DNA of 64,000 nt, from positions 124,001 to 188,000 of the forward strand of contig NZ_JAGSYG010000005.1 in NCBI RefSeq assembly GCF_025685655.1. The letters are read 5' to 3'. The first letter of the stretch is position 1. Each line of letters starts with the position of its first letter. Below the pieces are notes generated by a model. It was not told the DNA's origin. It did not search any database and saw nothing but the letters and a program-made list of their open reading frames with translations. The DNA is from Acidicapsa ligni (GTDB lineage: Bacteria > Acidobacteriota > Terriglobia > Terriglobales > Acidobacteriaceae). The translations under genes were made by a program, and so were the position numbers. Positions 1-64,000 of the stretch are shown in pieces.

Positions 1-1230
1 CGGAACACCTGCGGACTCAAGGTCTCTTTGCAGCAACAGGTAGAGCTTGCTACCCGGAAAGCTTCCGAGCACAACGCGCCGGCCATACATCTCGACCCAA
101 AGCCGCGCAGACTCAGGAAGGCGTTCGACGGTCCAGCTAGTAAGTCCTTTTGGAGCGAAATCGCCCATGATATGCGTAATCAGCAAGGTGACTACGCCAA
201 GTCCAATGTATGCGCGCGGATTATCTCTGGCTGTCGATCGAAGCTCTTCCCAGAAAGCATCATCGTCCTGACGAATAAGTACATGGCGTCGAAATTCGAC
301 AAGATGTGCTGTGCGTGAGAACTCGCTGCATATGTGCTTGTATGCGTGCAATCCCTGACCTAGAAACAAATCGACAGGCGAAAGCACTGGCATGTCGATG
401 CCATAGAAATCGCGCTTCTCAATGCGGTCCAACAGGGAGGCATGGCCCGGAGTATTGGTCTCGACATGTAACTCCAGAGACCAGGATGACAGGTTCTTAT
501 ATAAGTCTTTCAGCGGAATGCCAGGTATCTCGTTTTTCTTGAACTCCCAGCTTCTGCCACTGATCGCAGACAGGCGATAACCTCTGCGTTCAAGAATCTG
601 CCGGGCCTCGGAAATGCTTTTCTCTGCTACGAGAAAGTCCATATCAAACTGGTGTCTCATCTCTGGCTTAGGCACGGAATATGGGTATAGAGAGAAACCT
701 TTCAGCGTTGCGTAAGAGAGATTAGCTCGTTGAAAATCCTGCTGAATTCCGACCGACTCTGCAATCATGCCGTGCGTTCGCTTAGTATTTTCGGATAGAT
801 TCCGTTGCAGACGTGCAAGGACACGAGGCGGCAAGAGCGCGCACATGTCTAACTCTGTTACTCGATCGAGTAAGTACAATGCGAGGCCACTGATATCCAG
901 CCAAGTCAGTAATTTTCGCCACTCCCTATCAGAGAGGTTTTGCAGTCGAGAACATTGTGCAGGCAGAGGATCGCAAAAGATCAACAGAACAGCCTCGCGA
1001 ATCGATTGCTGCCTGTTTGGAATTATTGGAGATGTATTCGCATTCATTGCGGACGTCTCGATAAGTGCCTGTGTATCTCCGAGCTGTTCAACCCGCTGAG
1101 GCACAACAGGGGTATAAGGTACAAGGTGAATACCTGTTCCATGCGGAGGCCTTTGATCGGAGAAGGATGGCAACATAATTTCCTTGGTTGTGTGAGATGT
1201 CTTCGCGGGCTTCATCCTCTGTCCCTGCAT
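1..1230 (-). CDS. nucleotidyltransferase family protein (PF14907-like), 3' end outside window
   Basis: The frame is open on the minus strand from about 1230 to the window edge, so the C-terminus is missing. The diagnostic stretch LSYATLKGFSLYPYSVPKP, then RHQFDMDFLV, lies around residues 170-200. It matches the nucleotidyltransferase family (NTP_transf_5) in which a conserved DxD-type pair follows a LKG..L.P motif. A later H-x-E (ELHVET) and a helical C-terminal half also fit. The start is uncertain: ATG at 1230 or at 1215 after GGACAGAGG. It lies 52 bp downstream of the PhyH gene on the same strand, suggesting co-transcription. Family members occur in capsule and peptide-modification loci, but the substrate cannot be told here. 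Confidence 0.75.
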   Translation of the reverse strand, partial: MQGQRMKPAKTSHTTKEIMLPSFSDQRPPHGTGIHLVPYTPVVPQRVEQLGDTQALIETSAMNANTSPIIPNRQQSIREAVLLIFCDPLPAQCSRLQNLSDREWRKLLTWLDISGLALYLLDRVTELDMCALLPPRVLARLQRNLSENTKRTHGMIAESVGIQQDFQRANLSYATLKGFSLYPYSVPKPEMRHQFDMDFLVAEKSISEARQILERRGYRLSAISGRSWEFKKNEIPGIPLKDLYKNLSSWSLELHVETNTPGHASLLDRIEKRDFYGIDMPVLSPVDLFLGQGLHAYKHICSEFSRTAHLVEFRRHVLIRQDDDAFWEELRSTARDNPRAYIGLGVVTLLITHIMGDFAPKGLTSWTVERLPESARLWVEMYGRRVVLGSFPGSKLYLLLQRDLESAGVP

Positions 1231-1282
1231 ACCGCTGTACAAAAATATGAGCTCTTATCGATTGCGCATAATTCAATAGTTA

Positions 1283-2227
1283 TTAAATCTGGCTAAAAAT
1301 TCTGGCATACCTCGCCCGCTTGGATGGAGATTCTGCTGTCTTTGCAAGCTCTTCTATCTCGGCTTTGGACGGCTTGAGTGCCAGGGGCATTTGCTTCCAG
1401 TAGTACTTCAAATCATCCGAATGCCATTGGGAGTACGTTGTTTCCCATGACTTTCCAGACTCTCCGCCAAACGCCAGGTTGGCAGGATTTAGAACTCGCT
1501 CGTAATTTTGAAATCTACAATCGAGCGAGAGGCGAAGCTGGTTCGATAGGTTCGGAGAAGCCGCATGCACTGTCAGACTGTGAAAGATGAGCACGTCGCC
1601 CGCATTGATTTCGCCGCCGGCCCACTCTTCTCCCTGCGCTGCTCCATCGGGAATCGCAGGAATGTATGCCTGGTCGTGAGCCTGAAAGCCGAAACGGTGA
1701 GAGCCTTCCAAAATTTTTAGAGGCCCCTGATTAATTGGGCAATCATGGAACGGAATCCACGCGGTAAAACATTCGACATCCCCATCCATGAACCGATAGT
1801 CCTGGTGTGCGTGGACCACCAGGCGCTCGCAATTTGGAAAGATCAAACGCCCAATGGGTTTAGGGTGAACCAGGAGCTGCTCGCCAACAAGCATGCTCAT
1901 GGCTTGTTTCAGAGCAGGATGGTGCGCAATGGAATGAAACGATTCCAGGTTGAAAATCTCCTGGTAGGTGCGTTTGAATGACGGATCGGGATCGCCGCAG
2001 GCCGCGCTCATATTGGCGATGCGCTCCAGCGGGTCATGCTCGGGCAGCAACCAGCCCGCGTTGCTCAGTATCTGCGTTGTCTCACTAAGCACCGAGCCAA
2101 GAGCGTCATGTGGCAGCAACCCTCGAATCAGTAGATACCCTCGTGCGTCAATCTCTTCTTTTAGGGCGCTCGATGTCAGATCACACGCTCGAATTTCGCG
2201 AAATGGCTTCACTTGCTCTTCCTCCAT
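1283..2227 (-). CDS. phytanoyl-CoA dioxygenase (PhyH) family protein
   Basis: About 314 residues of a Fe(II)/2-oxoglutarate-dependent oxygenase. The iron-binding facial triad is visible as HQD in VVHAHQDYRFM and a distal His in HSLTVHAASPN. An Arg in LRLSLDCRF is placed to bind 2-oxoglutarate. The length fits the PhyH family (about 280-320 aa). I chose ATG at 2227 rather than the upstream TTG at 2245. The gene is probably the first of a leftward pair with the nucleotidyltransferase. Bacterial PhyH proteins mostly hydroxylate small molecules in secondary or lipid metabolism; the substrate here is unknown. Confidence 0.85.
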   Translation of the reverse strand: MEEEQVKPFREIRACDLTSSALKEEIDARGYLLIRGLLPHDALGSVLSETTQILSNAGWLLPEHDPLERIANMSAACGDPDPSFKRTYQEIFNLESFHSIAHHPALKQAMSMLVGEQLLVHPKPIGRLIFPNCERLVVHAHQDYRFMDGDVECFTAWIPFHDCPINQGPLKILEGSHRFGFQAHDQAYIPAIPDGAAQGEEWAGGEINAGDVLIFHSLTVHAASPNLSNQLRLSLDCRFQNYERVLNPANLAFGGESGKSWETTYSQWHSDDLKYYWKQMPLALKPSKAEIEELAKTAESPSKRARYARIFSQI

Positions 2228-2508
2228 CACATGCCTGGCCGGCAATAGGAACTCTGATGTAAGAAAAGTAGCAGTTGGCCAAACTCGAGATGTCAGCCAG
2301 ATATCTCCAAAATGTAATTTTCGTAGGACCCGTTCATCGCTGTGGATAATTGTGCCCTGTGTTCATTCCGCCACACCTCCTCCGCTCATTCGATCCCTGC
2401 TGGCGGCGGTACACCCCATAAAAGAGGTGGCGCTCATTTAACTGGCACTATTTGTATCCCGCTGGAATGCCTGTTGTAGGCTGGAAAAGAAAGTATCCCG
2501 AGACTTCT

Positions 2509-3954
2509 ATGACAGTGCCAGAGCAGTGGACAGGTGACGAGTGCCGCGATGTCATGAGCGCGATCCCCGTATACGTGTGGTCAGCGCTGCCCGACGGTAC
2601 GGTTGATTTTGTCAATCCTCAATGGCAGCAGTATACGGGCCTTCCTGCGAGCGCGGCTTTTGGCTGGAAGTGGGAATCGGTGATTCATGCTGAGGATGTG
2701 GATCGCTACACTTCGGCCTGGAGGTCATCGCTTGATAGCCTTCACCCTTTAGAACAAGAGATACGCGTACTCAGCAAAAATGGGGTTTATCGATGGTGGC
2801 TCATTCGATGTACTCCTGCATATGGCAGTTCAGGCCAACTCCAGAGATGGTATGGCGCGGGTTTCGATATCGATGACCGAAAACGAGTACAGGAAGAGCT
2901 GCAACGCAACGATGAAATCGTCCATGATCGTATCGAGCAAGAACTTCGCGACACGATCGATGCGATTCCAGTGCTTTGCGGAACGCTGTCGTCCGATGGA
3001 AATGTCGACTTCTTCAACCGGCGTACGCTTGAATACTATGGTCTGTCTTCTGAGCAAATGATTGGTTTCAACTGGAAGAATGTGGTCCATCCAGATGATC
3101 TGCCCAGGCTTGTCGCGGCCCAGCAGGAATCTTTTCCTGCCGGACGGTCGCTTGATATCGAGACGCGATGCAGACGGGCTGACGGGGTATATCGCTGGGT
3201 GATCCATCGCATCGTGCCGAGGTATGACGAACGTGGGGAGATCGTCAAATGGTACGGCATAACCTTCGATATTGAAGATCGTAAGCGTGCTGAGGAAGCA
3301 GTGCTGGAGCAGCGTGTCTTCGAGCGCACCCGGATAGCACGCGATCTTCACGACACCCTGTTGCAGAACTTTCAAGCGACGCTGCTCATGTTAGGTGCCG
3401 CGAAGAATCTTCTCGATGGAGGGCCGGTTAAAGAAGCGCTCGAACAAGCCCTTGTTAAGGCTGACCGTGCTATTGCTGAGGGCAGAGATGCAATCCAGGG
3501 CCTGCGTCTGGGTGCGGAGGAGCCTGGAGATCTCATCACGGTGCTGACTACGCTGGGCAAAGGCCTGGCCGCCGGGCTTGAGACTGTGGGTGGGCCTGCG
3601 TTTCATGTGGAAGTTTCAGGCATTCCTGCCCGCTTGCATCCATCCGTTATTCACGAAGTCGTCAGTATCGGTAGCGAAGCTCTCCGAAATGCTTTCCGTC
3701 ACGCTCGTGCAAAGCATATATGGCTGCACTTCCTATACGAGGCGGCGGAATTTCGCCTTGCTGTCGTTGATGACGGTATAGGCATCGATCCCACCATTCT
3801 GGTTAAGGGACGAGGCGAAGGCCACTTTGGATTGGCTGGTATGCGCGAGCGCGCAAAGATCGTCAGCGGTGAATTCGCTCCCTGGAGTGAACTTGAGGTT
3901 GGGACTAGGATCGAGCTGAAGATCCAGGCGCCACACGCGTATGATGTTTCGTAA
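2509..3954 (+). CDS. PAS-PAS sensor histidine kinase (HisKA_3/NarX type)
   Basis: Cytoplasmic kinase of about 481 aa with no clear membrane segment. Two PAS/PAC modules are recognised: PNGT-like folds around residues 12-130 and 145-262, each ending in a PAC signature (WYGAGFDIDDRKR and WYGITFDIEDRKR). A HisKA_3 dimerisation helix carries the phospho-acceptor His near residue 281 in RIARDLHDTLLQ. The HATPase lobe has an N-box (SEALRNAFRHA) and a G-box (VDDGIGI, GHFGLAGMRERA). A TTG at 2452 and ATG at 2467 are alternative starts. The NarL-type regulator 540 bp downstream is its likely partner. The PAS signal is unknown. Confidence 0.9.
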   Translation: MTVPEQWTGDECRDVMSAIPVYVWSALPDGTVDFVNPQWQQYTGLPASAAFGWKWESVIHAEDVDRYTSAWRSSLDSLHPLEQEIRVLSKNGVYRWWLIRCTPAYGSSGQLQRWYGAGFDIDDRKRVQEELQRNDEIVHDRIEQELRDTIDAIPVLCGTLSSDGNVDFFNRRTLEYYGLSSEQMIGFNWKNVVHPDDLPRLVAAQQESFPAGRSLDIETRCRRADGVYRWVIHRIVPRYDERGEIVKWYGITFDIEDRKRAEEAVLEQRVFERTRIARDLHDTLLQNFQATLLMLGAAKNLLDGGPVKEALEQALVKADRAIAEGRDAIQGLRLGAEEPGDLITVLTTLGKGLAAGLETVGGPAFHVEVSGIPARLHPSVIHEVVSIGSEALRNAFRHARAKHIWLHFLYEAAEFRLAVVDDGIGIDPTILVKGRGEGHFGLAGMRERAKIVSGEFAPWSELEVGTRIELKIQAPHAYDVS

Positions 3955-4493
3955 ACGTCACGAACTAGACGGAGCGCGCGGTTTTGAATGTCATCTTTTG
4001 CCGGTCGAAGGTCTTCGCGAAACCATCACACTGTGGGTCTCTTCATCGCATCCTGAGTGGCTATCGGATGCAATCTCTTCATTTTGATACTGGTGCAGAG
4101 GTACGCGCACACGAAAGTGTAGTTCGCCAACCCTTCTAATGTGGCGTTGCAAAAGAAGAGGAATAGAGCACAATGAGCTTGCTTATCTGCGCTATTCGAG
4201 CGCTTCATCTTTCCGGCATGGGTGCGGCTTGTCTGAATTGTCGATTGGATTGCTGCGGAAGGATCGTGTCAATGCCGGCGATTACGAGCAATGAAGAGCG
4301 AAAGCGCCAGAGGAGACGCGAACAGATACTACCAAGAGAAGTTATGGGGGAACCAAATAACCAGATTTGGAAGTATGATGCACCGCCGCTGCGATCGTGT
4401 TTAGAAAGCAATCGCCTAAACTGATATGTTGGCGGAGACCATCAAGCCCTGCGAGGTGTGCTCGGCATGGCGGAAGGGCTGGCGGTAATAAGT
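3955..4493. other. intergenic region between kinase and regulator
   Basis: About 540 bp with no convincing gene. Short open frames here (for example 4173-4424) have no family signature and atypical composition. The only structured feature is the CACAC-GAAA-GTGT hairpin at 4108-4120, listed separately. The promoter of the response regulator presumably lies in the right half. Confidence 0.6.
4108..4125. promoter_or_regulatory. CACAC-GAAA-GTGT inverted repeat, copy 1
   Basis: A short inverted repeat (ACAC/GTGT around GAAA) followed by AGTTCGCC. The same arrangement with a longer stem recurs at 5240-5255, followed by GGTTCTGC. The two copies flank the response regulator gene. It is either a shared protein-binding site or an RNA hairpin with a GNRA-type loop; the sequence alone cannot decide. 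Confidence 0.4.
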
Positions 4494-5120
4494 ATGACAC
4501 CGAAACGGATTACCGTGATGTGCGTAGATGACCATCCCCTCATGCGGGACGGTATCGCTTTTGCCCTACAGCAGGAATCTGACATCGAGCTTGTGGCGCA
4601 AGCTGAAAACGGTACGAAAGCTGTTAAAGCATTTCGGCAGCACCTTCCGGATGTTACGCTCATGGATCTACAGATGCCTGAGATGGATGGCATTGAAGCT
4701 ATGTCGCAGATCCTCGCAGAGTTTCCAAAGGCTCGCATTGTTGTGCTGACTACATATTCCGGAGACATCCATGCAAGCAGGGCGCTCAGGCTGGGGGCGA
4801 TGGGATATCTACTTAAAGGTCTCCTTCGTACAGACTTGGTTAAGACAATTCGGGCCGTGCACTCTGGAGTTCGCTGCGTTCCATCGGAGGTCGCCCAGGA
4901 AATTGCCACTCATCTTGCGGTCGGGCATCTTTCAGAAAGAGAGCTTCAAGTGCTCCGTCTGGTTGCGGATGGAAACTCCAACAAGGTGATAGCAGACCTG
5001 CTGCGGATTACAGAAGATACCATCAAGGGCCACATGCGAAATGTGATGCAAAAGCTGCAGGCAAATGATCGCACCCATGCGGTGACGATAGCGACAAAGC
5101 GCGGTTATCTGAATGGCTGA
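4494..5120 (+). CDS. NarL/FixJ-type response regulator
   Basis: About 208 aa. The N-terminal receiver has the acidic pair in CVDDHPLM, phospho-acceptor Asp58 in VTLMDLQMPEMDG, the Thr/Ser switch in VVLTTYSG and Lys in GYLLKG. The C-terminal LuxR-type HTH is LSERELQVLRLVADGNSNK followed by TIKGHMRNVMQKL. ATG at 4494 starts directly before the receiver; the upstream start at 4458 adds an unconserved tail. It is the expected partner of the PAS kinase at 2509-3954 and sits directly upstream of the efflux operon, which it may control. Confidence 0.9.
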   Translation: MTPKRITVMCVDDHPLMRDGIAFALQQESDIELVAQAENGTKAVKAFRQHLPDVTLMDLQMPEMDGIEAMSQILAEFPKARIVVLTTYSGDIHASRALRLGAMGYLLKGLLRTDLVKTIRAVHSGVRCVPSEVAQEIATHLAVGHLSERELQVLRLVADGNSNKVIADLLRITEDTIKGHMRNVMQKLQANDRTHAVTIATKRGYLNG

Positions 5121-5239
5121 CACGATTTACGATCGACAGAATCCAGCGACTACAACAGCTCGTCGCAGGAAAGTACTCGCCTTTGGTTTCACGGGAGAAA
5201 ACATTTCTCCGCTCGTCTCTTGTTGTTTCTGTTAGATAG

Positions 5240-5255
5240 CCACACGAAAGTGTGG
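5240..5255. promoter_or_regulatory. CCACAC-GAAA-GTGTGG inverted repeat, copy 2
   Basis: Perfect 6-bp arms around GAAA, about 137 bp upstream of the ytcA-like start and 120 bp after the response regulator stop. With copy 1 it shares CACACGAAAGTGT, then RGTTC and GC. It is placed to be an operator of the efflux operon or an RNA hairpin in its leader. It could also act as a weak terminator for the regulator gene, though no T-run follows. Confidence 0.45.
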
Positions 5256-5391
5256 TTCTGCGACCACAGTAAAGCTTGTTCCTCAAGCTGCGATATTTTC
5301 GTTACACTCTGAAGAGATCAAGAAATCCTTTCTCATTCGACATCGTAGGCAGGAGGCACTCTCACACCTGTCTGAATGCAAGGAACGGCGA

Positions 5392-5718
5392 ATGAAAGTA
5401 ATGATGATCCTTCGCGGCGCACACATGAAATTAAATGTCTGCGCTCGCCATCTAACGCGACCTGCCTCGGTTATATTCGTGGCAGTTGAATCATTGTCTC
5501 TGACCGGTTGCGGTGGAGCGCCCTCGATTACTATAGCCGGCGCCTACTTCCCAGCGTGGCTTTTGTGTGCCCTCATAGCAGTTCTTGCCGCGGTGATGGC
5601 ACGCAGCTTGATGCTCGTTAGTGGGCTTGCAAACCATATCCCCTATCAGTTAGCAGTCTGTTCATCGATCGGTGTAATTGCCGGCCTCGTTATGTGGCAG
5701 CTTTGGGTGGTGCATTGA
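5392..5718 (+). CDS. ytcA: YtcA-like small inner-membrane lipoprotein
   Basis: A 108-aa protein with a lipobox (LSLTGCGG) after a basic N-terminus, then two hydrophobic segments (AWLLCALIAVLAAVMA and a GVIAGLVMWQLWV tail). The block GCGGAPSITIAGAYFPAWL fits the YtcA family. In E. coli ytcA precedes mdtN, mdtO and mdtP, exactly the order seen here. The stop overlaps the mdtN-like start by one base (TGATG), indicating translational coupling. Its biochemical role is unknown. An internal ATG at 5425 is an alternative start. Confidence 0.8.
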   Translation: MKVMMILRGAHMKLNVCARHLTRPASVIFVAVESLSLTGCGGAPSITIAGAYFPAWLLCALIAVLAAVMARSLMLVSGLANHIPYQLAVCSSIGVIAGLVMWQLWVVH

Positions 5719-6764
5719 TGACGGAAGCTCGTGGAATTCGTAAGCGCAAACCTCTGGGCGCGGTGATTGCTCTCATTCTTGTTATCCTCGCCGCGTTTTT
5801 CTGGGGTCGAACATTATTAACGTCGAAGCCCAGCACCGATGATGCAAGCATCGACGGCGAGGTCGTGCACGTTGCGCCGTTGGTCGGTGGGCGAATCATT
5901 GAATTAGCTGTTCACGAAAATCAACTCGTACACAAAGGCGATCTGTTGTTCCGGATCGATCCGGTTCCATATCAAATCAATGTAACGACGGCAGAGGCTA
6001 ATCTCGATGTCGCGCGCGCGAGCGTAGGTTCTAAAAAACGTTTTGTCGCTACGCAGCGTTGGAATGCGGATATTGCAACGGAACAAATTGGTCGAGCCAA
6101 AGATAACCTGGCTCTTTCGCAAAGAACGCAAGAGCGCCTCGGACCGTTGGCTGCCAAAGGATATATTCCACAGCAACAGTTCGATCAGGCAAAGGTTGCG
6201 ACGCAGGATGCGACAACCTCACTCGCTCAAACGGAAAAGCAACAACGTGCCGCTGAAAGCTCGGTGGATACTGCCGACGCTGTGGTTGCGAGCGTAAGGG
6301 CCGCAGCCGCTGAGCTTGCCAATGCACGCCGTGCCTTGTCAGACACGGAAGTGCGAGCCCCGCATGATGGGCGCATTGTCGGCTTGACTATATCGACGGG
6401 CGAAGTCGTTGCTCCATCGCAGGCGCTCTTTACCCTCATCAATACTGAAGAGTGGTTCGCTTCGGCAAACTTCCGAGAGACCGATCTCAATCGAATCGAG
6501 CCTGGGGCCTGCGTGACCGTCTACTCGATGATCGATCGCAGCGTGCCGATAAAGGGCGTTGTGGAGAGTGTTGGATACGGGGTGCTCGACACGGACAAGA
6601 TTGACGTGCCCAGAGCCGCTCCTTATATACAACCTTCGCTCAATTGGGTCAGGGTGGCACAGCGGTTTCCGGTGCGCATTCGCCTGGAGAGCCCACCCGA
6701 ACGTCTGGTCAGGCTGGGCGCCAGCGCCGTTGTGGAGGTTGCACATGGCCACGCGTGCCGATAG
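5718..6764 (+). CDS. mdtN: MdtN-like periplasmic adaptor (HlyD family)
   Basis: About 348 aa. A single N-terminal membrane anchor (AVIALILVILAAFFWG) is followed by a lipoyl/barrel-sandwich half (VVHVAPLVGGRIIELAVHEN), a long alpha-hairpin (about residues 85-190, rich in Ala, Gln and Arg) and the second lipoyl half (VRAPHDGRIVGLTISTGEVV). This is the usual layout of membrane fusion proteins, which bridge the inner-membrane pump and the outer-membrane channel. ATG at 5718 is coupled to the ytcA stop; the upstream ATG at 5694 would overlap it by 25 bp. Confidence 0.9.
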   Translation: MTEARGIRKRKPLGAVIALILVILAAFFWGRTLLTSKPSTDDASIDGEVVHVAPLVGGRIIELAVHENQLVHKGDLLFRIDPVPYQINVTTAEANLDVARASVGSKKRFVATQRWNADIATEQIGRAKDNLALSQRTQERLGPLAAKGYIPQQQFDQAKVATQDATTSLAQTEKQQRAAESSVDTADAVVASVRAAAAELANARRALSDTEVRAPHDGRIVGLTISTGEVVAPSQALFTLINTEEWFASANFRETDLNRIEPGACVTVYSMIDRSVPIKGVVESVGYGVLDTDKIDVPRAAPYIQPSLNWVRVAQRFPVRIRLESPPERLVRLGASAVVEVAHGHACR

Positions 6765-8694
6765 TGGAATTCGATGGGCGTCCGTATGGCAGCTCATTGC
6801 AGACCCTGCTCCTGGGCGGTTAGCATTCGCCGCGCGCCTCGCGTTGATTTGCACGCTCGTGGCTATTTTTGCAGAGACCTACACAACCCCTGAGATCGCG
6901 CTCACTGTCTATCTCGTGTTTTTTTTGAATAAGCCGGACCGCATGTCTAGCATGGCGCTGACCATCGCAATAACAGTACTCATAACTCTTCTCGTGGGAC
7001 TTCTGCTGCTTCTCGCGGAACCTGTCTGGGCCAGTTCTGCCGTGCGAGTTTTAACGATGGCATCAATCTCGTTCGCCATGCTTTTTTTTGCTTCCGCAAG
7101 CAAGTTAAAGCCGTTGGCATCCACCATAGCGCTCGTTCTCGCGTATGCACTGGATGTATTAGGCTCAGTGCCGGTCGGGGAATTGGGGACACGCGGTCTG
7201 CTTTACGCATGGCTCTTCGTCGGAATTCCCGCACTCATCTCAGTCGTCGTAAACCTGCTCATTGCGCCATCTCCGCGCAGCATTGCACAGAAGGAAATCG
7301 CAGAGCGGCTTCGCTTCGCCGCAAAACTTTTAATTGAAAGTGATGATGTTGCGATTAGCAGGCCAGCGCGTTACGCACCGATAGAGGACGCTGAAACGCA
7401 GGCTCACCTCAAGCTGGCCGGTCTTGAAAAGACAAGCAGCGATGAGGATATTGCCGCTTTGAAAGGCGCCTCCGATTGTGTCGTCATCGTGCTCTCCGCA
7501 GTACAGCTCATGCTGGACGAGCCTCAGGCAATGCCTCCCGAAAACCTCAAGCGGGCGATTGAATTCCGGCTACTGGAAGTGGCCTCTATCTTCGCCGCCG
7601 GCGGCTATGCAGCCAAGGTCGATCCGGTAAACATCGATGATGATTGCACCGGCCTCGCCGTTTCAGCAGTGGACTTTCTCAACACGGGGCTTACACAGTT
7701 CGGCGAGTTGAGGCCGACCAAGAGTTTGGAGAAACCGAAAGAGCACGCAGGGTTCTTCCTGCCCGATGCATTCACGAATCCGGCGCATACGAAGTTTGCG
7801 TTCAAGATCACGGCCGCAGCGATGCTGTGCTACCTTCTCTATTCCATCCTTAGCTGGCCCGGCATCCATACGGCGCTGATCACATGCTTTATCGTCTCGC
7901 TTGGAACAGCCGCGGAGAGTGTAGAGAAGTTGACCCTACGTATTCTTGGATGCCTGGTCGGTGCCGGGCTGGGGCTACTGGTCATGATCAAGGTGATTCC
8001 TTTGGTGACGAACATCGGAAGCCTGGCAGTGATTGTTTTTGTTGGCGCGTTTCTCGGAGCGTGGATCGCGGCCGGCGACAAGCACATTTCCTATGCTGGA
8101 TTTCAGATCGCATTTGCATATTTTCTTTGTGTAATCCAAGGCCCGTCGCCTTCGTTCAACATGGTGGTTGCCCGTGACCGCGTGATCGGTATTCTTCTGG
8201 GAAATATAGTTTCGTATTTCATGGCAACACGGATTTGGCCGGTCAGTGTTGGTCCGCGTATTGACAATGCTCTTCACAAAGCCAGGCACAACCTTGAGAA
8301 TATGATGGAGGCAATCGATAGATGGTCGCGGCGGCGTCTCGCGGCTGAGACACATTCGATATTGGACGCGATCAAGAGCGATATCCATCTGGCTGCTTAC
8401 GAGCCCGCATCCATTCGGCCCGGAAGCACCTGGCTCGACGCGCAACAACATGCGGCAGAAGCAGCTCGAAGGTTGGAGCCAGTACTCCTCGGTATTGCAG
8501 AGCTGGCTCCCGAACAGGAAAGGAGCCGCCTTCGCGGTCTCCTGAACTGGTGTGCTGAAACCGAGCCCTACACTAATCCGAACAACCGCACTGAAGTTAA
8601 ATCCCTCGTACCTTTGGAAAATCTGGTGCGCGTTCGAATCAGCGCATTCGAGCAGGCCTTGTCGAATCTCAAACAGGCGGGACAAGATGAATAA
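6745..8694 (+). CDS. mdtO: MdtO-like FUSC-family efflux permease
   Basis: About 649 aa. Two blocks of membrane helices (roughly residues 20-180 and 410-540) are separated by a soluble region, the FUSC/aromatic acid exporter layout of MdtO and AaeB. The start ATG at 6745 follows GGAGG and overlaps the mdtN stop by 20 bp; the longer frame from 6559 is only a shadow over mdtN. It likely supplies the inner-membrane translocation step. The substrate is unknown; relatives export aromatic acids or confer resistance to dyes and sulfonamides. Confidence 0.88.
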   Translation: MATRADSGIRWASVWQLIADPAPGRLAFAARLALICTLVAIFAETYTTPEIALTVYLVFFLNKPDRMSSMALTIAITVLITLLVGLLLLLAEPVWASSAVRVLTMASISFAMLFFASASKLKPLASTIALVLAYALDVLGSVPVGELGTRGLLYAWLFVGIPALISVVVNLLIAPSPRSIAQKEIAERLRFAAKLLIESDDVAISRPARYAPIEDAETQAHLKLAGLEKTSSDEDIAALKGASDCVVIVLSAVQLMLDEPQAMPPENLKRAIEFRLLEVASIFAAGGYAAKVDPVNIDDDCTGLAVSAVDFLNTGLTQFGELRPTKSLEKPKEHAGFFLPDAFTNPAHTKFAFKITAAAMLCYLLYSILSWPGIHTALITCFIVSLGTAAESVEKLTLRILGCLVGAGLGLLVMIKVIPLVTNIGSLAVIVFVGAFLGAWIAAGDKHISYAGFQIAFAYFLCVIQGPSPSFNMVVARDRVIGILLGNIVSYFMATRIWPVSVGPRIDNALHKARHNLENMMEAIDRWSRRRLAAETHSILDAIKSDIHLAAYEPASIRPGSTWLDAQQHAAEAARRLEPVLLGIAELAPEQERSRLRGLLNWCAETEPYTNPNNRTEVKSLVPLENLVRVRISAFEQALSNLKQAGQDE

Positions 8695-10204
8695 AACTCC
8701 CTTCATCCTGATTGCACTCCTGCTTCCGCTCGCTGCGTCTCCACTCTATTCGCAGAGCGTGAAACAGGCCTCATCATCGCCTGAGGGCTCTACTGCAGAT
8801 CGAGTAAAACCACTGAGCCTTCCGGATGCGCCATTCCCTCGTGGAAGTTTTGTACTGCCGCCGAATCCAGATGCAGGGCACATACCTGTGCCTCACACTG
8901 CGCTTTCCGTGGATCATGAATACGATCTGGTGGAGTTGATAGACATTGCCGAACGAGAAAACCCGGAGACACGGATAGCGTGGGAGAGAGCCCGCAACGT
9001 GGCTATCGGTGAGGGCATTGCGGCGAGCACCTACTTGCCCGTTATCACCGCCAATGTGCTTGGGGGATATCAAGGCGTGAACGGTCAGAGCAGCACTCTT
9101 GGGGCCACCGTTCATGGTTCTGCCAATGTGTTTGGCAGCGTGGAGGCTGTGTCGATAGGGTGGCTTCTCTTCGACTTCGGTGGAAGGAAGAACATTGTCG
9201 GTGCAGCTAAAAAAATGACCGATGCGTCTAACATCGCATTCACTGGCGCCCATCAACAAGTTATCTATTCTGTTTCAATTGCCTACTATGCGTATGTCGC
9301 GGCGGTAGAGCGTCATAAGACCGCAATGGAGGCGCTGACGAACGCGAGTGAAATTGAGGCTGCTGCTGAAGCACGTTACAACCACGGCGAAGGCACGGTT
9401 ATTGAAACCGCCCAGACTCGCAACTTGACTGCACAAGAGCGATTCTCTGTGGTGAATAGCCAAGGGGCAGAGCAGCAGGCGTATGCGACGTTGCTTGCTG
9501 CAATGGGTGTATCGCCGCTGGTGACGATCCGGATTGCGCCAGTGATGCATCATGCGCTCTCCACTGACGATCTCGCGCCGGTCGATCAGATTGTCAGTGA
9601 CGCGTTGACTCGCCGTCCGGATGTGCTTGCAGGCTACAGCACGCTGCAGGCAAGTCAGGCCTCCGTGAAAGTCGCTGAGGCCCAGAACCGCCCGAAGATT
9701 TTCTTAGCGGGTACAGGCGCTTATGTGAGCGGCCAACTCGGACTCACCGCAGTTCCTCCTATCGGAGAGCAGCTACCGACTCTGAACATCACCGGCAATC
9801 AATGGAATGGAACGATTTTGATGGGAATGTCGATTCCGATCTTTGACGCTCACCGGCGTGCCAATGCAATTCGTCAGGCGAAGAACGACGAGGATAAAGC
9901 CGCAACAACTCTTGATCAGATACGCCTGAATGCCATGCGAGAGATTGTGTCTGCACAGATTGCGCTGCGCACCAGCCTGGCTGCAAACGATGCGGCGCTC
10001 GTGTTGAAATCCGCCGCGCAGACGTCCTATGACGCGACGCTGGATTCCTACAAGCAGGGAGTCGGCACAGTGACAGCAACTGTCGATGCCGAGACACATC
10101 TTTTTCAAGCAGAGCTTGCCGAGGATGATGCCTACACGTCTGCTTTATCTGCTGCGGCCACAATTGCTTTTGCGACGGGAACTCTCGGAGCGGCTCCCAG
10201 GTGA
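8687..10204 (+). CDS. mdtP: MdtP-like outer-membrane factor (TolC superfamily)
   Basis: About 505 aa. A cleavable signal sequence (MNKTPFILIALLLPLAASPLYSQS) precedes two outer-membrane efflux repeats (about residues 85-270 and 300-500) with the usual long helices (SIAYYAYVAAVERH, VEAETHLFQAELAEDD-like). The start at 8687 overlaps the mdtO stop by 8 bp. A longer frame from 8552 lies inside mdtO and lacks a signal peptide. It completes a tripartite pump with the two preceding genes. Confidence 0.88.
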   Translation: MNKTPFILIALLLPLAASPLYSQSVKQASSSPEGSTADRVKPLSLPDAPFPRGSFVLPPNPDAGHIPVPHTALSVDHEYDLVELIDIAERENPETRIAWERARNVAIGEGIAASTYLPVITANVLGGYQGVNGQSSTLGATVHGSANVFGSVEAVSIGWLLFDFGGRKNIVGAAKKMTDASNIAFTGAHQQVIYSVSIAYYAYVAAVERHKTAMEALTNASEIEAAAEARYNHGEGTVIETAQTRNLTAQERFSVVNSQGAEQQAYATLLAAMGVSPLVTIRIAPVMHHALSTDDLAPVDQIVSDALTRRPDVLAGYSTLQASQASVKVAEAQNRPKIFLAGTGAYVSGQLGLTAVPPIGEQLPTLNITGNQWNGTILMGMSIPIFDAHRRANAIRQAKNDEDKAATTLDQIRLNAMREIVSAQIALRTSLAANDAALVLKSAAQTSYDATLDSYKQGVGTVTATVDAETHLFQAELAEDDAYTSALSAAATIAFATGTLGAAPR

Positions 10205-10284
10205 GTGATCGCCATCGGAAGTTGACTCACGTCAGGCGAGCAGAAATGCGCCTTTTCTCAGTTCGATCATTGGATAGGAGCCAG

Positions 10285-12639
10285 ATGCGGCCATTGAATA
10301 GTATGCGTTCAAAAAGCAGGATGTGGAAGGCCGCCGTGTGCGTTGCGCTGTCCATCGTTGGTCTATACACTCCGGCCGCGAATGCGCAAGCTGCAAATGC
10401 TCAAGCAGCGAGTGCTCAAGCCGCGCATGGAGCTGATGACCATAACGTGCCGGAAGCAGCAACACCAGCCATAACGCCGGCGACTGGCAGGCCGCGGATT
10501 GGCCTCGCTCTCGAAGGAGGAGGCGCTCTTGGCATTGCTCATGTCGGCGTTCTCCTGTGGCTGCATGAGCATCGCATCCCTGTCGATGAAGTTACAGGGA
10601 CAAGCATGGGTGCCCTGATTGGCTCGCTGGTCGCTTCAGGACATTCAGCCGAAGAGATTGAACACCTGGCAGCCGATACAAATTTCAACGATCTCTTTAC
10701 ATTGAAGCCTTCCATGAGCGATCTCAGCTTCAGGAGACGCGCAGATCAAAATGAGTTGCCTCAGGCTATTTCGATAGGCCTGCGCCACGGAACACCATCG
10801 ATCGGAAACGCGCTGATAGCAGACGGCGAATTGAATGCATTTCTTGGTCGGCAACTGAGTGCTTATAACAGCGAGAATCTGGACTTTGATGCATTGCCCA
10901 TTCCGTTTCGATGCGTCGCGACAAACCTCACGACATTGCAGCCTGCGGTGTTTCGCTCCGGATCCCTTCCATTCGCCGTACGCGCCTCCATCTCGATTCC
11001 AGGAGTGTTTCCCCCTGTGCGGAGTGGCCAGGATCTCCTGGTTGACGGAGCGATTATGGATAATCTGCCGACAGATGTGCTCCGTAGCGAACTGCATGCT
11101 CAGATTGTCATTTCTGTGTATCTCGGCGACTCCCCATTTCCAGAGCAGGATGCAACTTCCCTCGTGGGAATCTTTGCGCGCACGTTAGCGGCAGGGACAA
11201 GCGGGAATGTGCGATTGAATCGTTCTCGCGCAGATATCGAGATTGCTCCCGAATTGGACAGCTTCTCGGTGACGGATTACAAAAAGGCGAAAGCTCTCAT
11301 CAAAGCCGGGTACGACGCGACGGAGAAGCAGCGAGCCAAGCTACTTCCGTTAGCAATATCGGAGTCTGATTGGCAGGTCTACCAAGCTGCGCTTACGGCG
11401 AAGCTGAGGCGTCCACCAGCTTATATCCGAGTGGCGAGTGTGTCAGGTCCGGACTCATCGGTATCTGCGCATGTGGCCGCGGTTGCGAAGCAGTTACAGG
11501 ATCATCCCTTTAAGCCAGAACAGGCCGAGGCCGTTGTCGCGACTGTGAGAGGTAACGGAGCGCTGGATGCATATTATGAAACCTTCCAGAGTTCGGCAGC
11601 GGGATCGAACACTGGTGGCGGGAGCTCTGGTCTGCCCGATGACGGGGTAAAGATTTACTGGGACAAAAAAGTAGACGGACCACCTTACCTGTTGTTGGGC
11701 ACAGAAGTCATGGCGGCGACTTCGAATGTTACCAGCAGCATTTTCGACATTCGTTTCGTCGATCAAAACTTCGGCGGCTACGGTTCAGAACTGCGTTCGG
11801 ATGTTCGCATTGGATACCTCACGCAAGTGGGCACCGAATACTACAAGCCGCTGGGTGCCTCAAGATTGTTCGTTCAACCGAGCGTGCAGCTTCTTCGGGA
11901 GCCAGTGTATCTCTGGGATGACCAGAAGCGAGTGTCGGAGCGATTCCTTCAGCACGCAGGTGGCGGCTTGGATCTCGGCGTGGCAGTAAGCCAAAACTTG
12001 CAGGCATCGCTGGAGTATCGGGCATCGACGATCCGGTGGAAGCTAGTCAGCGGAACAGACTTTAGCCCCACGCCGCAGCTCTCAGGACGTGTGGAGAGCG
12101 CGGCAGCGCATTTTGTCTACACCACGAGGACTGCAGCAATTGCGTCGCCCCACGGCGCCCACGTGGATTTCACGATAGGTCATCTTTTTGACACTTCAGC
12201 GAGCGCAGACGCACCCTTTTCTAAACTGAGTGCGAGGCAGTCGTTTACATTCGCACGCGCCAATCTCATCAGTCTCTCGACTGAGGTGAATACATACTTT
12301 CGCAACAATGTGGCAGACCCTCTGCGTTTTACGCTTGGCGGACCCCTGCGCCTCTACGCATCGTCAATCGATGAATATCGCGGCACGGATACAGAACTCG
12401 TACGAGCGATTTATCTGCGACGCATCGCCTCGCTCCCGACGGGCATTGGACAGGGAGTTTATCTGACGGGAGGATACGAGCAAGGCAATGTATGGTCACC
12501 CGAACATCCTGCGATCTTCCGGCAGGATGGGTTCGGAGGAGTTCTGTTGAGCACACCTGTCGGCGCAATCACATTCGGCGGTGCTGTAGGCGATGAGGAC
12601 CACCGGAAGATCTTCTTTACCTTCGGGAAACTGTTTTAG
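10285..12639 (+). CDS. patatin-like phospholipase with C-terminal beta-barrel (PlpD-like, type Vd)
   Basis: About 784 aa. A signal peptide (WKAAVCVALSIVGLYTPAANAQ) is followed by three copies of an AQAAN/S repeat. The patatin domain has an oxyanion loop LEGGGALG, nucleophile Ser in GTSMG (about residue 107) and catalytic Asp in VDGAIMDN. A POTRA-like linker (about 380-460) leads to a Bac_surface_Ag-type barrel ending in aromatic Phe (FFTFGKLF), the usual outer-membrane insertion signal. This is the layout of the PlpD lipase autotransporter. ATG at 10285 is preferred: AGGAG lies 5 bp upstream and the signal peptide starts there. It follows the efflux operon by 80 bp. Confidence 0.85.
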   Translation: MRPLNSMRSKSRMWKAAVCVALSIVGLYTPAANAQAANAQAASAQAAHGADDHNVPEAATPAITPATGRPRIGLALEGGGALGIAHVGVLLWLHEHRIPVDEVTGTSMGALIGSLVASGHSAEEIEHLAADTNFNDLFTLKPSMSDLSFRRRADQNELPQAISIGLRHGTPSIGNALIADGELNAFLGRQLSAYNSENLDFDALPIPFRCVATNLTTLQPAVFRSGSLPFAVRASISIPGVFPPVRSGQDLLVDGAIMDNLPTDVLRSELHAQIVISVYLGDSPFPEQDATSLVGIFARTLAAGTSGNVRLNRSRADIEIAPELDSFSVTDYKKAKALIKAGYDATEKQRAKLLPLAISESDWQVYQAALTAKLRRPPAYIRVASVSGPDSSVSAHVAAVAKQLQDHPFKPEQAEAVVATVRGNGALDAYYETFQSSAAGSNTGGGSSGLPDDGVKIYWDKKVDGPPYLLLGTEVMAATSNVTSSIFDIRFVDQNFGGYGSELRSDVRIGYLTQVGTEYYKPLGASRLFVQPSVQLLREPVYLWDDQKRVSERFLQHAGGGLDLGVAVSQNLQASLEYRASTIRWKLVSGTDFSPTPQLSGRVESAAAHFVYTTRTAAIASPHGAHVDFTIGHLFDTSASADAPFSKLSARQSFTFARANLISLSTEVNTYFRNNVADPLRFTLGGPLRLYASSIDEYRGTDTELVRAIYLRRIASLPTGIGQGVYLTGGYEQGNVWSPEHPAIFRQDGFGGVLLSTPVGAITFGGAVGDEDHRKIFFTFGKLF

Positions 12640-12669
12640 GCAGAGCCTGGAAATGGAGTTCCATAGAGC

Positions 12670-13119
12670 ATGGATTCTGCAGCGATGAGCGCATTGGCTG
12701 TCTTCGGAGGCACATCCGTGGGCTCACTTTCTCCGGTTCTCAGCAACTACGTCCTACAACGGCGAGTTGCGCGGAGGGACTTGATTAACCGTGAAATCGC
12801 AGAGAGGCAAAAACTGTATTCCGACTTCATTTCTGAAGCGGCTCGCCTTCATGCCGATGCGATGACTAAGAATATCTTCGATCTGAATGAGTTAGTAAGC
12901 CTGTACGCCTTGACGAGCCGCATACGGCTGGTCTCTCCGGACGACGTAGTGCATGCGGCGGAAGAGATGGTCAGGAGCACAGTGCAGCGATATGGCGAAA
13001 TCAACATGACCCTCGAAGACCTGAGAGAGGCAGCTCTTGCGTCCAGGGCCGATCCTCTCAAGCGATTTAGTACGGCCTGCAGAAAGGATCTGCAGAGGCT
13101 TGTTCGACTGGCAGGTTAA
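12670..13119 (+). CDS. small membrane-anchored protein of unknown function
   Basis: 149 aa. A weakly hydrophobic N-terminal segment (MSALAVFGGTSVGSLSPVLSNYVL) is followed by an all-helical soluble region with RR and ER pairs (INREIAERQKLYSDFISEAARLHADA). I do not recognise a named domain, but composition and length fit a widespread group of one-helix membrane proteins. It lies 31 bp after the patatin stop, so it may be co-transcribed. A strong hairpin at 13151 follows. Confidence 0.6.
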   Translation: MDSAAMSALAVFGGTSVGSLSPVLSNYVLQRRVARRDLINREIAERQKLYSDFISEAARLHADAMTKNIFDLNELVSLYALTSRIRLVSPDDVVHAAEEMVRSTVQRYGEINMTLEDLREAALASRADPLKRFSTACRKDLQRLVRLAG

Positions 13120-13150
13120 TGTGCCCTGAACGCCTTCAGGCAGGAATGAA

Positions 13151-13186
13151 AACAGGCGGATCGCTCGATGGAAAGATCCGCCTGTT
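13151..13186. terminator. bidirectional hairpin terminator
   Basis: Perfect 12-bp arms (AACAGGCGGATC and its complement) around a 12-nt loop between two convergent genes. Read leftwards, the stem runs into TTTTC, so it best serves formate dehydrogenase; it may also stop transcripts from the left. Confidence 0.8.
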
Positions 13187-13257
13187 GCAATGCAGTCAAT
13201 CAATCAAAGTACAGATACTCAGTGATTCAAGGACAGTGCCGTGCCCATGAAACTGAG

Positions 13258-14424
13258 CTACTTCTTCGCGGCGACATCATAGGACTTCGCGCCTGTGCCA
13301 GCGAGCGCACCACCAGCAACAATCAGATACTCATTGCGTATGGGCCTGTCTTCAAACCAGCATTCGAGAATCTCCCGCGTTCCTGCAGCATAACGAGCCT
13401 GTCCCGAGAGTGAGGCTCCCGAGATGTGCGGGGTCATTCCGTTGTGAGGCATAGTCCGCCACGGATGATCCTTGGGCGCGGGTTGCGGGAACCAGACATC
13501 GCCCGCGTAACCAGCGAGTTGTCCGCTCTCCAGTGCGCGAACGATTGCATCGCGATCACAGATCTCACCACGGGCACAATTGACTACATAGGACCCAGGC
13601 TTCATGCTGTTCAGTAGCTTCTCATCGAAGAGATTTTTCGTTCCGGGATACAGTGGGGCATGGATGCTGATGGCATCGCAGGCTGCAACCAGTTCCTCGA
13701 CGCTTGGGTGAAACGTAAGTCCCAGTTCCTTCTCGACGCTCTCCGGCAAACGATGCTTGTCGAAGTAGTGAAGGTGAACGTCGAAGGGCTTGAGGCGTTT
13801 CAGCACGGCCACTCCGATTCTTCCAGCCGCTACTGTTCCGACATGCATTCCTTCGATATCGTAAGAGCGCGAAACGCAGTCGGAGATATTCCATCCGCCC
13901 TTTGCCGCGATTTCATGCGATGGAATGTAATTGCGGACCAGGGAAAGGATCATCATAACCGCGTGTTCCGCGACGGAGATGCTGTTGGAGAATGTCTCTT
14001 CAACAACAGTGATGCCCGCTTTGATAGCAGCATCGAGATCGACGTGGTCCGATCCGATACCTGCCGTAATCGCAAGCTTTAGCTTCCTGGCTTTCGCAAT
14101 CCGCTCGGCTGTGAGATAGGCCGGCCAGAAGGGCTGTGAGATGACGATGTCCGCATCGGGCAGCTCCTTCTCGAAGACTGAGTCCGGCCCTTCTTTGTCT
14201 GAAGTGACAACGAAGGTATGACCAAGACCCTCAAGATATTCGCGGAGACCAAGACCGCCCGAGACGCAACCAAGCAGCTCGCCAGGAACAAAGTCTATAT
14301 GTTTAGGAGTCGGAACAGTCTGTCCGCCAGGATAGACCTCAATCTTTGGGATATCTTTCCGCGCGTACTGCGGAGGATATCCAGTGGTGGGATCATCGAA
14401 AAGAACGCATAGGATCTTCGCCAT
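13258..14424 (-). CDS. fdh: NAD-dependent formate dehydrogenase
   Basis: About 388 aa of the D-2-hydroxyacid dehydrogenase superfamily, oxidising formate to CO2 with NAD reduction in the cytoplasm. The signatures are those of methylotroph-type FDH: QPFWPAYLT near the substrate loop, AITAGIGSDHVDL, EETFSNSISVAEHAVMMIL and the catalytic His-Gln region HISGASLSGQARYAAG. The Asp after the second Rossmann strand (HYFDKHRLP) predicts NAD rather than NADP specificity. ATG at 14424 starts at MAKILCVLF; the upstream start at 14475 adds a basic tail. No other C1 genes are nearby, so it probably works alone as an NADH source. Confidence 0.92.
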   Translation of the reverse strand: MAKILCVLFDDPTTGYPPQYARKDIPKIEVYPGGQTVPTPKHIDFVPGELLGCVSGGLGLREYLEGLGHTFVVTSDKEGPDSVFEKELPDADIVISQPFWPAYLTAERIAKARKLKLAITAGIGSDHVDLDAAIKAGITVVEETFSNSISVAEHAVMMILSLVRNYIPSHEIAAKGGWNISDCVSRSYDIEGMHVGTVAAGRIGVAVLKRLKPFDVHLHYFDKHRLPESVEKELGLTFHPSVEELVAACDAISIHAPLYPGTKNLFDEKLLNSMKPGSYVVNCARGEICDRDAIVRALESGQLAGYAGDVWFPQPAPKDHPWRTMPHNGMTPHISGASLSGQARYAAGTREILECWFEDRPIRNEYLIVAGGALAGTGAKSYDVAAKK

Positions 14425-14571
14425 TTTTTTCCTCTTCTTTGCCTGCAAGTTCGTTGATTTCGCAAGACTCCCCAACTGCGATGGAGAAGAACAGTTGGTT
14501 CAACTATCAGCACCCGCCGGGGAACAGCCACTTATCTTTCTAGAGCAATCGCTCGACGAGCAAACTGCTGT

Positions 14572-14592
14572 TACGACACCTTAGGATGTCGT
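14572..14592. promoter_or_regulatory. TACGACA-N7-TGTCGTA inverted repeat
   Basis: Perfect 7-bp arms around a 7-nt centre, about 150 bp upstream of the formate dehydrogenase start. It shares the TGTCG half-site with the repeats at 14801-14842, which suggests a common regulator. No T-run follows, so an operator fits better than a terminator. Confidence 0.4.
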
Positions 14593-14800
14593 ACGAAGTG
14601 GCATTGCAATCAACGTGCCAGATGATCCAATCTCTGTTGAGACTGCTTCGCAATCGATACAGGCATCTATCGTCAGCGATTCAATGCGTGTAATCGTCAG
14701 TGTTCATCTCAGTAAATGAGTTCGCCGTTTACAACTATGCTCGATGAGAACAGGAAAATCGGCATACATGATTTTAAGATTGCCTGGCATTTGCAATAGC

Positions 14801-14842
14801 ACTACTGTCGAAATGTCGACAGTAGTGTCGTCGCATCGACAT
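14801..14842. promoter_or_regulatory. tandem TGTCGA inverted repeats
   Basis: A perfect 11-bp inverted repeat (ACTACTGTCGA, 4-nt spacer, complement) at 14801-14826 is directly followed by a second, shorter one (TGTCG-N6-CGACA) at 14827-14842. It lies about 260 bp upstream of the hydrolase start. The stacked half-sites resemble a multi-site operator; the long arms could also form a hairpin. Confidence 0.45.
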
Positions 14843-15103
14843 ATTAAACGGATGATCCGCAGGACAGCAGGGTCAACACAGACGCAGCAACACCCTATAC
14901 ATTTACATGGCTATTCGATTGAGAGTTCTCCCGGAGAACACGGCCATACAAACATATAATAGGCATCCCTTCGACCATCCTCTACTATCGAACGGGGTCA
15001 AGATGATCAACTCCTACTGTCAGCGAATCTTAGGACGCAGGTAACGCTTCCTCAACATGACGGATGGATTAATCTATCCTCTCTCGATAAAGGAAGAATA
15101 TAA

Positions 15104-16138
15104 ATGGTGTCCAAGTATAATCACATCCGAGAAACGGAGTCCGCTGAAACATTGGACCCGATCCGTAGCGAGATCGCTGATATATCGCGCCGACAAGTCT
15201 TTATCGGCGGAGCAGCGATTGTGGCTACTATGAATTTACCCACGGCCGCTTTGGCACTTCAACCCAAAGCAGCGAAACCGTCAACCTTGCGTGGCAAGAA
15301 ACAAGGAGCAAAAGATATGAATATGTTCGAAACCAAAGATGGAACATCCATCTTCTATAAGGACTGGGGAACCGGCCCTGTCGTGACTTTCTCGCATGGT
15401 TGGCCGCTTAGCTCTGATGCCTGGGATGCTCAGATGCTGTTTCTCGGAATGCAGGGCTATCGCGTCGTCGCTCATGATCGCCGTGGTCATGGCCGCTCAG
15501 GCCAGACCTGGGGCAAAGACAACATGGACCAGTACGCCGATGATCTGGCCGAACTCATCGAACATCTCGACCTGAAAGAGATCGCCATGGTCGGCCACTC
15601 CACAGGTGGCGGCGAGGTCGCTCGTTATATCGGCAGGCACGGAAACGCACGCGTCAAGAAGGCTGTCCTGATCTCCGCGGTGCCTCCGATCATGTTGAAG
15701 AGCGAGAGCAATCCCGGCGGTCTGCCGATGTCCGTTTTCGACGGAATTCGTGCCGGTGTGGCTGGGGATCGTTCGCAGTTCTACAAGGATCTGAGCATCC
15801 CGTTCTACGGCTATAACAAGCCGGATGCGAAGATTTCCGAGGGCGTTCGCGAGGCATTCTGGCGCCTCGGAATGCAGTCCTCGATCATTGGATCGTACGA
15901 TTGCATCAAGGCCTTTTCTGAGACCGATCAGAATGAAGATCTAAAGAAGATCGAAGTGCCTCTGCTCGTAATCCAGGGTGACGCGGATCAAATCGTGCCG
16001 ATTGACGATTCCGGTCGGCTCACGGTGAAGATCGTCAAAAATGCAAGGCTGGAAGTCATACCGGGCGCTCCGCATGGCCTGTGCACAACCCATGCCGATG
16101 TCGTCAATCAACACCTGTTGACATTCCTCAAAAGCTAA
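15104..16138 (+). CDS. Tat-exported alpha/beta hydrolase (chloroperoxidase/esterase-like)
   Basis: 344 aa. The N-terminus carries a twin-arginine motif (SRRQVFIGG) followed by a hydrophobic stretch ending near ALA, so export by Tat is likely. The mature part is an alpha/beta hydrolase of the non-haem chloroperoxidase type: [11 protein letters not shown] oxyanion loop, nucleophile Ser in VGHSTGGGE, Asp in GDADQIVP and His in [10 protein letters not shown]. Family members are esterases or perhydrolases; the natural substrate is unknown. An internal ATG before NMFETKDG could give a cytoplasmic form. A strong terminator follows the stop by 35 bp. Confidence 0.85.
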
Positions 16139-16173
16139 GACGATTCAAAGTGCTGGAACGTCTGATATCCCCA

Positions 16174-16200
16174 AAGAGGGTCGCTATTTGCGACCCTCTT
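16174..16200 (+). terminator. rho-independent terminator of the hydrolase gene
   Basis: Perfect 11-bp stem (AAGAGGGTCGC and complement) with a TATTT loop, followed by TTCGTTGTC, 35 bp after the hydrolase stop. Confidence 0.85.
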
Positions 16201-16241
16201 TTCGTTGTCATTTTTAATTGATATATTTCATTGCTTACAAG

Positions 16242-16277
16242 ATTATGGGCGTCGCATTGGTTCGCGACGCCCATAAT
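16242..16277 (-). terminator. terminator of the DyP-encapsulin operon
   Basis: Perfect 14-bp arms (ATTATGGGCGTCGC and complement) around an 8-nt loop, 22 bp beyond the encapsulin stop on its coding strand. Confidence 0.8.
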
Positions 16278-16299
16278 GAATAGAGGAACAGAAGTATTT

Positions 16300-17115
16300 T
16301 TATACCGAAGGCTTAGCAGAGGGCGAGAGCACAACCGACGCTTCGCTCGTCAGGACGCGGGACGTGAATGTTTCCTGAAGGTAAAGTCGGACGACCGAGT
16401 CTGTGTGGCTGAGATAGCCGATGGATATATCCTGCCCGATGTTGAGCTCAAAGTCTCCCCCGCGAGTAGTCAGGACAAAGGCGCCCTCGATAGCAGGAGC
16501 CCAGACGATATTGCCGTCGACAATGCGGTTGACATGCTCCAACACCGGGTATCCGTGATCGCGTGTCTCGGCAAGTTCCGTATATTCTTTCGCGCCGAGC
16601 AAGACGCAGTAAGGGCCGTTGACGCCGACAAGACGCAGTTGACTCAAAGCCTGGGCAACAGCGTCCGGATAGTCTCGCACGTCAGCGGGAAGAGTCATGA
16701 TCGGGTTGCTGGTACCTTCTCGGATGCCCTGGATGTTCGCCTCGCGATAGCCATTGAAGATGGCGCGGTCTTCAGCGAAGGCGATCGTCTTCGCCGCATC
16801 CTTTGCAGGTTGCCAGTCTGAGTCATCCGAGCCTCGCTCGACATCGTCGATGGCCTCACGTGTCAGTTCAAAAGGAACCCGCAACTCCACGAAAGACTTT
16901 ACCTCGCGCTGCCTCGCGATGATATTTGCTTCTGGTGCAGCAATCGACAATAAGTGGCCTGTGGCAACTGCCGGCGAATTGATTCCGCTGGGCGTTGGTA
17001 CATCCACAACGCGTCTTCCTGCGAGATAGCGCTTGAGCGTTCGAGTTGTTTCCTCCTCGATCTGCTCCCATGCTGCGTCTGAGATTGGTGCTAACTCCCG
17101 ATGGAGGTTATTCAT
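16300..17115 (-). CDS. encapsulin shell protein (family 1, linocin M18-like)
   Basis: 271 aa, the usual length for HK97-fold encapsulins that form 60-subunit shells. Family 1 signatures are clear: NNLHRELAPISDAAWEQIEEE at the start, TLKRYLAGRRVVDV, RVPFELTREAIDDVERG, AEDRAIFNGY and GQDISIGYLSHT near the end. Its start overlaps the stop of the upstream DyP gene by 8 bp. The ribosome-binding sequence AGAGGAGAG lies inside the codons for the DyP targeting tail, so cargo and shell translation are coupled. The shell is expected to enclose the peroxidase. Confidence 0.95.
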   Translation of the reverse strand: MNNLHRELAPISDAAWEQIEEETTRTLKRYLAGRRVVDVPTPSGINSPAVATGHLLSIAAPEANIIARQREVKSFVELRVPFELTREAIDDVERGSDDSDWQPAKDAAKTIAFAEDRAIFNGYREANIQGIREGTSNPIMTLPADVRDYPDAVAQALSQLRLVGVNGPYCVLLGAKEYTELAETRDHGYPVLEHVNRIVDGNIVWAPAIEGAFVLTTRGGDFELNIGQDISIGYLSHTDSVVRLYLQETFTSRVLTSEASVVLSPSAKPSV

Positions 17116-18172
17116 TTGGCTCTCCTCTGAGCGATCCTATTCCAAGTGATGTTTTGTGAGCGGATGTTGTGGAAGGCGAATCGGCGACGACAGGTGGGGT
17201 GCCGAGTGCCGCGGCAGCAGGCTGTTCTTCACCCGCACCCTCAAGAAATGTCTCTGAAGGCGCAAAGAAAAGACCTCCTGTCACGGCCCTGCTAAAGTCC
17301 AGTAGACGGTCGTAATTTCCCGGCGGACGACCAATAAACATATTCTCGAGCATTAGCTCGGTGACGCGTGGAGTTCGACTGTAACCGATGAAGTAGGTAC
17401 CGAATTCTCCGCGGCCAGGTTGGCCAAAGGGCATGTTGTCCCGCAGGATCTTGACCTCTTTGCCGTTCTCTTCAATGACGGTCAGCGCAGTATGTGCCGA
17501 GGCAGGTTTCTGCGTATCATCCAGCTCTATATCCGAAAGCTTCTTGCGTCCAATGATGCGTTCCTGCGCTTCGGTGGAAAGAGCATTCCATCCCTTCATG
17601 TCGTGAAGATATTTCTGCACCAGGACGTAGCTGCCACCTGCAAAGGGAGCATCCTCTTCGCCAACGAGAGCGGCCTCAAGGGCGACAGAGCCTCTTGGAT
17701 TCTCCGTGCCATCGACGAAACCGATAAGATCGCGATCTTCGAAATATCGAAAACCCTGAACCTCATCTGCTACAGAAACCGCGGATCCGATGCGCTCCAT
17801 GATTTGCGTGGCTAATTCAAAACAGATGTCCATTCGTCCAGCGCGGATGTGAAATAACACATCTCCGGGAGTAGCGACGGCATGTCGGTTTGCCGCTCTG
17901 AATTCTCGAAAAGGATGTAATTCGGCTGGCCGAGGTTTTCCAAAAAGCCGGTCCCAGGCATCCGACCCGAAACCTGCGATGCAAGTAAGCCCAGCGTCGA
18001 TATCACGGAACTCAACCGCTCGGATCAGTCCGGCGAGGTCGCCGCAGAACGAACGGATAGTGTCATAGCTCTCAGCTTCCGGATTGATTGTAACGACGAG
18101 AAAAATTGCAGCGCGCGTAAGCGGACCTAGCACTGGCTGCGGGAGCGGAACTTGATTGGTTTGATTCGGCAT
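17108..18172 (-). CDS. DyP-type haem peroxidase, encapsulin cargo
   Basis: About 354 aa. The DyP hallmark GFVDGTENP supplies the distal Asp. The proximal His is in KPASAHTALT and the distal Arg in KILRDNMPFG. After the peroxidase core (to about residue 305) comes a Pro/Ala/Thr-rich linker and then SLGIGSLRGE at the C-terminus. That is a classic encapsulin cargo-loading peptide, so the enzyme should be packed inside the shell encoded next door. ATG at 18172 is preferred over the longer frame from 18226. DyPs oxidise dyes, phenolics and other haem-peroxidase substrates; the physiological one is unknown. Confidence 0.94.
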   Translation of the reverse strand: MPNQTNQVPLPQPVLGPLTRAAIFLVVTINPEAESYDTIRSFCGDLAGLIRAVEFRDIDAGLTCIAGFGSDAWDRLFGKPRPAELHPFREFRAANRHAVATPGDVLFHIRAGRMDICFELATQIMERIGSAVSVADEVQGFRYFEDRDLIGFVDGTENPRGSVALEAALVGEEDAPFAGGSYVLVQKYLHDMKGWNALSTEAQERIIGRKKLSDIELDDTQKPASAHTALTVIEENGKEVKILRDNMPFGQPGRGEFGTYFIGYSRTPRVTELMLENMFIGRPPGNYDRLLDFSRAVTGGLFFAPSETFLEGAGEEQPAAAALGTPPVVADSPSTTSAHKTSLGIGSLRGEPNE

Positions 18173-18283
18173 CGTTATCTGGCTTACCCTCGATCTGTTG
18201 TGTTCCTGCTGCACGCCAATCCACAAAATACGAACAAACTATCGCCCGTCCCCCGGAACAATCGTGAGCCAGTGACAGTAGCT

Positions 18284-18311
18284 AGTTTAAATCCTGCTCC
18301 AGTTTAAATCC
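18284..18311. repeat. two direct repeats AGTTTAAATCC
   Basis: The 11-mer occurs at 18284 and 18301, 17 bp apart, about 115 bp upstream of the DyP start. It could be part of the operon's promoter region. Confidence 0.4.
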
Positions 18312-18361
18312 CGGCTTTGACCGGATAATGACGAAGGCTAAAAAGCTTTAAGAACTCCATA

Positions 18362-18399
18362 GCAAATCACAGCAGGCAAATCGCAACCTGCAAATCACA
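18362..18399. repeat. three direct repeats GCAAATCRCA, 14-bp period
   Basis: Copies start at 18362, 18376 and 18390 with identical 14-bp spacing; the middle copy has G for A at one position. They lie about 190 bp upstream of the DyP-encapsulin operon and just beyond the HxlR gene's end. Regular phasing of short repeats suggests a multimeric regulator binding site. Confidence 0.5.
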
Positions 18400-18482
18400 A
18401 TAGACTACGGTCATTTTTCCTTGAAGAACCACTTGTCCAGCCTTGGGTTGATTGGGCAGACTGTTTGCGGAGGATTTGACCT

Positions 18483-18511
18483 GATTGGCGCTCGCCTGGC
18501 GAGCGCCAATC
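18483..18511 (-). terminator. hairpin after the HxlR gene
   Basis: Perfect 14-bp arms (GATTGGCGCTCGCC and complement) around a single T, starting 1 bp after the HxlR stop. A long T-run is lacking, but position and stem strength fit a terminator. Confidence 0.7.
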
Positions 18512-18512
18512 T

Positions 18513-18920
18513 TTATCTCGCATCGAATTCGCCTCGTGCCGTTTTTACCTGCGGCCAACTCTCTGTAACCCAATCCACCAGAGCCTGCATCGGTCGCAGC
18601 AGACTTCGGCCGAGTGTGGTCATCTCGTACTCCACTCGTAGAGGCACCTCAGGAAACAGCTCTCTTGTGAGCAGCCCATCTCTCTCCAGGTTTCGCAGCG
18701 TCAGCGTCAGCATCCTTTGTGAGATGCCAGGGATCGCTCTCTCTAACTCAGAGAATCGAGCGCGCTCACCCGGCAGTTTCGCCAAAGTGAGGATTAAAAA
18801 AATGCTCCATTTATCTCCCACTTTGGTGAGTAACTCGCGAACCGCAGCCGGGTCTTCATGGCCGCAGACATAGGCAGAGTCGAGTGGCTTTTTATTGCTC
18901 TTTTTCATGCTTACATCCAT
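18513..18920 (-). CDS. HxlR-family transcriptional regulator
   Basis: About 135 aa winged-helix regulator. The family signatures are CGHEDPAAVRELLTKVGDKWS, then RFSELERAIPGISQRMLTLTLRNLERDGLL and VPLRVEYEMTTLGRSL. A Cys near residue 19 (YVCGHE) sits where redox- or electrophile-sensing members carry theirs. It is divergent from the azoreductase-VOC pair across 100 bp containing a CTTATT-N6-AATAAG palindrome, so autoregulation and control of that pair are likely. The start is uncertain (18920 or 18908). Confidence 0.9.
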   Translation of the reverse strand: MDVSMKKSNKKPLDSAYVCGHEDPAAVRELLTKVGDKWSIFLILTLAKLPGERARFSELERAIPGISQRMLTLTLRNLERDGLLTRELFPEVPLRVEYEMTTLGRSLLRPMQALVDWVTESWPQVKTARGEFDAR

Positions 18921-18943
18921 GTGCGTAGCGAATGTCAAAGTGC

Positions 18944-18961
18944 CTTATTGTTGATAATAAG
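18944..18961. promoter_or_regulatory. candidate HxlR operator
   Basis: Inverted repeat CTTATT-N6-AATAAG in the divergent promoter region between the HxlR and azoreductase genes. The position fits a shared operator; the assignment is by location only. Confidence 0.5.
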
Positions 18962-19022
18962 CTCTCTTAATAGAATCAACGAACAAAAGGTAAGCATAAG
19001 AAAAAATCTAAAGGGAGCCCCA

Positions 19023-19631
19023 ATGAAGCGAATTCTGATTGTCGAATCAAGTCCTCGAGGTTCGGAATCTGCGAGCCGCAAACTAGCCGGCAAGGTGAGA
19101 GCACGGCTCGAGGCACAATATCCAGAGGCGAGAATCGCCGAACGCGACCTTGTGCATGACAAACTTCCCCATCTGGACGAACCGGCTCTGCAGGCGATGA
19201 CCACGCAAGACCCCCTGGAGGCAGAATCTCTGAAGGCCGCACTGCATCTGTCGGATCTACTCACAGAAGAGCTCCTATCGTCGGATCTATTGGTGATTGC
19301 CAGCCCGATGTGGAATTTCGGTATTCCCTCTTCTCTAAAGGCGTGGATTGATCATGTTGTACGCGTCGGCAAAACTTTCAACTATATCGGCGCAAAGGTA
19401 GAGGGGTTGGCAAAAGAGAAAAAGGCAATCCTGATACTTGCATCCGGCGGAGTCTTTAGTGAAGGCCCCTGGAAGTCATGGGATACGGTGGAGCCATATC
19501 TCCGCCAGATCCTCGGCTTCATTGGAATCGAGGATGTACAAACTGTGCGGGCAGAGGGAATGAACATACCACCGCTTGCGATCCATGCAGTCCCTAATGG
19601 CGAAAAGGCTGTTGAAGCCCTGGTGATTTAA
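19023..19631 (+). CDS. azoR: FMN-dependent NADH-azoreductase
   Basis: About 202 aa flavodoxin-like quinone/azo reductase. The FMN phosphate loop is SSPRGSESASRKLAG; the second flavin motif SPMWNFGIPSSLKAWID and the later ASGGVFS stretch are typical of AzoR. ATG at 19023 follows AAGGGAG, whereas the longer frame from 18858 overlaps the divergent HxlR gene. It forms an operon with the VOC gene 11 bp downstream. Such enzymes reduce quinones by two electrons, fitting control by an HxlR-type electrophile sensor. Confidence 0.92.
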   Translation: MKRILIVESSPRGSESASRKLAGKVRARLEAQYPEARIAERDLVHDKLPHLDEPALQAMTTQDPLEAESLKAALHLSDLLTEELLSSDLLVIASPMWNFGIPSSLKAWIDHVVRVGKTFNYIGAKVEGLAKEKKAILILASGGVFSEGPWKSWDTVEPYLRQILGFIGIEDVQTVRAEGMNIPPLAIHAVPNGEKAVEALVI

Positions 19632-19642
19632 AGGAGATAACA

Positions 19643-20020
19643 ATGCTTGACCACATAATTCTGACTGTCAGCGATGTTGAACGTTCCCTGGCGTTCTATG
19701 AAGCCGCCCTGAAGCCTCTCAAGATCAAATTCTTCTTACCCTTTGAGGGCAAAGACGGCCACCCTGATCTGTGGGGGTTTGGCGATGGCAAGAGAGCATT
19801 CTTCTGGCTCAAGCAAGGTAAGCCTGATCCAGTATCCATTCACTGGGGATTCATGGCTGAAAGCAAGGAACAGGTCGATAAATTTTATAACGCCGCAATC
19901 TCCGCCGGCGCCAGGGACAATATCTCACCGCGAGCGCGAGTCGAATACTATCCGGGATACTACGCAGCCGATGTACTCGACCCCGACGGCTATTCATTCG
20001 AGGCCGTCCACAAGAGCTAA
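19643..20020 (+). CDS. VOC-family (glyoxalase/dioxygenase-fold) protein
   Basis: 125 aa with paired beta-alpha-beta-beta-beta modules: DHIILTVSDVERSLAFYEAAL at the start and YYAADVLDPDGYSFEAVH at the end. The first His (DHI) and the last Glu (FEAVH) are usual metal ligands. It follows AAGGAG and lies 11 bp after azoR, so it is probably co-expressed. The reaction cannot be named; relatives handle glyoxal-type or quinone-derived compounds. Confidence 0.85.
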   Translation: MLDHIILTVSDVERSLAFYEAALKPLKIKFFLPFEGKDGHPDLWGFGDGKRAFFWLKQGKPDPVSIHWGFMAESKEQVDKFYNAAISAGARDNISPRARVEYYPGYYAADVLDPDGYSFEAVHKS

Positions 20021-20097
20021 CGGGCGCATAGTCTCCTGTAAATCGCCGCCTTCTGATATTTGAACCAGATCCGCCCAGAAAGAACAGAGCCCAGCCC

Positions 20098-20294
20098 ATC
20101 GACGATCAATTCCATCCATCTGGAGTTGATCGTTGATGGATTTGATAGATCGGATACGGAATCGGGAATTACCGAGAGTGTCGGCTTCAACCAGAGCCGT
20201 CGTCAGCAGTCAGATTCGGCCTACCACGCAGGCCTTCTACGCGCATGACACGAGATGACACAAAACCACGACGAAGCGGGAGTGCTCCGCTTGC
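20098..20294. other. intergenic hairpins before the tRNA fragment
   Basis: The 300 bp between the VOC gene and the tRNA fragment hold no gene. A hairpin with 12-bp arms and one mismatch (ATCGACGATCAA, 20098-20109, with 20126-20137) could end the azoR-VOC transcript. A second, 6-bp stem (AAGCGG/CCGCTT) lies at about 20276-20294. Confidence 0.4.
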
Positions 20295-20323
20295 GACATA
20301 AGCTTGATTTTTAAGGAGTTATT

Positions 20324-20366
20324 TGGTGGACCTGATCGGGATCGAACCGATGACCTCTTCCATGCC
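20324..20366 (-). other. 3' half of tRNA-Ala(GGC), candidate attachment site
   Basis: 43 nt on the minus strand match a tRNA from the anticodon GGC to the encoded CCA end. They comprise the anticodon-stem 3' strand GGAAG, variable loop AGGTC, a perfect T-arm (ATCGG, loop TTCGATC, CCGAT), the acceptor strand CAGGTCC, discriminator A, then CCA. The 5' half is absent; unrelated DNA begins exactly at the anticodon loop. Tyrosine recombinases of integrative elements often cross over there and leave such a fragment at one end, so the inserted DNA should lie to the right. No intact copy of the gene is in the window. Confidence 0.85.
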
Positions 20367-20540
20367 ATTACGGCAATATAACGCAACTCATTGAAACTAC
20401 GTGGTACGGACCGCATCCTACACGGCGTTTCACACGCATTTTTCCCCTTATTGGACCTTTACAGGACCTCTGGCTCAGAACGAAGAATTCAGGAAGCAGC
20501 CAACACGCAGCCTGGATCTGAGTCGATGAGTGCTTTGGCT
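20367..20540. repeat. dispersed repeat, copy A (abuts the tRNA fragment)
   Basis: From ATTACGGCAA to TCTGAGTCGATGA this stretch is closely similar to 30269-30443 and, more loosely, to 43321-43433. Shared blocks include TTGAAACTACGTGG, ACGGACCGCA and TATTGGACCTTTACAGGACC. It begins at the base where the tRNA fragment ends, as expected for the arm of an integrase attachment site. No protein-coding sense is apparent. Confidence 0.75.
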
Positions 20541-20600
20541 ATTTATCGCTTTTCGGGAACCCGGATTTCGCTTCCAATGTCCAACTGATGTGGAGCGCGT

Positions 20601-21251
20601 TTATCGGGGCCGATCTCCCTCCGTACGATCAAGACCAAGGACCAAAAGTATCGCCTCTGTGGCGAATCCCTTTCGAGAAAGTCCCTGCACACTCGTTCTT
20701 TGCAGAGAGAGGCCCGTGGTCAACGCCATGATGATATCCGCAAGATCTTTCGGTGAAGAGGGAGGACTCCGATCAAGCTTGGCAAACAGCATGGTAACCA
20801 GTCCAGCCATCGTGTCAACGTGCGTGCGGTGTAGCTTGGCATAGGTTTTCGCAAACGTCTTGTCGCGACATGCCTGGAGTTGAAATTCCGCAGAGAGTAA
20901 ACCGTAGTCGAAATCAGAGGCGCGCCCGTTTTCAGAGTTGCGGATCATCGATATGAGCTCCGATGCAGGAATGTCCCGCGCGAGAAGTTGCGCCAAAGCA
21001 TCGATTTCGCGTCGCTTATGGGCGTCGAGGAGCTCCAGGAAGATAGCTTCTTTAGTTTCGAAGTTGGAGTAGAACGCCCCCTTTGAGTAGCCTGCGCTCT
21101 CTGCAATCAGGTCGACAGACGCACCCTCATAACCGTCCCTTGCGAACAGTTGAGCGGCGGACTCCAGAAGCCTGTTCCTCGTTTCGAGTCGGCTCTCCTG
21201 GCGCGTCAATCTCTGCCTTATCACTTTCGTCACGGTTCTAGGATAGCGCAT
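20601..21251 (-). CDS. TetR/AcrR-family regulator
   Basis: About 216 aa. The N-terminal HTH is typical: LLESAAQLFARDGYEGASVDLIAESAGYSKGAFYSNFETKEAIF, with helix 3 at YSKGAFYSNF. The ligand domain follows (residues about 75-215). ATG at 21251 is preferred over TTG at 21266. It is divergent from an SDR/Rossmann operon across 113 bp that contains a perfect 14-bp palindrome, so it probably represses itself and that operon. Confidence 0.9.
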   Translation of the reverse strand: MRYPRTVTKVIRQRLTRQESRLETRNRLLESAAQLFARDGYEGASVDLIAESAGYSKGAFYSNFETKEAIFLELLDAHKRREIDALAQLLARDIPASELISMIRNSENGRASDFDYGLLSAEFQLQACRDKTFAKTYAKLHRTHVDTMAGLVTMLFAKLDRSPPSSPKDLADIIMALTTGLSLQRTSVQGLSRKGFATEAILLVLGLDRTEGDRPR

Positions 21252-21271
21252 GAAAACTATTTGCAACCAGA

Positions 21272-21285
21272 ATACCGTACGGTAT
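21272..21285. promoter_or_regulatory. perfect palindrome, candidate TetR operator
   Basis: ATACCGTACGGTAT, a perfect 14-bp palindrome, lies 20 bp before the TetR start and 79 bp before the divergent SDR start. A related half-site (ACTATACGGAAT) follows at about 21292. Size and position fit a TetR operator. Confidence 0.65.
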
Positions 21286-21364
21286 ATCTATACTATACGG
21301 AATGCATAATTCCGCGCTCACCCTAGTCCGGTTGATGTAACGGCCACGCAATATAAGGAGTTCT

Positions 21365-22165
21365 ATGGCAAAGACGATTTTTATCACGGGGGCATCCAGC
21401 GGCATCGGACGCGCTACTGCACTTTACTTCGCGGAGCGAGGCTGGAATGTAGCCGCGACTATGCGTAACCCGCGTAAAGACGATTCCGCGCTTCAACATC
21501 CGCAGATCAGCCTGTCGACGCTGGACGTCACAGATGCAGAGTCCATTGCCCGAGCGATAGCCGATACGTTGACTCGCTTCCAGAAGATTGACGTCTTGCT
21601 GAACAACGCAGGTTATGCTTTGTTCGGGCCACTGGAAGCGAGCGACAGCAGGCAAATTCGGCAGCAATTCGCGACGAACTTCTTTGGTCTGGTTGAAGTC
21701 ACGCAGCAGATCGTCCCGGTCATGCGCGCGGCGGGTGAAGGTCTGATCCTGAACATCTCTTCTATCGTCGGCCGTTTGGCTCTCCCCTACGCCTCTTCAT
21801 ATGTCGCAACAAAATTTGCAGTGGAGGGGTTGAGCGAATCCATGCGCTATGAGCTGCAACCGTTCAACATTCGCGTCAAACTGATCGAACCCGGCAGCAT
21901 CCATACCGAATTCGGCAAGGGCAGTATGCAGACAGCAACGAGTGAACCGTATCGAGCGAGCATGAACAAATTTCTCGGTGTCTTCGCGAAGAGTAATGCG
22001 AAAGCGGCTAAGCCGGAAGAAGTTGCGAAGGTGATTTATAGTGCAGCGAATGACTCAAGCAGCCGGTTGCGCTACCTTGCCAAACCCGGTCCACTGTTTT
22101 GGGCAAATCGACTATTACCTGATGCAGCATGGCGGGGCTTGCTGGTAAAAGCAATGGTGAAGTAG
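21365..22165 (+). CDS. SDR-family oxidoreductase
   Basis: 266 aa classical short-chain dehydrogenase. The cofactor motif is TGASSGIG at the N-terminus, with NNAG in the middle and catalytic Ser-Tyr-Lys as SSIVGRLALPYASSYVATK. The Arg after the second strand (TMRNPRKD) suggests NADP. The C-terminal pattern (FNIRVKLIEPGSIHTEF) is the same as in the SDR at 35483, a probable paralogue. It is the first gene of the TetR-controlled unit. The substrate is unknown. Confidence 0.9.
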   Translation: MAKTIFITGASSGIGRATALYFAERGWNVAATMRNPRKDDSALQHPQISLSTLDVTDAESIARAIADTLTRFQKIDVLLNNAGYALFGPLEASDSRQIRQQFATNFFGLVEVTQQIVPVMRAAGEGLILNISSIVGRLALPYASSYVATKFAVEGLSESMRYELQPFNIRVKLIEPGSIHTEFGKGSMQTATSEPYRASMNKFLGVFAKSNAKAAKPEEVAKVIYSAANDSSSRLRYLAKPGPLFWANRLLPDAAWRGLLVKAMVK

Positions 22166-22179
22166 GAAGAGGCACTACG

Positions 22180-22818
22180 ATGAAGCTGCTACTGTTGGGG
22201 GCCTCGGGGCTCGTAGGGAAAAATGTATTGGCGCAGGCTCTGGCGCATCCGGATGTAATAGGCGTGGTTGCGCCAACGCGCCGGCCCCTTGCACCCCATC
22301 CAAAGTTGAGAAATCCTGTGTCCGACCATCTGGACTCACTGCTGTCCGCAGAGATCACTCAGGGAATCGATGGTGTCGTCTGTACCTTGGGAACAACAAT
22401 CGGCAAGGCGGGTTCTAAAGAGGCCTTTCGTGAGGTGGACTACGTGTTGCCGTTGACCTTCGCTCGATCCGCATATGAGCATGGTGTGGGAACGTTTGTC
22501 CTCGTCTCGGCGAGTGTTGCCAATGTCGGCTCTGCAATCTTCTATCCGAGAATTAAGGGCGAAGTCGAGCGGGACCTCGAGCTTGTGGGATTCCGATCAC
22601 TCACCATCGTTCGTCCCAGCCTGATCGGCGGCGAACGGGATGAATCACGCTTCGGGGAAAGCGTCGCTTTGCGTTTGATGAGCATCTTTGCGCCGATTCT
22701 TCCGAAGAAGCTTCAGATCAATCCCGCACCCACGATCGCTGCGGCATGCCTGAGTGCTGCTATGGGTGCCAAGCCTGGAGTTCATTTCCGTCTTGCCGAA
22801 AACCTGGTCCGCGATTGA
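22180..22818 (+). CDS. NAD(P)H-binding Rossmann protein (atypical SDR)
   Basis: About 212 aa. The N-terminal LLLGASGLVGKNVL is an atypical SDR cofactor loop; FVLVSASVANVGSAIFYPRIKGEVE carries the central Tyr-x3-Lys-like region, and the family resembles HTATIP2/YbjT-type reductases. ATG at 22180 follows GAAGAGG and lies 14 bp after the SDR stop, so both should be one transcript. A GC-rich hairpin follows at 22951. Confidence 0.8.
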   Translation: MKLLLLGASGLVGKNVLAQALAHPDVIGVVAPTRRPLAPHPKLRNPVSDHLDSLLSAEITQGIDGVVCTLGTTIGKAGSKEAFREVDYVLPLTFARSAYEHGVGTFVLVSASVANVGSAIFYPRIKGEVERDLELVGFRSLTIVRPSLIGGERDESRFGESVALRLMSIFAPILPKKLQINPAPTIAAACLSAAMGAKPGVHFRLAENLVRD

Positions 22819-22950
22819 TAACGATAAGGCGGCATATCTGAAGTAATCACCCGTCCTCGATGAGTACATCGGCGATTTTTGCGACAACTGACATGCCCGA
22901 ACGAACTTGTGGTTTCACCGCTTCGGAATTGACGCGCGATTGATTTTATA

Positions 22951-22981
22951 AGCGGCCGCCGTCTTGGCAACGGCCGCCGCT
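22951..22981. terminator. GC-rich hairpin between convergent genes
   Basis: Imperfect 11-bp arms (GCGGCCGCCGT with ACGGCCGCCGC, one mismatch) around a short loop, followed by TATTTGTT, between the Rossmann gene and the SnoaL-like gene. Confidence 0.6.
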
Positions 22982-22986
22982 ATTTG

Positions 22987-23436
22987 TTAGACAGTGCGAA
23001 TTAGGCCTAGCTGCGTGAGTGCGGTGACGCCGTCGTCGAGTCCAATCTCTTGGACGATCTTGCCGTTCTCAAGACGCAACACCGTCGTTCCGGTGAAGTG
23101 CATCTTGCGACCCGTCGCAGCCGGCAACGACCCAACCAGGAAGTCGGAGAATGCGGCCCCGCTGTGCGTGCCGCCACCGACCCAGCGACCAACGACATAG
23201 TCGCCTTCTGCGATGAGGTCTGCCGCTCCGCCGAAGCTGAGGTCTGGGAAGGCGGCGCGGAAATCAGCCATGAACGCCTTGATGTCCGCATGGCCACGGC
23301 GAGGCTCGTGCAACGAATACTGCAAGAGCATGTTCGGTGCGGCGAGCTCGTCAACGATGCTGAGGTCGCATTTGAGTCCCCAGAAGCTGGTGAACCAACG
23401 GCCTACGATGGCTTTATTCTCTTGTTCTTTCGACAT
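22987..23436 (-). CDS. SnoaL-like ester cyclase family protein
   Basis: 149 aa in the NTF2-like/SnoaL fold: NKAIVGRWFTSFWG at the start, NMLLQYSLHEPRRGHADIKAF, DFRAAFPDLSF, and GRKMHFTGTTVLRLENGKIVQEI at the end. The last block is usual in SnoaL-type ester cyclases. An Ada-box-like element lies 90 bp upstream on the same strand, and a broken paralogue with the same type of box is at 28348-28934. Membership in the alkylation response is inferred from that box; the substrate is unknown. Confidence 0.85.
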   Translation of the reverse strand: MSKEQENKAIVGRWFTSFWGLKCDLSIVDELAAPNMLLQYSLHEPRRGHADIKAFMADFRAAFPDLSFGGAADLIAEGDYVVGRWVGGGTHSGAAFSDFLVGSLPAATGRKMHFTGTTVLRLENGKIVQEIGLDDGVTALTQLGLIRTV

Positions 23437-23525
23437 AAGTGTTCTCCATATGCAGGGATGTTGGCGAAGGCCAGCATGGCGTCCGCCTCTGCATCTCGAA
23501 AGTTATTCCGATGTCGGAGCAGAGA

Positions 23526-23550
23526 CACTCCGTATCTTGCTTTCGAATCC
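23526..23550 (-). promoter_or_regulatory. Ada-box-like element a (SnoaL gene)
   Basis: On the minus strand: GAT-TCGAAA-GCAA, followed by GATACGGAGTG. It differs from AAT-N6-GCAA only at the first base. It ends 89 bp before the SnoaL start codon at 23436. It is one of five similar elements between 23.5 and 29.1 kb. Confidence 0.65.
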
Positions 23551-23577
23551 GAGGCTGGGCTCCGCTCAAGCAAATTT

Positions 23578-23602
23578 GAATTTGAGAGCAAAGAACGGAG
23601 TG
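23578..23602 (+). promoter_or_regulatory. Ada-box-like element b (vsr-ogt)
   Basis: AAT-TTGAGA-GCAA, followed by AGAACGGAGTG, ending 62 bp before the vsr start. It fits AAT-N6-GCAA exactly and is divergent from element a, from which it is separated by 27 bp. Confidence 0.7.
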
Positions 23603-23664
23603 AGATGAAGGATTGAAGCGGCTACCTTCTGAGAACGCTCGCAGCACGAGCGGGAGGAGAAGCG

Positions 23665-24183
23665 ATGTTAAACAGGGGCATACCAAGGACACTCAACGGC
23701 ACCGTCGTTCCAACTCAGCTACCTATGGGCTCATGGGCGAGTACCCCAGCCGTACGTCGTGTGATGCAGGGAAACAAGTCCAGAGACACAAAACCTGAGG
23801 TCGCTGTGAGATCGGCCGTCCATGCGTTAGGGATGCGTTATCGAATTTCAGCGCGTCCGCTAAGAGATCTCAGGAGGACCGCTGACTTGGTCTTTCGAAA
23901 CGCGAGGGTCGCGGTCTTTGTCGACGGCTGCTTTTGGCATGGATGCCCGCAACATCATGCACAGCCCAAGACAAACGCGACTTATTGGGCGACGAAGATT
24001 CGAGGCAACAAGACCCGAGATGAGGACACGACAGAACGACTCCGTCAGGAAGGATGGACTGTCCTGAGATTCTGGTCACACGAAGAACCGCCGAGTGTGG
24101 CAACGCAGATCGCGGAGGTGGTGGCAAGAAACATTCGCGCTGCAAGCCCGTCGCTAGGAGGAAGACACAATGTCAATGATTGA
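23665..24183 (+). CDS. vsr: very short patch repair (Vsr-type) endonuclease
   Basis: 172 aa, slightly longer than E. coli Vsr. Signatures are MQGNKSRDTKPEVAVRSAVHALGMRYR, the catalytic Asp74 in RRTADLVF, and FVDGCFWHGCPQHH with the metal and zinc ligands. The C-terminal part is VLRFWSHE. Vsr nicks T:G mismatches, normally those made by deamination at Dcm sites, yet no dcm-type methylase is in the window. ATG at 23665 follows GGAGGAG. It overlaps the ogt gene by 14 bp and is preceded by Ada-box element b, so it is probably induced with alkyl-repair genes. Confidence 0.93.
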   Translation: MLNRGIPRTLNGTVVPTQLPMGSWASTPAVRRVMQGNKSRDTKPEVAVRSAVHALGMRYRISARPLRDLRRTADLVFRNARVAVFVDGCFWHGCPQHHAQPKTNATYWATKIRGNKTRDEDTTERLRQEGWTVLRFWSHEEPPSVATQIAEVVARNIRAASPSLGGRHNVND

Positions 24184-24679
24184 GCATTTCCTGATGGAGT
24201 CACCGTTGGGCACCCTGACGCTGGTGAATACGAATGGAGTTCTGAGCGGCTTATACATGCCGAATCACCTTAGAGGGCCCAAGGCGGATTCGCTGGGATC
24301 GAGGGTAACGTCGGGCTTCGACAGTGTCCGTTCGCAACTCGGTGAGTATTTCGAGCGCAAGCGTATTCACTTCGACTTGCGGATCGCGCTATGCGGAACG
24401 ACCTTCCAGCAATCGGTGTGGAAGCTGCTGCAAACCATCCCGTATGGAGAGACGCGCTCTTATGGAGAGCTTGCGGACCTGCTGGGCAACCGCCTCGCCA
24501 TCCGTGCCGTGGGACTTGCGAACGGCAGGAACCCAATCAGCATTATCATTCCGTGCCACCGCGTTGTCGGCAGCAACGGAAGCCTCACGGGCTATGCCGG
24601 TGGCCTCGAACGAAAACGTCGGCTGCTGGAATTAGAAGCAGCCAACGTGACATCGCAGCAGCAGCTCAGCCTTTCGTAG
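24170..24679 (+). CDS. ogt: methylated-DNA--protein-cysteine methyltransferase
   Basis: 169 aa suicide repair protein. Active-site Cys129 is in IIIPCHRVVGSNGSLTGYAGG; the HTH part is TTFQQSVWKLLQTIPYGETRSYGELA; the Asn hinge is LANGRNP. It removes O6-alkyl groups from guanine (and O4 from thymine). It overlaps vsr by 14 bp at the start and converges with alkA, overlapping its 3' end by 14 bp. It is a paralogue of the C-terminal half of ada nearby. Confidence 0.94.
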   Translation: MSMIEHFLMESPLGTLTLVNTNGVLSGLYMPNHLRGPKADSLGSRVTSGFDSVRSQLGEYFERKRIHFDLRIALCGTTFQQSVWKLLQTIPYGETRSYGELADLLGNRLAIRAVGLANGRNPISIIIPCHRVVGSNGSLTGYAGGLERKRRLLELEAANVTSQQQLSLS

Positions 24680-25340
24680 AACCGTCGCGTGGTACACGCC
24701 AGAGGTACCACGCGGCAATGGTTCGGTAGGGGCTCCACCGCTGTCCTTCCCTTGCGATTTCCTTCGCCGAAAGCGCCTTCGGTAGCGACGTCAAACGTCG
24801 ATGTCCCTCTCTCACTCCAAAATCATCTGCGGGTAGGACGTCCATCCGCTCCATGGTGTAAATCAGGAACATTTCAACGGTCCACCGACCAATCCCTTTG
24901 AGAGTCACCAGTCTTGAGATGAGGTCCTCGTCGGACATCTTGTCCGCGTCTTTCCGATCCGGGACCAAGCCGCTCAGGGAGCCCGACGCAATCTCGCGAA
25001 TCGTCTCGATCTTCCTCCCGGAGAATCCGCAGGCCCGAAGCGAGTCGAGATCCGCCGCCAGAATCTGGTTTGGGGATGGAAAGTTAGCTCCTCCGAACAG
25101 TGCCATGAATTTCGTGAGGATGGCATCGCCCGCCTTGGCATGCAGTTGCTGATATGCGATGGCACGTATCAAGGCTTCGTACGGCTCCCGAGCGGGCTTG
25201 GGCAGGTGCGTACACGGCCCGACCTGTTTAATGAGCTGCCTCCAGTCCGCGTCGATCGAAGCGAGATGAAGAGTCGCCGCGCGGAATGGTCGTTGTTCTG
25301 TCGATAGCTTCAATTCGTTGGGTGTAAGGGACTTGGTCAC
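24666..25340 (-). CDS. alkA: DNA-3-methyladenine glycosylase (AlkA-type, HhH-GPD)
   Basis: About 224 aa, the short AlkA form without the N-terminal domain of E. coli AlkA. The helix-hairpin-helix is LVTLKGIGRWTVEMFL and the catalytic Asp lies in MDVLPADDFGVREG. It excises 3-alkyladenine and related bases. The start is uncertain. A TTG at 25382 lies within Ada-box element c, so GTG at 25340 is used here. The gene is divergent from ada; the shared 100-bp promoter region holds element c, which may drive both. Confidence 0.9.
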   Translation of the reverse strand: MTKSLTPNELKLSTEQRPFRAATLHLASIDADWRQLIKQVGPCTHLPKPAREPYEALIRAIAYQQLHAKAGDAILTKFMALFGGANFPSPNQILAADLDSLRACGFSGRKIETIREIASGSLSGLVPDRKDADKMSDEDLISRLVTLKGIGRWTVEMFLIYTMERMDVLPADDFGVREGHRRLTSLPKALSAKEIAREGQRWSPYRTIAAWYLWRVPRDGSTKG

Positions 25341-25368
25341 GAGGTCACCAATCGTGATCCTACCCTTT

Positions 25369-25393
25369 GAATTTGAAAGCAAGATTCGGAGTG
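25369..25393 (+). promoter_or_regulatory. Ada-box-like element c (ada / alkA)
   Basis: AAT-TTGAAA-GCAA, followed by GATTCGGAGTG, ending 53 bp before the ada start. It fits AAT-N6-GCAA exactly. It lies between divergent ada and alkA and may serve both, as Ada does in E. coli. Confidence 0.8.
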
Positions 25394-25446
25394 TCGTCGC
25401 TGAGGCATCTCGCTAAGGTTGAGAAGTAAGATTTGAAGGAGTTGCA

Positions 25447-26526
25447 ATGAACAGGCAGATGGAAATCGAGAAGCTCGCGACCGAGACAACCAACGATCCC
25501 CGTTGGCTGTTGCTTGTAGCGAGGGACAAGGAATCGGATGGGAAGTTCTTCTATTCGGTGAAGACAACGGGCGTGTACTGCCGTCCGTCGTGTGCCGCTC
25601 GCCTCGCACGCCCAGAGAACGTGCGCTTCTTTAGGACAACTGCAGAGGCAGAGAAAGCAGGTTTCCGAGCCTGCAAACGATGCAAGCCGGCTGGACTCTC
25701 GCTGACCGAAGCCAACACAGCCAGGATCGAAAAAGTATGCCGACTCATCGAGCGATCCGAGGAGACTCCTTCTCTTGAAAAACTAGCCAAGTATGCAGGG
25801 ATGAGTGTCTTTCATTTACATCGCACGTTCAAGGCGATCACTGGGCTCACGCCGAGCGGCTACGGCGCTGCTCACAGAACGAAGCGTGTCCGCAAGACTC
25901 TTGGCAAGAGTCAGTCTGTAACAGACGCGATCTACGATGCTGGTTTCAACTCCAACAGTCGTTTCTACGAGAGTGCAAACGAAGTTCTCGGGATGACTCC
26001 AACCAGTTTCCGCGACGGCGGCGCAAATACCGTGATTCACTTCGCGATCGCGGAGTGCTCCCTCGGCTCCATCCTGGTGGCCAAGAGCGAGCGCGGTGTC
26101 TGTGCTGTCCTCATGGGGGATGATCCGCTCCTGCTGGTACGCGATCTTCAGGACCAGTTTCCCAAGGCAGAGCTGGTCGGCGACGAGACCGGCTATGAGG
26201 ATCTGGTCGCCAAGGTGATTGGGCTCATTGAAAGGCCGGGCGTCGGACTTGACCTGCCCCTGGATATTCGCGGTACTGCCTTTCAGCAAAGGGTTTGGAA
26301 GGCATTGCAGCAAATCCCTGTCGGTACGACCGCAAGCTATGCGGATGTTGCGAAGGCCATCGGTATGCCAAAGGCCGTACGGGCGGTCGCGCAGGCCTGC
26401 GGAGCAAATACGCTGGCCGTCGCAATCCCGTGCCACCGCGTCGTCAGAAATGATGGAATGCTCTCCGGGTATCGCTGGGGTGTGGAGCGCAAACGAGCAC
26501 TGTTAGATCGAGAGGCACAGGCTTGA
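25447..26526 (+). CDS. ada: bifunctional Ada regulator / O6-alkylguanine methyltransferase
   Basis: 359 aa with the full E. coli Ada layout. The N-terminal zinc domain has Cys45, Cys49, Cys76 and Cys79 (TTGVYCRPSCAAR, FRACKRCKP); Cys45 is the expected methylphosphotriester acceptor that switches Ada to an activator. An AraC-type HTH follows at about 95-185 (LAKYAGMSVFHLHRTFKAITGLTP). The C-terminal transferase has Cys329 in AIPCHRVV. Start follows GGAG. It is coupled to the next gene (TTGA overlap) and preceded by its own Ada box. Confidence 0.96.
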   Translation: MNRQMEIEKLATETTNDPRWLLLVARDKESDGKFFYSVKTTGVYCRPSCAARLARPENVRFFRTTAEAEKAGFRACKRCKPAGLSLTEANTARIEKVCRLIERSEETPSLEKLAKYAGMSVFHLHRTFKAITGLTPSGYGAAHRTKRVRKTLGKSQSVTDAIYDAGFNSNSRFYESANEVLGMTPTSFRDGGANTVIHFAIAECSLGSILVAKSERGVCAVLMGDDPLLLVRDLQDQFPKAELVGDETGYEDLVAKVIGLIERPGVGLDLPLDIRGTAFQQRVWKALQQIPVGTTASYADVAKAIGMPKAVRAVAQACGANTLAVAIPCHRVVRNDGMLSGYRWGVERKRALLDREAQA

Positions 26527-27296
26527 ACACCCTATTCGCAGATGAAGTTCAAATAGCCCAGGAAACGAGCGCGGGCTCGATTCCGTTCGAAGGAGCTGTC
26601 ATAAGAGTCAACGCGCTCGATTGGAGCCAGATCAGGAAAGACCTCGATGACCAAGGAAGCGCCGTGCTGCCGAGCGTCCTCTCCGCAGACGAATGCAAGG
26701 CGATCGCTTCTCTCTATCCGGAGGAGTCTTCCTTTCGCAGTCGCGTCGTCATGGGAAGGCACGGGTTCGGACGGGGCGAATATAAATACTTCAGCTACCC
26801 GCTCCCGCCTATCATTCATGGTCTCCGCACGGCGCTCTATCCTCAACTCGCTCCCGTCGCGAATCGCTGGAACGAAGCAATGGGAATCGAGGTGCGCTAT
26901 CCAGAGAGCCACGCCGATTTCATCCAGCGATGCCACGATGCAGGACAACTGCGACCCACTCCGTTGCTCTTGCAGTATGGTCCAGGCGATTACAACTGCC
27001 TGCATCAGGATCTCTACGGAGAGCACGTCTTTCCGATTCAGGTCGCCATCCTGCTTTCCGATCCGCAGCGCGATTTCACCGGAGGTGAATTCGTGCTCAC
27101 GGAACAACGTCCCCGTATGCAATCGCGACCCGAGGTCGTTCCGCTTCACCAGGGAGACGCCGTGGCTTTCGCGGTTCACCACCGGCCCGTGCAGGGCACG
27201 CGAGGCACCTATCGCGTCAACCTCCGGCACGGCGTCAGCCGCTTGCGTTCAGGGAAGCGTCATACCGTGGGCATCATCTTTCACGATGCCAACTAG
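26523..27296 (+). CDS. 2OG-Fe(II) oxygenase in the ada operon
   Basis: 257 aa. The iron-binding H-x-D is His161/Asp163 in YNCLHQDLYGEHVFP, with a distal His in the NLRHGVSRL region or KRHTVGII. GGEFVLTEQRPR and the DAVAF stretch are typical of prolyl-hydroxylase-like oxygenases. It is not canonical AlkB. It starts at a TTG overlapping the ada stop by 4 bp and is 7 bp upstream of alkB, so the three form one operon. Relatives linked to ada are known in many soil bacteria; a role in DNA or protein dealkylation is an inference. Confidence 0.88.
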   Translation: MNTLFADEVQIAQETSAGSIPFEGAVIRVNALDWSQIRKDLDDQGSAVLPSVLSADECKAIASLYPEESSFRSRVVMGRHGFGRGEYKYFSYPLPPIIHGLRTALYPQLAPVANRWNEAMGIEVRYPESHADFIQRCHDAGQLRPTPLLLQYGPGDYNCLHQDLYGEHVFPIQVAILLSDPQRDFTGGEFVLTEQRPRMQSRPEVVPLHQGDAVAFAVHHRPVQGTRGTYRVNLRHGVSRLRSGKRHTVGIIFHDAN

Positions 27297-27303
27297 GGGA
27301 GCC

Positions 27304-27957
27304 ATGAGCACATCGCTTTTTGAAATGGAGCCAACGGCACCGCCATCGAAAGATATTCTCGGTGCTGGCACGGCTGTCCTTGCTGGCTTTGCGCTTGATG
27401 CTGAGGAGGAGTTGCTTTCTTCACTCAAGGACGTCGTCGAACGGTCGCCGTTTCGCAATATGGTGACACCGGGTGGATTCCGCATGTCAGTTGCCATGTC
27501 GAACTGTGGCTCGCTCGGGTGGGTAACGGACCGGACCGGCTATCGATATGACGGGATCGACCCTGAAGCGAATCGGCCCTGGCCCGCTATGCCCACGGCA
27601 TTTCGGCAGCTTGCGGTAAGTGCCGCAGAAGAAGCAGGCTTCTCGAATTTCATCCCGGATGCCTGCCTGATAAATCGATATGAACCCGGTGCAAGATTGT
27701 CGTTGCACCAGGACAAGAATGAGCGTGATTTTACGCAGCCCATCGTCTCTGTCTCGCTGGGACTGTCCGCAACCTTCCTCTTCGGTGGTTTGGAGCGCGG
27801 GGACAAGACACAACGCATCCATGTCATACATGGCGATGTACTTGTTTGGGGAGGTTCCGCCAGATTGCGCTATCACGGTATTGCGCCGTTGAAGGACGGC
27901 GAACATCCGCGACTCGGCCGAGTTCGCTACAATCTCACCTTTCGGCATGCCGGCTGA
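27304..27957 (+). CDS. alkB: AlkB-type alkylated-DNA dioxygenase
   Basis: About 217 aa, as in E. coli AlkB. The iron ligands are His135 and Asp137 in RLSLHQDKNERDF and His191 in RLRYHGI. The 2OG-binding Arg pair is in RLGRVRYNLTFR. CGSLGWVTDRTGYRY is the nucleotide-recognition lid, and NRYEPGARLSLHQD is the family hallmark. It oxidatively removes methyl groups from 1-methyladenine and 3-methylcytosine. ATG at 27304 follows AGGGGA; the longer frame from 26647 is a shadow in the preceding gene. Confidence 0.95.
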   Translation: MSTSLFEMEPTAPPSKDILGAGTAVLAGFALDAEEELLSSLKDVVERSPFRNMVTPGGFRMSVAMSNCGSLGWVTDRTGYRYDGIDPEANRPWPAMPTAFRQLAVSAAEEAGFSNFIPDACLINRYEPGARLSLHQDKNERDFTQPIVSVSLGLSATFLFGGLERGDKTQRIHVIHGDVLVWGGSARLRYHGIAPLKDGEHPRLGRVRYNLTFRHAG

Positions 27958-28054
27958 GCCCCGTGATCTTCAACTCGATCTTGTCTATCGAAACCCTGGA
28001 CGAGACCTACGCACGCCCTGTCGTATCAACAAGCACAATGCAGTGACGTCTTCG

Positions 28055-28264
28055 ATGAAAACTATGAACACTCCCAGCAGGCATGAGCAAGCTATCTCGC
28101 CTATTCCATCGGATCGAGCCGTCGTCCTCGGCATGTGTGCCGAACTTGTGCGGGTTGGGTACGGAATCCTTGAAGACCTCCCCGTCGTGAACTCGCAGAT
28201 TCCCTATCTGAAGTCTGGTGAGATTTATTGGCTTGGCCCGCACCAGGTCACGAGACTCCAATAG
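28055..28264 (+). CDS. small hypothetical protein after alkB
   Basis: About 69 aa, containing AVVLGMCAELVRVGYGILEDLP and SGEIYWLGPHQVTRL. The composition looks protein-like, but I do not recognise a family. It lies 97 bp after alkB on the same strand and could be the last gene of the ada operon. The frame extends upstream to 27947, overlapping alkB, where it looks non-coding. No good ribosome-binding site is seen at 28055, so this is tentative. Confidence 0.4.
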   Translation: MKTMNTPSRHEQAISPIPSDRAVVLGMCAELVRVGYGILEDLPVVNSQIPYLKSGEIYWLGPHQVTRLQ

Positions 28265-28347
28265 CCGGAGCGGAATCTGGCGGCTGCGTGATCTCCGTTA
28301 CGAGATCCCTCGCAACCGCTGGATCGTCGACTAGGCTCGAATCTCTC

Positions 28348-28934
28348 TTAGCAATATTTGGCACAAATAGATTCCGCGGTTTCGTCTTCTACTTGGGCGT
28401 TGGATAGGAGACCGAGTTGCCGGAGTGCGGTTACCCCATCATCGAGTCCGACCTCTTCGACGATCTTGCCGCTATCAAGCCGCAGTATGGTGATACCTGT
28501 GAAATGTATCTTCTTCCCGGACGCTGCCGGCAGGGAGCCCGCCAGGAAATCACTAAAGGCAGGTCCTGTATACGTGCCGCCGCCCTCTCACTGTCCAATC
28601 ACATAGTCTCGGTCGGCCAGCAAGGGTGCTGTTCCCCAAAAGTACAGATCAGGAAATGCATCGCGAAAACTGCGCATGAACATCTTGATATCCTCTCGAC
28701 CACGGCGAGGTCTATGCAACGAATACCGCAAGAACATTTCTGGAGAAGCAGCTCATCGACGGCGGCCGGGTCAAAGATCCTGCCCCAAAAGTCCGTGAAC
28801 CACCGTCCCACCACGATCTTGTTTTTCGATTGTAGATCTTTGCTTGCCTCAGCGTATCGAGAGAGAGCCGCTAGCCCCATAGTGGTCAGCAATCCCATCT
28901 TTATAGCGTTTCCGCGGTCCATTATTCGTGTCAT
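28348..28934 (-). pseudogene. broken SnoaL-like ester cyclase gene
   Basis: This is a paralogue of the gene at 22987-23436, recognisable throughout: NKIVVGRWFTDFWG, MFLRYSLHRPRRGREDIKM, DAFPDLYFWG, AFSDFLAGSLPAASG, IHFTGITILRLDSGKIVEE. Two lesions are seen. A one-base loss after VDELL (about 28741-28745) shifts the frame, and a Trp codon in the GQWEGG-like position is TGA (about 28590). The N-terminus carries an extra hydrophobic/Tat-like leader (MGLLTTMGLAALSRYA). It still has an Ada-box-like element 49 bp upstream. Confidence 0.85.
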
Positions 28935-28983
28935 CCGTGCATCCTTTCGCAGTTCAAAAGCTAGCTGGAGGGCATGGACTCGG

Positions 28984-29008
28984 CACTCCGAATCTAGCTT
29001 TCAAATTT
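28984..29008 (-). promoter_or_regulatory. Ada-box-like element d (broken SnoaL gene)
   Basis: Minus strand: AAT-TTGAAA-GCTA, followed by GATTCGGAGTG. One mismatch from AAT-N6-GCAA (GCTA), though otherwise nearly identical to element c. It ends 49 bp before the start of the SnoaL pseudogene. Confidence 0.65.
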
Positions 29009-29082
29009 CGCGTTCTCTGAGAGCGTATGACGGGACGTAGAAATGCTGCCCTACAAGCCGATCTACGGATGGATGTAGGACG

Positions 29083-29107
29083 GAATTCAAGAGCAAGAAT
29101 CGGAGTT
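29083..29107 (+). promoter_or_regulatory. Ada-box-like element e (TMEM175-like gene)
   Basis: AAT-TCAAGA-GCAA, followed by GAATCGGAGTT. It fits AAT-N6-GCAA exactly. The distance of 64 bp to the ATG at 29172 matches the other four elements (49-89 bp), which favours that start over 29124. Confidence 0.65.
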
Positions 29108-29171
29108 TTTATCTGAAAGAGCGTTGATACGGTCTCTTATAGAAACGATTCTTTCGTGCAATGAGGACCGA

Positions 29172-29990
29172 ATGACTACGACAACTAGACTCGCTGCCGC
29201 ATGTTCCCTTGATCCCAATCACAAGAGCCTAAACGTGACGAGCGCTCAACCCGTGCAACCAGAGCTTCGGGCGTTTCTCTGGAGGAAGGTCGCTTTCCCT
29301 CCTTCAGGTCCTCAAGCCTCGGATACTGCAACCGCCGAAAATGAGGCCGAGGTGCTCAAAGACGAAGAGCCGAATCTTTCCGCTCGTACTCGCTTGGAAG
29401 CACTCAGCGACGGTGCTTTTTCCATCATCATTACCCTGCTCGTCATTGAGATTCACCGTCCGAGCGCCACGCCGGGAAGATTGGCAGGGGAACTGCTAAA
29501 GGAATGGCCTTCTTATCTCGCTTATGCAGTGGCTTTTCTCAATGTAGGAGTTATTTGGTGCAATCATCACTATCTCTTTGAACACCTTCGCAAGGTAGAT
29601 CTGGCTATGAATTGGATCAATCTCGGTATTCTCGGTACGGCAGCGCTAATCCCATTTCCGACGGGCGTGGTGGCGAGCGCCTTCGTAGATGGCAATCTTG
29701 TAGATCAAAAGGCTGGCGTAGTTTTTTACGCGCTCATCGCTGGGCTCATGTCGGCGGCGTGGTTGCCGGCATTTTCGTACTTGCATTGTCACTCCGAGCT
29801 CGTAGAACCTAGCGTGCCGCCAAGCATGTTCGCAACCCAGCTGATACGTCCAGCCATAGGTGTCCTACTCTATATCGTGGCTGGTGTGCTTGGCTGGTTC
29901 GTGCATCCGGTCGCAGCAGTCGTGATTTTCTTTGGTGTCGTGGCGTACTATGCCTGCACGAGCCAGGGTGTGCGACGCACAATCAGATAA
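29172..29990 (+). CDS. TMEM175/DUF1211-family membrane protein
   Basis: About 272 aa. A soluble N-terminal stretch of about 70 residues is followed by [21 protein letters not shown], the first helix with the F/S-S-D-G signature of TMEM175-type potassium channels. Five further hydrophobic helices follow ([38 protein letters not shown] and others), giving the six-helix fold. Bacterial members are proposed potassium channels. It is the rightmost gene with an Ada-box-like promoter, an unexpected link to alkylation stress. Confidence 0.85.
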
Positions 29991-30059
29991 TCAAAATGGG
30001 GCGGACCTAAGTTCAATGCGCCTCGTTCATGCCATTCGGCACACCAAAGACCGTGTGGC

Positions 30060-30452
30060 CTTTCGTCGTCAATTGGTGATTACAGGCCGACGCACTCATC
30101 GAGAATTGTTCCCTGATACCAAGTCGGACTGCCGCATGACGCACCTGGAAGCATTCTGAGAATTTCTTATTGGACCTCTCCAGGACTCCTGAGAAACAGC
30201 ACCGGTTTTCCAATTCGCAGAATCTAAAGAAGAAGCGCCCGATTAGGCAACCTTGGCAACTTCCTGTTTATTACGGCAACGGTAGGCAACTTATTGAAAC
30301 TACGTGGTACGGACCGCACCCTACACGACGTTTCACACGCATTTTTTCCTTTATTGGACCTTTACAGGACCTCTGGCAGAACGAAAAGCTTCGGGAAGCA
30401 ACTGACACGCGGGTTGGGGGCTGGGTCTGAGTCGATGAATGCATCGGCGATA
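30060..30452. repeat. dispersed repeat, copy B (longest copy)
   Basis: The right half (30269-30443) matches copy A; the left half (from about GACGCACTCATCGAG) matches copy C at 43110-43310, for example ATCTAAAGAAGAA and CGATTAG. Within it the motif TTATTGGACCT-N5-AGGAC occurs twice, near 30168 and 30352. Where copy A joins the tRNA fragment, copy B has CTTCCTGTTTATTACGGC, a faint resemblance to the tRNA/element junction. No gene is evident in 29991-30564. Confidence 0.7.
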
Positions 30453-30505
30453 ATGCATTCAGTGACACTCTGTTATCAGTCGAAGCGTATGCATAGTTGT
30501 GTTCC

Positions 30506-30546
30506 GTGGGAGTTGGGAGGCATGTGCATCGCCCTCCAACTCCCAC
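30506..30546 (-). terminator. hairpin terminator of the hydrolase gene
   Basis: Perfect 11-bp arms (GTGGGAGTTGG and complement) with an imperfect inner stem, 18 bp beyond the hydrolase stop on its coding strand. Confidence 0.7.
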
Positions 30547-30564
30547 TCCATTGAATGAATGGAT

Positions 30565-31347
30565 TCACTGACCGCTAGCAGCGTCCGCGATAAAGGCGGC
30601 GACCTGCGTTGGGTGTGACAGCATCGGGACGTGGCTCGATGGAATATGAATCGTCTTTGCGTGCATCTGTTGCGCCAGCTTCTTCTCGAGCTCCGGAGCA
30701 ATCATGCGGTCGTGATCCGCGACGATGTAGGAGCTCGGCTTATCTCGCCATGCGGCTTGTGTCACTTTCGCTCCTAGTTCGTTCGGTCCACTGGTCTGGC
30801 CCTGCGTTGCGGCCAGAATCTTGATCTCAGCGGCCGAAAGGTCCGGAGCAAAGTCTTCAGCAATGCCTTTGTCCGTCAGACTTAGAAAGCCCTGGGCATC
30901 AGGCCGGAATTCTTTATCGCCGGGAGGTGCCGGGAACTCATTGTTCAGATCGCCGGCAGACTGTCCGCTGTCAGGAGCAAACGCCGCGACGTAGACCAGT
31001 CTCGTGACCTTAGGATCATTGCCAGCCTCTGTGATCACGGCACCCCCATAGGAGTGTCCAACCAACAGGACCGGACCGTCCTGAAGTGCCAACGTCCGCT
31101 TCACGGTAGCTACATCTTCGGCTAACGTCGTGAACGGAAGGTGGACTGCTGTGACGTGAAAGCCCTTCGACTCAAGAATTGGGATAACCTTGCTCCAACT
31201 CGAACCGTCCGCCCATGCTCCATGGACCAAGACAATGTTGTGTATGTGCATATCCTGTACCGCCTTGCCCTGCGCTTTTGCTGAAAACGGCATTGATGAG
31301 AGGAAGCCGGCAAATGCTACCTTGCCTGCCAGTTTTAGGAGCCGCAT
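30565..31347 (-). CDS. secreted alpha/beta hydrolase
   Basis: About 260 aa. The signal peptide is MRLLKLAGKVAFAGFLSSM, cleaved near AKAQ. The hydrolase core has VLVHGAWADGSSW, nucleophile Ser in VGHSYGGAV, an acidic residue in ADHDRMI and His in SSHVPMLSHP. This is the short EstC/salicylate-esterase-like group. ATG at 31347 follows AAGGAAG; the longer frame from 31413 lacks the signal layout. A paralogue without signal peptide, frameshifted, is at 52759-53455. Confidence 0.85.
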   Translation of the reverse strand: MRLLKLAGKVAFAGFLSSMPFSAKAQGKAVQDMHIHNIVLVHGAWADGSSWSKVIPILESKGFHVTAVHLPFTTLAEDVATVKRTLALQDGPVLLVGHSYGGAVITEAGNDPKVTRLVYVAAFAPDSGQSAGDLNNEFPAPPGDKEFRPDAQGFLSLTDKGIAEDFAPDLSAAEIKILAATQGQTSGPNELGAKVTQAAWRDKPSSYIVADHDRMIAPELEKKLAQQMHAKTIHIPSSHVPMLSHPTQVAAFIADAASGQ

Positions 31348-31378
31348 TGGCTTCCTTTTGGAACAACGAGGATTCATA

Positions 31379-31493
31379 AGATACCTTTCCATGATGATCT
31401 GTCGTGTAGCCACGCGTTGATAGGCAGATCGCTAACAGATGCGGTGAAGCGCCGAGAGAAAGCATGTCTGCTTTTCCCATACAAAAGGTATCT
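31379..31493. other. spaced inverted repeat upstream of the hydrolase
   Basis: AGATACCTTT at 31379 and its complement AAAGGTATCT at 31484 lie about 95 bp apart in the divergent region between the hydrolase and the propeller kinase. Role unknown; chance is possible. Confidence 0.25.
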
Positions 31494-31688
31494 TGAGCGC
31501 TGGCGCATACAGCCCTGCTGCCTATCAGAAGCGTGGGAAGGCTCTACGTACAAAAACCTTATTGCCCCACAAGTCTTGGCACAACGACGATAGTCCAGAT
31601 GAAGAACCGTACTTTCGTCCGGTCAAGCCATTGAAGATTGGGGATATATTCTGAAATGAGTCCCAGAGCATTGGAACAGGAACCGCGC

Positions 31689-34600
31689 ATGAAGATTTGG
31701 TCTAGGAGACTGGTCGCCCTGATGCTCTTCATCGCGTCAAACGCCATGATCGCCATGGGCCTTGAGTCGTTTGTCCGAACCTCGGAATACGCGCATTCGG
31801 TCTGGCGAATGCAGGATGGCGTGTTCAACGGTACCCCATACTCCATCGTCCAATCCGCGGATGGCTACCTTTGGATCGGAACGAGCTCCGGCGTAGTGCG
31901 ATTTGACGGGGTCCGATTCCTGCCTTGGACAGCGCCTTCAGATCCTTCGGCTCTTACGGATGGGGTTTATTCTCTCGGCGCAACTTCAGACGGCAGCTTA
32001 TGGATAGGGTCATGGACCCTCATGCGTTGGAAAGATGGTAATTTTTCCACCTATCCAAGCGTACGAGGAAGAATTAATGCGATTCTTCCAGATCCGACTG
32101 GAGGCGTCTGGTTTACACGTTCGCGGATATCAAATGGACTCGGCCCGCTATGCCACATCACTGATTCAACGATCAAGTGCTTTGACAAAGGAGATGGGAT
32201 AGCAATCCCTTACGCCGGGGCCCTCTTCCGCGACGCCTCAGGCGATCTATGGTTAGGCGGCTCCAGAGGAATGGCAACGGGTAAGCCAGAGAAATTCGAG
32301 ACATTCACTCCGTCCTTCTTGGCTGAGTCAAGTCGCCTGGGCGGGGTTGGCGCTTTTGCAGACGGTTTCGACGGTTCGATGCTCGTTGGAATGGTGCAGT
32401 CAGGCCAGAACTTGGGCTTGCAGGAGTTCAAAGACCATCGATGGAACCTGTTCAGGAAACCAGGCTTCGATGGAAGCAATCTGAAAGTGGACAATTTGCT
32501 CCGCGCCAGAGATAGTTCCCTCTGGATAGGAACATTTGATGAAGGAATTTTCGTTGTACGAGGCCAACGCGTGGACCACTTCACCACCGCCGATGGTCTT
32601 TCGAGCAACGTCGTTAATGACTTATATGAAGACAAAGAGGGAAACATCTGGGTGGTTACCTCGGGCGGCCTGGACCGTTTTAGTGCTCCGAGAGTAATTA
32701 CCTTCTCCAGCCGCGATGGTTTGAGCTCTGATTATGCTGGCTCGATTCTTGCAACACATGATGGATCGGTTTGGGTTGGAAACCATGATGCCCTTGATCG
32801 TATTCGAAACGGTGCTATCTCATCGATACGCAATCAAGAGGGCTTGCCTGGAGGTCGCGTTACCGTTCTATTAGAAGAACCGGCCGGCCAACTCTGGGTC
32901 GGTGTCAACGATACTCTTTCGGTTCGAGAAGGAGAGCGATTCCACACCCTTTCTCGTGTCGATGGCAGTCCGGTCGGCACTCTCCAGCGGCTGATCAAAG
33001 ATCAAAGCGGCGATTTGTGGGGCGTTCCTGTGCCCTCCGGTCCACAGCTCATTCATATTCATCGGTATGCCGTCGATGAAGAGACAATTGGCCCGTTAAA
33101 TTCAAAAATCATGTCCATCGCAGCTAGCCCCACCGGAGGAATCTTGTTGGGTTTTAGAGATGGAAAAATTGCTGCATACAAAGACGGCCGTCTGAAGACT
33201 CTCCTTTCCACGAATGAGCCAATCAACGATCTCCGATTCACAGCGGACGGTCATATCCTTGCTCTTTCTTCCGGGAAAATCACAGGTTGGCAAGGCAAGC
33301 ATTTGCAGAGTTTAGGAGTGCAGAATGGATTGCCATGTGATCGAGCATTCACCTTTCTTCTGAACAGGCAAGGAACACTTTGGCTTTATACTCCTTGTGG
33401 ACTGATCGCGATCGACGCTCAAAATCTTCAGAGATGGTGGACAGGCTCCAGGTCCATTCTGGAGTATCGTCTTTTCGACAGCTTCGATGGAGTCCAGGCA
33501 GCTTGGACATCATTCACACCGCCTGCATCTGAGGGCCCAGATGAAAAGTTATGGTTCGTCAACGGTTCCACGGTTCAGACGATCGATCCCTCAAATGTTG
33601 CCAGAAACGATGTGGTGCCTCCGGTACACATCGAAAGCGTCATCGCAGACAGAAGAAACTATCCGCTTCAGCAAGACCTTCGCTTACCGTCGCGCACGCG
33701 AGACCTGGAAATCGATTACGCAGCATTGAGCTTTACCGTGCCACAAAAGGTGCGGTTTCGTTATCGCCTTGAGGGAAGAGATAAGGACTGGCAGGATCCG
33801 GGAGTACGGCGCCAGGCGTTTTATACCGATTTGCCTCCGGGCCGTTATCGTTTTCATATCATCGCAGCGAATAACGATGGCGTCTGGAACCATGAGGGGG
33901 CGAGCTTAGAGTTCTCGATCTCTCCCGCGTTCTATCAGACCCTGTGGTTCAAGCTCGCCTTGGCAACTGCGGCGCTTCTCTTAATCTGGCTGGTCTATTC
34001 TCTGCGCCTCAAAAAGGTCACTGCCGAGGTCACTGCAAGATTGGGGGAGCGTCTGCAAGAGCGGGAGCGGATTGCGCGGGAACTTCACGATACCTTGCTC
34101 CAGGATTTTCAGGCGGTCATACTTCAGTTCCAGGCAGTATCCAAGCGCCTATTCACAGGAGATCCAAATAGGAAGGCTCTCGAAGACGGACTCGACTACG
34201 CAGATAAAGTGCTCGCCGAAGGGCGGGATCGCATCCAGGACATTCGTGCCGATACGCGGGCATTCGATGAGCTTTCAGATGCCATAGGACGCTATGGAAA
34301 AGAACTTGCACAAGCCCGCTCTGCCTTGTTCGCTATTACTGTAACCGGCGAACAACTGACGCTTGATCCGATCATCCGTGATGAAGTCTACAGAATTGGC
34401 CGCGAGGCTATCGGAAATGCATTCAAACACTCAAGGGGCTCAAAGGTCGAAGTTGAACTCGCATACGGCCCTGCAGAACTTCGCATGAAAATCTCTGACA
34501 ACGGAAACGGAATGGAGTCCCAGGTGTTGAAGGATGGACGGCCAGGACACTGGGGCCTTCCCGGCATGCGGGAACGAGCAAGAAAGATTGGGGCTACGCT

Positions 34601-34736
34601 CGATCTCTGGAGCAAGCTTGGCGAAGGCACCCGGCTGCAACTGAATTTGCCCGTGCGGTGTGCTAACCGAAACAGTGGTGGATGGAAGCGCTGGGCGCAT
34701 CAGAGAGACACCAGGGAGGAAAGCAACACTCAATGA
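31689..34736 (+). CDS. two-component sensor kinase with Reg_prop propeller and Y_Y_Y domain
   Basis: About 1015 aa. After a signal/anchor segment (LVALMLFIASNAMIAMG) come repeated propeller blades ending in LWIGT, IWVVTSGGLDRF and similar (about residues 30-670). A Y_Y_Y domain (RFRYRLEGRDKDWQ, PPGRYRFHIIAANNDGVWN) and one membrane helix (LALATAALLLIWLVY) follow. The HisKA_3 His is near residue 800 (RIARELHDTLLQDF), with a C-terminal HATPase (GNGMESQ, HWGLPGMRERA). The periplasmic propeller is thought to sense extracellular ligands, often glycans. It overlaps its regulator gene by 4 bp (ATGA). Confidence 0.93.
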   Translation: MKIWSRRLVALMLFIASNAMIAMGLESFVRTSEYAHSVWRMQDGVFNGTPYSIVQSADGYLWIGTSSGVVRFDGVRFLPWTAPSDPSALTDGVYSLGATSDGSLWIGSWTLMRWKDGNFSTYPSVRGRINAILPDPTGGVWFTRSRISNGLGPLCHITDSTIKCFDKGDGIAIPYAGALFRDASGDLWLGGSRGMATGKPEKFETFTPSFLAESSRLGGVGAFADGFDGSMLVGMVQSGQNLGLQEFKDHRWNLFRKPGFDGSNLKVDNLLRARDSSLWIGTFDEGIFVVRGQRVDHFTTADGLSSNVVNDLYEDKEGNIWVVTSGGLDRFSAPRVITFSSRDGLSSDYAGSILATHDGSVWVGNHDALDRIRNGAISSIRNQEGLPGGRVTVLLEEPAGQLWVGVNDTLSVREGERFHTLSRVDGSPVGTLQRLIKDQSGDLWGVPVPSGPQLIHIHRYAVDEETIGPLNSKIMSIAASPTGGILLGFRDGKIAAYKDGRLKTLLSTNEPINDLRFTADGHILALSSGKITGWQGKHLQSLGVQNGLPCDRAFTFLLNRQGTLWLYTPCGLIAIDAQNLQRWWTGSRSILEYRLFDSFDGVQAAWTSFTPPASEGPDEKLWFVNGSTVQTIDPSNVARNDVVPPVHIESVIADRRNYPLQQDLRLPSRTRDLEIDYAALSFTVPQKVRFRYRLEGRDKDWQDPGVRRQAFYTDLPPGRYRFHIIAANNDGVWNHEGASLEFSISPAFYQTLWFKLALATAALLLIWLVYSLRLKKVTAEVTARLGERLQERERIARELHDTLLQDFQAVILQFQAVSKRLFTGDPNRKALEDGLDYADKVLAEGRDRIQDIRADTRAFDELSDAIGRYGKELAQARSALFAITVTGEQLTLDPIIRDEVYRIGREAIGNAFKHSRGSKVEVELAYGPAELRMKISDNGNGMESQVLKDGRPGHWGLPGMRERARKIGATLDLWSKLGEGTRLQLNLPVRCANRNSGGWKRWAHQRDTREESNTQ

Positions 34737-35365
34737 CTTCTTCTGCTCAAATCAAAGTTCTCGCGGTCGACGATCATCTCCTTTTGCGCAAGGGGATAGC
34801 GGCGGTGATAGAGGAAGAGCACGACATGCTGCTGGTAGGGGAAGCGGCGACAGGACAGGAAGCGATTGAACGCATCCGGGACCTTCGGCCCGATGTAACC
34901 CTGATGGACCTGCAATTACCGGATATGAATGGCATCGATGTAATCGCAGCTATTCGTAAAGAGTTCCCGAAAGCGCGCATAGTGGTGCTTACTACGTACC
35001 GGGGAGACATTCAGGCCCTACGCGCCCTTCAGGCCGGTGCTTCCGGCTATCTATTAAAAACCATGATCCGCAAGGATCTGCTGGAGACAATCCGGACGGT
35101 TCACTCTGGACGACGGCATGTCCCGCCCGAGGTGGCCGCTGGACTCGCAGAGCACGTCGCCATGGATCAATTGAGTGAACGAGAAATCTCAGTCCTGACA
35201 ATGGTTGCCCGCGGTATCTCCAACAAGAATATCGCGGCCGAGTTGGGGGTAACCGAACGTACTATCAAAGGGCATGTGAGTAGCATCTTGTCCAAACTCG
35301 GAGCAAACGATAGAACTCACGCAGTCACGATAGCAATGAAGCGGGGATTCATCGATCCAATTTAA
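34733..35365 (+). CDS. NarL/FixJ-type response regulator
   Basis: About 210 aa. The receiver has AVDDHLLL, phospho-acceptor Asp59 in VTLMDLQLPDMNG, TTYRG and GYLLKT. The LuxR HTH is LSEREISVLTMVARGISNKNIA, then TIKGHVSSILSKLGANDRTHAV. ATG at 34733 overlaps the kinase stop by 4 bp, which fixes the start and the pairing. The HTH end is almost the same as in the regulator at 4494, so the two may be related by duplication. Confidence 0.94.
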   Translation: MTSSAQIKVLAVDDHLLLRKGIAAVIEEEHDMLLVGEAATGQEAIERIRDLRPDVTLMDLQLPDMNGIDVIAAIRKEFPKARIVVLTTYRGDIQALRALQAGASGYLLKTMIRKDLLETIRTVHSGRRHVPPEVAAGLAEHVAMDQLSEREISVLTMVARGISNKNIAAELGVTERTIKGHVSSILSKLGANDRTHAVTIAMKRGFIDPI

Positions 35366-35482
35366 TTCGGAACTTAAGTTTGGTAGAGGAATGTCTTCAT
35401 TTATGGAGACTTGGACTTTCTTTTTACTATGCAGCAGAGTTTGCCTCTGCCCACAGGATGCAGTTAGGTGTCGTTAGGGAGA

Positions 35483-36304
35483 ATGATGAAAACAGTGCTG
35501 ATTACTGGAACGTCCAGTGGAATTGGGGAAGCTGCAGCGCAGTATTTCCTGAAACGCGGATGGAGGGTATGCGCCACCGCACGGCGGCTGGAGAGCCTCG
35601 GAGCTTGGAGCCGCATGGCCGATGTCATCCCGCTGTCTCTGGATGTGACGAGTTCAGATTCGGTTCGCGCGGCGGTAATGGAATCAGTCCGAATAGCCGG
35701 TCGGCTTGATGTGCTCGTCAACAATGCCGGAATCGGCTTGGCAGGCCCTTTGGAGGCAATCCCGATCGATGAGATCGAGCGGCATTTTCAAACCAACGTC
35801 TTCGGCTCGATCCGAATGATTCAGGAAGTCCTGCCCATCTTCAGGAAGCAAAAGCAGGGCGTGGTTGTCAATGTATCGTCCGTATCAGGACGGTTCGGAG
35901 TTCCGTTCCTCTCTCCGTATTGCGCGGGAAAGTTCGCACTCGAAGGCTTAAGCGAATCCCTTTACTACGAACTTCTTCCATTCAACATCCGCGTAAAGCT
36001 GATAGAACCCGGCGGTATCAAGACGAGTTTTACGCAGAAATTTGCCCAGCACGATGCCTACCAGCCCAATCTGGGTTCTGTAGAAACTCGCATGAAACAG
36101 GCATCGGGGCCGGAGTCCGCTCTTCCAGGACCGGAGAGCGTCGCGGAGGTCATCTTCAAAGCCTCCATCGATGGAAGCAAGCGACTGCGCTACCCGGTGA
36201 AAACACAGGGAGCGTCGATACTGCAGCGGCTTCTTCCAGAACAGCAATGGCGCGCTATCCTGGGCAAATCACTTGGCATCGCGAAACGAGTCTCCGATGC
36301 GTAA
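35483..36304 (+). CDS. SDR-family oxidoreductase
   Basis: About 273 aa classical SDR: cofactor loop TGTSSGIGEAAA, NNAG motif, catalytic Ser in NVSSVSGRFG and Tyr-x3-Lys in SPYCAGKFALEGL. TARRLE after strand 2 suggests NADP. ATG at 35483 follows TAGGGAG. It lies 118 bp after the response regulator, which may control it. Strong likeness to the SDR at 21365 in the second half (LPFNIRVKLIEPGGIKT). Confidence 0.9.
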   Translation: MMKTVLITGTSSGIGEAAAQYFLKRGWRVCATARRLESLGAWSRMADVIPLSLDVTSSDSVRAAVMESVRIAGRLDVLVNNAGIGLAGPLEAIPIDEIERHFQTNVFGSIRMIQEVLPIFRKQKQGVVVNVSSVSGRFGVPFLSPYCAGKFALEGLSESLYYELLPFNIRVKLIEPGGIKTSFTQKFAQHDAYQPNLGSVETRMKQASGPESALPGPESVAEVIFKASIDGSKRLRYPVKTQGASILQRLLPEQQWRAILGKSLGIAKRVSDA

Positions 36305-36561
36305 CGGCTTCATGTCAAATAAGCAGCCAGAAGTGCACGAATGGAAATCGAGGGAGGCCCGTCTCATACATGATGCCGTGAGCTGGATTGTTTTCTGGAG
36401 CGGAGCCGACGAACGAAGGCCGTAGTTGGCGGGATGCGGGTGCAGTACCGTCCTTCCTGGTGCAATTAGGGCCAGATAGGGGAATGAGGGGCGATTAGCC
36501 TGGAGACGGTGCTCCGTCTGATGGTGAAACGATCTATTGCGTCCCCAATTTCGCCAGCCAG

Positions 36562-36606
36562 ACGTCAATTGTTGATTTCAGACCAATGCACTCATCCAGC
36601 GGGTTG
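36562..36606. repeat. short dispersed repeat remnant (copy D)
   Basis: Shares GTCAATTG, TGATT, CAG and then GCACTCATC with the left end of repeat B at about 30068-30103. It is likely a fragment of the same repeat family. The rest of 36305-36699 shows nothing recognisable. Confidence 0.45.
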
Positions 36607-36699
36607 GTGTCGGCCTCTCTGGGCTGGTAACGACAAACCCGCTTGTAGGAAGGGAACGATCACTGGCGAGACTCCGACTTGTCGAGACTTAAGTCTGCG

Positions 36700-36876
36700 C
36701 TACATCGCCGTGAATCCGCCATCGGCCACAAGATCGATGCCCGCGATATAGCTGCTCTCGGCCGACGCGAGAAAAGAACGGTTGCGGCGATTTCTTCGGG
36801 TCTGCCAATTCGGCCAAGGGGGATACGGGAGGCGAATTGAGTGATGGCTTTGGCCGCTTGTTTAGAGGGAAAGGTG
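36700..36876 (-). pseudogene. C-terminal remnant of an SDR gene, frameshifted
   Basis: Minus strand reads AKAITQFASRIPLGRIGRP, then EEIAATV, and after a one-base loss near 36775 FLASAESSYIAGIDLVADGG and FTAM before a TAG stop. This is the C-terminal quarter of a FabG-like SDR. The N-terminal three quarters are absent, so it is a decayed fragment. Between 36880 and 37120 nothing recognisable is seen. Confidence 0.8.
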
Positions 36877-37121
36877 ATTTCGCGTGGACTTGATTTTCTT
36901 ATCTCCTCAGCTCGCCCACTCTGTCACAGCAGCGTCGTGTCTTGACGTCCCCATCCAGGCTGCTGCATCTTCAGATGCACCTGTTATTGAGGCTATTGGC
37001 GGTGGACACGCTGCCTGACGCTCCAGCAGCACCTCCATCTCGACGTCAGCTCGATCCAGCAGATCCCAGTTGACGAAGATACAGTCCTAACTAAATAAAC
37101 GGCCGCTCACCGAAAAGAAGA

Positions 37122-37148
37122 AAAGCCCAAGCCAATAGCCGGGGCTTT
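37122..37148 (-). terminator. terminator after the patatin gene
   Basis: Stem AAAGCCC/GGGCTTT with, on the minus strand, a downstream T-rich TTCTTCTTTTC. It lies about 110 bp beyond the patatin stop. Confidence 0.6.
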
Positions 37149-37259
37149 ATCAATATAGAAAAATCGATGTCTTCTCTCGTTAAGATATTCAGACATATTT
37201 GGGTCGGCGCTTATTGGCGTGGCGATGCGGTTGCGAGCACGGGTTTAGATTCTGCAATC

Positions 37260-38183
37260 TTAAATTAAATCCCGATCCCGGCGCCACACTGCGTCGATGC
37301 GGAGCGCTTCCTGAACCGCTTGGCGGGTCCCAATCTGGAAGGCTTCTGGTACGAGGCTGACGTCCAGCATCCTCGCGCCATATTCTGTAAGCTTCAGAAA
37401 CGCTGCACTTGGCGTGACCACATCGACTTGAGCCCCGTGTTCCCGAAGGCCTGCGATCTCTGCGTTGAGCCCGGCGTTCAGGGTCTCTCGGTCTGGATTG
37501 TTGACTCCTGCCGGCAAAACCAAAGGGGAGCACGATACAACTATCACGGCGTCATGGCCCGTGGCCCGGTCCGCATTGAGCGCGCTACGGACGCCACCAT
37601 CCATATATCGATCGCCATTGATAGTGATCGGCGGCCAAACTCCCGGCAGGGCACAACTGGAGGCTATGGCGAGGACCAAAGGAACGCCCGACCCCCTATG
37701 CCAAACGATGCTTTCACCCGTACGGACGTTCACCGCCGTGGCTTGAAGGTTCTCGGGCCACTCCTGGTTCGCCAAGAAATCCAAACGTCGAATCGACTGC
37801 TCTTCGCTCGGCGTCGGTGAGTCTAACGCCATTCGTCCGATTGCCTGACGCTGGATCTCGGGAGAAGACGACTGCGAGGCCTCCGCGAACGCCTTGACCA
37901 GTAAAGCCATGCCGTTCGGCTTTGGAGGGGCGACGGATTGCCCAGGTGGCGGCACGGGAGCAGTAAGATCAAGCTCAATCTCGAGAGCGAGCTGAGCTCC
38001 TGAGATCGCACCGGCGGAGGTTCCAACAATCAAGTCCGCCGACCTGAGCATCACCCCTTCGGCGACAAGCTTCGATACGAAGCCTGTTTCCCAGGCACGA
38101 CCGACCGGCCCTCCTCCACCCAAGACGAGCGCGCGCTTCCTGGTGGATGGATCGCGTGTTTCAGACACTAAAATGTTCTCCAT
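37260..38183 (-). CDS. cytoplasmic patatin-like phospholipase
   Basis: 307 aa without signal peptide. The oxyanion loop is LGGGGPVGRAWETG, nucleophile Ser in IVGTSAGAISG, and catalytic Asp in YMDGGVRSALNAD. It is the stand-alone RssA-like patatin type, unlike the barrel-fused protein at 10285. It probably hydrolyses acyl esters; the substrate is unknown. ATG at 38183 starts 20 residues before the domain. Confidence 0.88.
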   Translation of the reverse strand: MENILVSETRDPSTRKRALVLGGGGPVGRAWETGFVSKLVAEGVMLRSADLIVGTSAGAISGAQLALEIELDLTAPVPPPGQSVAPPKPNGMALLVKAFAEASQSSSPEIQRQAIGRMALDSPTPSEEQSIRRLDFLANQEWPENLQATAVNVRTGESIVWHRGSGVPLVLAIASSCALPGVWPPITINGDRYMDGGVRSALNADRATGHDAVIVVSCSPLVLPAGVNNPDRETLNAGLNAEIAGLREHGAQVDVVTPSAAFLKLTEYGARMLDVSLVPEAFQIGTRQAVQEALRIDAVWRRDRDLI

Positions 38184-38448
38184 TCCAAACCATCTCCCTG
38201 CATTCTTACAAGTGCGAGTTATGGAAACGTTGTATTTTCATGACGAGAAACCTCAACGTTCTCCCTAACATCTGTTCATTGCGATCGTGATGAGATCTCT
38301 GGTTCTGTCGTCGCTCCGGGGCCAAAAGCAGAGTGTACATTACGGAATGGCCCCCCGCCAGGCGGGGTAACGGTCGACAAGGAGCTTAGGAATTGAATAA
38401 TTTCGTTTGTCGCTAGAAAAGGTAGAATTCAGCTCCCAGAGGATTTCA

Positions 38449-38575
38449 ACCTCTCCGGGAGTGTAGGGCAATCACGGAATGCCACTCCTCCCCACAACCG
38501 ATACTCATGCCCTGAAGCACGGCTTGGATGACAAGGTCAGGATCGTCAAAAGATACGGGACCTTCGGGGTTCATA
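38449..38575 (-). pseudogene. fragment of a LysR-type regulator
   Basis: Minus-strand residues NPEGPVSFDDPDLVIQAVLQ, then GMSIG, match the C-terminal part of the LysR substrate-binding domain, where (N/S)PEGP..FDDPDL..QAALDG is usual. The upstream part of the same open frame (to 38802) does not look like LysR and overlaps the next gene. Only about 40 codons are recognisable, so the gene is destroyed. Confidence 0.6.
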
Positions 38576-38725
38576 TGCCGCCCAGCGCAATGCACCGCAT
38601 TTTCCACGAGATGCTTATCGTACTCACCAATTGTCAATGAGTGCATTGGCGATTGGGCACTAATCGAGAAGACCGGCCAGTTTCCACGCAGGATGTGCTT
38701 TCGCTTGACAAGCGTAGCCACCTGA

Positions 38726-39253
38726 TCACCTGGTATTGCGAACACAAAGGGTGCGATGGACTTTCGTATCGTCGAGGCTGGCTTCTTCCGAAGCTCCTCC
38801 ACCCATGATTCCGAAAGCCTGTGCGTGATCTCTTGAACTTCCAGAAGTACTACTCCAGAAGTCGTAGCCCAATGTGAAGATGCGCGCGTGTCGATTAAAG
38901 TAATTTTTGTCGAAGTACATAACGTGAAGTTCGTCTATTGTTGGGAGGCGCCAATCGCTGAATCCGTCCAGCTTCAGCGCCTTGCAGTACTGCCCAGCTG
39001 CGCTCCAACCTATGTCCCGGTCGTTATCTTTTCGAGCCCACATGAGCGCCGAAGATTCATCCTTCCAGACAGTGGGCAAAGGTGTTGCCCCACAATTAAC
39101 GGCCGCGGCATACCAGTCTTGGACAATCCTAAAGGATTGCGCTGGGTTCAACGAAGTGGGCAGGAGAAGAGACTTTTTATGGGTGTAACTAATACTCGTG
39201 CTGTTGCGCTGCCCTTCTGTCTCAACCACAGGTGAAAGAAGGTCCATATACAT
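38726..39253 (-). CDS. DUF1566-domain protein
   Basis: About 175 aa. The DUF1566 (Lcl C-terminal-like) pattern is clear: VWKDESSALMWARKDNDRDI, AAGQYCKALKLDGFSDWRLPT, DELHVMY, DFWSSTSGSS and the closing HRTLCVRN. The domain is complete. No signal peptide is visible in the present frame; ATG at 39253 or 39247 is possible. DUF1566 proteins are often surface-linked, but their role is unknown. It is the last of three leftward genes with a membrane coiled-coil protein. Confidence 0.75.
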   Translation of the reverse strand: MYMDLLSPVVETEGQRNSTSISYTHKKSLLLPTSLNPAQSFRIVQDWYAAAVNCGATPLPTVWKDESSALMWARKDNDRDIGWSAAGQYCKALKLDGFSDWRLPTIDELHVMYFDKNYFNRHARIFTLGYDFWSSTSGSSRDHAQAFGIMGGGASEEASLDDTKVHRTLCVRNTR

Positions 39254-39312
39254 TTCGCCCAAGCTGTCATCAAGCAAGTGTGTCGTATAGCTGCGCGATG
39301 CTTACCTCGTGT

Positions 39313-39603
39313 TCATGGGAGCGGATGTCGGCGAAGTAAAAAAAAGCGATTCGTCGATTTCTGTCCAAGCAACTGTTGCAACATATCCATAAAGTGAGAT
39401 GTTGCAAACAGCCCGTTCGCGGCCACTCCGTCAATCTTTGGGAGACCATGGTCGGAGTAGAGGTGGTTCATCCCCACATCGTCGGGCTGGTAGGTAATGG
39501 TTTCCGTAGTTTCGTTCCCAAGTGAGAAAGTCGCATCCAGCTGGGTGGCAGCATCACAGGTCCGATCCATCCATTCAGGCAGAAGCTGGCCTCGAACATT
39601 CAA
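39313..39603 (-). CDS. hypothetical protein coupled to the coiled-coil membrane gene
   Basis: 96 aa, starting with a TTG that overlaps the preceding stop (TTGA). No family is recognised; the residues (LDATFSLGNETTETITYQ, DDVGMNHLYSDHGLPKID) look like a beta-rich soluble domain. It may have been the C-terminal part of the upstream protein before a frame break, or a separate coupled gene. Confidence 0.5.
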   Translation of the reverse strand: MNVRGQLLPEWMDRTCDAATQLDATFSLGNETTETITYQPDDVGMNHLYSDHGLPKIDGVAANGLFATSHFMDMLQQLLGQKSTNRFFLLRRHPLP

Positions 39604-40106
39604 TTCATCATTGCCGTGCGCGGAGGGGGAATGGCAAAGTACATGTCGCTCACGTTGGCGCGGACTGAAGCCAAAGCAGTAACCATTGATGCCGAGCTTT
39701 GCTGGTCAAGATCAGTTCTGGTGGAGGATAGAGATGTGCAGACGTCTGCGAGTGTTGTGTTGGCGTCATCGAGACGGTTCTGTGTTAGCTGCGCACGCAG
39801 CTCCAAATTCTCAAGATCTTTCTTCGCGAGGTCTAATTTCGACTGTGTTTCTGTGAGTTGGAGCTTTGCGTCAGCAGCCTTCAGTGCGTCTTGTTTCCTG
39901 TCGAGGGAGCTTTGCTTGGCAGCCAGGATTTCTTTGGTCACTCCCAAAACCAAAGCGATTGTCAAACAGAACAGCGAAATCCATCCTCGTGGTGAAATTC
40001 TCTCAATGAGGCGCTGTTCTCCGTCACGCCATGTCTTCCCCCCAAAGGCGGCCAGTGTGGCGATAGTACTGATCAGCAAGAGCGCTACGTTAAGAGCGGT
40101 CGTCAT
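39600..40106 (-). CDS. membrane protein with a long coiled coil
   Basis: 168 aa. Two hydrophobic segments (NVALLLISTIATLAAFGG and GWISLFCLTIALVLGVTKE) flank a short loop. They are followed by a heptad-rich helix of about 75 residues (KQSSLDRKQDALKAADAKLQ, and on to about TLADVCTSL). I do not recognise the family. The layout resembles stress- or envelope-linked coiled-coil anchors. Coupled by 4 bp to the next gene. Between 40107 and 40487 I see nothing certain. Confidence 0.65.
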   Translation of the reverse strand: MTTALNVALLLISTIATLAAFGGKTWRDGEQRLIERISPRGWISLFCLTIALVLGVTKEILAAKQSSLDRKQDALKAADAKLQLTETQSKLDLAKKDLENLELRAQLTQNRLDDANTTLADVCTSLSSTRTDLDQQSSASMVTALASVRANVSDMYFAIPPPRTAMMN

Positions 40107-40487
40107 CGGATATGGATTCGGGATTCATGTACTTTATAGCATTGAGCAAGCGAATGCCGTAAAGCCGTTGGCTTGGTCATTGAACATCAAACCGCGTTCG
40201 CAGCAGTACGAACGCATATGGTCATCGGTGAGTACCAGGATGCGGCTGGAACCGCCCTTTTGCTTTCGTTCGCCTTCTCGTGCTGAGTCATCGATCTCCC
40301 CAGCTCAAGTTACTGTGCCGGCGATGGCCATTCCCGAAGAGATCGCACCAGGTTCCGTAATTGCAGACTGCAGAATCGACAACTCATGGGCTCAAGTGTC
40401 GATCGGTGCCAACAGGCCAATGCGCTCATTGAGCCGACCGTATGCCCGATTACTTCCGAGAAGCGCGTTTATCAGGAGTTGCGTAAG

Positions 40488-41246
40488 TTACCGGCGCTGC
40501 TGTGCTTCAGCTATCCAGGCGACGGCGTCAGCACCAGCTGCTATACGAAGCGGTGCAGATGAATCGTTGGCGACTCGCCAGATCGCTTCGGAGACATCGT
40601 TGGCGTGGGTCACCGGTCCGGAGTTGTCGCGGATGCTGGACAGAACACGCTCGATCATCGGCGCATAATCTGGGTTGTCGAGGCCGCGCAGGTGAGGCAT
40701 CGCGTTGGCGCCGAACCTTGTCTCGGGTGACCTTCCTGGCAGGACCAGATGGACGCGCACACCCAGAGGCTGCACCTCCAGCGCTAAGGATTCGGTGAAG
40801 GCGTCGACCGCAGCCTTGCTTGCTCTGTACAGACCGATCAGAGGAAGTGCTTTGACTGTGACGGACGATGTTACGTTGATGATCACGCCTGAGCGGCCCT
40901 CGCGAAATGTTGGGAGGACGGCCTGAATCATTGCAAGCGTTCCGAACGTGTTGGTTTCGAACATGCCGCGCACTGTATCGAGGTCGACCAACTCGACCGG
41001 CGACGGCAAACCAAAGGCCGCGTTGTTGACCAACACATCGATGTGGCCGGCATCGGAAACCGCACGAGCGATACTCTCTGAATTGGTCACGTCGAGTGGG
41101 AGAATTTGCAGGCGATCCGACTTTGGCAGCACATCCGCATCTGGCGTCCGCATCGTAGCCACCACATCCCAACCGCGATCGAGAAAGAACTTCGCTGCGT
41201 CCAGGCCAAAGCCTGACGAACAACCCGTAATAAGAATCTTCGACAT
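40488..41246 (-). CDS. SDR-family oxidoreductase
   Basis: About 252 aa: cofactor loop TGCSSGFGLDAAK, NNAA in place of NNAG, catalytic Ser in NVTSSVTVKA and Tyr-x3-Lys in GLYRASKAAVDAF. ATMRTPD after strand 2 suggests NADP. ATG at 41246 follows GGAGG. It is divergent from the AraC-type regulator at 41345, a pairing seen often for this SDR/Cupin_6-AraC combination, so that regulator probably controls it. Confidence 0.9.
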   Translation of the reverse strand: MSKILITGCSSGFGLDAAKFFLDRGWDVVATMRTPDADVLPKSDRLQILPLDVTNSESIARAVSDAGHIDVLVNNAAFGLPSPVELVDLDTVRGMFETNTFGTLAMIQAVLPTFREGRSGVIINVTSSVTVKALPLIGLYRASKAAVDAFTESLALEVQPLGVRVHLVLPGRSPETRFGANAMPHLRGLDNPDYAPMIERVLSSIRDNSGPVTHANDVSEAIWRVANDSSAPLRIAAGADAVAWIAEAQQRR

Positions 41247-41344
41247 AGCACCTCCAAAGTGCAAACCAACAGATCTGAAGATAACCCTGGTTGGCAGGAC
41301 TTTCTATAGTTGACCGTCGCTGATTCTTTTGCGAGAGTCTTGAT

Positions 41345-42283
41345 ATGTCGAATGATCCACTCGCCGAGGTTGTCACCCTGCTTCAACCCACAGCCCGCTT
41401 CTCCAAGTTGGTAGAGTGCGCCGGAGAGTGGAGAGTCCACCGCCTAGCAACAGGTGACCCGTTCTATTGCGCGATCCTTGAGGGCTCTTGTCGCGTCATC
41501 GTGAACGGGCAAACACTCACGCTACAGGCAGGGGATTTCATGCTGGTGCCTGCAATACACGACCTCATCAACGAGAGCCTGACACCGCCTCCGGCTGGAG
41601 TGAACACACCACCGATTGAGACCAGCCCCGGATGTTTTCGCATCGGTCAGCAAAGTGGCCCCGTACAGTCACGCATTCAACTGGGACACTGCCACTTTGA
41701 CTCTCCCGACGCAGAGTTGTTGGTCTCGTTGCTGCCGCAGGTCATCATCGCCCGCGGCGAGCCGAGGCTCGCTCTTCTGCTGCAGTTGATCAACGAAGAG
41801 ACTCGTGCACGGCGTTCCGCGCGCGACCTTGTGCTTCAAAGGCTGTTGGAGGTGATGTTGATTGAGGCATTACGGTCCGGCATCGATGCATCATCCGCAC
41901 CCGGCCTCGCTCGTGGCCTGGCCGACGAGCATCTTGCAATCGCTCTGCGAGCAATCCACGCACGGCCCGAACATTCCTGGACGGTGGCGGATCTCGCTAA
42001 GGATTCCGCTCTGTCGCGCTCAGCCTTCTTCGCGCGCTTTGCTCGCACGGTAGGGCTGGCTCCGATGCAATACCTACTTGCGTGGAGAATGGCGCTGGCG
42101 AAGAAGCGGCTGAGAGCACGCGACCTGGCCATCGAACAGATCGCGGGTAGTGTGGGTTACAGTTCGGCCAGCACGTTCACGATAGCGTTCACCCGCCATG
42201 TAGGCATTCCGCCAGGACGTTACGCGCGGATGCAGATGAATGGGCGTGATCAGGAAATGCCAGTCAACGCCTCGAACACATAA
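41345..42283 (+). CDS. AraC-family regulator with cupin_6 domain
   Basis: 312 aa. The N-terminal cupin part (ILEGSCRVIVNGQTLTLQAG, DFMLVP) covers about residues 15-185. The C-terminal double HTH is WTVADLAKDSALSRSAFFARF followed by IEQIAGSVGYSSASTFTIAF and the closing GIPPGRYAR. It is divergent from the SDR gene across about 100 bp, its likely target. Confidence 0.92.
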   Translation: MSNDPLAEVVTLLQPTARFSKLVECAGEWRVHRLATGDPFYCAILEGSCRVIVNGQTLTLQAGDFMLVPAIHDLINESLTPPPAGVNTPPIETSPGCFRIGQQSGPVQSRIQLGHCHFDSPDAELLVSLLPQVIIARGEPRLALLLQLINEETRARRSARDLVLQRLLEVMLIEALRSGIDASSAPGLARGLADEHLAIALRAIHARPEHSWTVADLAKDSALSRSAFFARFARTVGLAPMQYLLAWRMALAKKRLRARDLAIEQIAGSVGYSSASTFTIAFTRHVGIPPGRYARMQMNGRDQEMPVNASNT

Positions 42284-42342
42284 AACCACGATCTCGCCAA
42301 TCTTCAGTCCCTATAAGTCGGCATAGCGTCAGACATCTCTAA

Positions 42343-43017
42343 CTAACGCGAGTCGGCCCACCTGATGCATTCTTCGGGGTTGACGAAAACTCCCATCGCA
42401 GCCACATCGACTAGGGGAGGCGGAATCCAGCTCACGAGCGTACGGCCTGAGAAGCCGAGCCAAAGGTCCCAGGGCGGGACGTTGTTCGTGTCAAAGAATC
42501 CATTTGAGCTAGCGTCCGCGGCGCCACAAGCGAGATTCTCGCTCGGGGTGTACAAGAGAAAGCGGCCTCCCTCGTCATTTACGAATTGCTCGTCAACATT
42601 TGCGGCCACAAATCCTGCACGCAATGTCACAACTTCTTCGACCGCTTCTATCCAAGGAGTGTCGTTTTCAAATTGATCCAGGCTAAAGGTCGGTTTCAAT
42701 TCTGGGCTTCGAAAAAGGCTGTCCATAGGGCCGAGGAGATCCCGAATCTCTTTGAGTTGAGCAACTGCGAACTGGTACTGACTAATACCAGCGACGCTTT
42801 CAAGACCCCTTCGGTTCATGATTTCGATTGCTTCATTCCAATTCTGTTCGGCTACGTTGTAAGAGGACTGTCGACGTCGAACGTCATCCGACTCGGCACC
42901 CATAGTCGTAGCTTTCCTTTTGCACCAAGCAATGGTGTCAGCTAACGTGCTTTGAAAGAGCTTTGGATCGAGAGCCGTCATGAAGCAATTGTATTTGTGG
43001 GGCGATAACACCCGCAT
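42343..43017 (-). CDS. hypothetical protein
   Basis: 224 aa, soluble, no recognised domain. The N-terminal half is helical (FQSTLADTIAWCKRKATTMG, YQFAVAQLKEIRDLLG). The C-terminal half is beta-rich and ends PPWDLWLGFSGRTLVSWIPP and PEECIRWAD, which looks like an immunity-protein or contact-dependent type sequence, but this is only an impression. A second ATG at 42981 could be the real start. It ends just before repeat C. Confidence 0.6.
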   Translation of the reverse strand: MRVLSPHKYNCFMTALDPKLFQSTLADTIAWCKRKATTMGAESDDVRRRQSSYNVAEQNWNEAIEIMNRRGLESVAGISQYQFAVAQLKEIRDLLGPMDSLFRSPELKPTFSLDQFENDTPWIEAVEEVVTLRAGFVAANVDEQFVNDEGGRFLLYTPSENLACGAADASSNGFFDTNNVPPWDLWLGFSGRTLVSWIPPPLVDVAAMGVFVNPEECIRWADSR

Positions 43018-43109
43018 ACCTTCGCAAGGGGCCGATAGCAGATTAGTAACGAGAAGTCAGCATAGCGGAAGTAATCGTCCTTCGAATGGAACTATCAACT
43101 GTTTGCAAC

Positions 43110-43440
43110 TGTGTAACGCACTCATCGAAAGCTGTTTCCAGTCCGAATCGAAAATTAGCGAAAAGGTACGTGGGAAGCAGCCTGAGAATCTCTTATTGGA
43201 CCTCCGCAGAACTTCCGGGAAAACCTTAGGCTTCTTCAAGCTACAGCATCTAAAGAAGAAACGCTCGATTAGACGCCGTTGGCCACTTCATGTTCATAAC
43301 GACTTCCAGACGCACCTCTTTGAAACTACGTGGCACGGACCGCACTCTACACCACGCATTACACGTAAATTTCCTGCTATTGGACCTCTGCAGTACCTCT
43401 GGCCGGTGGCGAGTAATTTCAGGAAGACGCGACCAATCAG
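43110..43440. repeat. dispersed repeat, copy C
   Basis: Degenerate copy of repeat B in the same orientation: AACGCACTCATCGAAA, CTTATTGGACCTCCGCAGAA, ATCTAAAGAAGAA, then TGAAACTACGTGGCACGGAC and CTATTGGACCTCTGCAGTAC. As in copy B, the TATTGGACCT motif occurs twice, near 43194 and 43378. It separates the hypothetical gene from the right-hand cluster. Confidence 0.7.
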
Positions 43441-43529
43441 CCTGGCAAACGCCCCAAAGCAATCGAGGCTGCTGAGACGAAGGGTCCCGCTATTATCGGG
43501 ACGTCACAAGGGATCAGCTCGACTGCTGA

Positions 43530-43871
43530 CTAGCCAATGATCGAGGTTTCCTCTGAAAAGAGGAATTGAACGCGCTTACCGTCGGTAAACTTTTGCTCAT
43601 CGAACTGGATGACATCTGTGTAGTCCTTTGAACTGAAGACCCCGTGAAAGCCCTCCATATCGTCAAACCAGAGCTGTGCTACTCCGTCATAGTCTGCAAT
43701 GAGCATGCTGCTCGGTGGATCTGGGATTGTTCTCGATTGAATGTAACGACGAACATGTCGCTTCACGGAAGGCTGAGTTGAGAAAAGTTGCGCATGCACG
43801 TCTCGCCAATGTTCGACGAACTGCTCGTGCGTGAGGTCGGGGCGACGATAGATCAATATATCGACTTTCAA
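43530..43871 (-). CDS. EthD-domain protein
   Basis: 113 aa, ferredoxin-like dimeric alpha/beta barrel of the EthD type: MKVDILIYRRPDLTHEQFVE, HWRDVHAQLF with the usual W..H, and DGVAQLWFDDMEGF. Members support ether or quinone degradation in unclear ways. It is the last gene of the leftward run that begins at the PRISE reductase. Confidence 0.85.
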   Translation of the reverse strand: MKVDILIYRRPDLTHEQFVEHWRDVHAQLFSTQPSVKRHVRRYIQSRTIPDPPSSMLIADYDGVAQLWFDDMEGFHGVFSSKDYTDVIQFDEQKFTDGKRVQFLFSEETSIIG

Positions 43872-43939
43872 TATGATGTCCTCCGGATACGAATGTGGCC
43901 CCAGCTCCTGGCCTTTTGAAAAAAAGCGTTGGGGTTAAA

Positions 43940-44650
43940 TTAGGGAGTTGAATTTATCGTTCCGAAGGAGAGAACAGGATCTGCACCTGTGATTGCTCGG
44001 TAGAGAACAATCCCGTACTCTGATGCGGAAAATTGATTTTGACCGGTGACGAGCTTTTGGTCGAGAACTACTCGTGAACCTCCTGGTTCAACGCCGTCAA
44101 ACACGGCTTCTACTCCTTCCAGAACCGGCTGCGGAAAGTGAGGTATAAAGAAGCCTGATCCGAGCCTCTCTTCCAATTCGCGGTCTTCGGCCCGGGTGTA
44201 TCCAGTTACATGACGCCCGCGAATGCGCTCTGGGTTATTTACGAGCGCGATTGAACCATGGCAAATAGCTCCAATAACCTTGTCATGGGCCCAGAAGTAC
44301 TCGAGTGTCCTGGCAACGTCCTCGTTCGGGTAGAGATCGTAGACAGCTCCCAGGCCGCCTGCGACATGGACGGCAGCGTAACGATCAAGATCTACCGTCG
44401 ATAGTTTCGTTGTCTCTGCCAGCTTCGACGCAAACCTCCCGTCCGAGAAGAAGCCTTTGGTGACAAGATCATTGGGCTCGTGCGAGCCCTGGGTTGCTGG
44501 ATGGCTTAATGGATCCCAGACAACTCTGCCACCTTCTGGAGTCGCGAAGTCGATTTCGATTCCGTGTTCGATGAGATGCCAGTATGGATGTGTGACTTCC
44601 GACAACCAGGTTCCCTGATCTGAACCTGTGATGATGAAGAGGACGTTCAT
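43940..44650 (-). CDS. DJ-1/PfpI (Hsp31-like) protein
   Basis: About 236 aa. The nucleophilic-elbow Cys is in VIGAICHGSIALVN, the Glu/Asp region in FATPEGGRVVWDP, and the His-containing HVAGGLGAVYDLYP completes the pattern of Hsp31-type glutamine-amidotransferase-fold proteins. Such proteins act as glyoxalase III or handle reactive carbonyls. ATG at 44650 follows GGGAGA; the longer frame to 44710 is unconserved. It fits the carbonyl-detoxification theme of the run. Confidence 0.85.
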   Translation of the reverse strand: MNVLFIITGSDQGTWLSEVTHPYWHLIEHGIEIDFATPEGGRVVWDPLSHPATQGSHEPNDLVTKGFFSDGRFASKLAETTKLSTVDLDRYAAVHVAGGLGAVYDLYPNEDVARTLEYFWAHDKVIGAICHGSIALVNNPERIRGRHVTGYTRAEDRELEERLGSGFFIPHFPQPVLEGVEAVFDGVEPGGSRVVLDQKLVTGQNQFSASEYGIVLYRAITGADPVLSFGTINSTP

Positions 44651-44934
44651 GTGCAATCTCCCGAGATGGTATGGCACCGGCGCAACAGCTACGAGGTCGA
44701 AAGACGCCAACCTGTACCGGCTTCGCCTTTTGCCGCGCTGACGACTAAGGTATAGCTGGAAGACAGATCGGATTCTTGAGGAAAATGATCAAAATTGTCA
44801 TTTGCGACGAAGAAGCGAGATGAAGCGTGGTGTGAGAGAGCAAAGGAATGTCCTCTAATACGTGAGTACGATTGGAAGCGTCTTCGCGGGTGTTCTGATC
44901 CGGCTCTTTGATCGAGAGTGACCATTACTGGTCG

Positions 44935-45324
44935 CTACAGCTCACCAGTAATGAACTGTGCTTGGCCGTTTCCAAAGCTCCAGTCAAAGTCCGAGTTTGT
45001 AACGATGGACACAATCACGTCGCCCGGATCGATATTGCAGCTTTGTTTCAGTTCATAACAGAGGCTGGCATAAAAGGCCAACTTCGAATCCTGGTTGCGA
45101 GGTCTGCTCGTTACGCTGACGATTACGAGATTTCTCGTGCGTGGTATCTCCAATCCGGTGTCTTCAGCGATCAGGTTCGATTCCGGGTGTTCATGGTAGA
45201 CCTGATATCTATCCCGTAGTGGAACTTTGAAGGCTGACACGATCGCCCGGTGTGCCGCGTCGAGTAAATCTTTAATCTCCTGCTTGCTGCGACCTTCAAT
45301 TGCGTCAATTCGGATAAGAGGCAT
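44935..45324 (-). CDS. tautomerase-family protein
   Basis: 129 aa beginning MPLIRIDAIEGRSKQEIKDL, so the N-terminal Pro expected to be the catalytic base is present. The length fits the fused or long tautomerase type (Tautomerase_2). RDRYQVYHEHPESNLI gives the Arg and substrate-pocket region. It could isomerise enol-keto products of the reductases in this run. A gap of 280 bp separates it from the DJ-1 gene downstream. Confidence 0.85.
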   Translation of the reverse strand: MPLIRIDAIEGRSKQEIKDLLDAAHRAIVSAFKVPLRDRYQVYHEHPESNLIAEDTGLEIPRTRNLVIVSVTSRPRNQDSKLAFYASLCYELKQSCNIDPGDVIVSIVTNSDFDWSFGNGQAQFITGEL

Positions 45325-45412
45325 ACGGGAACCTTTCTATATCGAGAGTTCGCTTTGTAAGTTTCAGAGATTTCTGCCGCTTCCAATTAGACCGCCTTAT
45401 GGGTCTTCACTT

Positions 45413-46519
45413 TCAGTCGGTCAATTGGGTTGCGCCCGCATCCGACGCTTTCGTGACGGCGTCGATGAATCGGTGCATTTGTACGGCGTCGTTGAAGCCC
45501 GGCGCTCGGGATGCACCGCTAGTCCTGTCTGCTGCAAACGCCGCATACAGGTGGACGAGATCCTGAACACTGGCGTCGAGGGAAGAGGATACAGGCAACT
45601 CGTACTCCGCGGGGACCGGCATGATCTCCAGTTTCCTTCCGCTCCCCCGCGCACCTTCGATGAGATTGTCGGTCACATTTCCAAAAGATTTTGTGTTTGA
45701 AATCTTGAGATCTCCTTCGGTCCCTGTGAGATCGATCTGCAAACCCGCGTTGTTCAGTTTTCCTGCCTCGATCTGCACGGAGTAGAGTGCATCGTTTGAA
45801 AGCCTGCCCTGAACCAGGACCTCATCCGGCGTCTCGTTAGGAAAACTTTCTCCTGTCCTGCTCAGAGTAAGAGTTGGAAACTGCTTAGCGACGATCGCGC
45901 TGACGGTCTGCGGTCGGCCTGCGACGTAGAAGAGCAGATCGAAGAAGTGCCCCCCGTAGATGGAGAGCAGGTGCGAGAAGTTTGCCGCGGGAAGCGTCCA
46001 CTCCAGAGAAGGGGGTCGCACAGGTCCGAAGTACTCGATACTGACGTGCATTCTGATCGAGCGGAGATCTCCGATGTAGCCCTGAGCGAGCAGGTCTCGA
46101 AGATAACGCGCGCTCGGCCCCATTCGTCGCTGGAGACCCACAATGTGTCTTACCCCGGCAGCCTTAGCGAGGGCGAGCAGGTTCTGAGAGTCGGCCGTCT
46201 TTGTGGTGAGGGGCCATTCACAGTACACATCCTTGCCTGCTTCGATTGCCCGGCGGCTCAGGGGGGCATGTTCCGGGGCAGGCGGCAGCACCACTACCAG
46301 GTCAACCTCGGGGTGCTCTATCAGCTGGGTTGGATCTGTAAACGCGTGGCGGATCCCGAAGCTCTTTGCAAGTTCCTGCGCCTTGACCATCTCTCTGCTT
46401 GAGACTGCCGTGATCTCGTATTGCGGGAGACTTTGAAGTGCTGGGATATGGCCGTATCGCGCCCAGTTGCCGACGCCGATGAGGCCAGCACGGATTCGAT
46501 CCTTTGAAGTTCCTTTCAT
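45413..46519 (-). CDS. Gfo/Idh/MocA-family oxidoreductase
   Basis: 368 aa. The N-terminal Rossmann motif is AGLIGVGNWARYGHIPAL, followed by ITAVSSR and the hallmark VVVLPPAPEHAPLSRRAIEAGKDVYCEWPL, where EKP is here EWP. The C-terminal alpha/beta domain follows from about residue 130. It is an NAD(P)-dependent sugar or small-molecule dehydrogenase of unknown substrate. The Lys of EKP, normally catalytic, is replaced by Trp, which may alter or abolish the usual chemistry. Confidence 0.85.
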   Translation of the reverse strand: MKGTSKDRIRAGLIGVGNWARYGHIPALQSLPQYEITAVSSREMVKAQELAKSFGIRHAFTDPTQLIEHPEVDLVVVLPPAPEHAPLSRRAIEAGKDVYCEWPLTTKTADSQNLLALAKAAGVRHIVGLQRRMGPSARYLRDLLAQGYIGDLRSIRMHVSIEYFGPVRPPSLEWTLPAANFSHLLSIYGGHFFDLLFYVAGRPQTVSAIVAKQFPTLTLSRTGESFPNETPDEVLVQGRLSNDALYSVQIEAGKLNNAGLQIDLTGTEGDLKISNTKSFGNVTDNLIEGARGSGRKLEIMPVPAEYELPVSSSLDASVQDLVHLYAAFAADRTSGASRAPGFNDAVQMHRFIDAVTKASDAGATQLTD

Positions 46520-46594
46520 CTCTCCTCCTTGACGGGGGCGTGAAGCGCTCAGTTGAGCGGTTCGCCGAGTCTTTTGTGATGCGCCAAATTACAG

Positions 46595-46999
46595 TCAGCC
46601 CTTAGACGGAAAGGACTCGCCAAACATAGGCTTCCCACTCTTCGATTGATCTTCGGTGGCCTCGTCCTGAATGACGTCCCAGTGCTCGACGAAAATGCCA
46701 TCTACGATCCGAAGAATGTCTGCGGTCACCCACGCTGTCTGACCGAAACCGGAGAATCGTCCATGTACGATTACATGGTTATCGTCGGCCAGGATAAGGC
46801 CGTGCTCATAGCGGAGCGTCGGCGGCAGACTCCTGATCAGGTCGAACAGGCCATCACGTCCCGGACCGATGTGGACGCTGTGCTGAATATAGCTGGGCGA
46901 CCAGAACTTCTCGGCTTGTTGGTAGTCACGCCTATTGAACAATGTATCGAAGGCCTCAAGGACGAGCGCCTTATTGTGTTCCTGTTTGCTGTCGGACAT
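46595..46999 (-). CDS. SnoaL-like / NTF2-fold protein
   Basis: 134 aa: ALVLEAFDTLFNRRDYQQAEKFWSPSYIQHS, GRDGLFDLIRSLPP, ILADDNHVIVHGRFSGFG and FVEHWDVIQDE, the pattern of the predicted SnoaL-like aldol-condensation group. Distinct from the two Ada-box-linked SnoaL genes. It lies 75 bp upstream of the Gfo/Idh/MocA gene in the same run. Confidence 0.85.
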   Translation of the reverse strand: MSDSKQEHNKALVLEAFDTLFNRRDYQQAEKFWSPSYIQHSVHIGPGRDGLFDLIRSLPPTLRYEHGLILADDNHVIVHGRFSGFGQTAWVTADILRIVDGIFVEHWDVIQDEATEDQSKSGKPMFGESFPSKG

Positions 47000-47052
47000 T
47001 GAGTTTCCTTTGCAGTTGAGAGAAGAGGTCAGAGCTTTCGCCGTGGTTCCCT

Positions 47053-47769
47053 CTACGTTAGGCGTATGTTTGTGAGGTCAATAGAGACGAGTAAAGGCAC
47101 AGGGATCTTCTGTTTACTGTCGTCGCAGGCGAAGACTCTCCGTTGGGTCGGGATTTGAATGCCATTTACCTCTCGATAGCCAAGAGCATAGTTGACGCCT
47201 TTTGCGCTACCCAGCACATCAACCGTGTACTCATGGCGACGCAGCAGGCCGTCAGGTCCGAAGTACGAGATCTGCCTATGAGTATGGCTCGCTATGTTCG
47301 ATGGAAAGATTACCTGAAGAGGACGCCATACTTCGTTGTTCTCATACCACGGCTCGAGTTCCTGCGTAACGAACCCCGGATAGGTGAAAAGGAAAGGAAT
47401 CGTAAAGTATGTCCAAAGCGCGTAGTTGCTGAAGTAGCCGACATGAAAATCATCCCATGGCGTCTCTGCGAGCTGTCCGGCGAAGGCTTCTCGAGGCTGC
47501 TCACGTACTCTCCGCCCTTCATCGGATCCCGATTCCAGGACGATGTCGCCGGCTGCGAGGGTCAACCTATGATCGCTATCTAGGAGGAGAGTCGAAATCC
47601 ATTGTTCGTGCAGTTCTGCCGAAACGTGAATATTTTTGAGCACATCAGGTCGGCCTTTAAGATGCCACAAAGCACCGCCGATAGAAGCATCTGCTTCTAG
47701 TCGGCTAAAGCTGTTCCATTGAGCCAGGCCGCCGTGGGCCTCGACAGCAAGGTGCAGTAGGTCTTTCAT
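47053..47769 (-). CDS. conserved hypothetical protein
   Basis: 238 aa, no signal peptide and no named domain recognised. The N-terminus LLHLAVEAHGGLAQWNSFSR resembles the AHGG..W start of a group of LolA/MucB-like beta-fold proteins. TWKGRP-like and YFGPDGLLRRHEYTVDVLG stretches suggest antiparallel strands. It is 25 bp downstream of the PRISE gene, so it is probably the second gene of the operon. Confidence 0.6.
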   Translation of the reverse strand: MKDLLHLAVEAHGGLAQWNSFSRLEADASIGGALWHLKGRPDVLKNIHVSAELHEQWISTLLLDSDHRLTLAAGDIVLESGSDEGRRVREQPREAFAGQLAETPWDDFHVGYFSNYALWTYFTIPFLFTYPGFVTQELEPWYENNEVWRPLQVIFPSNIASHTHRQISYFGPDGLLRRHEYTVDVLGSAKGVNYALGYREVNGIQIPTQRRVFACDDSKQKIPVPLLVSIDLTNIRLT

Positions 47770-47794
47770 TTCATCCTCCAGATGCAGTGTGTCG

Positions 47795-48874
47795 TTAGGC
47801 TGGAATCAGGTTGGCGCTACGAAGACCTTCGAAAAATGTGGAGAACATCGTCTCCGAATCCATACAGTCAGCAAAGCCTGCCTGGCGGACTTTGACCGTG
47901 CTCGATACGTTGTCGAAGTCCTGCCGGAACGCAAAGTCGCCGAAGCCCCAGTTGACAATCTGGTCGTAGGGAATCGGCTGCAGGCCATGCTTTTTCACGA
48001 TGGTGTCCCACAGTGGTCCCTTGTCCGCCATAAAGGTGGTGAGAGAGAAGGAGACGGGCTCCGCGACCTCCATCCCGAACATACGTGCAATGCGCGGCCA
48101 CATGTGCTGCCAGCGCATAGTGTCTCCGTTCGTAACATTGAAAAGTTCATTGCGCGCGGAGGCCGCGTTGCCAGCCCATACCGTAGCTTTGGCGAGAATC
48201 TCCGTTGACGTTACCTGATACATTGCGCGATACACATTCTCCGGCCCGGGGAAGCGAAGCGGCAGACCGAGTTCGCGGGAGATGACTGCGTAGACTGCAA
48301 TGACCATCGTCAGGTTCATGGCGGTCCCAAACGAAGGACCGCAGATTGCACCGCCGGGGCGCAAAACGGTATAGTCCCAGGAACTATTTTGCTGTCGCTC
48401 GCGGAGAAGGTCTTCCTGGGTGTAGTAGTAGTTAGGAGGCATCAGACGAGGGTCGTCCTCGCGAGCCGGGGTCTTATATTTGCCCAGATCCGACCCATAT
48501 GCCTTGCCACCCTGATAGATGGTGATGTGGCGCAACCTTGGTTGCCCCGTCTCCACGTAGTCCAAAAGATTGCGGAGTATGCGAATGTTCGCATCACTCT
48601 TCTCCGCCGGCGTCGACTTATCCACATACGCACCGAATACCAGGTGAGTGGCCGATGGGATCACCGACAACTTAGTCCTGATGTCCGATTCGTCGTTGAG
48701 ATCCACGGCAATGTTAGAGACCGGTCCTTCGTTCTCCACCGACCGTCTTGAGAGCCCATAGATTTTGGTGTTCTGAAGTTTGGCATACCGCTCCACAACT
48801 CCTCTGCCGGTAACACCCTGAGCCCCAGCGACGATTACGATACGATCTTTCTGCAGGTCGGCGTCTTGATCCAT
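47795..48874 (-). CDS. PRISE-type SDR reductase
   Basis: 359 aa extended/atypical SDR. The cofactor loop is VAGAQGVTGRGVVERYA, then LSRRSVENEG. The PRISE hallmark YYYTQEDLLRERQ carries the active-site Tyr, and FNVTNGDTMRWQHMWPRIA is the typical second-domain motif. PRISE enzymes (progesterone 5-beta-reductase/iridoid synthase type) reduce enones with NADPH. It is the first gene of the leftward run, 35 bp after a GAACC-N4-GGTTC palindrome. Confidence 0.88.
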   Translation of the reverse strand: MDQDADLQKDRIVIVAGAQGVTGRGVVERYAKLQNTKIYGLSRRSVENEGPVSNIAVDLNDESDIRTKLSVIPSATHLVFGAYVDKSTPAEKSDANIRILRNLLDYVETGQPRLRHITIYQGGKAYGSDLGKYKTPAREDDPRLMPPNYYYTQEDLLRERQQNSSWDYTVLRPGGAICGPSFGTAMNLTMVIAVYAVISRELGLPLRFPGPENVYRAMYQVTSTEILAKATVWAGNAASARNELFNVTNGDTMRWQHMWPRIARMFGMEVAEPVSFSLTTFMADKGPLWDTIVKKHGLQPIPYDQIVNWGFGDFAFRQDFDNVSSTVKVRQAGFADCMDSETMFSTFFEGLRSANLIPA

Positions 48875-48908
48875 CTTGAAAATTACCTCCGGTCTTTGAT
48901 GATGTAAA

Positions 48909-48922
48909 GAACCAAACGGTTC
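48909..48922. promoter_or_regulatory. TetR-type operator copy 1 (GAACC-AAAC-GGTTC)
   Basis: A palindrome with perfect 5-bp arms, 35 bp upstream of the PRISE start. An almost identical site is at 50245-50258 before the zinc alcohol dehydrogenase; the TetR gene lies between them. Flanking TTCTTT is also shared. Confidence 0.75.
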
Positions 48923-48958
48923 ATAAAGCGAGCGAGTGCCTCTCGAGATCTCCGATTG

Positions 48959-49135
48959 CTACCTATGTTTACCTGCCCTCGTCGCGATGGGGGCGGATGT
49001 GAGTTCCAGCCGCAGGCGTTGATTCTTGATCAGAAGTTCACAGACGAGCTTCTGCAGTCCTTCGAAGCGGACTCTCATCTCCTCCATATCTCTTTCCGGA
49101 CCGATGAGAAGATGAGGTGAGTACTCGTTGTCCAT
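48959..49135 (-). CDS. 58-residue helical protein
   Basis: A short frame starting ATG at 49135, with AGAGGG about 7 bp upstream. The product has HLLIGPERDMEEMRVRFEGL, then QKLVCELLIKNQRLRLELTS, a likely amphipathic or coiled-coil helix. No family is recognised. It would be transcribed towards the PRISE gene, with the TetR operator between them. The region 49136-49370 is otherwise empty. Confidence 0.45.
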   Translation of the reverse strand: MDNEYSPHLLIGPERDMEEMRVRFEGLQKLVCELLIKNQRLRLELTSAPIATRAGKHR

Positions 49136-49370
49136 TTGCGGCCCTCTTGAGTGACTCCGGAATCAAAGACGGACGGTTGCATTCCGGGCGGCAGGAAACT
49201 TGAGGTCAGCATAGGCTTCTTGCTCATCTCTGGCTTTGCAGATTTGCCCTCTTTTGTGAAATTTGCCCAATCGTCTTGAGCCGGATGTGGGAACGTACCG
49301 CGGCGCTATCCAGGTAGAGGCTTTGCGCGTGCGGTGAATCGTGTTGCCTCGATTAACATCTAAATTGACC

Positions 49371-49928
49371 ATGGGACGACCAAAGGGATTCAGCCGCGAA
49401 GACGTTCTGTTGAAATCGATCTCTGTCTTTTGGGAGAAAGGATTCGCGGAGACTACGGTCCAGGATCTCGAACGCGCGACTGGAGTAAATAAGTCCGGTC
49501 TCTACTCTGAGTTCGCAAACAAAGAGGACATCTTCCTTGCGAGTCTTGAGCACTATCTCCAGACTCGGGGTGGTGAGGAAATTCTTTCAGCTCAACCTCT
49601 GGGCTGGGATAATATCCGCCGTTATCTCGAGATCGGTCAGACATGCTACACGGGCAAAAAAGGGTGCTTCTCCGTGAATTCGATGCGGGATGTTGCGATG
49701 CTTCCTGCCGAAGGGCAACAGATGATCTCGCGGAAAAACCTCACGCTGAAAAGGCTTCTGGTGCGGAATATCAAAGCGGAGCTACCATCTGCTCATGCAG
49801 ATGTTCTGGCGGAGACGATTCTGACGTTTTTTTCCGGACTCTGCATTGAGCAGAATTTGCATCCCAACAACGCAATCGTCTCCCGGAAGGTCGCAGGCTT
49901 TATGCGTTTTCTCACCCAATCGAAGTAG
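49371..49928 (+). CDS. TetR/AcrR-family regulator
   Basis: About 185 aa. HTH: MGRPKGFSREDVLLKSISVF, WEKGFAETTVQDLERATGVN, KSGLYSEFANKEDIF. The ligand domain includes GKKGCFSVNSMRDVA, as in the group that controls NemA-like reductases; the Cys may sense electrophiles, but this is inference. ATG at 49371 is preferred over 49341. It lies between two identical-type palindromes that front the flanking reductase operons, its probable targets. Confidence 0.9.
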   Translation: MGRPKGFSREDVLLKSISVFWEKGFAETTVQDLERATGVNKSGLYSEFANKEDIFLASLEHYLQTRGGEEILSAQPLGWDNIRRYLEIGQTCYTGKKGCFSVNSMRDVAMLPAEGQQMISRKNLTLKRLLVRNIKAELPSAHADVLAETILTFFSGLCIEQNLHPNNAIVSRKVAGFMRFLTQSK

Positions 49929-50368
49929 CCTGTCCACCGGATTCTGTGCGGCGCTACGCGCGCCATAAGCCCTTCGTGGGGTCATTCTTCAGCTCAGAGT
50001 TTCTGACGTTTTCTCAAGGAATTGCGACGGCGATCGCGACTCTGACTCGAGCGGCATAGAGCTGCAAAAAAAGTCAAAATTGCCAAGACTCGTCTGCCAG
50101 TGACTTCTATGCTCGGGTCAAGAAGTCAGCAGTCAGCCTGCTTTCTCTATGCGGACCCTTCGCGGAACACTGCGATCAGGTCTGTTTCTACGGGGGAAGA
50201 GTCATCGTTCTCTCCGAGTTGGTTTGGTGGTAGATAGTCATTTTGAACCAAATGGTTCTTTACGAGCATCTGAGTCTGTGTGAACTATGAAAGCTATGTT
50301 TAGACGCGATGGCTACGGCAGCATTGTGCCTCGATCATGAGATGACCACACTTTTTAGGAGTAGATCT
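49929..50368. other. intergenic region before the alcohol dehydrogenase
   Basis: 440 bp without a recognisable gene. It contains TetR operator copy 2 at 50245 and the promoter of the rightward run. The open frame upstream of 50369 (from 50309) is not conserved-looking. Confidence 0.6.
50245..50258. promoter_or_regulatory. TetR-type operator copy 2 (GAACC-AAAT-GGTTC)
   Basis: Palindrome with perfect 5-bp arms, about 110 bp before the alcohol dehydrogenase start. It differs from copy 1 in one base of the spacer. Confidence 0.75.
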
Positions 50369-51496
50369 ATGAGCCTAGCCAAAGGTTATGCAGCATTGTC
50401 CAAGGACAGCCCACTTGCCCCCTTCACATTCGCGCGTCGGGATCTGCGTGAAAACGACGTGTCGATCGAGATCCTGTACTGCGGGATCTGCCACTCGGAC
50501 ATGCACACCATCCACGGCGAATGGGACGGGACGGTCTACGCGGAGGGAACCATCTATCCTTGCGTGCCGGGGCATGAGATCGTCGGTAAAGTTCAATCAG
50601 TCGGTGGAGGGGTTTCGAGGTTCAAAGCTGGCGATCTGGTAGCTGTCGGGACTATGGTGGATAGTTGCAAAGAATGCAGCGCCTGCATGCGAGGACTGGA
50701 ACAGCACTGCCAGAGGGGCGCTACCTGGACCTACAACGCGCCGGATCGGATTACAGGGGAGAACACGTATGGCGGTTACTCCAATTCGATCGTTGTACGT
50801 GAGGAGTTTGTTCTAGCGGTCAAGCATGCCGAGAAGGATCTGGCAGCCGTAGCGCCCCTCCTGTGCGCTGGCATTACGATGTGGTCGCCATTGCGCCACT
50901 GGCAGGCGGGTCCCGGCAAAAAAGTGGGAATCGTCGGCATCGGCGGATTGGGCCATATGGGGATCAAGCTCGCGCATGCTCTGGGCGCTCACGTCGTGGC
51001 CTTCACGACCTCGGAAAACAAGCGACAGGACGCACTCGACCTCGGCGCGGATGAGGTCGTGGTTTCGCGGAATCCTTCAGAGATGGCGGCCCATACCGCG
51101 AGCTTCGATCTCATCGTCAACTCCGTCGCGGTCAAGCATGACCTCGATCCGTTTCTAAGCCTTCTGCAGCTTGACGGCACGATGGCGCTCGTTGGCATTC
51201 CTGCCGATTCTCACCCATCACCTTCAGTGGCCGGTCTGATCGGACTACGGCGGAGTCTCGCCGGCTCGCTTGTCGGCGGCATCGCGGAGACGCAGGAGCT
51301 GCTTGATTTCTGCGCAGAGCATGGAGTGGTTGCGCAGATCGAGACAACGCCAGTGCAGCAGATCGAGAAGGCCTTTGAACGTATGGTCCGCAGCGACATC
51401 AAGTATCGATTCGTGATCGACATGCAGAGCATTCAGGAACCGCGTGAAACAAAGTCCTCCGCTCTTAGGGAGACAGACACGATGGTATCTGCCTGA
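50369..51496 (+). CDS. zinc-dependent alcohol/aldehyde dehydrogenase (CAD/YahK-type)
   Basis: About 375 aa medium-chain dehydrogenase. Catalytic zinc ligands are in CGICHSDMH and PGHEIVGKV, and the structural zinc site is CKECSACMRGLEQHC. The coenzyme loop is GIGGLGHMGIKLA, with TTSENKR after strand 2, which suggests NADPH. CAD/YahK-type members reduce a broad range of aldehydes. ATG at 50369 follows TTAGGAG. It is the first gene of the rightward TetR-linked run. Confidence 0.92.
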   Translation: MSLAKGYAALSKDSPLAPFTFARRDLRENDVSIEILYCGICHSDMHTIHGEWDGTVYAEGTIYPCVPGHEIVGKVQSVGGGVSRFKAGDLVAVGTMVDSCKECSACMRGLEQHCQRGATWTYNAPDRITGENTYGGYSNSIVVREEFVLAVKHAEKDLAAVAPLLCAGITMWSPLRHWQAGPGKKVGIVGIGGLGHMGIKLAHALGAHVVAFTTSENKRQDALDLGADEVVVSRNPSEMAAHTASFDLIVNSVAVKHDLDPFLSLLQLDGTMALVGIPADSHPSPSVAGLIGLRRSLAGSLVGGIAETQELLDFCAEHGVVAQIETTPVQQIEKAFERMVRSDIKYRFVIDMQSIQEPRETKSSALRETDTMVSA

Positions 51497-51550
51497 TCTG
51501 AGGCTTCCATAAACGCAACAATAGACACCGAAATATCCACGAGGTATGAG

Positions 51551-52681
51551 ATGAGCGCACCGAAGAAACTGAAGCTTTTTACACCGGTCCAGTTCGGACC
51601 CATGCTATTGAAACACAGGGTCGTGATGGCCCCCCTCACACGTTCTCGATCCATCCAGCCCAACTCTGTGCCAGGAGACCTGATGGCAAAGTACTATGGC
51701 CAACGCGCCTCTGATGGCGGCTTCATCATCGGAGAGGCTACCAATATTTCGATTACAAGCCGAGGTTGGCTGGGGGCACCGGGACTCTACTCCGACCAGC
51801 AGGTCGAAGGCTGGAAGAAGATCGTTGATGCGGTTCATGCCAAGGGTGGACACATCTTCGCGCAGCTTTGGCATACGGGCCGGTCATCCCATGTTTCATT
51901 GACCGGAGGCGAGGCCCCAGTTTCAGCGTCCGTCGATCCGTCCTATTGGGAGAGTTCTACGCACCTCACCTCCACTACGGATGGATGGGTTCAACCATCG
52001 CCACATCGTGCTCTGTTGACATCGGAGATCGCAGGCATTGTAGAGGACTATCGCAAGGCCGCCGAGCGCGCCAAGGCAGCGGGATTTGACGGTGTTGAGT
52101 TGCACGCGGCAAATGGCTATCTCATCGACCAGTTCCTTCAGGACGGCAGCAATAAGCGGACCGATGAGTATGGCGGCTCTATCCAGAACCGGTCCAGTTT
52201 GCTGCTCGAAGTTGTGGGTGCGATGGTATCGGTTTGGGGTGGCGACCGCGTTGCTGTACGCATTGGGCCGAACGGATCCTGGAACGGTATGTCGGACAGC
52301 AATCCAGAGGCTCTGTTCACCTATGTCGCCGAACAACTGAATCAGTTCGGGCTTGCCTATCTCCACATCATCGAGCCGCGCGTGAAAGGAAATGTCGTTA
52401 TTCACGAGGGCCAGGCACCTGTGGCCGCCGAGAGCCTGCGCAAGGTATTCAAAGGCAAGATCATCGCGGCGGGTGGCTTCGAGCCGGACACGGCTGAGTC
52501 GGTTGTGGAGAAGGGGGATGCCGACGCGGTAGCTTTTGGGCGTCACTTCGTCTCGAATCCCGATCTGCCCCGGCGTATTCAGGAGGGACTCGAGCTGACT
52601 GATTACGATCGCGACACCTTCTACACCTTCGACGAGCTCGGCTATACAGACTATCCCAGCTATGAAGAGGTCACTGCCTGA
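51551..52681 (+). CDS. nemA: Old Yellow Enzyme-family alkene reductase
   Basis: 376 aa FMN-dependent ene-reductase. Motifs: NRVVMAPLTRSR-like KHRVVMAPLTRSRS, QLWHTGRSSH, substrate His/Asn in ELHAANGYLIDQFLQ, then RTDEYGGS, and the FMN phosphate region AGGFEPDTAESVV plus DAVAFGRHFVSNPDL. It reduces activated C=C bonds in unsaturated aldehydes, ketones, nitro compounds or maleimides. It lies 54 bp after the dehydrogenase gene, probably co-transcribed. Confidence 0.94.
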   Translation: MSAPKKLKLFTPVQFGPMLLKHRVVMAPLTRSRSIQPNSVPGDLMAKYYGQRASDGGFIIGEATNISITSRGWLGAPGLYSDQQVEGWKKIVDAVHAKGGHIFAQLWHTGRSSHVSLTGGEAPVSASVDPSYWESSTHLTSTTDGWVQPSPHRALLTSEIAGIVEDYRKAAERAKAAGFDGVELHAANGYLIDQFLQDGSNKRTDEYGGSIQNRSSLLLEVVGAMVSVWGGDRVAVRIGPNGSWNGMSDSNPEALFTYVAEQLNQFGLAYLHIIEPRVKGNVVIHEGQAPVAAESLRKVFKGKIIAAGGFEPDTAESVVEKGDADAVAFGRHFVSNPDLPRRIQEGLELTDYDRDTFYTFDELGYTDYPSYEEVTA

Positions 52682-52758
52682 TTTTCTTGACGATGTTGCT
52701 GCGACCGGATGTCCTCCGGTCGCGGCCTAACTTCCCAATAATCGACTAAGGAGAAGCG

Positions 52759-53455
52759 ATGGACCCGAAGGTTAATGTAGTACTCGTACACGGTGCATGG
52801 GCAGGCGGATCATGCTGGAGCAAAGTGATCTCGTTGCTGGAAGCTAAGGGCTATCACGTTTCGGCCGCGGCAGATACCATTGACCTCTCTCGCAGACGAT
52901 ATCGCGGTCACTAGACGTCTTCTGGCGAAGCAGGATGGTCCTACAGTATTGGTGGGCCACTCCTATGGAGGAGCGGTGATCTCCGGCGCGGCGAAAGACG
53001 TACCTGACGTCAAGGCGCTTGTGTACATTGCTGCGTTCGGCGTGGACGAGGGTGAGAGCCTCGACAGCCTGAGCAAGCAGGGACCAGCTCCAGCCGGCGC
53101 CACACAGGTGCGTCCCGATGACAGCGGTTTCCTGTGGATCAATAGAAGCGGGTTCCATCAGGCGTTTGCCGCTGACGCCGACAGGACGGAGGCTGCAGTC
53201 ATGGCTGCGGTTCAAAAGCCGCTGAGTCTGGTCAGCTTCACCGACAAGGCTGGAGCTCCCGCGTGGAAGGAGATCCCTTCCTGGTATTTGAGATCTGCGG
53301 ACGACCAGATGATTCCACCACCTGCGCAGGAGTTCATGGCGAAGCGCATGGGGGCGACACTAAGTTCGATTCCGGCCAGCCATGCGTCGATCGTCTCTCA
53401 CCCAGGAGAAGTAGCAGAGATCATCATCAGCGCTGCTCAGACTCTCGCAAAGTAA
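52759..53455 (+). pseudogene. alpha/beta hydrolase gene with a frameshift
   Basis: The frame from ATG 52759 (after AAGGAG) encodes VNVVLVHGAWAGGSCWSKVI and LLEAKGYHVSAA, then hits TAG at 52912. The rest continues in another frame as PLTSLADDIAVTRRLLAKQD, with nucleophile Ser in VGHSYGGAV and the final His in SHASIVSHP. One extra base near 52868-52872 explains the break. The intact paralogue at 30565 shows the expected uninterrupted order. Either a young pseudogene or a sequence error. Confidence 0.85.
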
Positions 53456-53475
53456 ATCTCAAACCGGGTTCGGGC

Positions 53476-54504
53476 ATGGTGGCGAAAATGGTAAATAGCT
53501 ACAAGGCTGTAGAAATCTCCTCTCCGGGCGTATTCACACTTGTGGAGCGTCCCATGCCCAATCCAGCTAAGGGACAGGTTCGCATTCGTGTCGAAGCGTG
53601 CGGAGTGTGCCACTCGGATGCGGCGACGGTGTCAGGTCAGTTTCCTGGACTTACGTTTCCGCGGGTGCCCGGTCATGAAGTGATCGGACGAGTTGACGAG
53701 ATCGGGGTTGGCGTCACCAACTGCGAGATCGGGCAACGAGTGGGTATCGGCTTCTTTGGAGGGCAGGATGGAACCTGCGAGCCATGTCGTCGGGGAGACT
53801 TCGTCAACTGTCTGCATCCGATCATTCCTGGCATCACAACAGATGGCGGTTACGCCGAGATCATGATCGCCGAGGCGCGAGCGCTGGTCTTTGTTCCTGA
53901 TGAACTCAGTGCTGTAGAAGCAGCTCCACTCGTCTGTGCGGGAGTCACCACCTTCAATGCTCTACGGAATGCGGATTTGCGTGCCGGAGATACGGTCGCT
54001 GTGATGGGAATAGGCGGGCTCGGTCACCTTGGCATCCAGTTTGCCCGTCGTATGGGATTTCATGTGGTTGCTTTGGCGCGCGGTGCCGACAAAGAGCCGT
54101 TGGCAAAGAAGTTGGGCGCGCATATCTATATCGACACAGGAATCGAGGATGGAGCTGCGGCCTTGCTCAAGCTGGGCGGAGCGGACGCCATTCTCGCGAC
54201 CGCTCCCAGTGGCAGCGCTATGGGGTCACTCATCGGTGGCCTATCTGTCCGTGGAAAGCTCATTGTGGTCGGAGTAGCCGGAGATCCGATCCCCGTCGGT
54301 ACTCTGCCGCTTGTCTTCGGTGGGCGCTCGATTCACGGCAGTCTCGTAGGCACGGCGATCGACAATCAAGACACACTGGACTTCAGCGTGCTGCAAAACA
54401 TTCGAGCGATGATCGAGACGGTTCCGCTCCAACAGGCACCGGAAGCGTACGCTCGCATGATGGAAGGAAAGGCACGCTTTCGGATTGTACTTGCGATAGC
54501 GTGA
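53476..54504 (+). CDS. zinc-dependent alcohol dehydrogenase
   Basis: About 342 aa. Catalytic zinc motifs are CGVCHSDAATV and PGHEVIGRV. The structural site is reduced, GGQDGTCEPCRRGDFVNC, a common variant in this subfamily. Coenzyme loop GIGGLGHLGIQFARRMG. It starts 20 bp after the broken hydrolase; the longer open frame from 53263 is a shadow over that gene. ATG at 53476 or 53488. Probably the last gene of the rightward run. Confidence 0.9.
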   Translation: MVAKMVNSYKAVEISSPGVFTLVERPMPNPAKGQVRIRVEACGVCHSDAATVSGQFPGLTFPRVPGHEVIGRVDEIGVGVTNCEIGQRVGIGFFGGQDGTCEPCRRGDFVNCLHPIIPGITTDGGYAEIMIAEARALVFVPDELSAVEAAPLVCAGVTTFNALRNADLRAGDTVAVMGIGGLGHLGIQFARRMGFHVVALARGADKEPLAKKLGAHIYIDTGIEDGAAALLKLGGADAILATAPSGSAMGSLIGGLSVRGKLIVVGVAGDPIPVGTLPLVFGGRSIHGSLVGTAIDNQDTLDFSVLQNIRAMIETVPLQQAPEAYARMMEGKARFRIVLAIA

Positions 54505-54544
54505 CGGCAAAAGTTGGTTGATCAGGACGTCAGGATTATTCTCC

Positions 54545-55585
54545 TCAGACTACCTGTTCGGATTGTTCCACGGGCGGCCCTTCGAACGGGAGTGCGGTTG
54601 TCCGAGCATCTCTGATCGAAAGTTCCATGGAATGTTGCTTTGCGTCAAGGATTGGGAAAACTTTCTTGATCTTTCCCTGAGTATGTTCATTTCGCCATCG
54701 ATGAGGAGTAATGCCGACTATCGATCCGAAGGTCCGGCTAAAGGCAGCGTGGTCGCAAAAGCCGCTCTGGAGCGCGACATCGGTCAGGGTATCTTTCGTG
54801 AGCAGCAGGAGGGACTTTGCTCTTTCAATCCTTTGCTGAATCAGGTAGCGATGAACCGACGTGCCGAATGTCTTTTTAAACGAGCGCGCGAAGTGGCTCG
54901 TTGACAAGCCGCACTCCCCAGCGAGGCAGGTCAGCTTTAGGTTGCCATCCAGACGTTCACGGAGTATCTCCTTAACGCGGCGCTTCTGCCACGGCGCAAG
55001 TCCTCCCTGCCAAAGCCTGCGTTCTGCCTTGACCGTGCTGTAGGTGTGGACGACGTGTGCGCAGAACATCAGAACGAAGTGATCCCAGAACAACTGGCAA
55101 AACTGGGAGGGATTGCCAACAGAAGGCAGCACCATCTGGGTAAGGTGATGCAGGACTAGGTCTTCAGTACCTTGTGAGCACCGGAGGGAATCAACCCTGG
55201 TAAGTTCTCTGCCTTCCGTATACGCATTGAGAGTGGTACGGGGTAGGTGGTAATGGATGGAGTCGAAGGGACTGTTTCGAAGTGCAATTGGATCTGCTTC
55301 CAGATCGTATATTCCGATGCCACCGGCAGGCCAGAAATCGACTCGCCGGAATTTTCCGTCCACCCATGTCCCCCAACCTTTGCACTCTGGCTGAAAAAGA
55401 TGAAGAGCGATGGTGAAGGCTTTTTCGGGCGTCACCTTTTCACTGGGGCGTTTAAGCCCTGTTTTCAGAGTGATGCGGGTAAGCGCAATCTGCGATCGGG
55501 TGTCCGGATTCATCAGCGAATACGGGGCTTCTTTCAGATCGAACCGCTTTGCCAGTTCGTTGCCGTAGGTTATTGGAAGTTGCAT
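54545..55585 (-). CDS. AraC-family transcriptional regulator
   Basis: 346 aa. The C-terminal double HTH is LTCLAGECGLSTSHFARSFKK and LTDVALQSGFCDHAAFSRTF, followed by GITPHRWRNE (about residues 215-310), plus a C-terminal tail. The N-terminal 190 residues are not assigned. It ends 40 bp from the convergent zinc dehydrogenase. Its target is not evident. Confidence 0.88.
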   Translation of the reverse strand: MQLPITYGNELAKRFDLKEAPYSLMNPDTRSQIALTRITLKTGLKRPSEKVTPEKAFTIALHLFQPECKGWGTWVDGKFRRVDFWPAGGIGIYDLEADPIALRNSPFDSIHYHLPRTTLNAYTEGRELTRVDSLRCSQGTEDLVLHHLTQMVLPSVGNPSQFCQLFWDHFVLMFCAHVVHTYSTVKAERRLWQGGLAPWQKRRVKEILRERLDGNLKLTCLAGECGLSTSHFARSFKKTFGTSVHRYLIQQRIERAKSLLLLTKDTLTDVALQSGFCDHAAFSRTFGSIVGITPHRWRNEHTQGKIKKVFPILDAKQHSMELSIRDARTTALPFEGPPVEQSEQVV

Positions 55586-55785
55586 CCCTGTCGCCCTCCA
55601 GATCTTTGCGGAGCCCGGTTCACAGTTGTCTGCTGCGCATGCAGATCACTGCGACAAAACTACCTTTGCCCTGATCCGGATGGAAGGCTCGATATCAGTG
55701 ATCTGAAATAGCCCTATCTGGCCACTGCCGGATAGCCAGCATCCGCACAGGTTTTGCAAGAGATTGGAATTGCCGACAGTCACGA

Positions 55786-56415
55786 TTACATCTCGATGTA
55801 GCCACGCCGGATGGCGATGACAACGGCGTCAGTCCGATCACTTGCGCCGAGCTTGGACAGGATGCTCTTGATATGGTTCTTCACGGTGTGCTCCGAGATA
55901 TTCAGGTCGGCGGCTATGATTTTGTTCGCTTTCCCCTTGGATACACCGCGAAGCACATCCAGCTCTCTCGGTGAGACTGCATCGTCAGCCGCATGTTCAG
56001 CGATCTGCAGGGCTATATCGGGGGGAATACGCCGTCGACCAGCATGCACAAGCCGGACGGTATCGATTAGCTCTGTCCGGAGCAGGTTCTTCAGCAGATA
56101 GCCAACGGCGCCGGCCTGGAAGGCGCGAACCGCCTGAATGTCTCCTGCTGAGGTGGTCAGGATGACAAGTCGAGCGTTAGGGAAGTCTCTGCGGATCGCC
56201 ACGATGGCTTCTATTCCGCCTAGGTTGGGCATCCTGATGTCCATGAGGGTTACATCCGGACGATGAGCGCGGAAGGCTGAGATCGCTTCATGACCATCGC
56301 CTGCTTCGCCGACAATCTTCATATCGGCCTGGGCGTTTATCTCACCAACGATTCCGGATCGCATCAAGGGATGATCGTCGACCACAAGCACCCGAATCAT
56401 CTGCGTATCAGCCAT
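55786..56415 (-). CDS. NarL/FixJ-type response regulator
   Basis: 209 aa. Receiver: VVDDHPLMRSG, Asp59 in VTLMDIRMPNLGG, TTSAG, GYLLKN. LuxR HTH: VSPRELDVLRGVSKGKANKI and TVKNHIKSILSKLGASDRTDAV. It starts 9 bp after the propeller kinase, its certain partner by position. Confidence 0.94.
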   Translation of the reverse strand: MADTQMIRVLVVDDHPLMRSGIVGEINAQADMKIVGEAGDGHEAISAFRAHRPDVTLMDIRMPNLGGIEAIVAIRRDFPNARLVILTTSAGDIQAVRAFQAGAVGYLLKNLLRTELIDTVRLVHAGRRRIPPDIALQIAEHAADDAVSPRELDVLRGVSKGKANKIIAADLNISEHTVKNHIKSILSKLGASDRTDAVVIAIRRGYIEM

Positions 56416-56424
56416 AGAGCCTCT

Positions 56425-59400
56425 CTAACTGTTCTTTTGTATCCATCTCGACCACCAGCCGGGTCTCGTTGTCTCTCTCGATAGCGCGTAGGCAACGCCG
56501 GACGGGACCGTAATCTCGATCTCGGTCCCATTGCCTCTCTTGCTCCAGATACCAAACTTCGCGCCGATCCGCTGAGCCCGTTCGCTCATTCCAGGGAGGC
56601 CAAGGTGGCCCGGCCTCCTGCCGTCGCGAATAACTTGTTCATCGATCCCCTGACCGTTGTCTCGAATGTGAAGCTGCAGAACATCCTTCTCGTACACAAC
56701 TTCGACCTCAACAGCTGTAGCTTTTGCATGTCGAAAGGCATTGTAGATGGCCTCTTTCCCGATCCGGAACAACTCCGTTGCGCACCCAGGATGCAATTGG
56801 CGTGCCTGGCCCACGACAACGACCTTGAACTCCGGCTTGCTGGGACTCGCGAACTCGTCAACCGCACGGGCGAATGCCTCCGGCAGATCCGACTCTGCGG
56901 TCTCATCAGCACGCAGATCGAGGACAAGTTCCCGTCCTTCGAGCATCACGCGGTCTGACAGCTCTAATGCTTCAATGAAGATCTGTCGAGCGGGTTCATT
57001 CGGCGGAAGCTGGGCTGTCCCAGTGTTGAACCGGAGGAACAGCCCCTGAATGCCCTGGAAGAAAGTATCGTGGAGGTCCCGAGCGATTCGTTCGCGCTCC
57101 GCCAGACGCGTGAACAGTGTGCTCCGAACCTGTGCTGTGAGCTGCTTAACGCGGAGGAGATAGAGCGCAGTCACGACCAGAAGGAATATTGCGATGCAGA
57201 TGAGTTTGAACCATAAGCTCTGCAGGAACGTGGGTGGCAGTGTGAACTCGCAGCGGGCGTTCGACGTGCTCCAGACACCGTCGTTATTGCTCGCTGTGAC
57301 GAGAAATGTATAGCGGCCGGGCGGCAACCGTGTATAGAACGCCTGACGTCTTGTCCCCACATCTTGCCAGTCCTTGTCAAAACCTTCGAGCTTATAACGA
57401 AATCGCACCTTCCCGGGAATAAGCAAGCTCGTCGCTGTGTAGTTGATCTGGAGATTCTCAGCTCCTCCGGGAAAACTGAGCGAAGCGGGATTCTCGTAAA
57501 CTTGTTGATCGACGATCACTGACGTGACGAAGGTATTGGGCGGTACGGTGTTCTTCTCAATATGGTCAGGATCGATCCAAACCACTCCCGCGCGTGCCAG
57601 AAAATAGATACGGCCATCGGCTGTCTGAGCCACAGTGGAGGATTGCGTTCGCATGATCGGCGTTCCTGGATAGCCATCCAGTTGATTGAAAAGTCTGATT
57701 TTGGCGCGATGGTTCTCTGAAGCGAGTGCGGTGCGCAAGTCCGCGGCGTCGATCTTTGCTATTCCGTCCGCATAATTGAGCCAGATATCTCCGTTTCGTG
57801 TTTCGACGACCCCTGTAACTCCATACAAGCGAGTACCTGCATCGGAAAAGATCTGCTGAAACCTACCCTTAGAGAAATAATCAAGACCCTCTGTGCCGCC
57901 GAGCCAAACATGATCTCCGTGCTCCGTCATCGCCGTGACCGCGCCAACATCGAGACCGCTATCTCGGTCGTAGCGGTGTGTTGTATCTCCAGCGACGATG
58001 GCAAGCCGATCCTGCGCGAACCCCATCCAGATTTGACCCATACTGTCGGTCATCATGCTCACTGCGGCTTGATTCGGGTGGCCGCTGATGTCTCGAACCG
58101 GAATCCAGTTCCCGTGATCATTTCGATAAATGCCGTTCGACCCTCGGGTGGTTATGGAGAGCCAGAGAGCGCCAGATTCATCCATAGTCATCGACTGTAC
58201 GCCCAAATTGCCTGAAGAATATTCCTGGGGTGGAGGAATCGCAGTGAACTTGTTTCCGGTGAAGCTCCAGAGCTTGCCGTCCCCATTAACCCACACTGTT
58301 CCTTCACGATCACGAAACATTGCATGGATCGCTTTGAACGGGGTGCGTATCGACTCGGAGCCATGTTTGCCGATGCGAAGAAGTGCTGACTTCGCAATGA
58401 ATCCAGAACCCACCAGAATGCCGTCTCCCTCATTTACGGCAGAAAGTCGCATCATGTCAGGCGGTGAATATGTCGTCGAGAAGATGGATATTCTGAACTG
58501 ATCGAGTCCTCTGGGGGTGATGGCCCAGACGCTTCCTTCTCGATCCTGCATGAGTTCGTAGACGTAGTCATCCGATAGTCCGTCTACTTCGCGGAATCTA
58601 TGGGCTGCGGCGGTCTGTAGCGGCGGTATCGCACGAGCAATTGGTCCGCTTAGGCTCCATATGCCGTCATGGGCCCCGAACCAGAGAGCGCCGTCCGACG
58701 TGTGGGTAAGAGTTGCGATATTCTCTCGGATCACGAGTGGCCCTTCAGTCCAACCGTCTCGATCAGAACGGCGCAGCTGAATAAGGCCCACACCGTCGAT
58801 GGCAGCCCACCCCCTACCGTCACTCGCGAAGTCCACTTTGCCTGTACGTATGTCAGTGGCTCGAAACTGCTTAGACCCTCTCACTAGAACGTAGTAATGC
58901 TTGCCGTCATCGACCCATAGCGTTCCTTCAGGATCAATACGCAAGTGGAGCGCTCGCTCGAACAGGAAGCCCCAACTCTGGTCCACTCGTCCCCACCGGG
59001 TGCCATCGAAGCGCGTCAATCCGATCGAACTCGCTCCCCAAACATTGCCGTTCTGATCCTGCACCAGGGAGTAGATGGGTTGAGCAAAATCCTGTTCCGG
59101 GGGATAGTTCGCAATAGCACCGGCCTTGATAAAGCTCGTTCCCCCAAATCGGAAGGCGATCCACAAGCCGCCATCTGACGTCGGTGCCAAGGCGGTGATC
59201 GCTCCATCATTAAGTAAGCTCTGTCCAGGAGGAGGGTGATACTTTACAAATTCCACACCGTCGAATCGATATAGCCCCGTCTCCGAAGCCAACCAAAGGA
59301 AACCATCGGAAGTCTGTGTGACGTGAGCGAGCCCGGCTGGTACGCCCTCTCGAAGTGTCCATGACGTATGGTACTGATCGCCGAATGAAGTGCTTCTGGC

Positions 59401-59505
59401 TGCATCGTCTTGTGCTACGGCATGTCCGTTGAGAAGACACGGAACCGCCATAGCGACGGCAAGCGTCATCGTCTGCCAGCTACTGACTAAGCGGGAGCTG
59501 ATCAT
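56425..59505 (-). CDS. two-component sensor kinase with Reg_prop propeller and Y_Y_Y domain
   Basis: About 1026 aa. Signal/anchor (MTLAVAMAVPCLLNGHAVAQ), then propeller blades (FLWLASETGLYRFDG, GLWIAFRFGG and others) to about 690. A Y_Y_Y domain (RFRYKLEGFDKDWQ, PPGRYTFLVTASNNDGVW), a membrane helix (LICIAIFLLVVTALYLL), HisKA_3 with His near 812 (RIARDLHDTFFQGIQGLF) and HATPase (GQGIDEQ, HLGLPGMSERA) follow. Same layout as the kinase at 31689. ATG at 59505 is preferred to TTG at 59523. Nearby TonB receptor genes may be targets. Confidence 0.93.
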   Translation of the reverse strand: MISSRLVSSWQTMTLAVAMAVPCLLNGHAVAQDDAARSTSFGDQYHTSWTLREGVPAGLAHVTQTSDGFLWLASETGLYRFDGVEFVKYHPPPGQSLLNDGAITALAPTSDGGLWIAFRFGGTSFIKAGAIANYPPEQDFAQPIYSLVQDQNGNVWGASSIGLTRFDGTRWGRVDQSWGFLFERALHLRIDPEGTLWVDDGKHYYVLVRGSKQFRATDIRTGKVDFASDGRGWAAIDGVGLIQLRRSDRDGWTEGPLVIRENIATLTHTSDGALWFGAHDGIWSLSGPIARAIPPLQTAAAHRFREVDGLSDDYVYELMQDREGSVWAITPRGLDQFRISIFSTTYSPPDMMRLSAVNEGDGILVGSGFIAKSALLRIGKHGSESIRTPFKAIHAMFRDREGTVWVNGDGKLWSFTGNKFTAIPPPQEYSSGNLGVQSMTMDESGALWLSITTRGSNGIYRNDHGNWIPVRDISGHPNQAAVSMMTDSMGQIWMGFAQDRLAIVAGDTTHRYDRDSGLDVGAVTAMTEHGDHVWLGGTEGLDYFSKGRFQQIFSDAGTRLYGVTGVVETRNGDIWLNYADGIAKIDAADLRTALASENHRAKIRLFNQLDGYPGTPIMRTQSSTVAQTADGRIYFLARAGVVWIDPDHIEKNTVPPNTFVTSVIVDQQVYENPASLSFPGGAENLQINYTATSLLIPGKVRFRYKLEGFDKDWQDVGTRRQAFYTRLPPGRYTFLVTASNNDGVWSTSNARCEFTLPPTFLQSLWFKLICIAIFLLVVTALYLLRVKQLTAQVRSTLFTRLAERERIARDLHDTFFQGIQGLFLRFNTGTAQLPPNEPARQIFIEALELSDRVMLEGRELVLDLRADETAESDLPEAFARAVDEFASPSKPEFKVVVVGQARQLHPGCATELFRIGKEAIYNAFRHAKATAVEVEVVYEKDVLQLHIRDNGQGIDEQVIRDGRRPGHLGLPGMSERAQRIGAKFGIWSKRGNGTEIEITVPSGVAYALSRETTRPGWWSRWIQKNS

Positions 59506-59640
59506 GGGTCCGGCCAATCTCAAAACGCGAATGCAAAGATTTTACGCTGCTCACGAGCTACTCACCCCCCTCGAAAGGGCTAACCAACGTCATCTCTTAC
59601 GAGCTTTTCCATCACCGCGAATTGGCGGTAGAGTTTGTAG

Positions 59641-59997
59641 GTGCAAAGACTTTTTTCAATCTTCCCCGCCGGCGCGGCTGGTCTTGCACTGCTGTGCCTT
59701 CGAGTTGGGGCCTCCATCATGCTCCTGCTGGTTGTTATGGCAAGCAGCACCAATAGCTCTTCATGGATACCTGTCGCCTGTTCAGTGGTGGCGTTCTGCC
59801 TTTGTCTGGGCGCACTCACCCCTTTCACATGTGCTCTGGGCTGTGTGATAGAGCTGTCCTGCTTCTCCGGTCTCTCGTGGATCGCGATTGCACATCAATC
59901 ATTTCTCATTCTCGCGACAGCTTCAGTCGCGGTTCTGGGACCTGGTGCCTATTCCCTCGATGCTCGATTATTTGGACGGCGCGTTATCAGGCGGTGA
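59641..59997 (+). CDS. small DoxX-like membrane protein
   Basis: 118 aa with four hydrophobic segments and the ending GPGAYSLDARLFGRR, a sequence typical of DoxX-related four-helix proteins in Acidobacteriota and Proteobacteria. It starts with GTG; no strong ribosome-binding site is visible. It is divergent from the propeller kinase by 135 bp. Function unknown; DoxX proteins are linked to redox functions. Confidence 0.65.
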   Translation: MQRLFSIFPAGAAGLALLCLRVGASIMLLLVVMASSTNSSSWIPVACSVVAFCLCLGALTPFTCALGCVIELSCFSGLSWIAIAHQSFLILATASVAVLGPGAYSLDARLFGRRVIRR

Positions 59998-60467
59998 AAC
60001 TGTTTTTGATGAATTGGAAGACGTTCCAGAGATGAAAAGAGGCTACCGCATAGCTTCGAAGAGACCCGTCTCCTGTCCTCGTTGCGCGCTATTCCATGGC
60101 GGCGCTGTCTGAAGCTAAGGTAGCGTACTGGCGCAACCGCGTGGCATCTTTTGAACTCCCGATTTGCAAATTCCTGGGAATAACCAGCGCATGCGATTGC
60201 CGCCTGAGACCAAAGGTTGTGGATTGAAACTCCGTCGCTTCGAGGTGGGACTCGACATAGCAAACGGCTGGAATTCACTGCCATGATTGATATAGGACTA
60301 AAAGTGTCGTATTTTAGAGGAGTCTCGATTTCTTGCAATCCAGTGAAGGACCCTCACGGCAGTCTTTTTGGCGAAGCGCCGCGAGGGTCCGGAGATCGAC
60401 AACCCGCAGGCTGACGACTCCCTAAGGATACAGGCGTTCGTCGGCCTCCTATCAAGAAAGGTATTTC
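59998..60467. other. leader region of the TonB-dependent receptor
   Basis: 470 bp without a gene. Apart from a strong hairpin at 60349-60390, nothing is recognised. It must hold the receptor's promoter. Confidence 0.6.
60349..60390 (+). terminator. hairpin in the receptor leader
   Basis: 13-bp arms with one mismatch (GGACCCTCACGGC with GCCGCGAGGGTCC) and a 16-nt loop, 78 bp before the receptor start. It may be a terminator for upstream transcription, or a leader attenuator; no T-run follows on the plus strand. Confidence 0.4.
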
Positions 60468-63400
60468 ATGGCCGGCCGACCTTCGCTCAGATTGAATCTC
60501 TTCCACAGTTCTCTCCTGTTTCTGCTCCTTCTTCTGCCGGTGGCAACCTGGGCACAAAACGCGCAGATCACCGGAACCGTCATCGATCCATCCAAGGCGG
60601 TTATTGCGAATGCCTCGATCGAGATCGTCGACACTGCGACCCAGTTGAAGTGGGATACAAAATCGAACGAAGATGGACGCTATACAGCACCGCCTCTCCC
60701 GGCCGGCACCTTCCGGATCACTGTGCAGGTGCCGAACTTCGAGACGCAAGTCCTCGAAAATGTGAAGCTGAATGTGGCGGGCAAGGTCTCGCTGGACTTT
60801 GTGCTACATCCCGGCGCGATTAGCCAATCGGTAACAGTCGATGGCAGTGGGATCAACATCAACACGACCGACGCCAGCGTGAGCACGGTCGTGGACCGTC
60901 AGTTCGTCGAAAACCTTCCCTTGAATGGGCGTAGTTTTCAGTCTCTGATGACGCTCGCGCCGGGAGTCTCCATCGTCCCGTCGCAGGGAGTTGGCCAGAG
61001 CGGCGAACTTAGCGTGAATGGGCAACGCACCGAGGCCAATTACTTCACGGTCGATGGAGTGAGCGCCAATACCGGCGCGAGCGTCTCTCCCTCGGGCTTT
61101 ACCGGTGCTGGATTCACGGGAGCAACCCCGGGTGAAACTGCGTTGGGCACGACGCAAAGCCTGGTTTCGATCGATGCGCTGCAGGAGTTCCGCGCTATCA
61201 CTTCGACCTATTCCGCGGAGTATGGGCGAACGGCTGGAGGACAGTTTGCCCTCTACACCCGTTCGGGAACCAACCAGTACCATGGCACGCTATTCGACTA
61301 TCTCCGCAACGATGCGCTCGATGCCAACAGTTGGTTCAACGGATACACAAATACGCCACCCATTGCGAAGCAAGCTCTGCGACAAAATGACTTCGGCGGC
61401 ACAATCGGTGGCTTTCTCGATATCCCTCATCTTTACAACGGAAGAGATAAGACTTTTTTTTTCTTCTCTTATGAGGGATTGCGTCTAATCAACCCAACTC
61501 CGTCGCAGTTGTATGAAGTGCCCAGTACCGCGCTGCGGCAAGCCGCGCCGGCAGCACTAAAGCCATTCCTCGCTGCATTTCCTGTATCCAGCGAGCCAGA
61601 CAACGGCAATGGTCTGTCCTACTACAACGCCGGCTACAGCGCACCGAGTTCGCTCGACACCAGCAGCATCCGCATCGATCACAGCTTTGGGGACAACTTC
61701 AAGATCTTCGGCCGCTACAGCGACTCCCCGTCTGACAGTACTGCACGTCAATCGAGCGACCTGGCGCAGGTCAACGCGACGATCCGGAATGTGAAGACCG
61801 TCACTTTGGGAGCGACAAATGTCTTCGGGCCAAAGATGAACAATGAACTTCGATTCAATGTGACAGGGAACGACTATAAGTCCGCTCGCACCCTGGACAA
61901 CTTCGGTGGAGCGACACCTCTCAATGAAGGCGGAGTTCCCGGTCTCCAGTCCGGAAGCTGGCTCACGTTCTTCCTCTTTTACGATCTCTATCCGTATTAC
62001 CTGTTAGAGCCGCAGTCGAATCGCCAGAGACAGGTCAACTTCGTCGATACTTTCACTCAGACGCTCGGTCGACACACTTTGAAGTACGGCGTGGACTACA
62101 GACGGCTGGTGTCTTCCGAAGAGCTCCCGTCACAGTGGGAGGTCGGGTTCTACTACGATGAGGCATCGGTTCTCTCCAACCAGGCCGGCGGCATCAATTT
62201 CTACAATCAGACGATCAACATGAAGGCGGTTTACCCGAACACTTCGCTCTTTGTGCAGGACGAGTGGAAGGTGAATGATCGGCTAAGCCTGTCCTATGGC
62301 CTGCGATGGGAACTGAACCCTGCGCCTCATGATGCAAATGGCAATACGCCTTATACCGTCAACCAGATTACCGACCTGTCGACAGTTACACTCGCCCCGA
62401 AGGGAACGCCGCTTTGGCAGACGGTCCACACCAACTTCGCGCCTCGCCTGGGCGTAGCCTATCAGGTTCATCACGCTCCGGGAGCCGATACTATTCTGCG
62501 CGCTGGCGCGGGCCTCTACTACGACACCGGCACCGAGCTTGCCGCGGACGGATACTATGGCGTCGGCACGACAGGTTTCAAATCATTCAACGGCGATGCC
62601 TTTCCGCTCACGACACAACAGATCGCAACTGTCCCAACGCCAAGCGCGGCTCCTCCCTACAACGTTGCAGTCTGGGGGTTCGATCCACATCTGAAAACTC
62701 CTTACACGGTGCAGTGGAACGTAGCTGTAGAACAACAACTCGGCGAACAGCAGACACTGAACATCAACTATGTGGCCTCGGCGTCGCGACGTCTGCTGAC
62801 ACAGAACTTCTATAGCCCTGACCTGCTCGGCAATCCGAACTTCGTCTCCGGCAATGGGCTTTACCTTACGACGAATCGCGCTAGCTCGGACTACGAGTCA
62901 CTTCAGGCTCGTTTTCAAAGGACCTTGGCCCACGGTTTTCAGGCGCTACTTTCCTACACATGGTCGCACTCACTGGATAACTCCAGCAGCAACTTCACCA
63001 TTTACGAACTTGAACGCGGACCGTCGGATTTCGACATCCGCAACAACTTCCAGGCGGCTCTCTCTTATGAGATCCCAGGCCACTATCAGAACGCTTGGAC
63101 TTCCTACGTACTGGGACACTGGGCCCTCGATGCTCGCATCTCGGCGCGCTCGGCCTTGCCTGTCGATATCATCTCCAGTACGACTATCGACAGCGACTCC
63201 GGCACCGGATTGAACTTCCATCCGGATCGCGTCACTGACCAACCGCTGTATATTCGCAACCCGCAGATCGCAACCGGACGACAGATCAACCCCACGGCTT
63301 TCGTCGAGAAGGACGATGCCAACGGCAATGTGATCGAGGGCAATGCAGGAAGGAATTCAGCACGGGGCTATGACGCGGTACAAGCCGACATGACCTTACG

Positions 63401-63623
63401 ACGTGACTTCCCCTTTACGGAACGGGTCGGACTACAGTTTCGAGCCGAGGCCTATAACCTCTTCAACCATCCCAGTTTCGGCTCCATCTACACCTCGCTT
63501 GCCAACGGATCGCTCTTTGGGCAGGCTTACACCACGGAAGACACTCAACTTGGCGGTCTGAGCAGCATCTATCAGGTCGGCGGGGCTCGTTCCATGCAGG
63601 TTTCGCTAAAACTGCACTTCTAA
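60468..63623 (+). CDS. TonB-dependent receptor with carboxypeptidase-regulatory-like domain (Oar-like)
   Basis: 1051 aa outer-membrane protein. A signal peptide (FHSSLLFLLLLLPVATWAQ) precedes a CarboxypepD_reg-like domain (QITGTVIDPSKAVIANASIE, about residues 30-115). The plug follows (VVDRQFVENLPLNGRSFQSL, LSVNGQRTEANYFTVDGV, to about 270), then a long barrel ending in an aromatic Phe (MQVSLKLHF). This Oar-like group is expanded in Acidobacteriota and is presumed to import sugars or metal chelates. It precedes a PepSY protein, a pairing often seen in iron uptake. Confidence 0.93.
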   Translation: MAGRPSLRLNLFHSSLLFLLLLLPVATWAQNAQITGTVIDPSKAVIANASIEIVDTATQLKWDTKSNEDGRYTAPPLPAGTFRITVQVPNFETQVLENVKLNVAGKVSLDFVLHPGAISQSVTVDGSGININTTDASVSTVVDRQFVENLPLNGRSFQSLMTLAPGVSIVPSQGVGQSGELSVNGQRTEANYFTVDGVSANTGASVSPSGFTGAGFTGATPGETALGTTQSLVSIDALQEFRAITSTYSAEYGRTAGGQFALYTRSGTNQYHGTLFDYLRNDALDANSWFNGYTNTPPIAKQALRQNDFGGTIGGFLDIPHLYNGRDKTFFFFSYEGLRLINPTPSQLYEVPSTALRQAAPAALKPFLAAFPVSSEPDNGNGLSYYNAGYSAPSSLDTSSIRIDHSFGDNFKIFGRYSDSPSDSTARQSSDLAQVNATIRNVKTVTLGATNVFGPKMNNELRFNVTGNDYKSARTLDNFGGATPLNEGGVPGLQSGSWLTFFLFYDLYPYYLLEPQSNRQRQVNFVDTFTQTLGRHTLKYGVDYRRLVSSEELPSQWEVGFYYDEASVLSNQAGGINFYNQTINMKAVYPNTSLFVQDEWKVNDRLSLSYGLRWELNPAPHDANGNTPYTVNQITDLSTVTLAPKGTPLWQTVHTNFAPRLGVAYQVHHAPGADTILRAGAGLYYDTGTELAADGYYGVGTTGFKSFNGDAFPLTTQQIATVPTPSAAPPYNVAVWGFDPHLKTPYTVQWNVAVEQQLGEQQTLNINYVASASRRLLTQNFYSPDLLGNPNFVSGNGLYLTTNRASSDYESLQARFQRTLAHGFQALLSYTWSHSLDNSSSNFTIYELERGPSDFDIRNNFQAALSYEIPGHYQNAWTSYVLGHWALDARISARSALPVDIISSTTIDSDSGTGLNFHPDRVTDQPLYIRNPQIATGRQINPTAFVEKDDANGNVIEGNAGRNSARGYDAVQADMTLRRDFPFTERVGLQFRAEAYNLFNHPSFGSIYTSLANGSLFGQAYTTEDTQLGGLSSIYQVGGARSMQVSLKLHF

Positions 63624-63649
63624 CGAGAAAGAAAGCTGGCACACCACGA

Positions 63650-64000
63650 ATGGGATTTCTCGATAGACCGCAGCGGCTATGGTGGCGAATAGCGATGTTC
63701 CAGATTCATCTCTGGGTGGGCATCGCCTTGTGCCTCTACATACTGGTCATCGGAGTCACAGGTTCGATCCTCGTCTTCGAGAGCGAACTCGAACATGCAG
63801 CCTACCCGGGTTTATGGCGCGCATCAGAGCCATTGGCGGGGCAACCTGCGGTCGATCTCCCAGAGGTCGTCGAGACCGTGATGAAGACGTATCCAGGACA
63901 ACAGATCACTGCGGCCTATCTGCCTGACCGGGAAGGCAACAACTTCGAGGTCTTTGTCCATAAGGGCGAGAGGTTCCGATATGTGTTCATCGATGCGAAT
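63650..64000 (+). CDS. PepSY-associated membrane protein, 3' end outside window
   Basis: 117 codons to the window edge, no stop. RLWWRIAMFQIHLWVGIALC, then LYILVIGVTGSILVFESELE is the first membrane helix with the His and the GSILVF motif of PepSY-TM (PiuB-like) proteins. The soluble part begins with VDLPEVVETVMKTYPGQQIT, a PepSY-like repeat. It follows the receptor stop by 26 bp. Members are thought to reduce or process ferric siderophores at the inner membrane. Confidence 0.85.
   Translation, partial: MGFLDRPQRLWWRIAMFQIHLWVGIALCLYILVIGVTGSILVFESELEHAAYPGLWRASEPLAGQPAVDLPEVVETVMKTYPGQQITAAYLPDREGNNFEVFVHKGERFRYVFIDAN

Follow-up and report, generated by a model that had tools for sequence, protein, structure and literature searches.

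Gene content of the block

The window, by which we mean the whole 64,000-nucleotide stretch of Acidicapsa ligni DNA that was analysed, contains a block of approximate extent 22871–30102 that is common to other genera and in which repair genes stand next to SnoaL-like and TMEM175-family genes. At one end lies a SnoaL-like gene of the ester-cyclase/NTF2-fold type (copy 1, 149 aa, 22987–23436, reverse strand; Pfam PF07366, 6.3e-28, 97.6 bits against a gathering score of 28.4). On the forward strand follow vsr, of the T:G mismatch endonuclease family (23665–24183; PF03852, 6.8e-19; NCBIfam TIGR00632 above cut-off; PDB 1cw0, 2.1e-10), and ogt, encoding an O6-methylguanine-DNA methyltransferase (24170–24679; PF01035; NCBIfam TIGR00589 above cut-off), and on the reverse strand an alkA-like HhH-GPD glycosylase gene (24666–25382; PF00730, 3.1e-16), whose product matches the NCBIfam alkA model with a score under the model cut-off. 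The forward strand then carries ada (25447–26526), encoding 359 aa with a zinc domain, an AraC helix-turn-helix and a methyltransferase, a 2OG-Fe(II) oxygenase gene of the Oxygenase-NA family (26523–27296; PF09859, 1.7e-89) and alkB (27304–27957; PF13532; NCBIfam PRK15401 above cut-off). Two SnoaL-like target genes had been proposed in the initial annotation, and copy 1 is indeed one, but copy 2 (28405–28934, reverse strand) is not an intact gene, since it is interrupted by an in-frame TGA and a frameshift; tblastn finds it in two frames with a stop, the matched part being 28405–28832, one TGA is counted in the gene, and its counterpart in the genome G072 is an intact ORF. The block ends with a candidate channel gene of the TMEM175 family on the forward strand (29172–29990; PF06736), of which the longer ORF, 29124–29990, matches PF06736 at 2.1e-26 (92.6 bits against a gathering score of 25) and the product PDB 5vre at 2.2e-18. 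Its ATG start is placed from the position of the predicted -10 hexamer, and a TTG start at 29124 is unlikely, being upstream of that hexamer.

Over about 22.87–30.10 kb the block mostly shares 83–89% identity with its counterparts in three further genera, against 81–82% for rpoB. Granulicella sp. dw_53 is among the carriers of the block, Edaphobacter modestus has the set in rearranged form, and the block of G158 (80.2% over 4.6 kb, against 82.7% for rpoB) is no closer than rpoB. To judge from these identities, the block is a probable horizontally transferred island.

A predicted composite operator at five putative promoters

Five 25-bp elements had been described in the block, sharing AAT-N6-GCAA or departing from it by one mismatch, and a sequence search bears out all their positions and strands. 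The core is exact in predicted Ada operators 2 (23578–23602, forward, before vsr-ogt), 3 (25369–25393, forward, before the ada operon; AAT-TTGAAA-GCAA-GATT-CGGAGTG) and 5 (29083–29107, forward, before TMEM175), whereas operator 1 (23526–23550, reverse, before SnoaL copy 1) has GAT as its A-box, with GCAA as B-box and CGG as X-box, and operator 4 (28984–29008, reverse, before SnoaL copy 2) has GCTA as its B-box. The start codons lie 49–89 bp away as claimed, namely, when counted by hand, 89 bp for SnoaL copy 1, 62 for vsr, 53 for ada, 49 for SnoaL copy 2 and 64 for TMEM175, the last taken to the ATG at 29172. The A-box and B-box layout of Escherichia coli likewise holds, but not as an A/B layout only, since all five sites add an X-box CGG 4 bp past the B-box. 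Furthermore, a TANNNT hexamer that the initial annotation had not noted stands exactly 20 bp past every element, giving putative -10 sequences TAACTT (23500–23505, reverse, SnoaL copy 1), TACCTT (23623–23628, forward, vsr-ogt), TAAGGT (25414–25419, forward, ada), TAGCTT (28958–28963, reverse, SnoaL copy 2) and TACGGT (29128–29133, forward, TMEM175). The five elements with their fixed hexamers are thus five predicted promoters, following the rule AAT-N6-GCAA-N4-CGGAGTK-N20-TANNNT.

The bare AAT-N6-GCAA is no commoner in the window than chance (7 places against 9.0 expected), and the significance of the sites therefore rests on the extended element. With 24 of its 25 bases and at most 3 mismatches, site 3 is found in 3 places in the window against 0 expected from 100 shuffles, and in full, again with at most 3 mismatches, in 3 places in the whole genome, all in the block. 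The degenerate 25-bp consensus, which is derived from the five sites themselves, has 5 exact places in the 5.68-Mb genome, all in the block, and one further place with 3 mismatches, the reversed-pattern control giving 0. The genome-wide check for random occurrence, run with this consensus and mismatches in place of a weight matrix, thus speaks against a random distribution of the element. Other origins of the element are in poor agreement with its structure: a mobile repeat, since information drops to at most 0.5 bit just outside and rises again only near the -10; a palindromic repressor site, since the GAAT-N11-ATTC symmetry of site 3 is missing in sites 1, 2 and 5; and an ordinary -35/-10 pair, since the 20 bp from CGGAGTK to TANNNT exceed the usual sigma-70 spacer, which is shorter, so that an activator is to be preferred. 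As for the proposed targets, the operators point at vsr-ogt, ada-oxygenase-alkB, SnoaL and TMEM175. None points at the divergent alkA, and its control by Ada is unsupported, since operator 3 is directed towards ada and itself contains the start of the alkA ORF as listed.

Occurrence of the element in other genomes

With at most 2 mismatches the element occurs in 24 of 200 genomes of the family (reversed control, 1 place), and with at most 1 mismatch in 20 of 399 genomes of the class (reversed control, 0), its neighbours in both being mostly ada or its oxygenase partner. It precedes one or the other of these in several other families of the class, which, as far as genomic placement can tell, makes it very likely the operator of Ada itself, and a looser form of it precedes most of the ada genes sampled. 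Among 68 distinct sites with at most 2 mismatches, TANNNT stands exactly at +20 in 49, every other offset accounting for at most 5 sites. The hexamer is absent at offset 19–20 in 18 of the 68, of which 3 have it at 21 and several fall inside listed ORFs, but the ada sites of L068, L083 and L084 and the SnoaL site of G048 (L092) likewise do without it. A scan of 30 genomes gave 27 sites in 12 genomes (control, 0), and 22 of these point straight at ada, ogt, oxygenase, alkB, SnoaL or TMEM175 genes. The 30 genomes were picked for having SnoaL, many of the loci compared were fetched because of their boxes, and homologous sites are not independent. Behind four of the 27 (L317, L319, L320 and L323) the genes do not fit, L319 itself lying divergent to a SnoaL gene, and of the target proteins in other genomes four (L071, L074, L320 and L323) had no match in Pfam.

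SnoaL-like and TMEM175-like genes

The best predicted model of the SnoaL-like protein has a pLDDT of 71 (42–63 for the others) and an NTF2 fold, its best PDB match being 3kkg with a TM-score of 0.72; among the matches listed, polyketide cyclases come first, and ketosteroid isomerases and a limonene epoxide hydrolase are also found. The model thus indicates a SnoaL/NTF2 fold and names no substrate. SnoaL is present in 7 of the 200 family genomes, all 7 of them genomes with boxes. Among close homologues, for which 80 loci were kept, scoring with a matrix trained on acidobacterial sites places the element in 63 of 81 upstream regions, as compared with 1.6% of the control windows, and 18 of the 81 score below 5 bits. 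Outside Acidobacteriota it precedes SnoaL in 56 of 74 places, and it does so in 37 of 51 places where the fetched locus has no ada, oxygenase or alkB; a regulator sought for the SnoaL loci lacking ada was not identified. The TMEM175 homologues that were found with at least 58% identity adjoin ada or SnoaL, and at 58–86% identity the gene has retained either the box or a position between SnoaL and ada.

The Ada protein and its proposed recognition of the X-box

The Ada of Acidicapsa ligni shows every feature of an E. coli-type Ada protein that was tested for. The zinc cysteines are conserved as C45, C49, C76 and C79 (PF02805, 2.6e-30), Cys45 corresponding to the methyl acceptor Cys38 of E. coli, and C329 corresponds to Cys321 of the C-terminal methyltransferase (NCBIfam PRK15435, 463.7 against a cut-off of 345). 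From the list of contact residues in the available text of PMC3788762, the A-box contacts R45 and R71 are kept as R52 and R78, and the B-box contacts F114, H115 and R118 as F122, H123 and R126. In the second helix-turn-helix R172 takes the place of Ser164 in E. coli, and we infer that Arg172 reads the CGG X-box, a contrast that rests on one E. coli protein. The X-box is missing upstream of 25 of 108 Ada genes, and in one case (L293) the Ada has the arginine and the upstream region lacks the X-box. The difference at this one residue, Arg172 as against Ser164, makes a directly testable prediction for X-box reading.

Interpretation and alternative explanations

We consider it highly likely that the block forms an acidobacterial Ada regulon that is complete in itself and probably arrived by horizontal transfer, with Ada driving five promoters through a composite operator. 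The expanded regulon proposed initially is, as a prediction from sequence, strongly supported by the element before ada in several families and by the SnoaL and TMEM175 homologues of distant bacteria, which bear it or lie next to it. When DNA is damaged, Cys45 of Ada would accept a methyl group from it, and the methylated protein would activate its own and the four neighbouring promoters. It would bind the operator, which spans about -56 to -33, with the zinc domain reading AAT, the first helix-turn-helix GCAA and the second, by way of Arg172, CGG, whereupon RNA polymerase would be set on the TANNNT hexamer 20 bp downstream. The induced products would be Ada, two Fe(II)/2OG oxygenases (one of them AlkB), Vsr-Ogt, the SnoaL-like protein and the TMEM175-type channel.

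The elements might also be real co-regulatory promoters read not by this Ada but by another AraC-type regulator, be it Cada2-like, as the X-box published for Cada2 could suggest (PMC10957082, available text), or the second Ada-Zn protein encoded in the same genome (C1:870449). In keeping with this, no Ada zinc domain was found in Limnoglobus (G552), yet its SnoaL element scores 29.7 bits, nor in Chryseolinea (G550), which has a weak SnoaL element, GCAAGAATCGGG, at -4.2 bits. However, the element in many cases precedes ada itself, the Ada of the block keeps the A-box and B-box contacts, and the second Ada-Zn protein (L100) has R and Q at B-box contact positions 122/123 with no box at up to 3 mismatches found around its gene, and we therefore hold another regulator to be quite improbable. 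It seems rather unlikely that the island merely brought SnoaL and TMEM175 along as passengers, their boxes being copied promoters without selected function. The block is shared by other genera as one unit, the broken SnoaL copy 2 retains its box, so that a box alone is no proof of a working target, and in G158 a box, together with a SnoaL-like N-terminus, is fused to an efflux pump; such a notion is nevertheless in poor agreement with the element before SnoaL at loci lacking ada and outside Acidobacteriota, and with the conserved box or position of TMEM175. Chance resemblance to a loose motif, as the frequency of the bare core might suggest, has a practically negligible probability, given the genome-wide uniqueness of the extended element, the reversed controls of 1, 0 and 0, the fixed -10 and the enrichment upstream of SnoaL.

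If Ada is the regulator, two non-repair genes stand behind the same type of switch in several distant groups, and the alkylation response, for which four E. coli genes are the usual teaching example, may thus be more than DNA repair. We tentatively propose, while holding it somewhat doubtful, that A-, B- and X-box together form the widespread Ada operator, to which E. coli is a derived exception that has lost the X-box and its arginine, and that in several phyla promoters of the Ada type control a conserved branch outside repair. In this branch the SnoaL-like enzyme would break down reactive electrophiles, and the TMEM175-type channel would alter the ion or proton balance, as KefB and KefC do in E. 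coli. The adaptive response would then combine DNA repair with a defence against harmful chemicals. The promoter rule predicts targets from sequence alone, and by it the SnoaL-like and TMEM175 proteins of distant bacteria become candidates for a part in the response, which suggests a possible role for both families.

Comparison with known systems

The block resembles the E. coli regulon (ada-alkB, alkA and aidB) in Ada architecture and contact residues, in the AAT-N6-GCAA operator and in having alkB downstream of ada, and the E. coli alkA box GAATATGAAAGCAA is identical to GAATTTGAAAGCAA of Acidicapsa ligni in 13 of 14 positions. It differs in that each operator is extended by CGGAGTK and followed by a -10 at a set distance, that vsr-ogt, Oxygenase-NA, SnoaL and TMEM175 belong to the set, that all operators lie within 5.6 kb and that alkA is not evidently boxed. 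The idea of Ada targets beyond repair enzymes is not new, since E. coli aidB and Pseudomonas putida gcdH, an acyl-CoA dehydrogenase gene with an Ada box, are known non-repair targets (PMC3788762); alkA has an Ada box in P. putida, and SnoaL, TMEM175 and the X-box are absent from the available text of that account. Among the papers listed by a search largely confined to literature outside subscription, none was found that ties SnoaL or TMEM175 to the Ada response.

The Caulobacter regulator Cada2 shares the B-box GCAA followed by the X-box CGG at its targets, as far as the available text of PMC10957082 goes, with a spacer of 3 bp as against 4 in Acidicapsa ligni. The regulator type differs, Cada2 having RLHD and no zinc/A-box domain, whereas the Ada of Acidicapsa ligni has the zinc domain and SRFY, and its operator has the A-box in addition to the B-box and X-box of Cada2. 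A search of the fetched loci for RLHD proteins gave none. The A+B and B+X operators, which this 2024 paper presents as separate classes in the text available, would thus be bridged by the A+B+X operator, and in both regulators an arginine lies 46 residues past the B-box arginine, from R68 to R114 in Cada2, where R68 is by our own reading of the paper the arginine of SPHFQR, and from R126 to R172 in Acidicapsa ligni.

The element in the window and in its own genome

The initial annotation had described an expanded Ada regulon marked by five 25-bp Ada-box elements, and all five are indeed in place. The A-box and B-box core AAT-N6-GCAA is not rare, since 9.0 occurrences are expected in the window and 7 are seen, and rarity is instead a property of the full 25-bp element. 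The sequence of site 3, the operator of the ada operon, is found with up to three mismatches at 3 places in the 5.68-Mb genome, all of them inside the block (approximately 22.87-30.10 kb of the window). The degenerate consensus RRATTYRARAGCWARRWWCGGAGTK is found with up to three mismatches at 6 places, 5 of which are the exact matches of the block. This consensus was built from the five sites themselves and its exact matches are therefore no test, which is rather provided by its absence elsewhere; the whole-genome scan suggested with the initial annotation, here run as a consensus with mismatches, bears out this rarity, the rest of the genome holding one place with 3 mismatches. Furthermore, a TANNNT hexamer begins exactly 20 bp past the element in five of five sites (TAACTT, TACCTT, TAAGGT, TAGCTT and TACGGT). 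By convention the -10 hexamer spans -12 to -7, which puts the start of the A-box at -56, of the B-box at -47 and of the X-box (CGG) at -39, and the predicted operator position would be that of an activator contacting the -35 region.

Pfam and NCBIfam assign SnoaL, Vsr, Ogt, HhH-GPD glycosylase, Ada, Oxygenase-NA, AlkB and TMEM175 proteins to the block. Its Ada is 53% identical to that of E. coli and keeps both reactive cysteines as well as the A-box and B-box contact residues named in the excerpted text of PMC3788762. SnoaL is predicted to have a SnoaL/NTF2 fold. Ogt would repair O6-methylguanine paired with T and so give a G:T mismatch that Vsr could nick, and the pairing of Vsr with Ogt may possibly follow this logic. 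The targets initially proposed for the elements need two corrections. SnoaL copy 1 stands, but copy 2 (28405-28934) is a broken gene containing a TGA and a frameshift, though its operator and -10 are retained; the corresponding ORF in G072, a genome of another genus, is intact and 193 aa long. The divergent alkA is not supported as a target, as no operator is directed at it and its ORF as listed begins within operator 3. A second Ada-Zn protein of the same genome (contig C1, 870449-870640), perhaps an Ada-AlkA fusion, has altered B-box contacts, and no box of the block's type is found around it at up to three mismatches.

Distribution in the family and class

With up to two mismatches the element is found in 24 of 200 Acidobacteriaceae genomes (47 places, as tallied from the table; reversed control, 1 place), and with up to one mismatch in 20 of 399 Terriglobia genomes from five families (control, 0). 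The genes behind these elements are mostly ada (about 45-96% identity), Oxygenase-NA/alkB, SnoaL, vsr or TMEM175, and TANNNT is found at offset 20 in 49 of 68 distinct sites with up to two mismatches, against 5 sites at the next commonest offset. In a sample picked independently of boxes and made up of the family's 30 top-ranked Ada-Zn loci, GCAA-N4-CGG lies upstream of ada in 23 by our own tally, and the X-box region often reads CGGATAG. Judged from these sequences, the element is very probably Ada's own predicted promoter element. The elements of loci L087, L088, L091 and L095-L098 lack a -10, those of L095 and L098 lie within listed ORFs, and all of these are probably not promoters; those of L074 and L156 have no clear target gene. 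In G405 (L152:8671-8747) a box that would serve vsr persists without TANNNT at 20 bp, alkA is short, and vsr and ogt ORFs were not found within the locus.

Genes behind the boxes

Relatives of SnoaL copy 1 (E<=1e-20) occur at 10 places in 7 of the 200 family genomes, all seven being among the 24 that carry the element. Boxes adjoin their SnoaL copies, that of G048 without a -10; in G128 and G148 a box with two mismatches is directed at the divergent oxygenase gene and SnoaL has a weaker one (L232, 34.9 bits). On GTDB contigs 80 SnoaL loci (78-93% identity) were kept of 305 relatives, with titles from Acidobacteriota, Proteobacteria, Bacteroidetes, Planctomycetes and others, phyla being partly taken from genus names; some are from MAGs, and isolates include Chryseolinea serpens, Chitinophaga oryziterrae, Limnoglobus roseus and Edaphobacter modestus. 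With a matrix derived from 49 acidobacterial sites, 63 of the 81 stretches upstream of SnoaL score at least 5 bits, compared with 1.6% of the 3200 windows used as a control; among the 18 that fall below this L169, L170 and L182 keep GCAAGAANCGG, the remainder being poor. Positive SnoaL genes make up 26/30 where the locus contains ada, oxygenase or alkB as well, 37/51 where it contains none of these, and 56/74 outside Acidobacteriota loci. A SnoaL-family ester cyclase is furthermore divergent to ada on a plasmid of Acetobacter pasteurianus 386B, and an NTF2-family gene abuts ada on an Agrobacterium plasmid.

TMEM175 relatives (E<=1e-25) are found in 11 of the 200 family genomes. Close ones (78-100%) occur in three, namely the present genome, G072 and G194, with boxes in all three; the remaining eight are at 32-38% identity and none is a box genome. 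G508 has a further copy with a box, at 86% identity, and is one of 6 among the 80 SnoaL loci where TMEM175 (58-86%) shares the locus with ada. A distant TMEM175 (36%) adjoins SnoaL and ada in Caulobacter sp. S45 (L301:1682-2874).

Thirty other genomes, reached via SnoaL loci and hence selected for SnoaL, were scanned with the plain pattern at up to one mismatch, giving 27 sites in 12 genomes (control, 0) and none in 18. At 22 of the 27 the next downstream gene is of ada/ogt type, oxygenase, alkB, SnoaL or TMEM175, one precedes a DUF2059 gene and then vsr, and four do not fit; close TMEM175 is found in 4 of the 30, at the SnoaL/ada places already mentioned.

Other arrangements were also seen. 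G158 has two SnoaL copies (L070:16466-17008 and L072:13622-14194) approximately 38 kb apart with identical 25-bp boxes, which suggests a recent duplication, and an Ada-type box followed by an RND efflux pair of HlyD and AcrB type (L070:8409-12866); the first residues of the HlyD-type adaptor resemble those of SnoaL, and the pump has apparently captured a promoter and gene start. In Edaphobacter modestus (L310:1569-2357) an exact box precedes a weak DUF2059 protein with a leader resembling that of the broken SnoaL copy 2, possibly because coding segments were swapped downstream of a shared promoter. Genes resembling flavin reductases are repeatedly found after a box or immediately ahead of ada, in G194 (L069:5747-6403), G095 (L102:6041-6820, the box having 3 mismatches and lying within this ORF as listed) and a Thalassospira marina plasmid (L284).

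Origin of the block

The block is probably a transferred island. It is 87.5% identical over 7.0 kb to G072, 88.9%, 83.4% and 85.2% to G194 and 86.7-88.7% to G508 (one 123-bp piece, 79.7%), all of other genera, with the rpoB region, in its best-aligned part, at 80.7-82.3% to them and at 84 and 88% in two genomes of the same genus. The alignment ends about 0.1 kb past the block on each side, and G+C is 0.56 in the block and 0.53 in both flanks. Neither this SnoaL nor this TMEM175 is found in any of the seven other same-genus genomes of the sample, one of which has a single element, with two mismatches, without a -10 and within a listed ORF near its start. G158 speaks against transfer, the block there being at 80.2% over 4.6 kb and rpoB at 82.7%.

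Comparison with known Ada operators

The E. coli alkA box reads GAATATGAAAGCAA against GAATTTGAAAGCAA in the window, and that of E. coli ada AATTAAAGCGCAAGATTG. Among 108 Ada proteins of at least 40% identity, the position equivalent to Arg172 of the block's Ada (the Arg of SRFY) is Arg in 107, the sole Ser being that of E. coli, and their upstream regions have A+B+X in 54, B+X in 29, A+B in 7 and none in 18, counts in which many loci were fetched for their boxes and relatives are non-independent; the background for GCAA-N4-CGG is 201 of 4000 random windows from the same loci. The Arg is not sufficient for the X-box, since 13 more proteins below 40% identity, probably mostly fusions, all have it and only 2 have B+X; L293 likewise has the Arg and no X-box. 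In a gammaproteobacterial sample with Ada (E<=1e-60) in 7 of 143 genomes, one already a SnoaL genome, the X-box is found at 6 of 7 promoters.

In the excerpted text of Kamat et al. 2024 (PMC10957082), Caulobacter Cada2, without an A-box domain, requires GCAA and CGG (X-box) along with Arg68 and Arg114, and A+B and B+X are treated as distinct systems. In contrast to Cada2 as described there, the block pairs an E. coli-like Ada with A+B+X. It resembles Cada2 in that Arg172 lies 46 residues past Arg126, the B-box arginine, an interval equal to that from Arg68 to Arg114, whereas E. coli Ada has Ser at the equivalent position (118+46=164).
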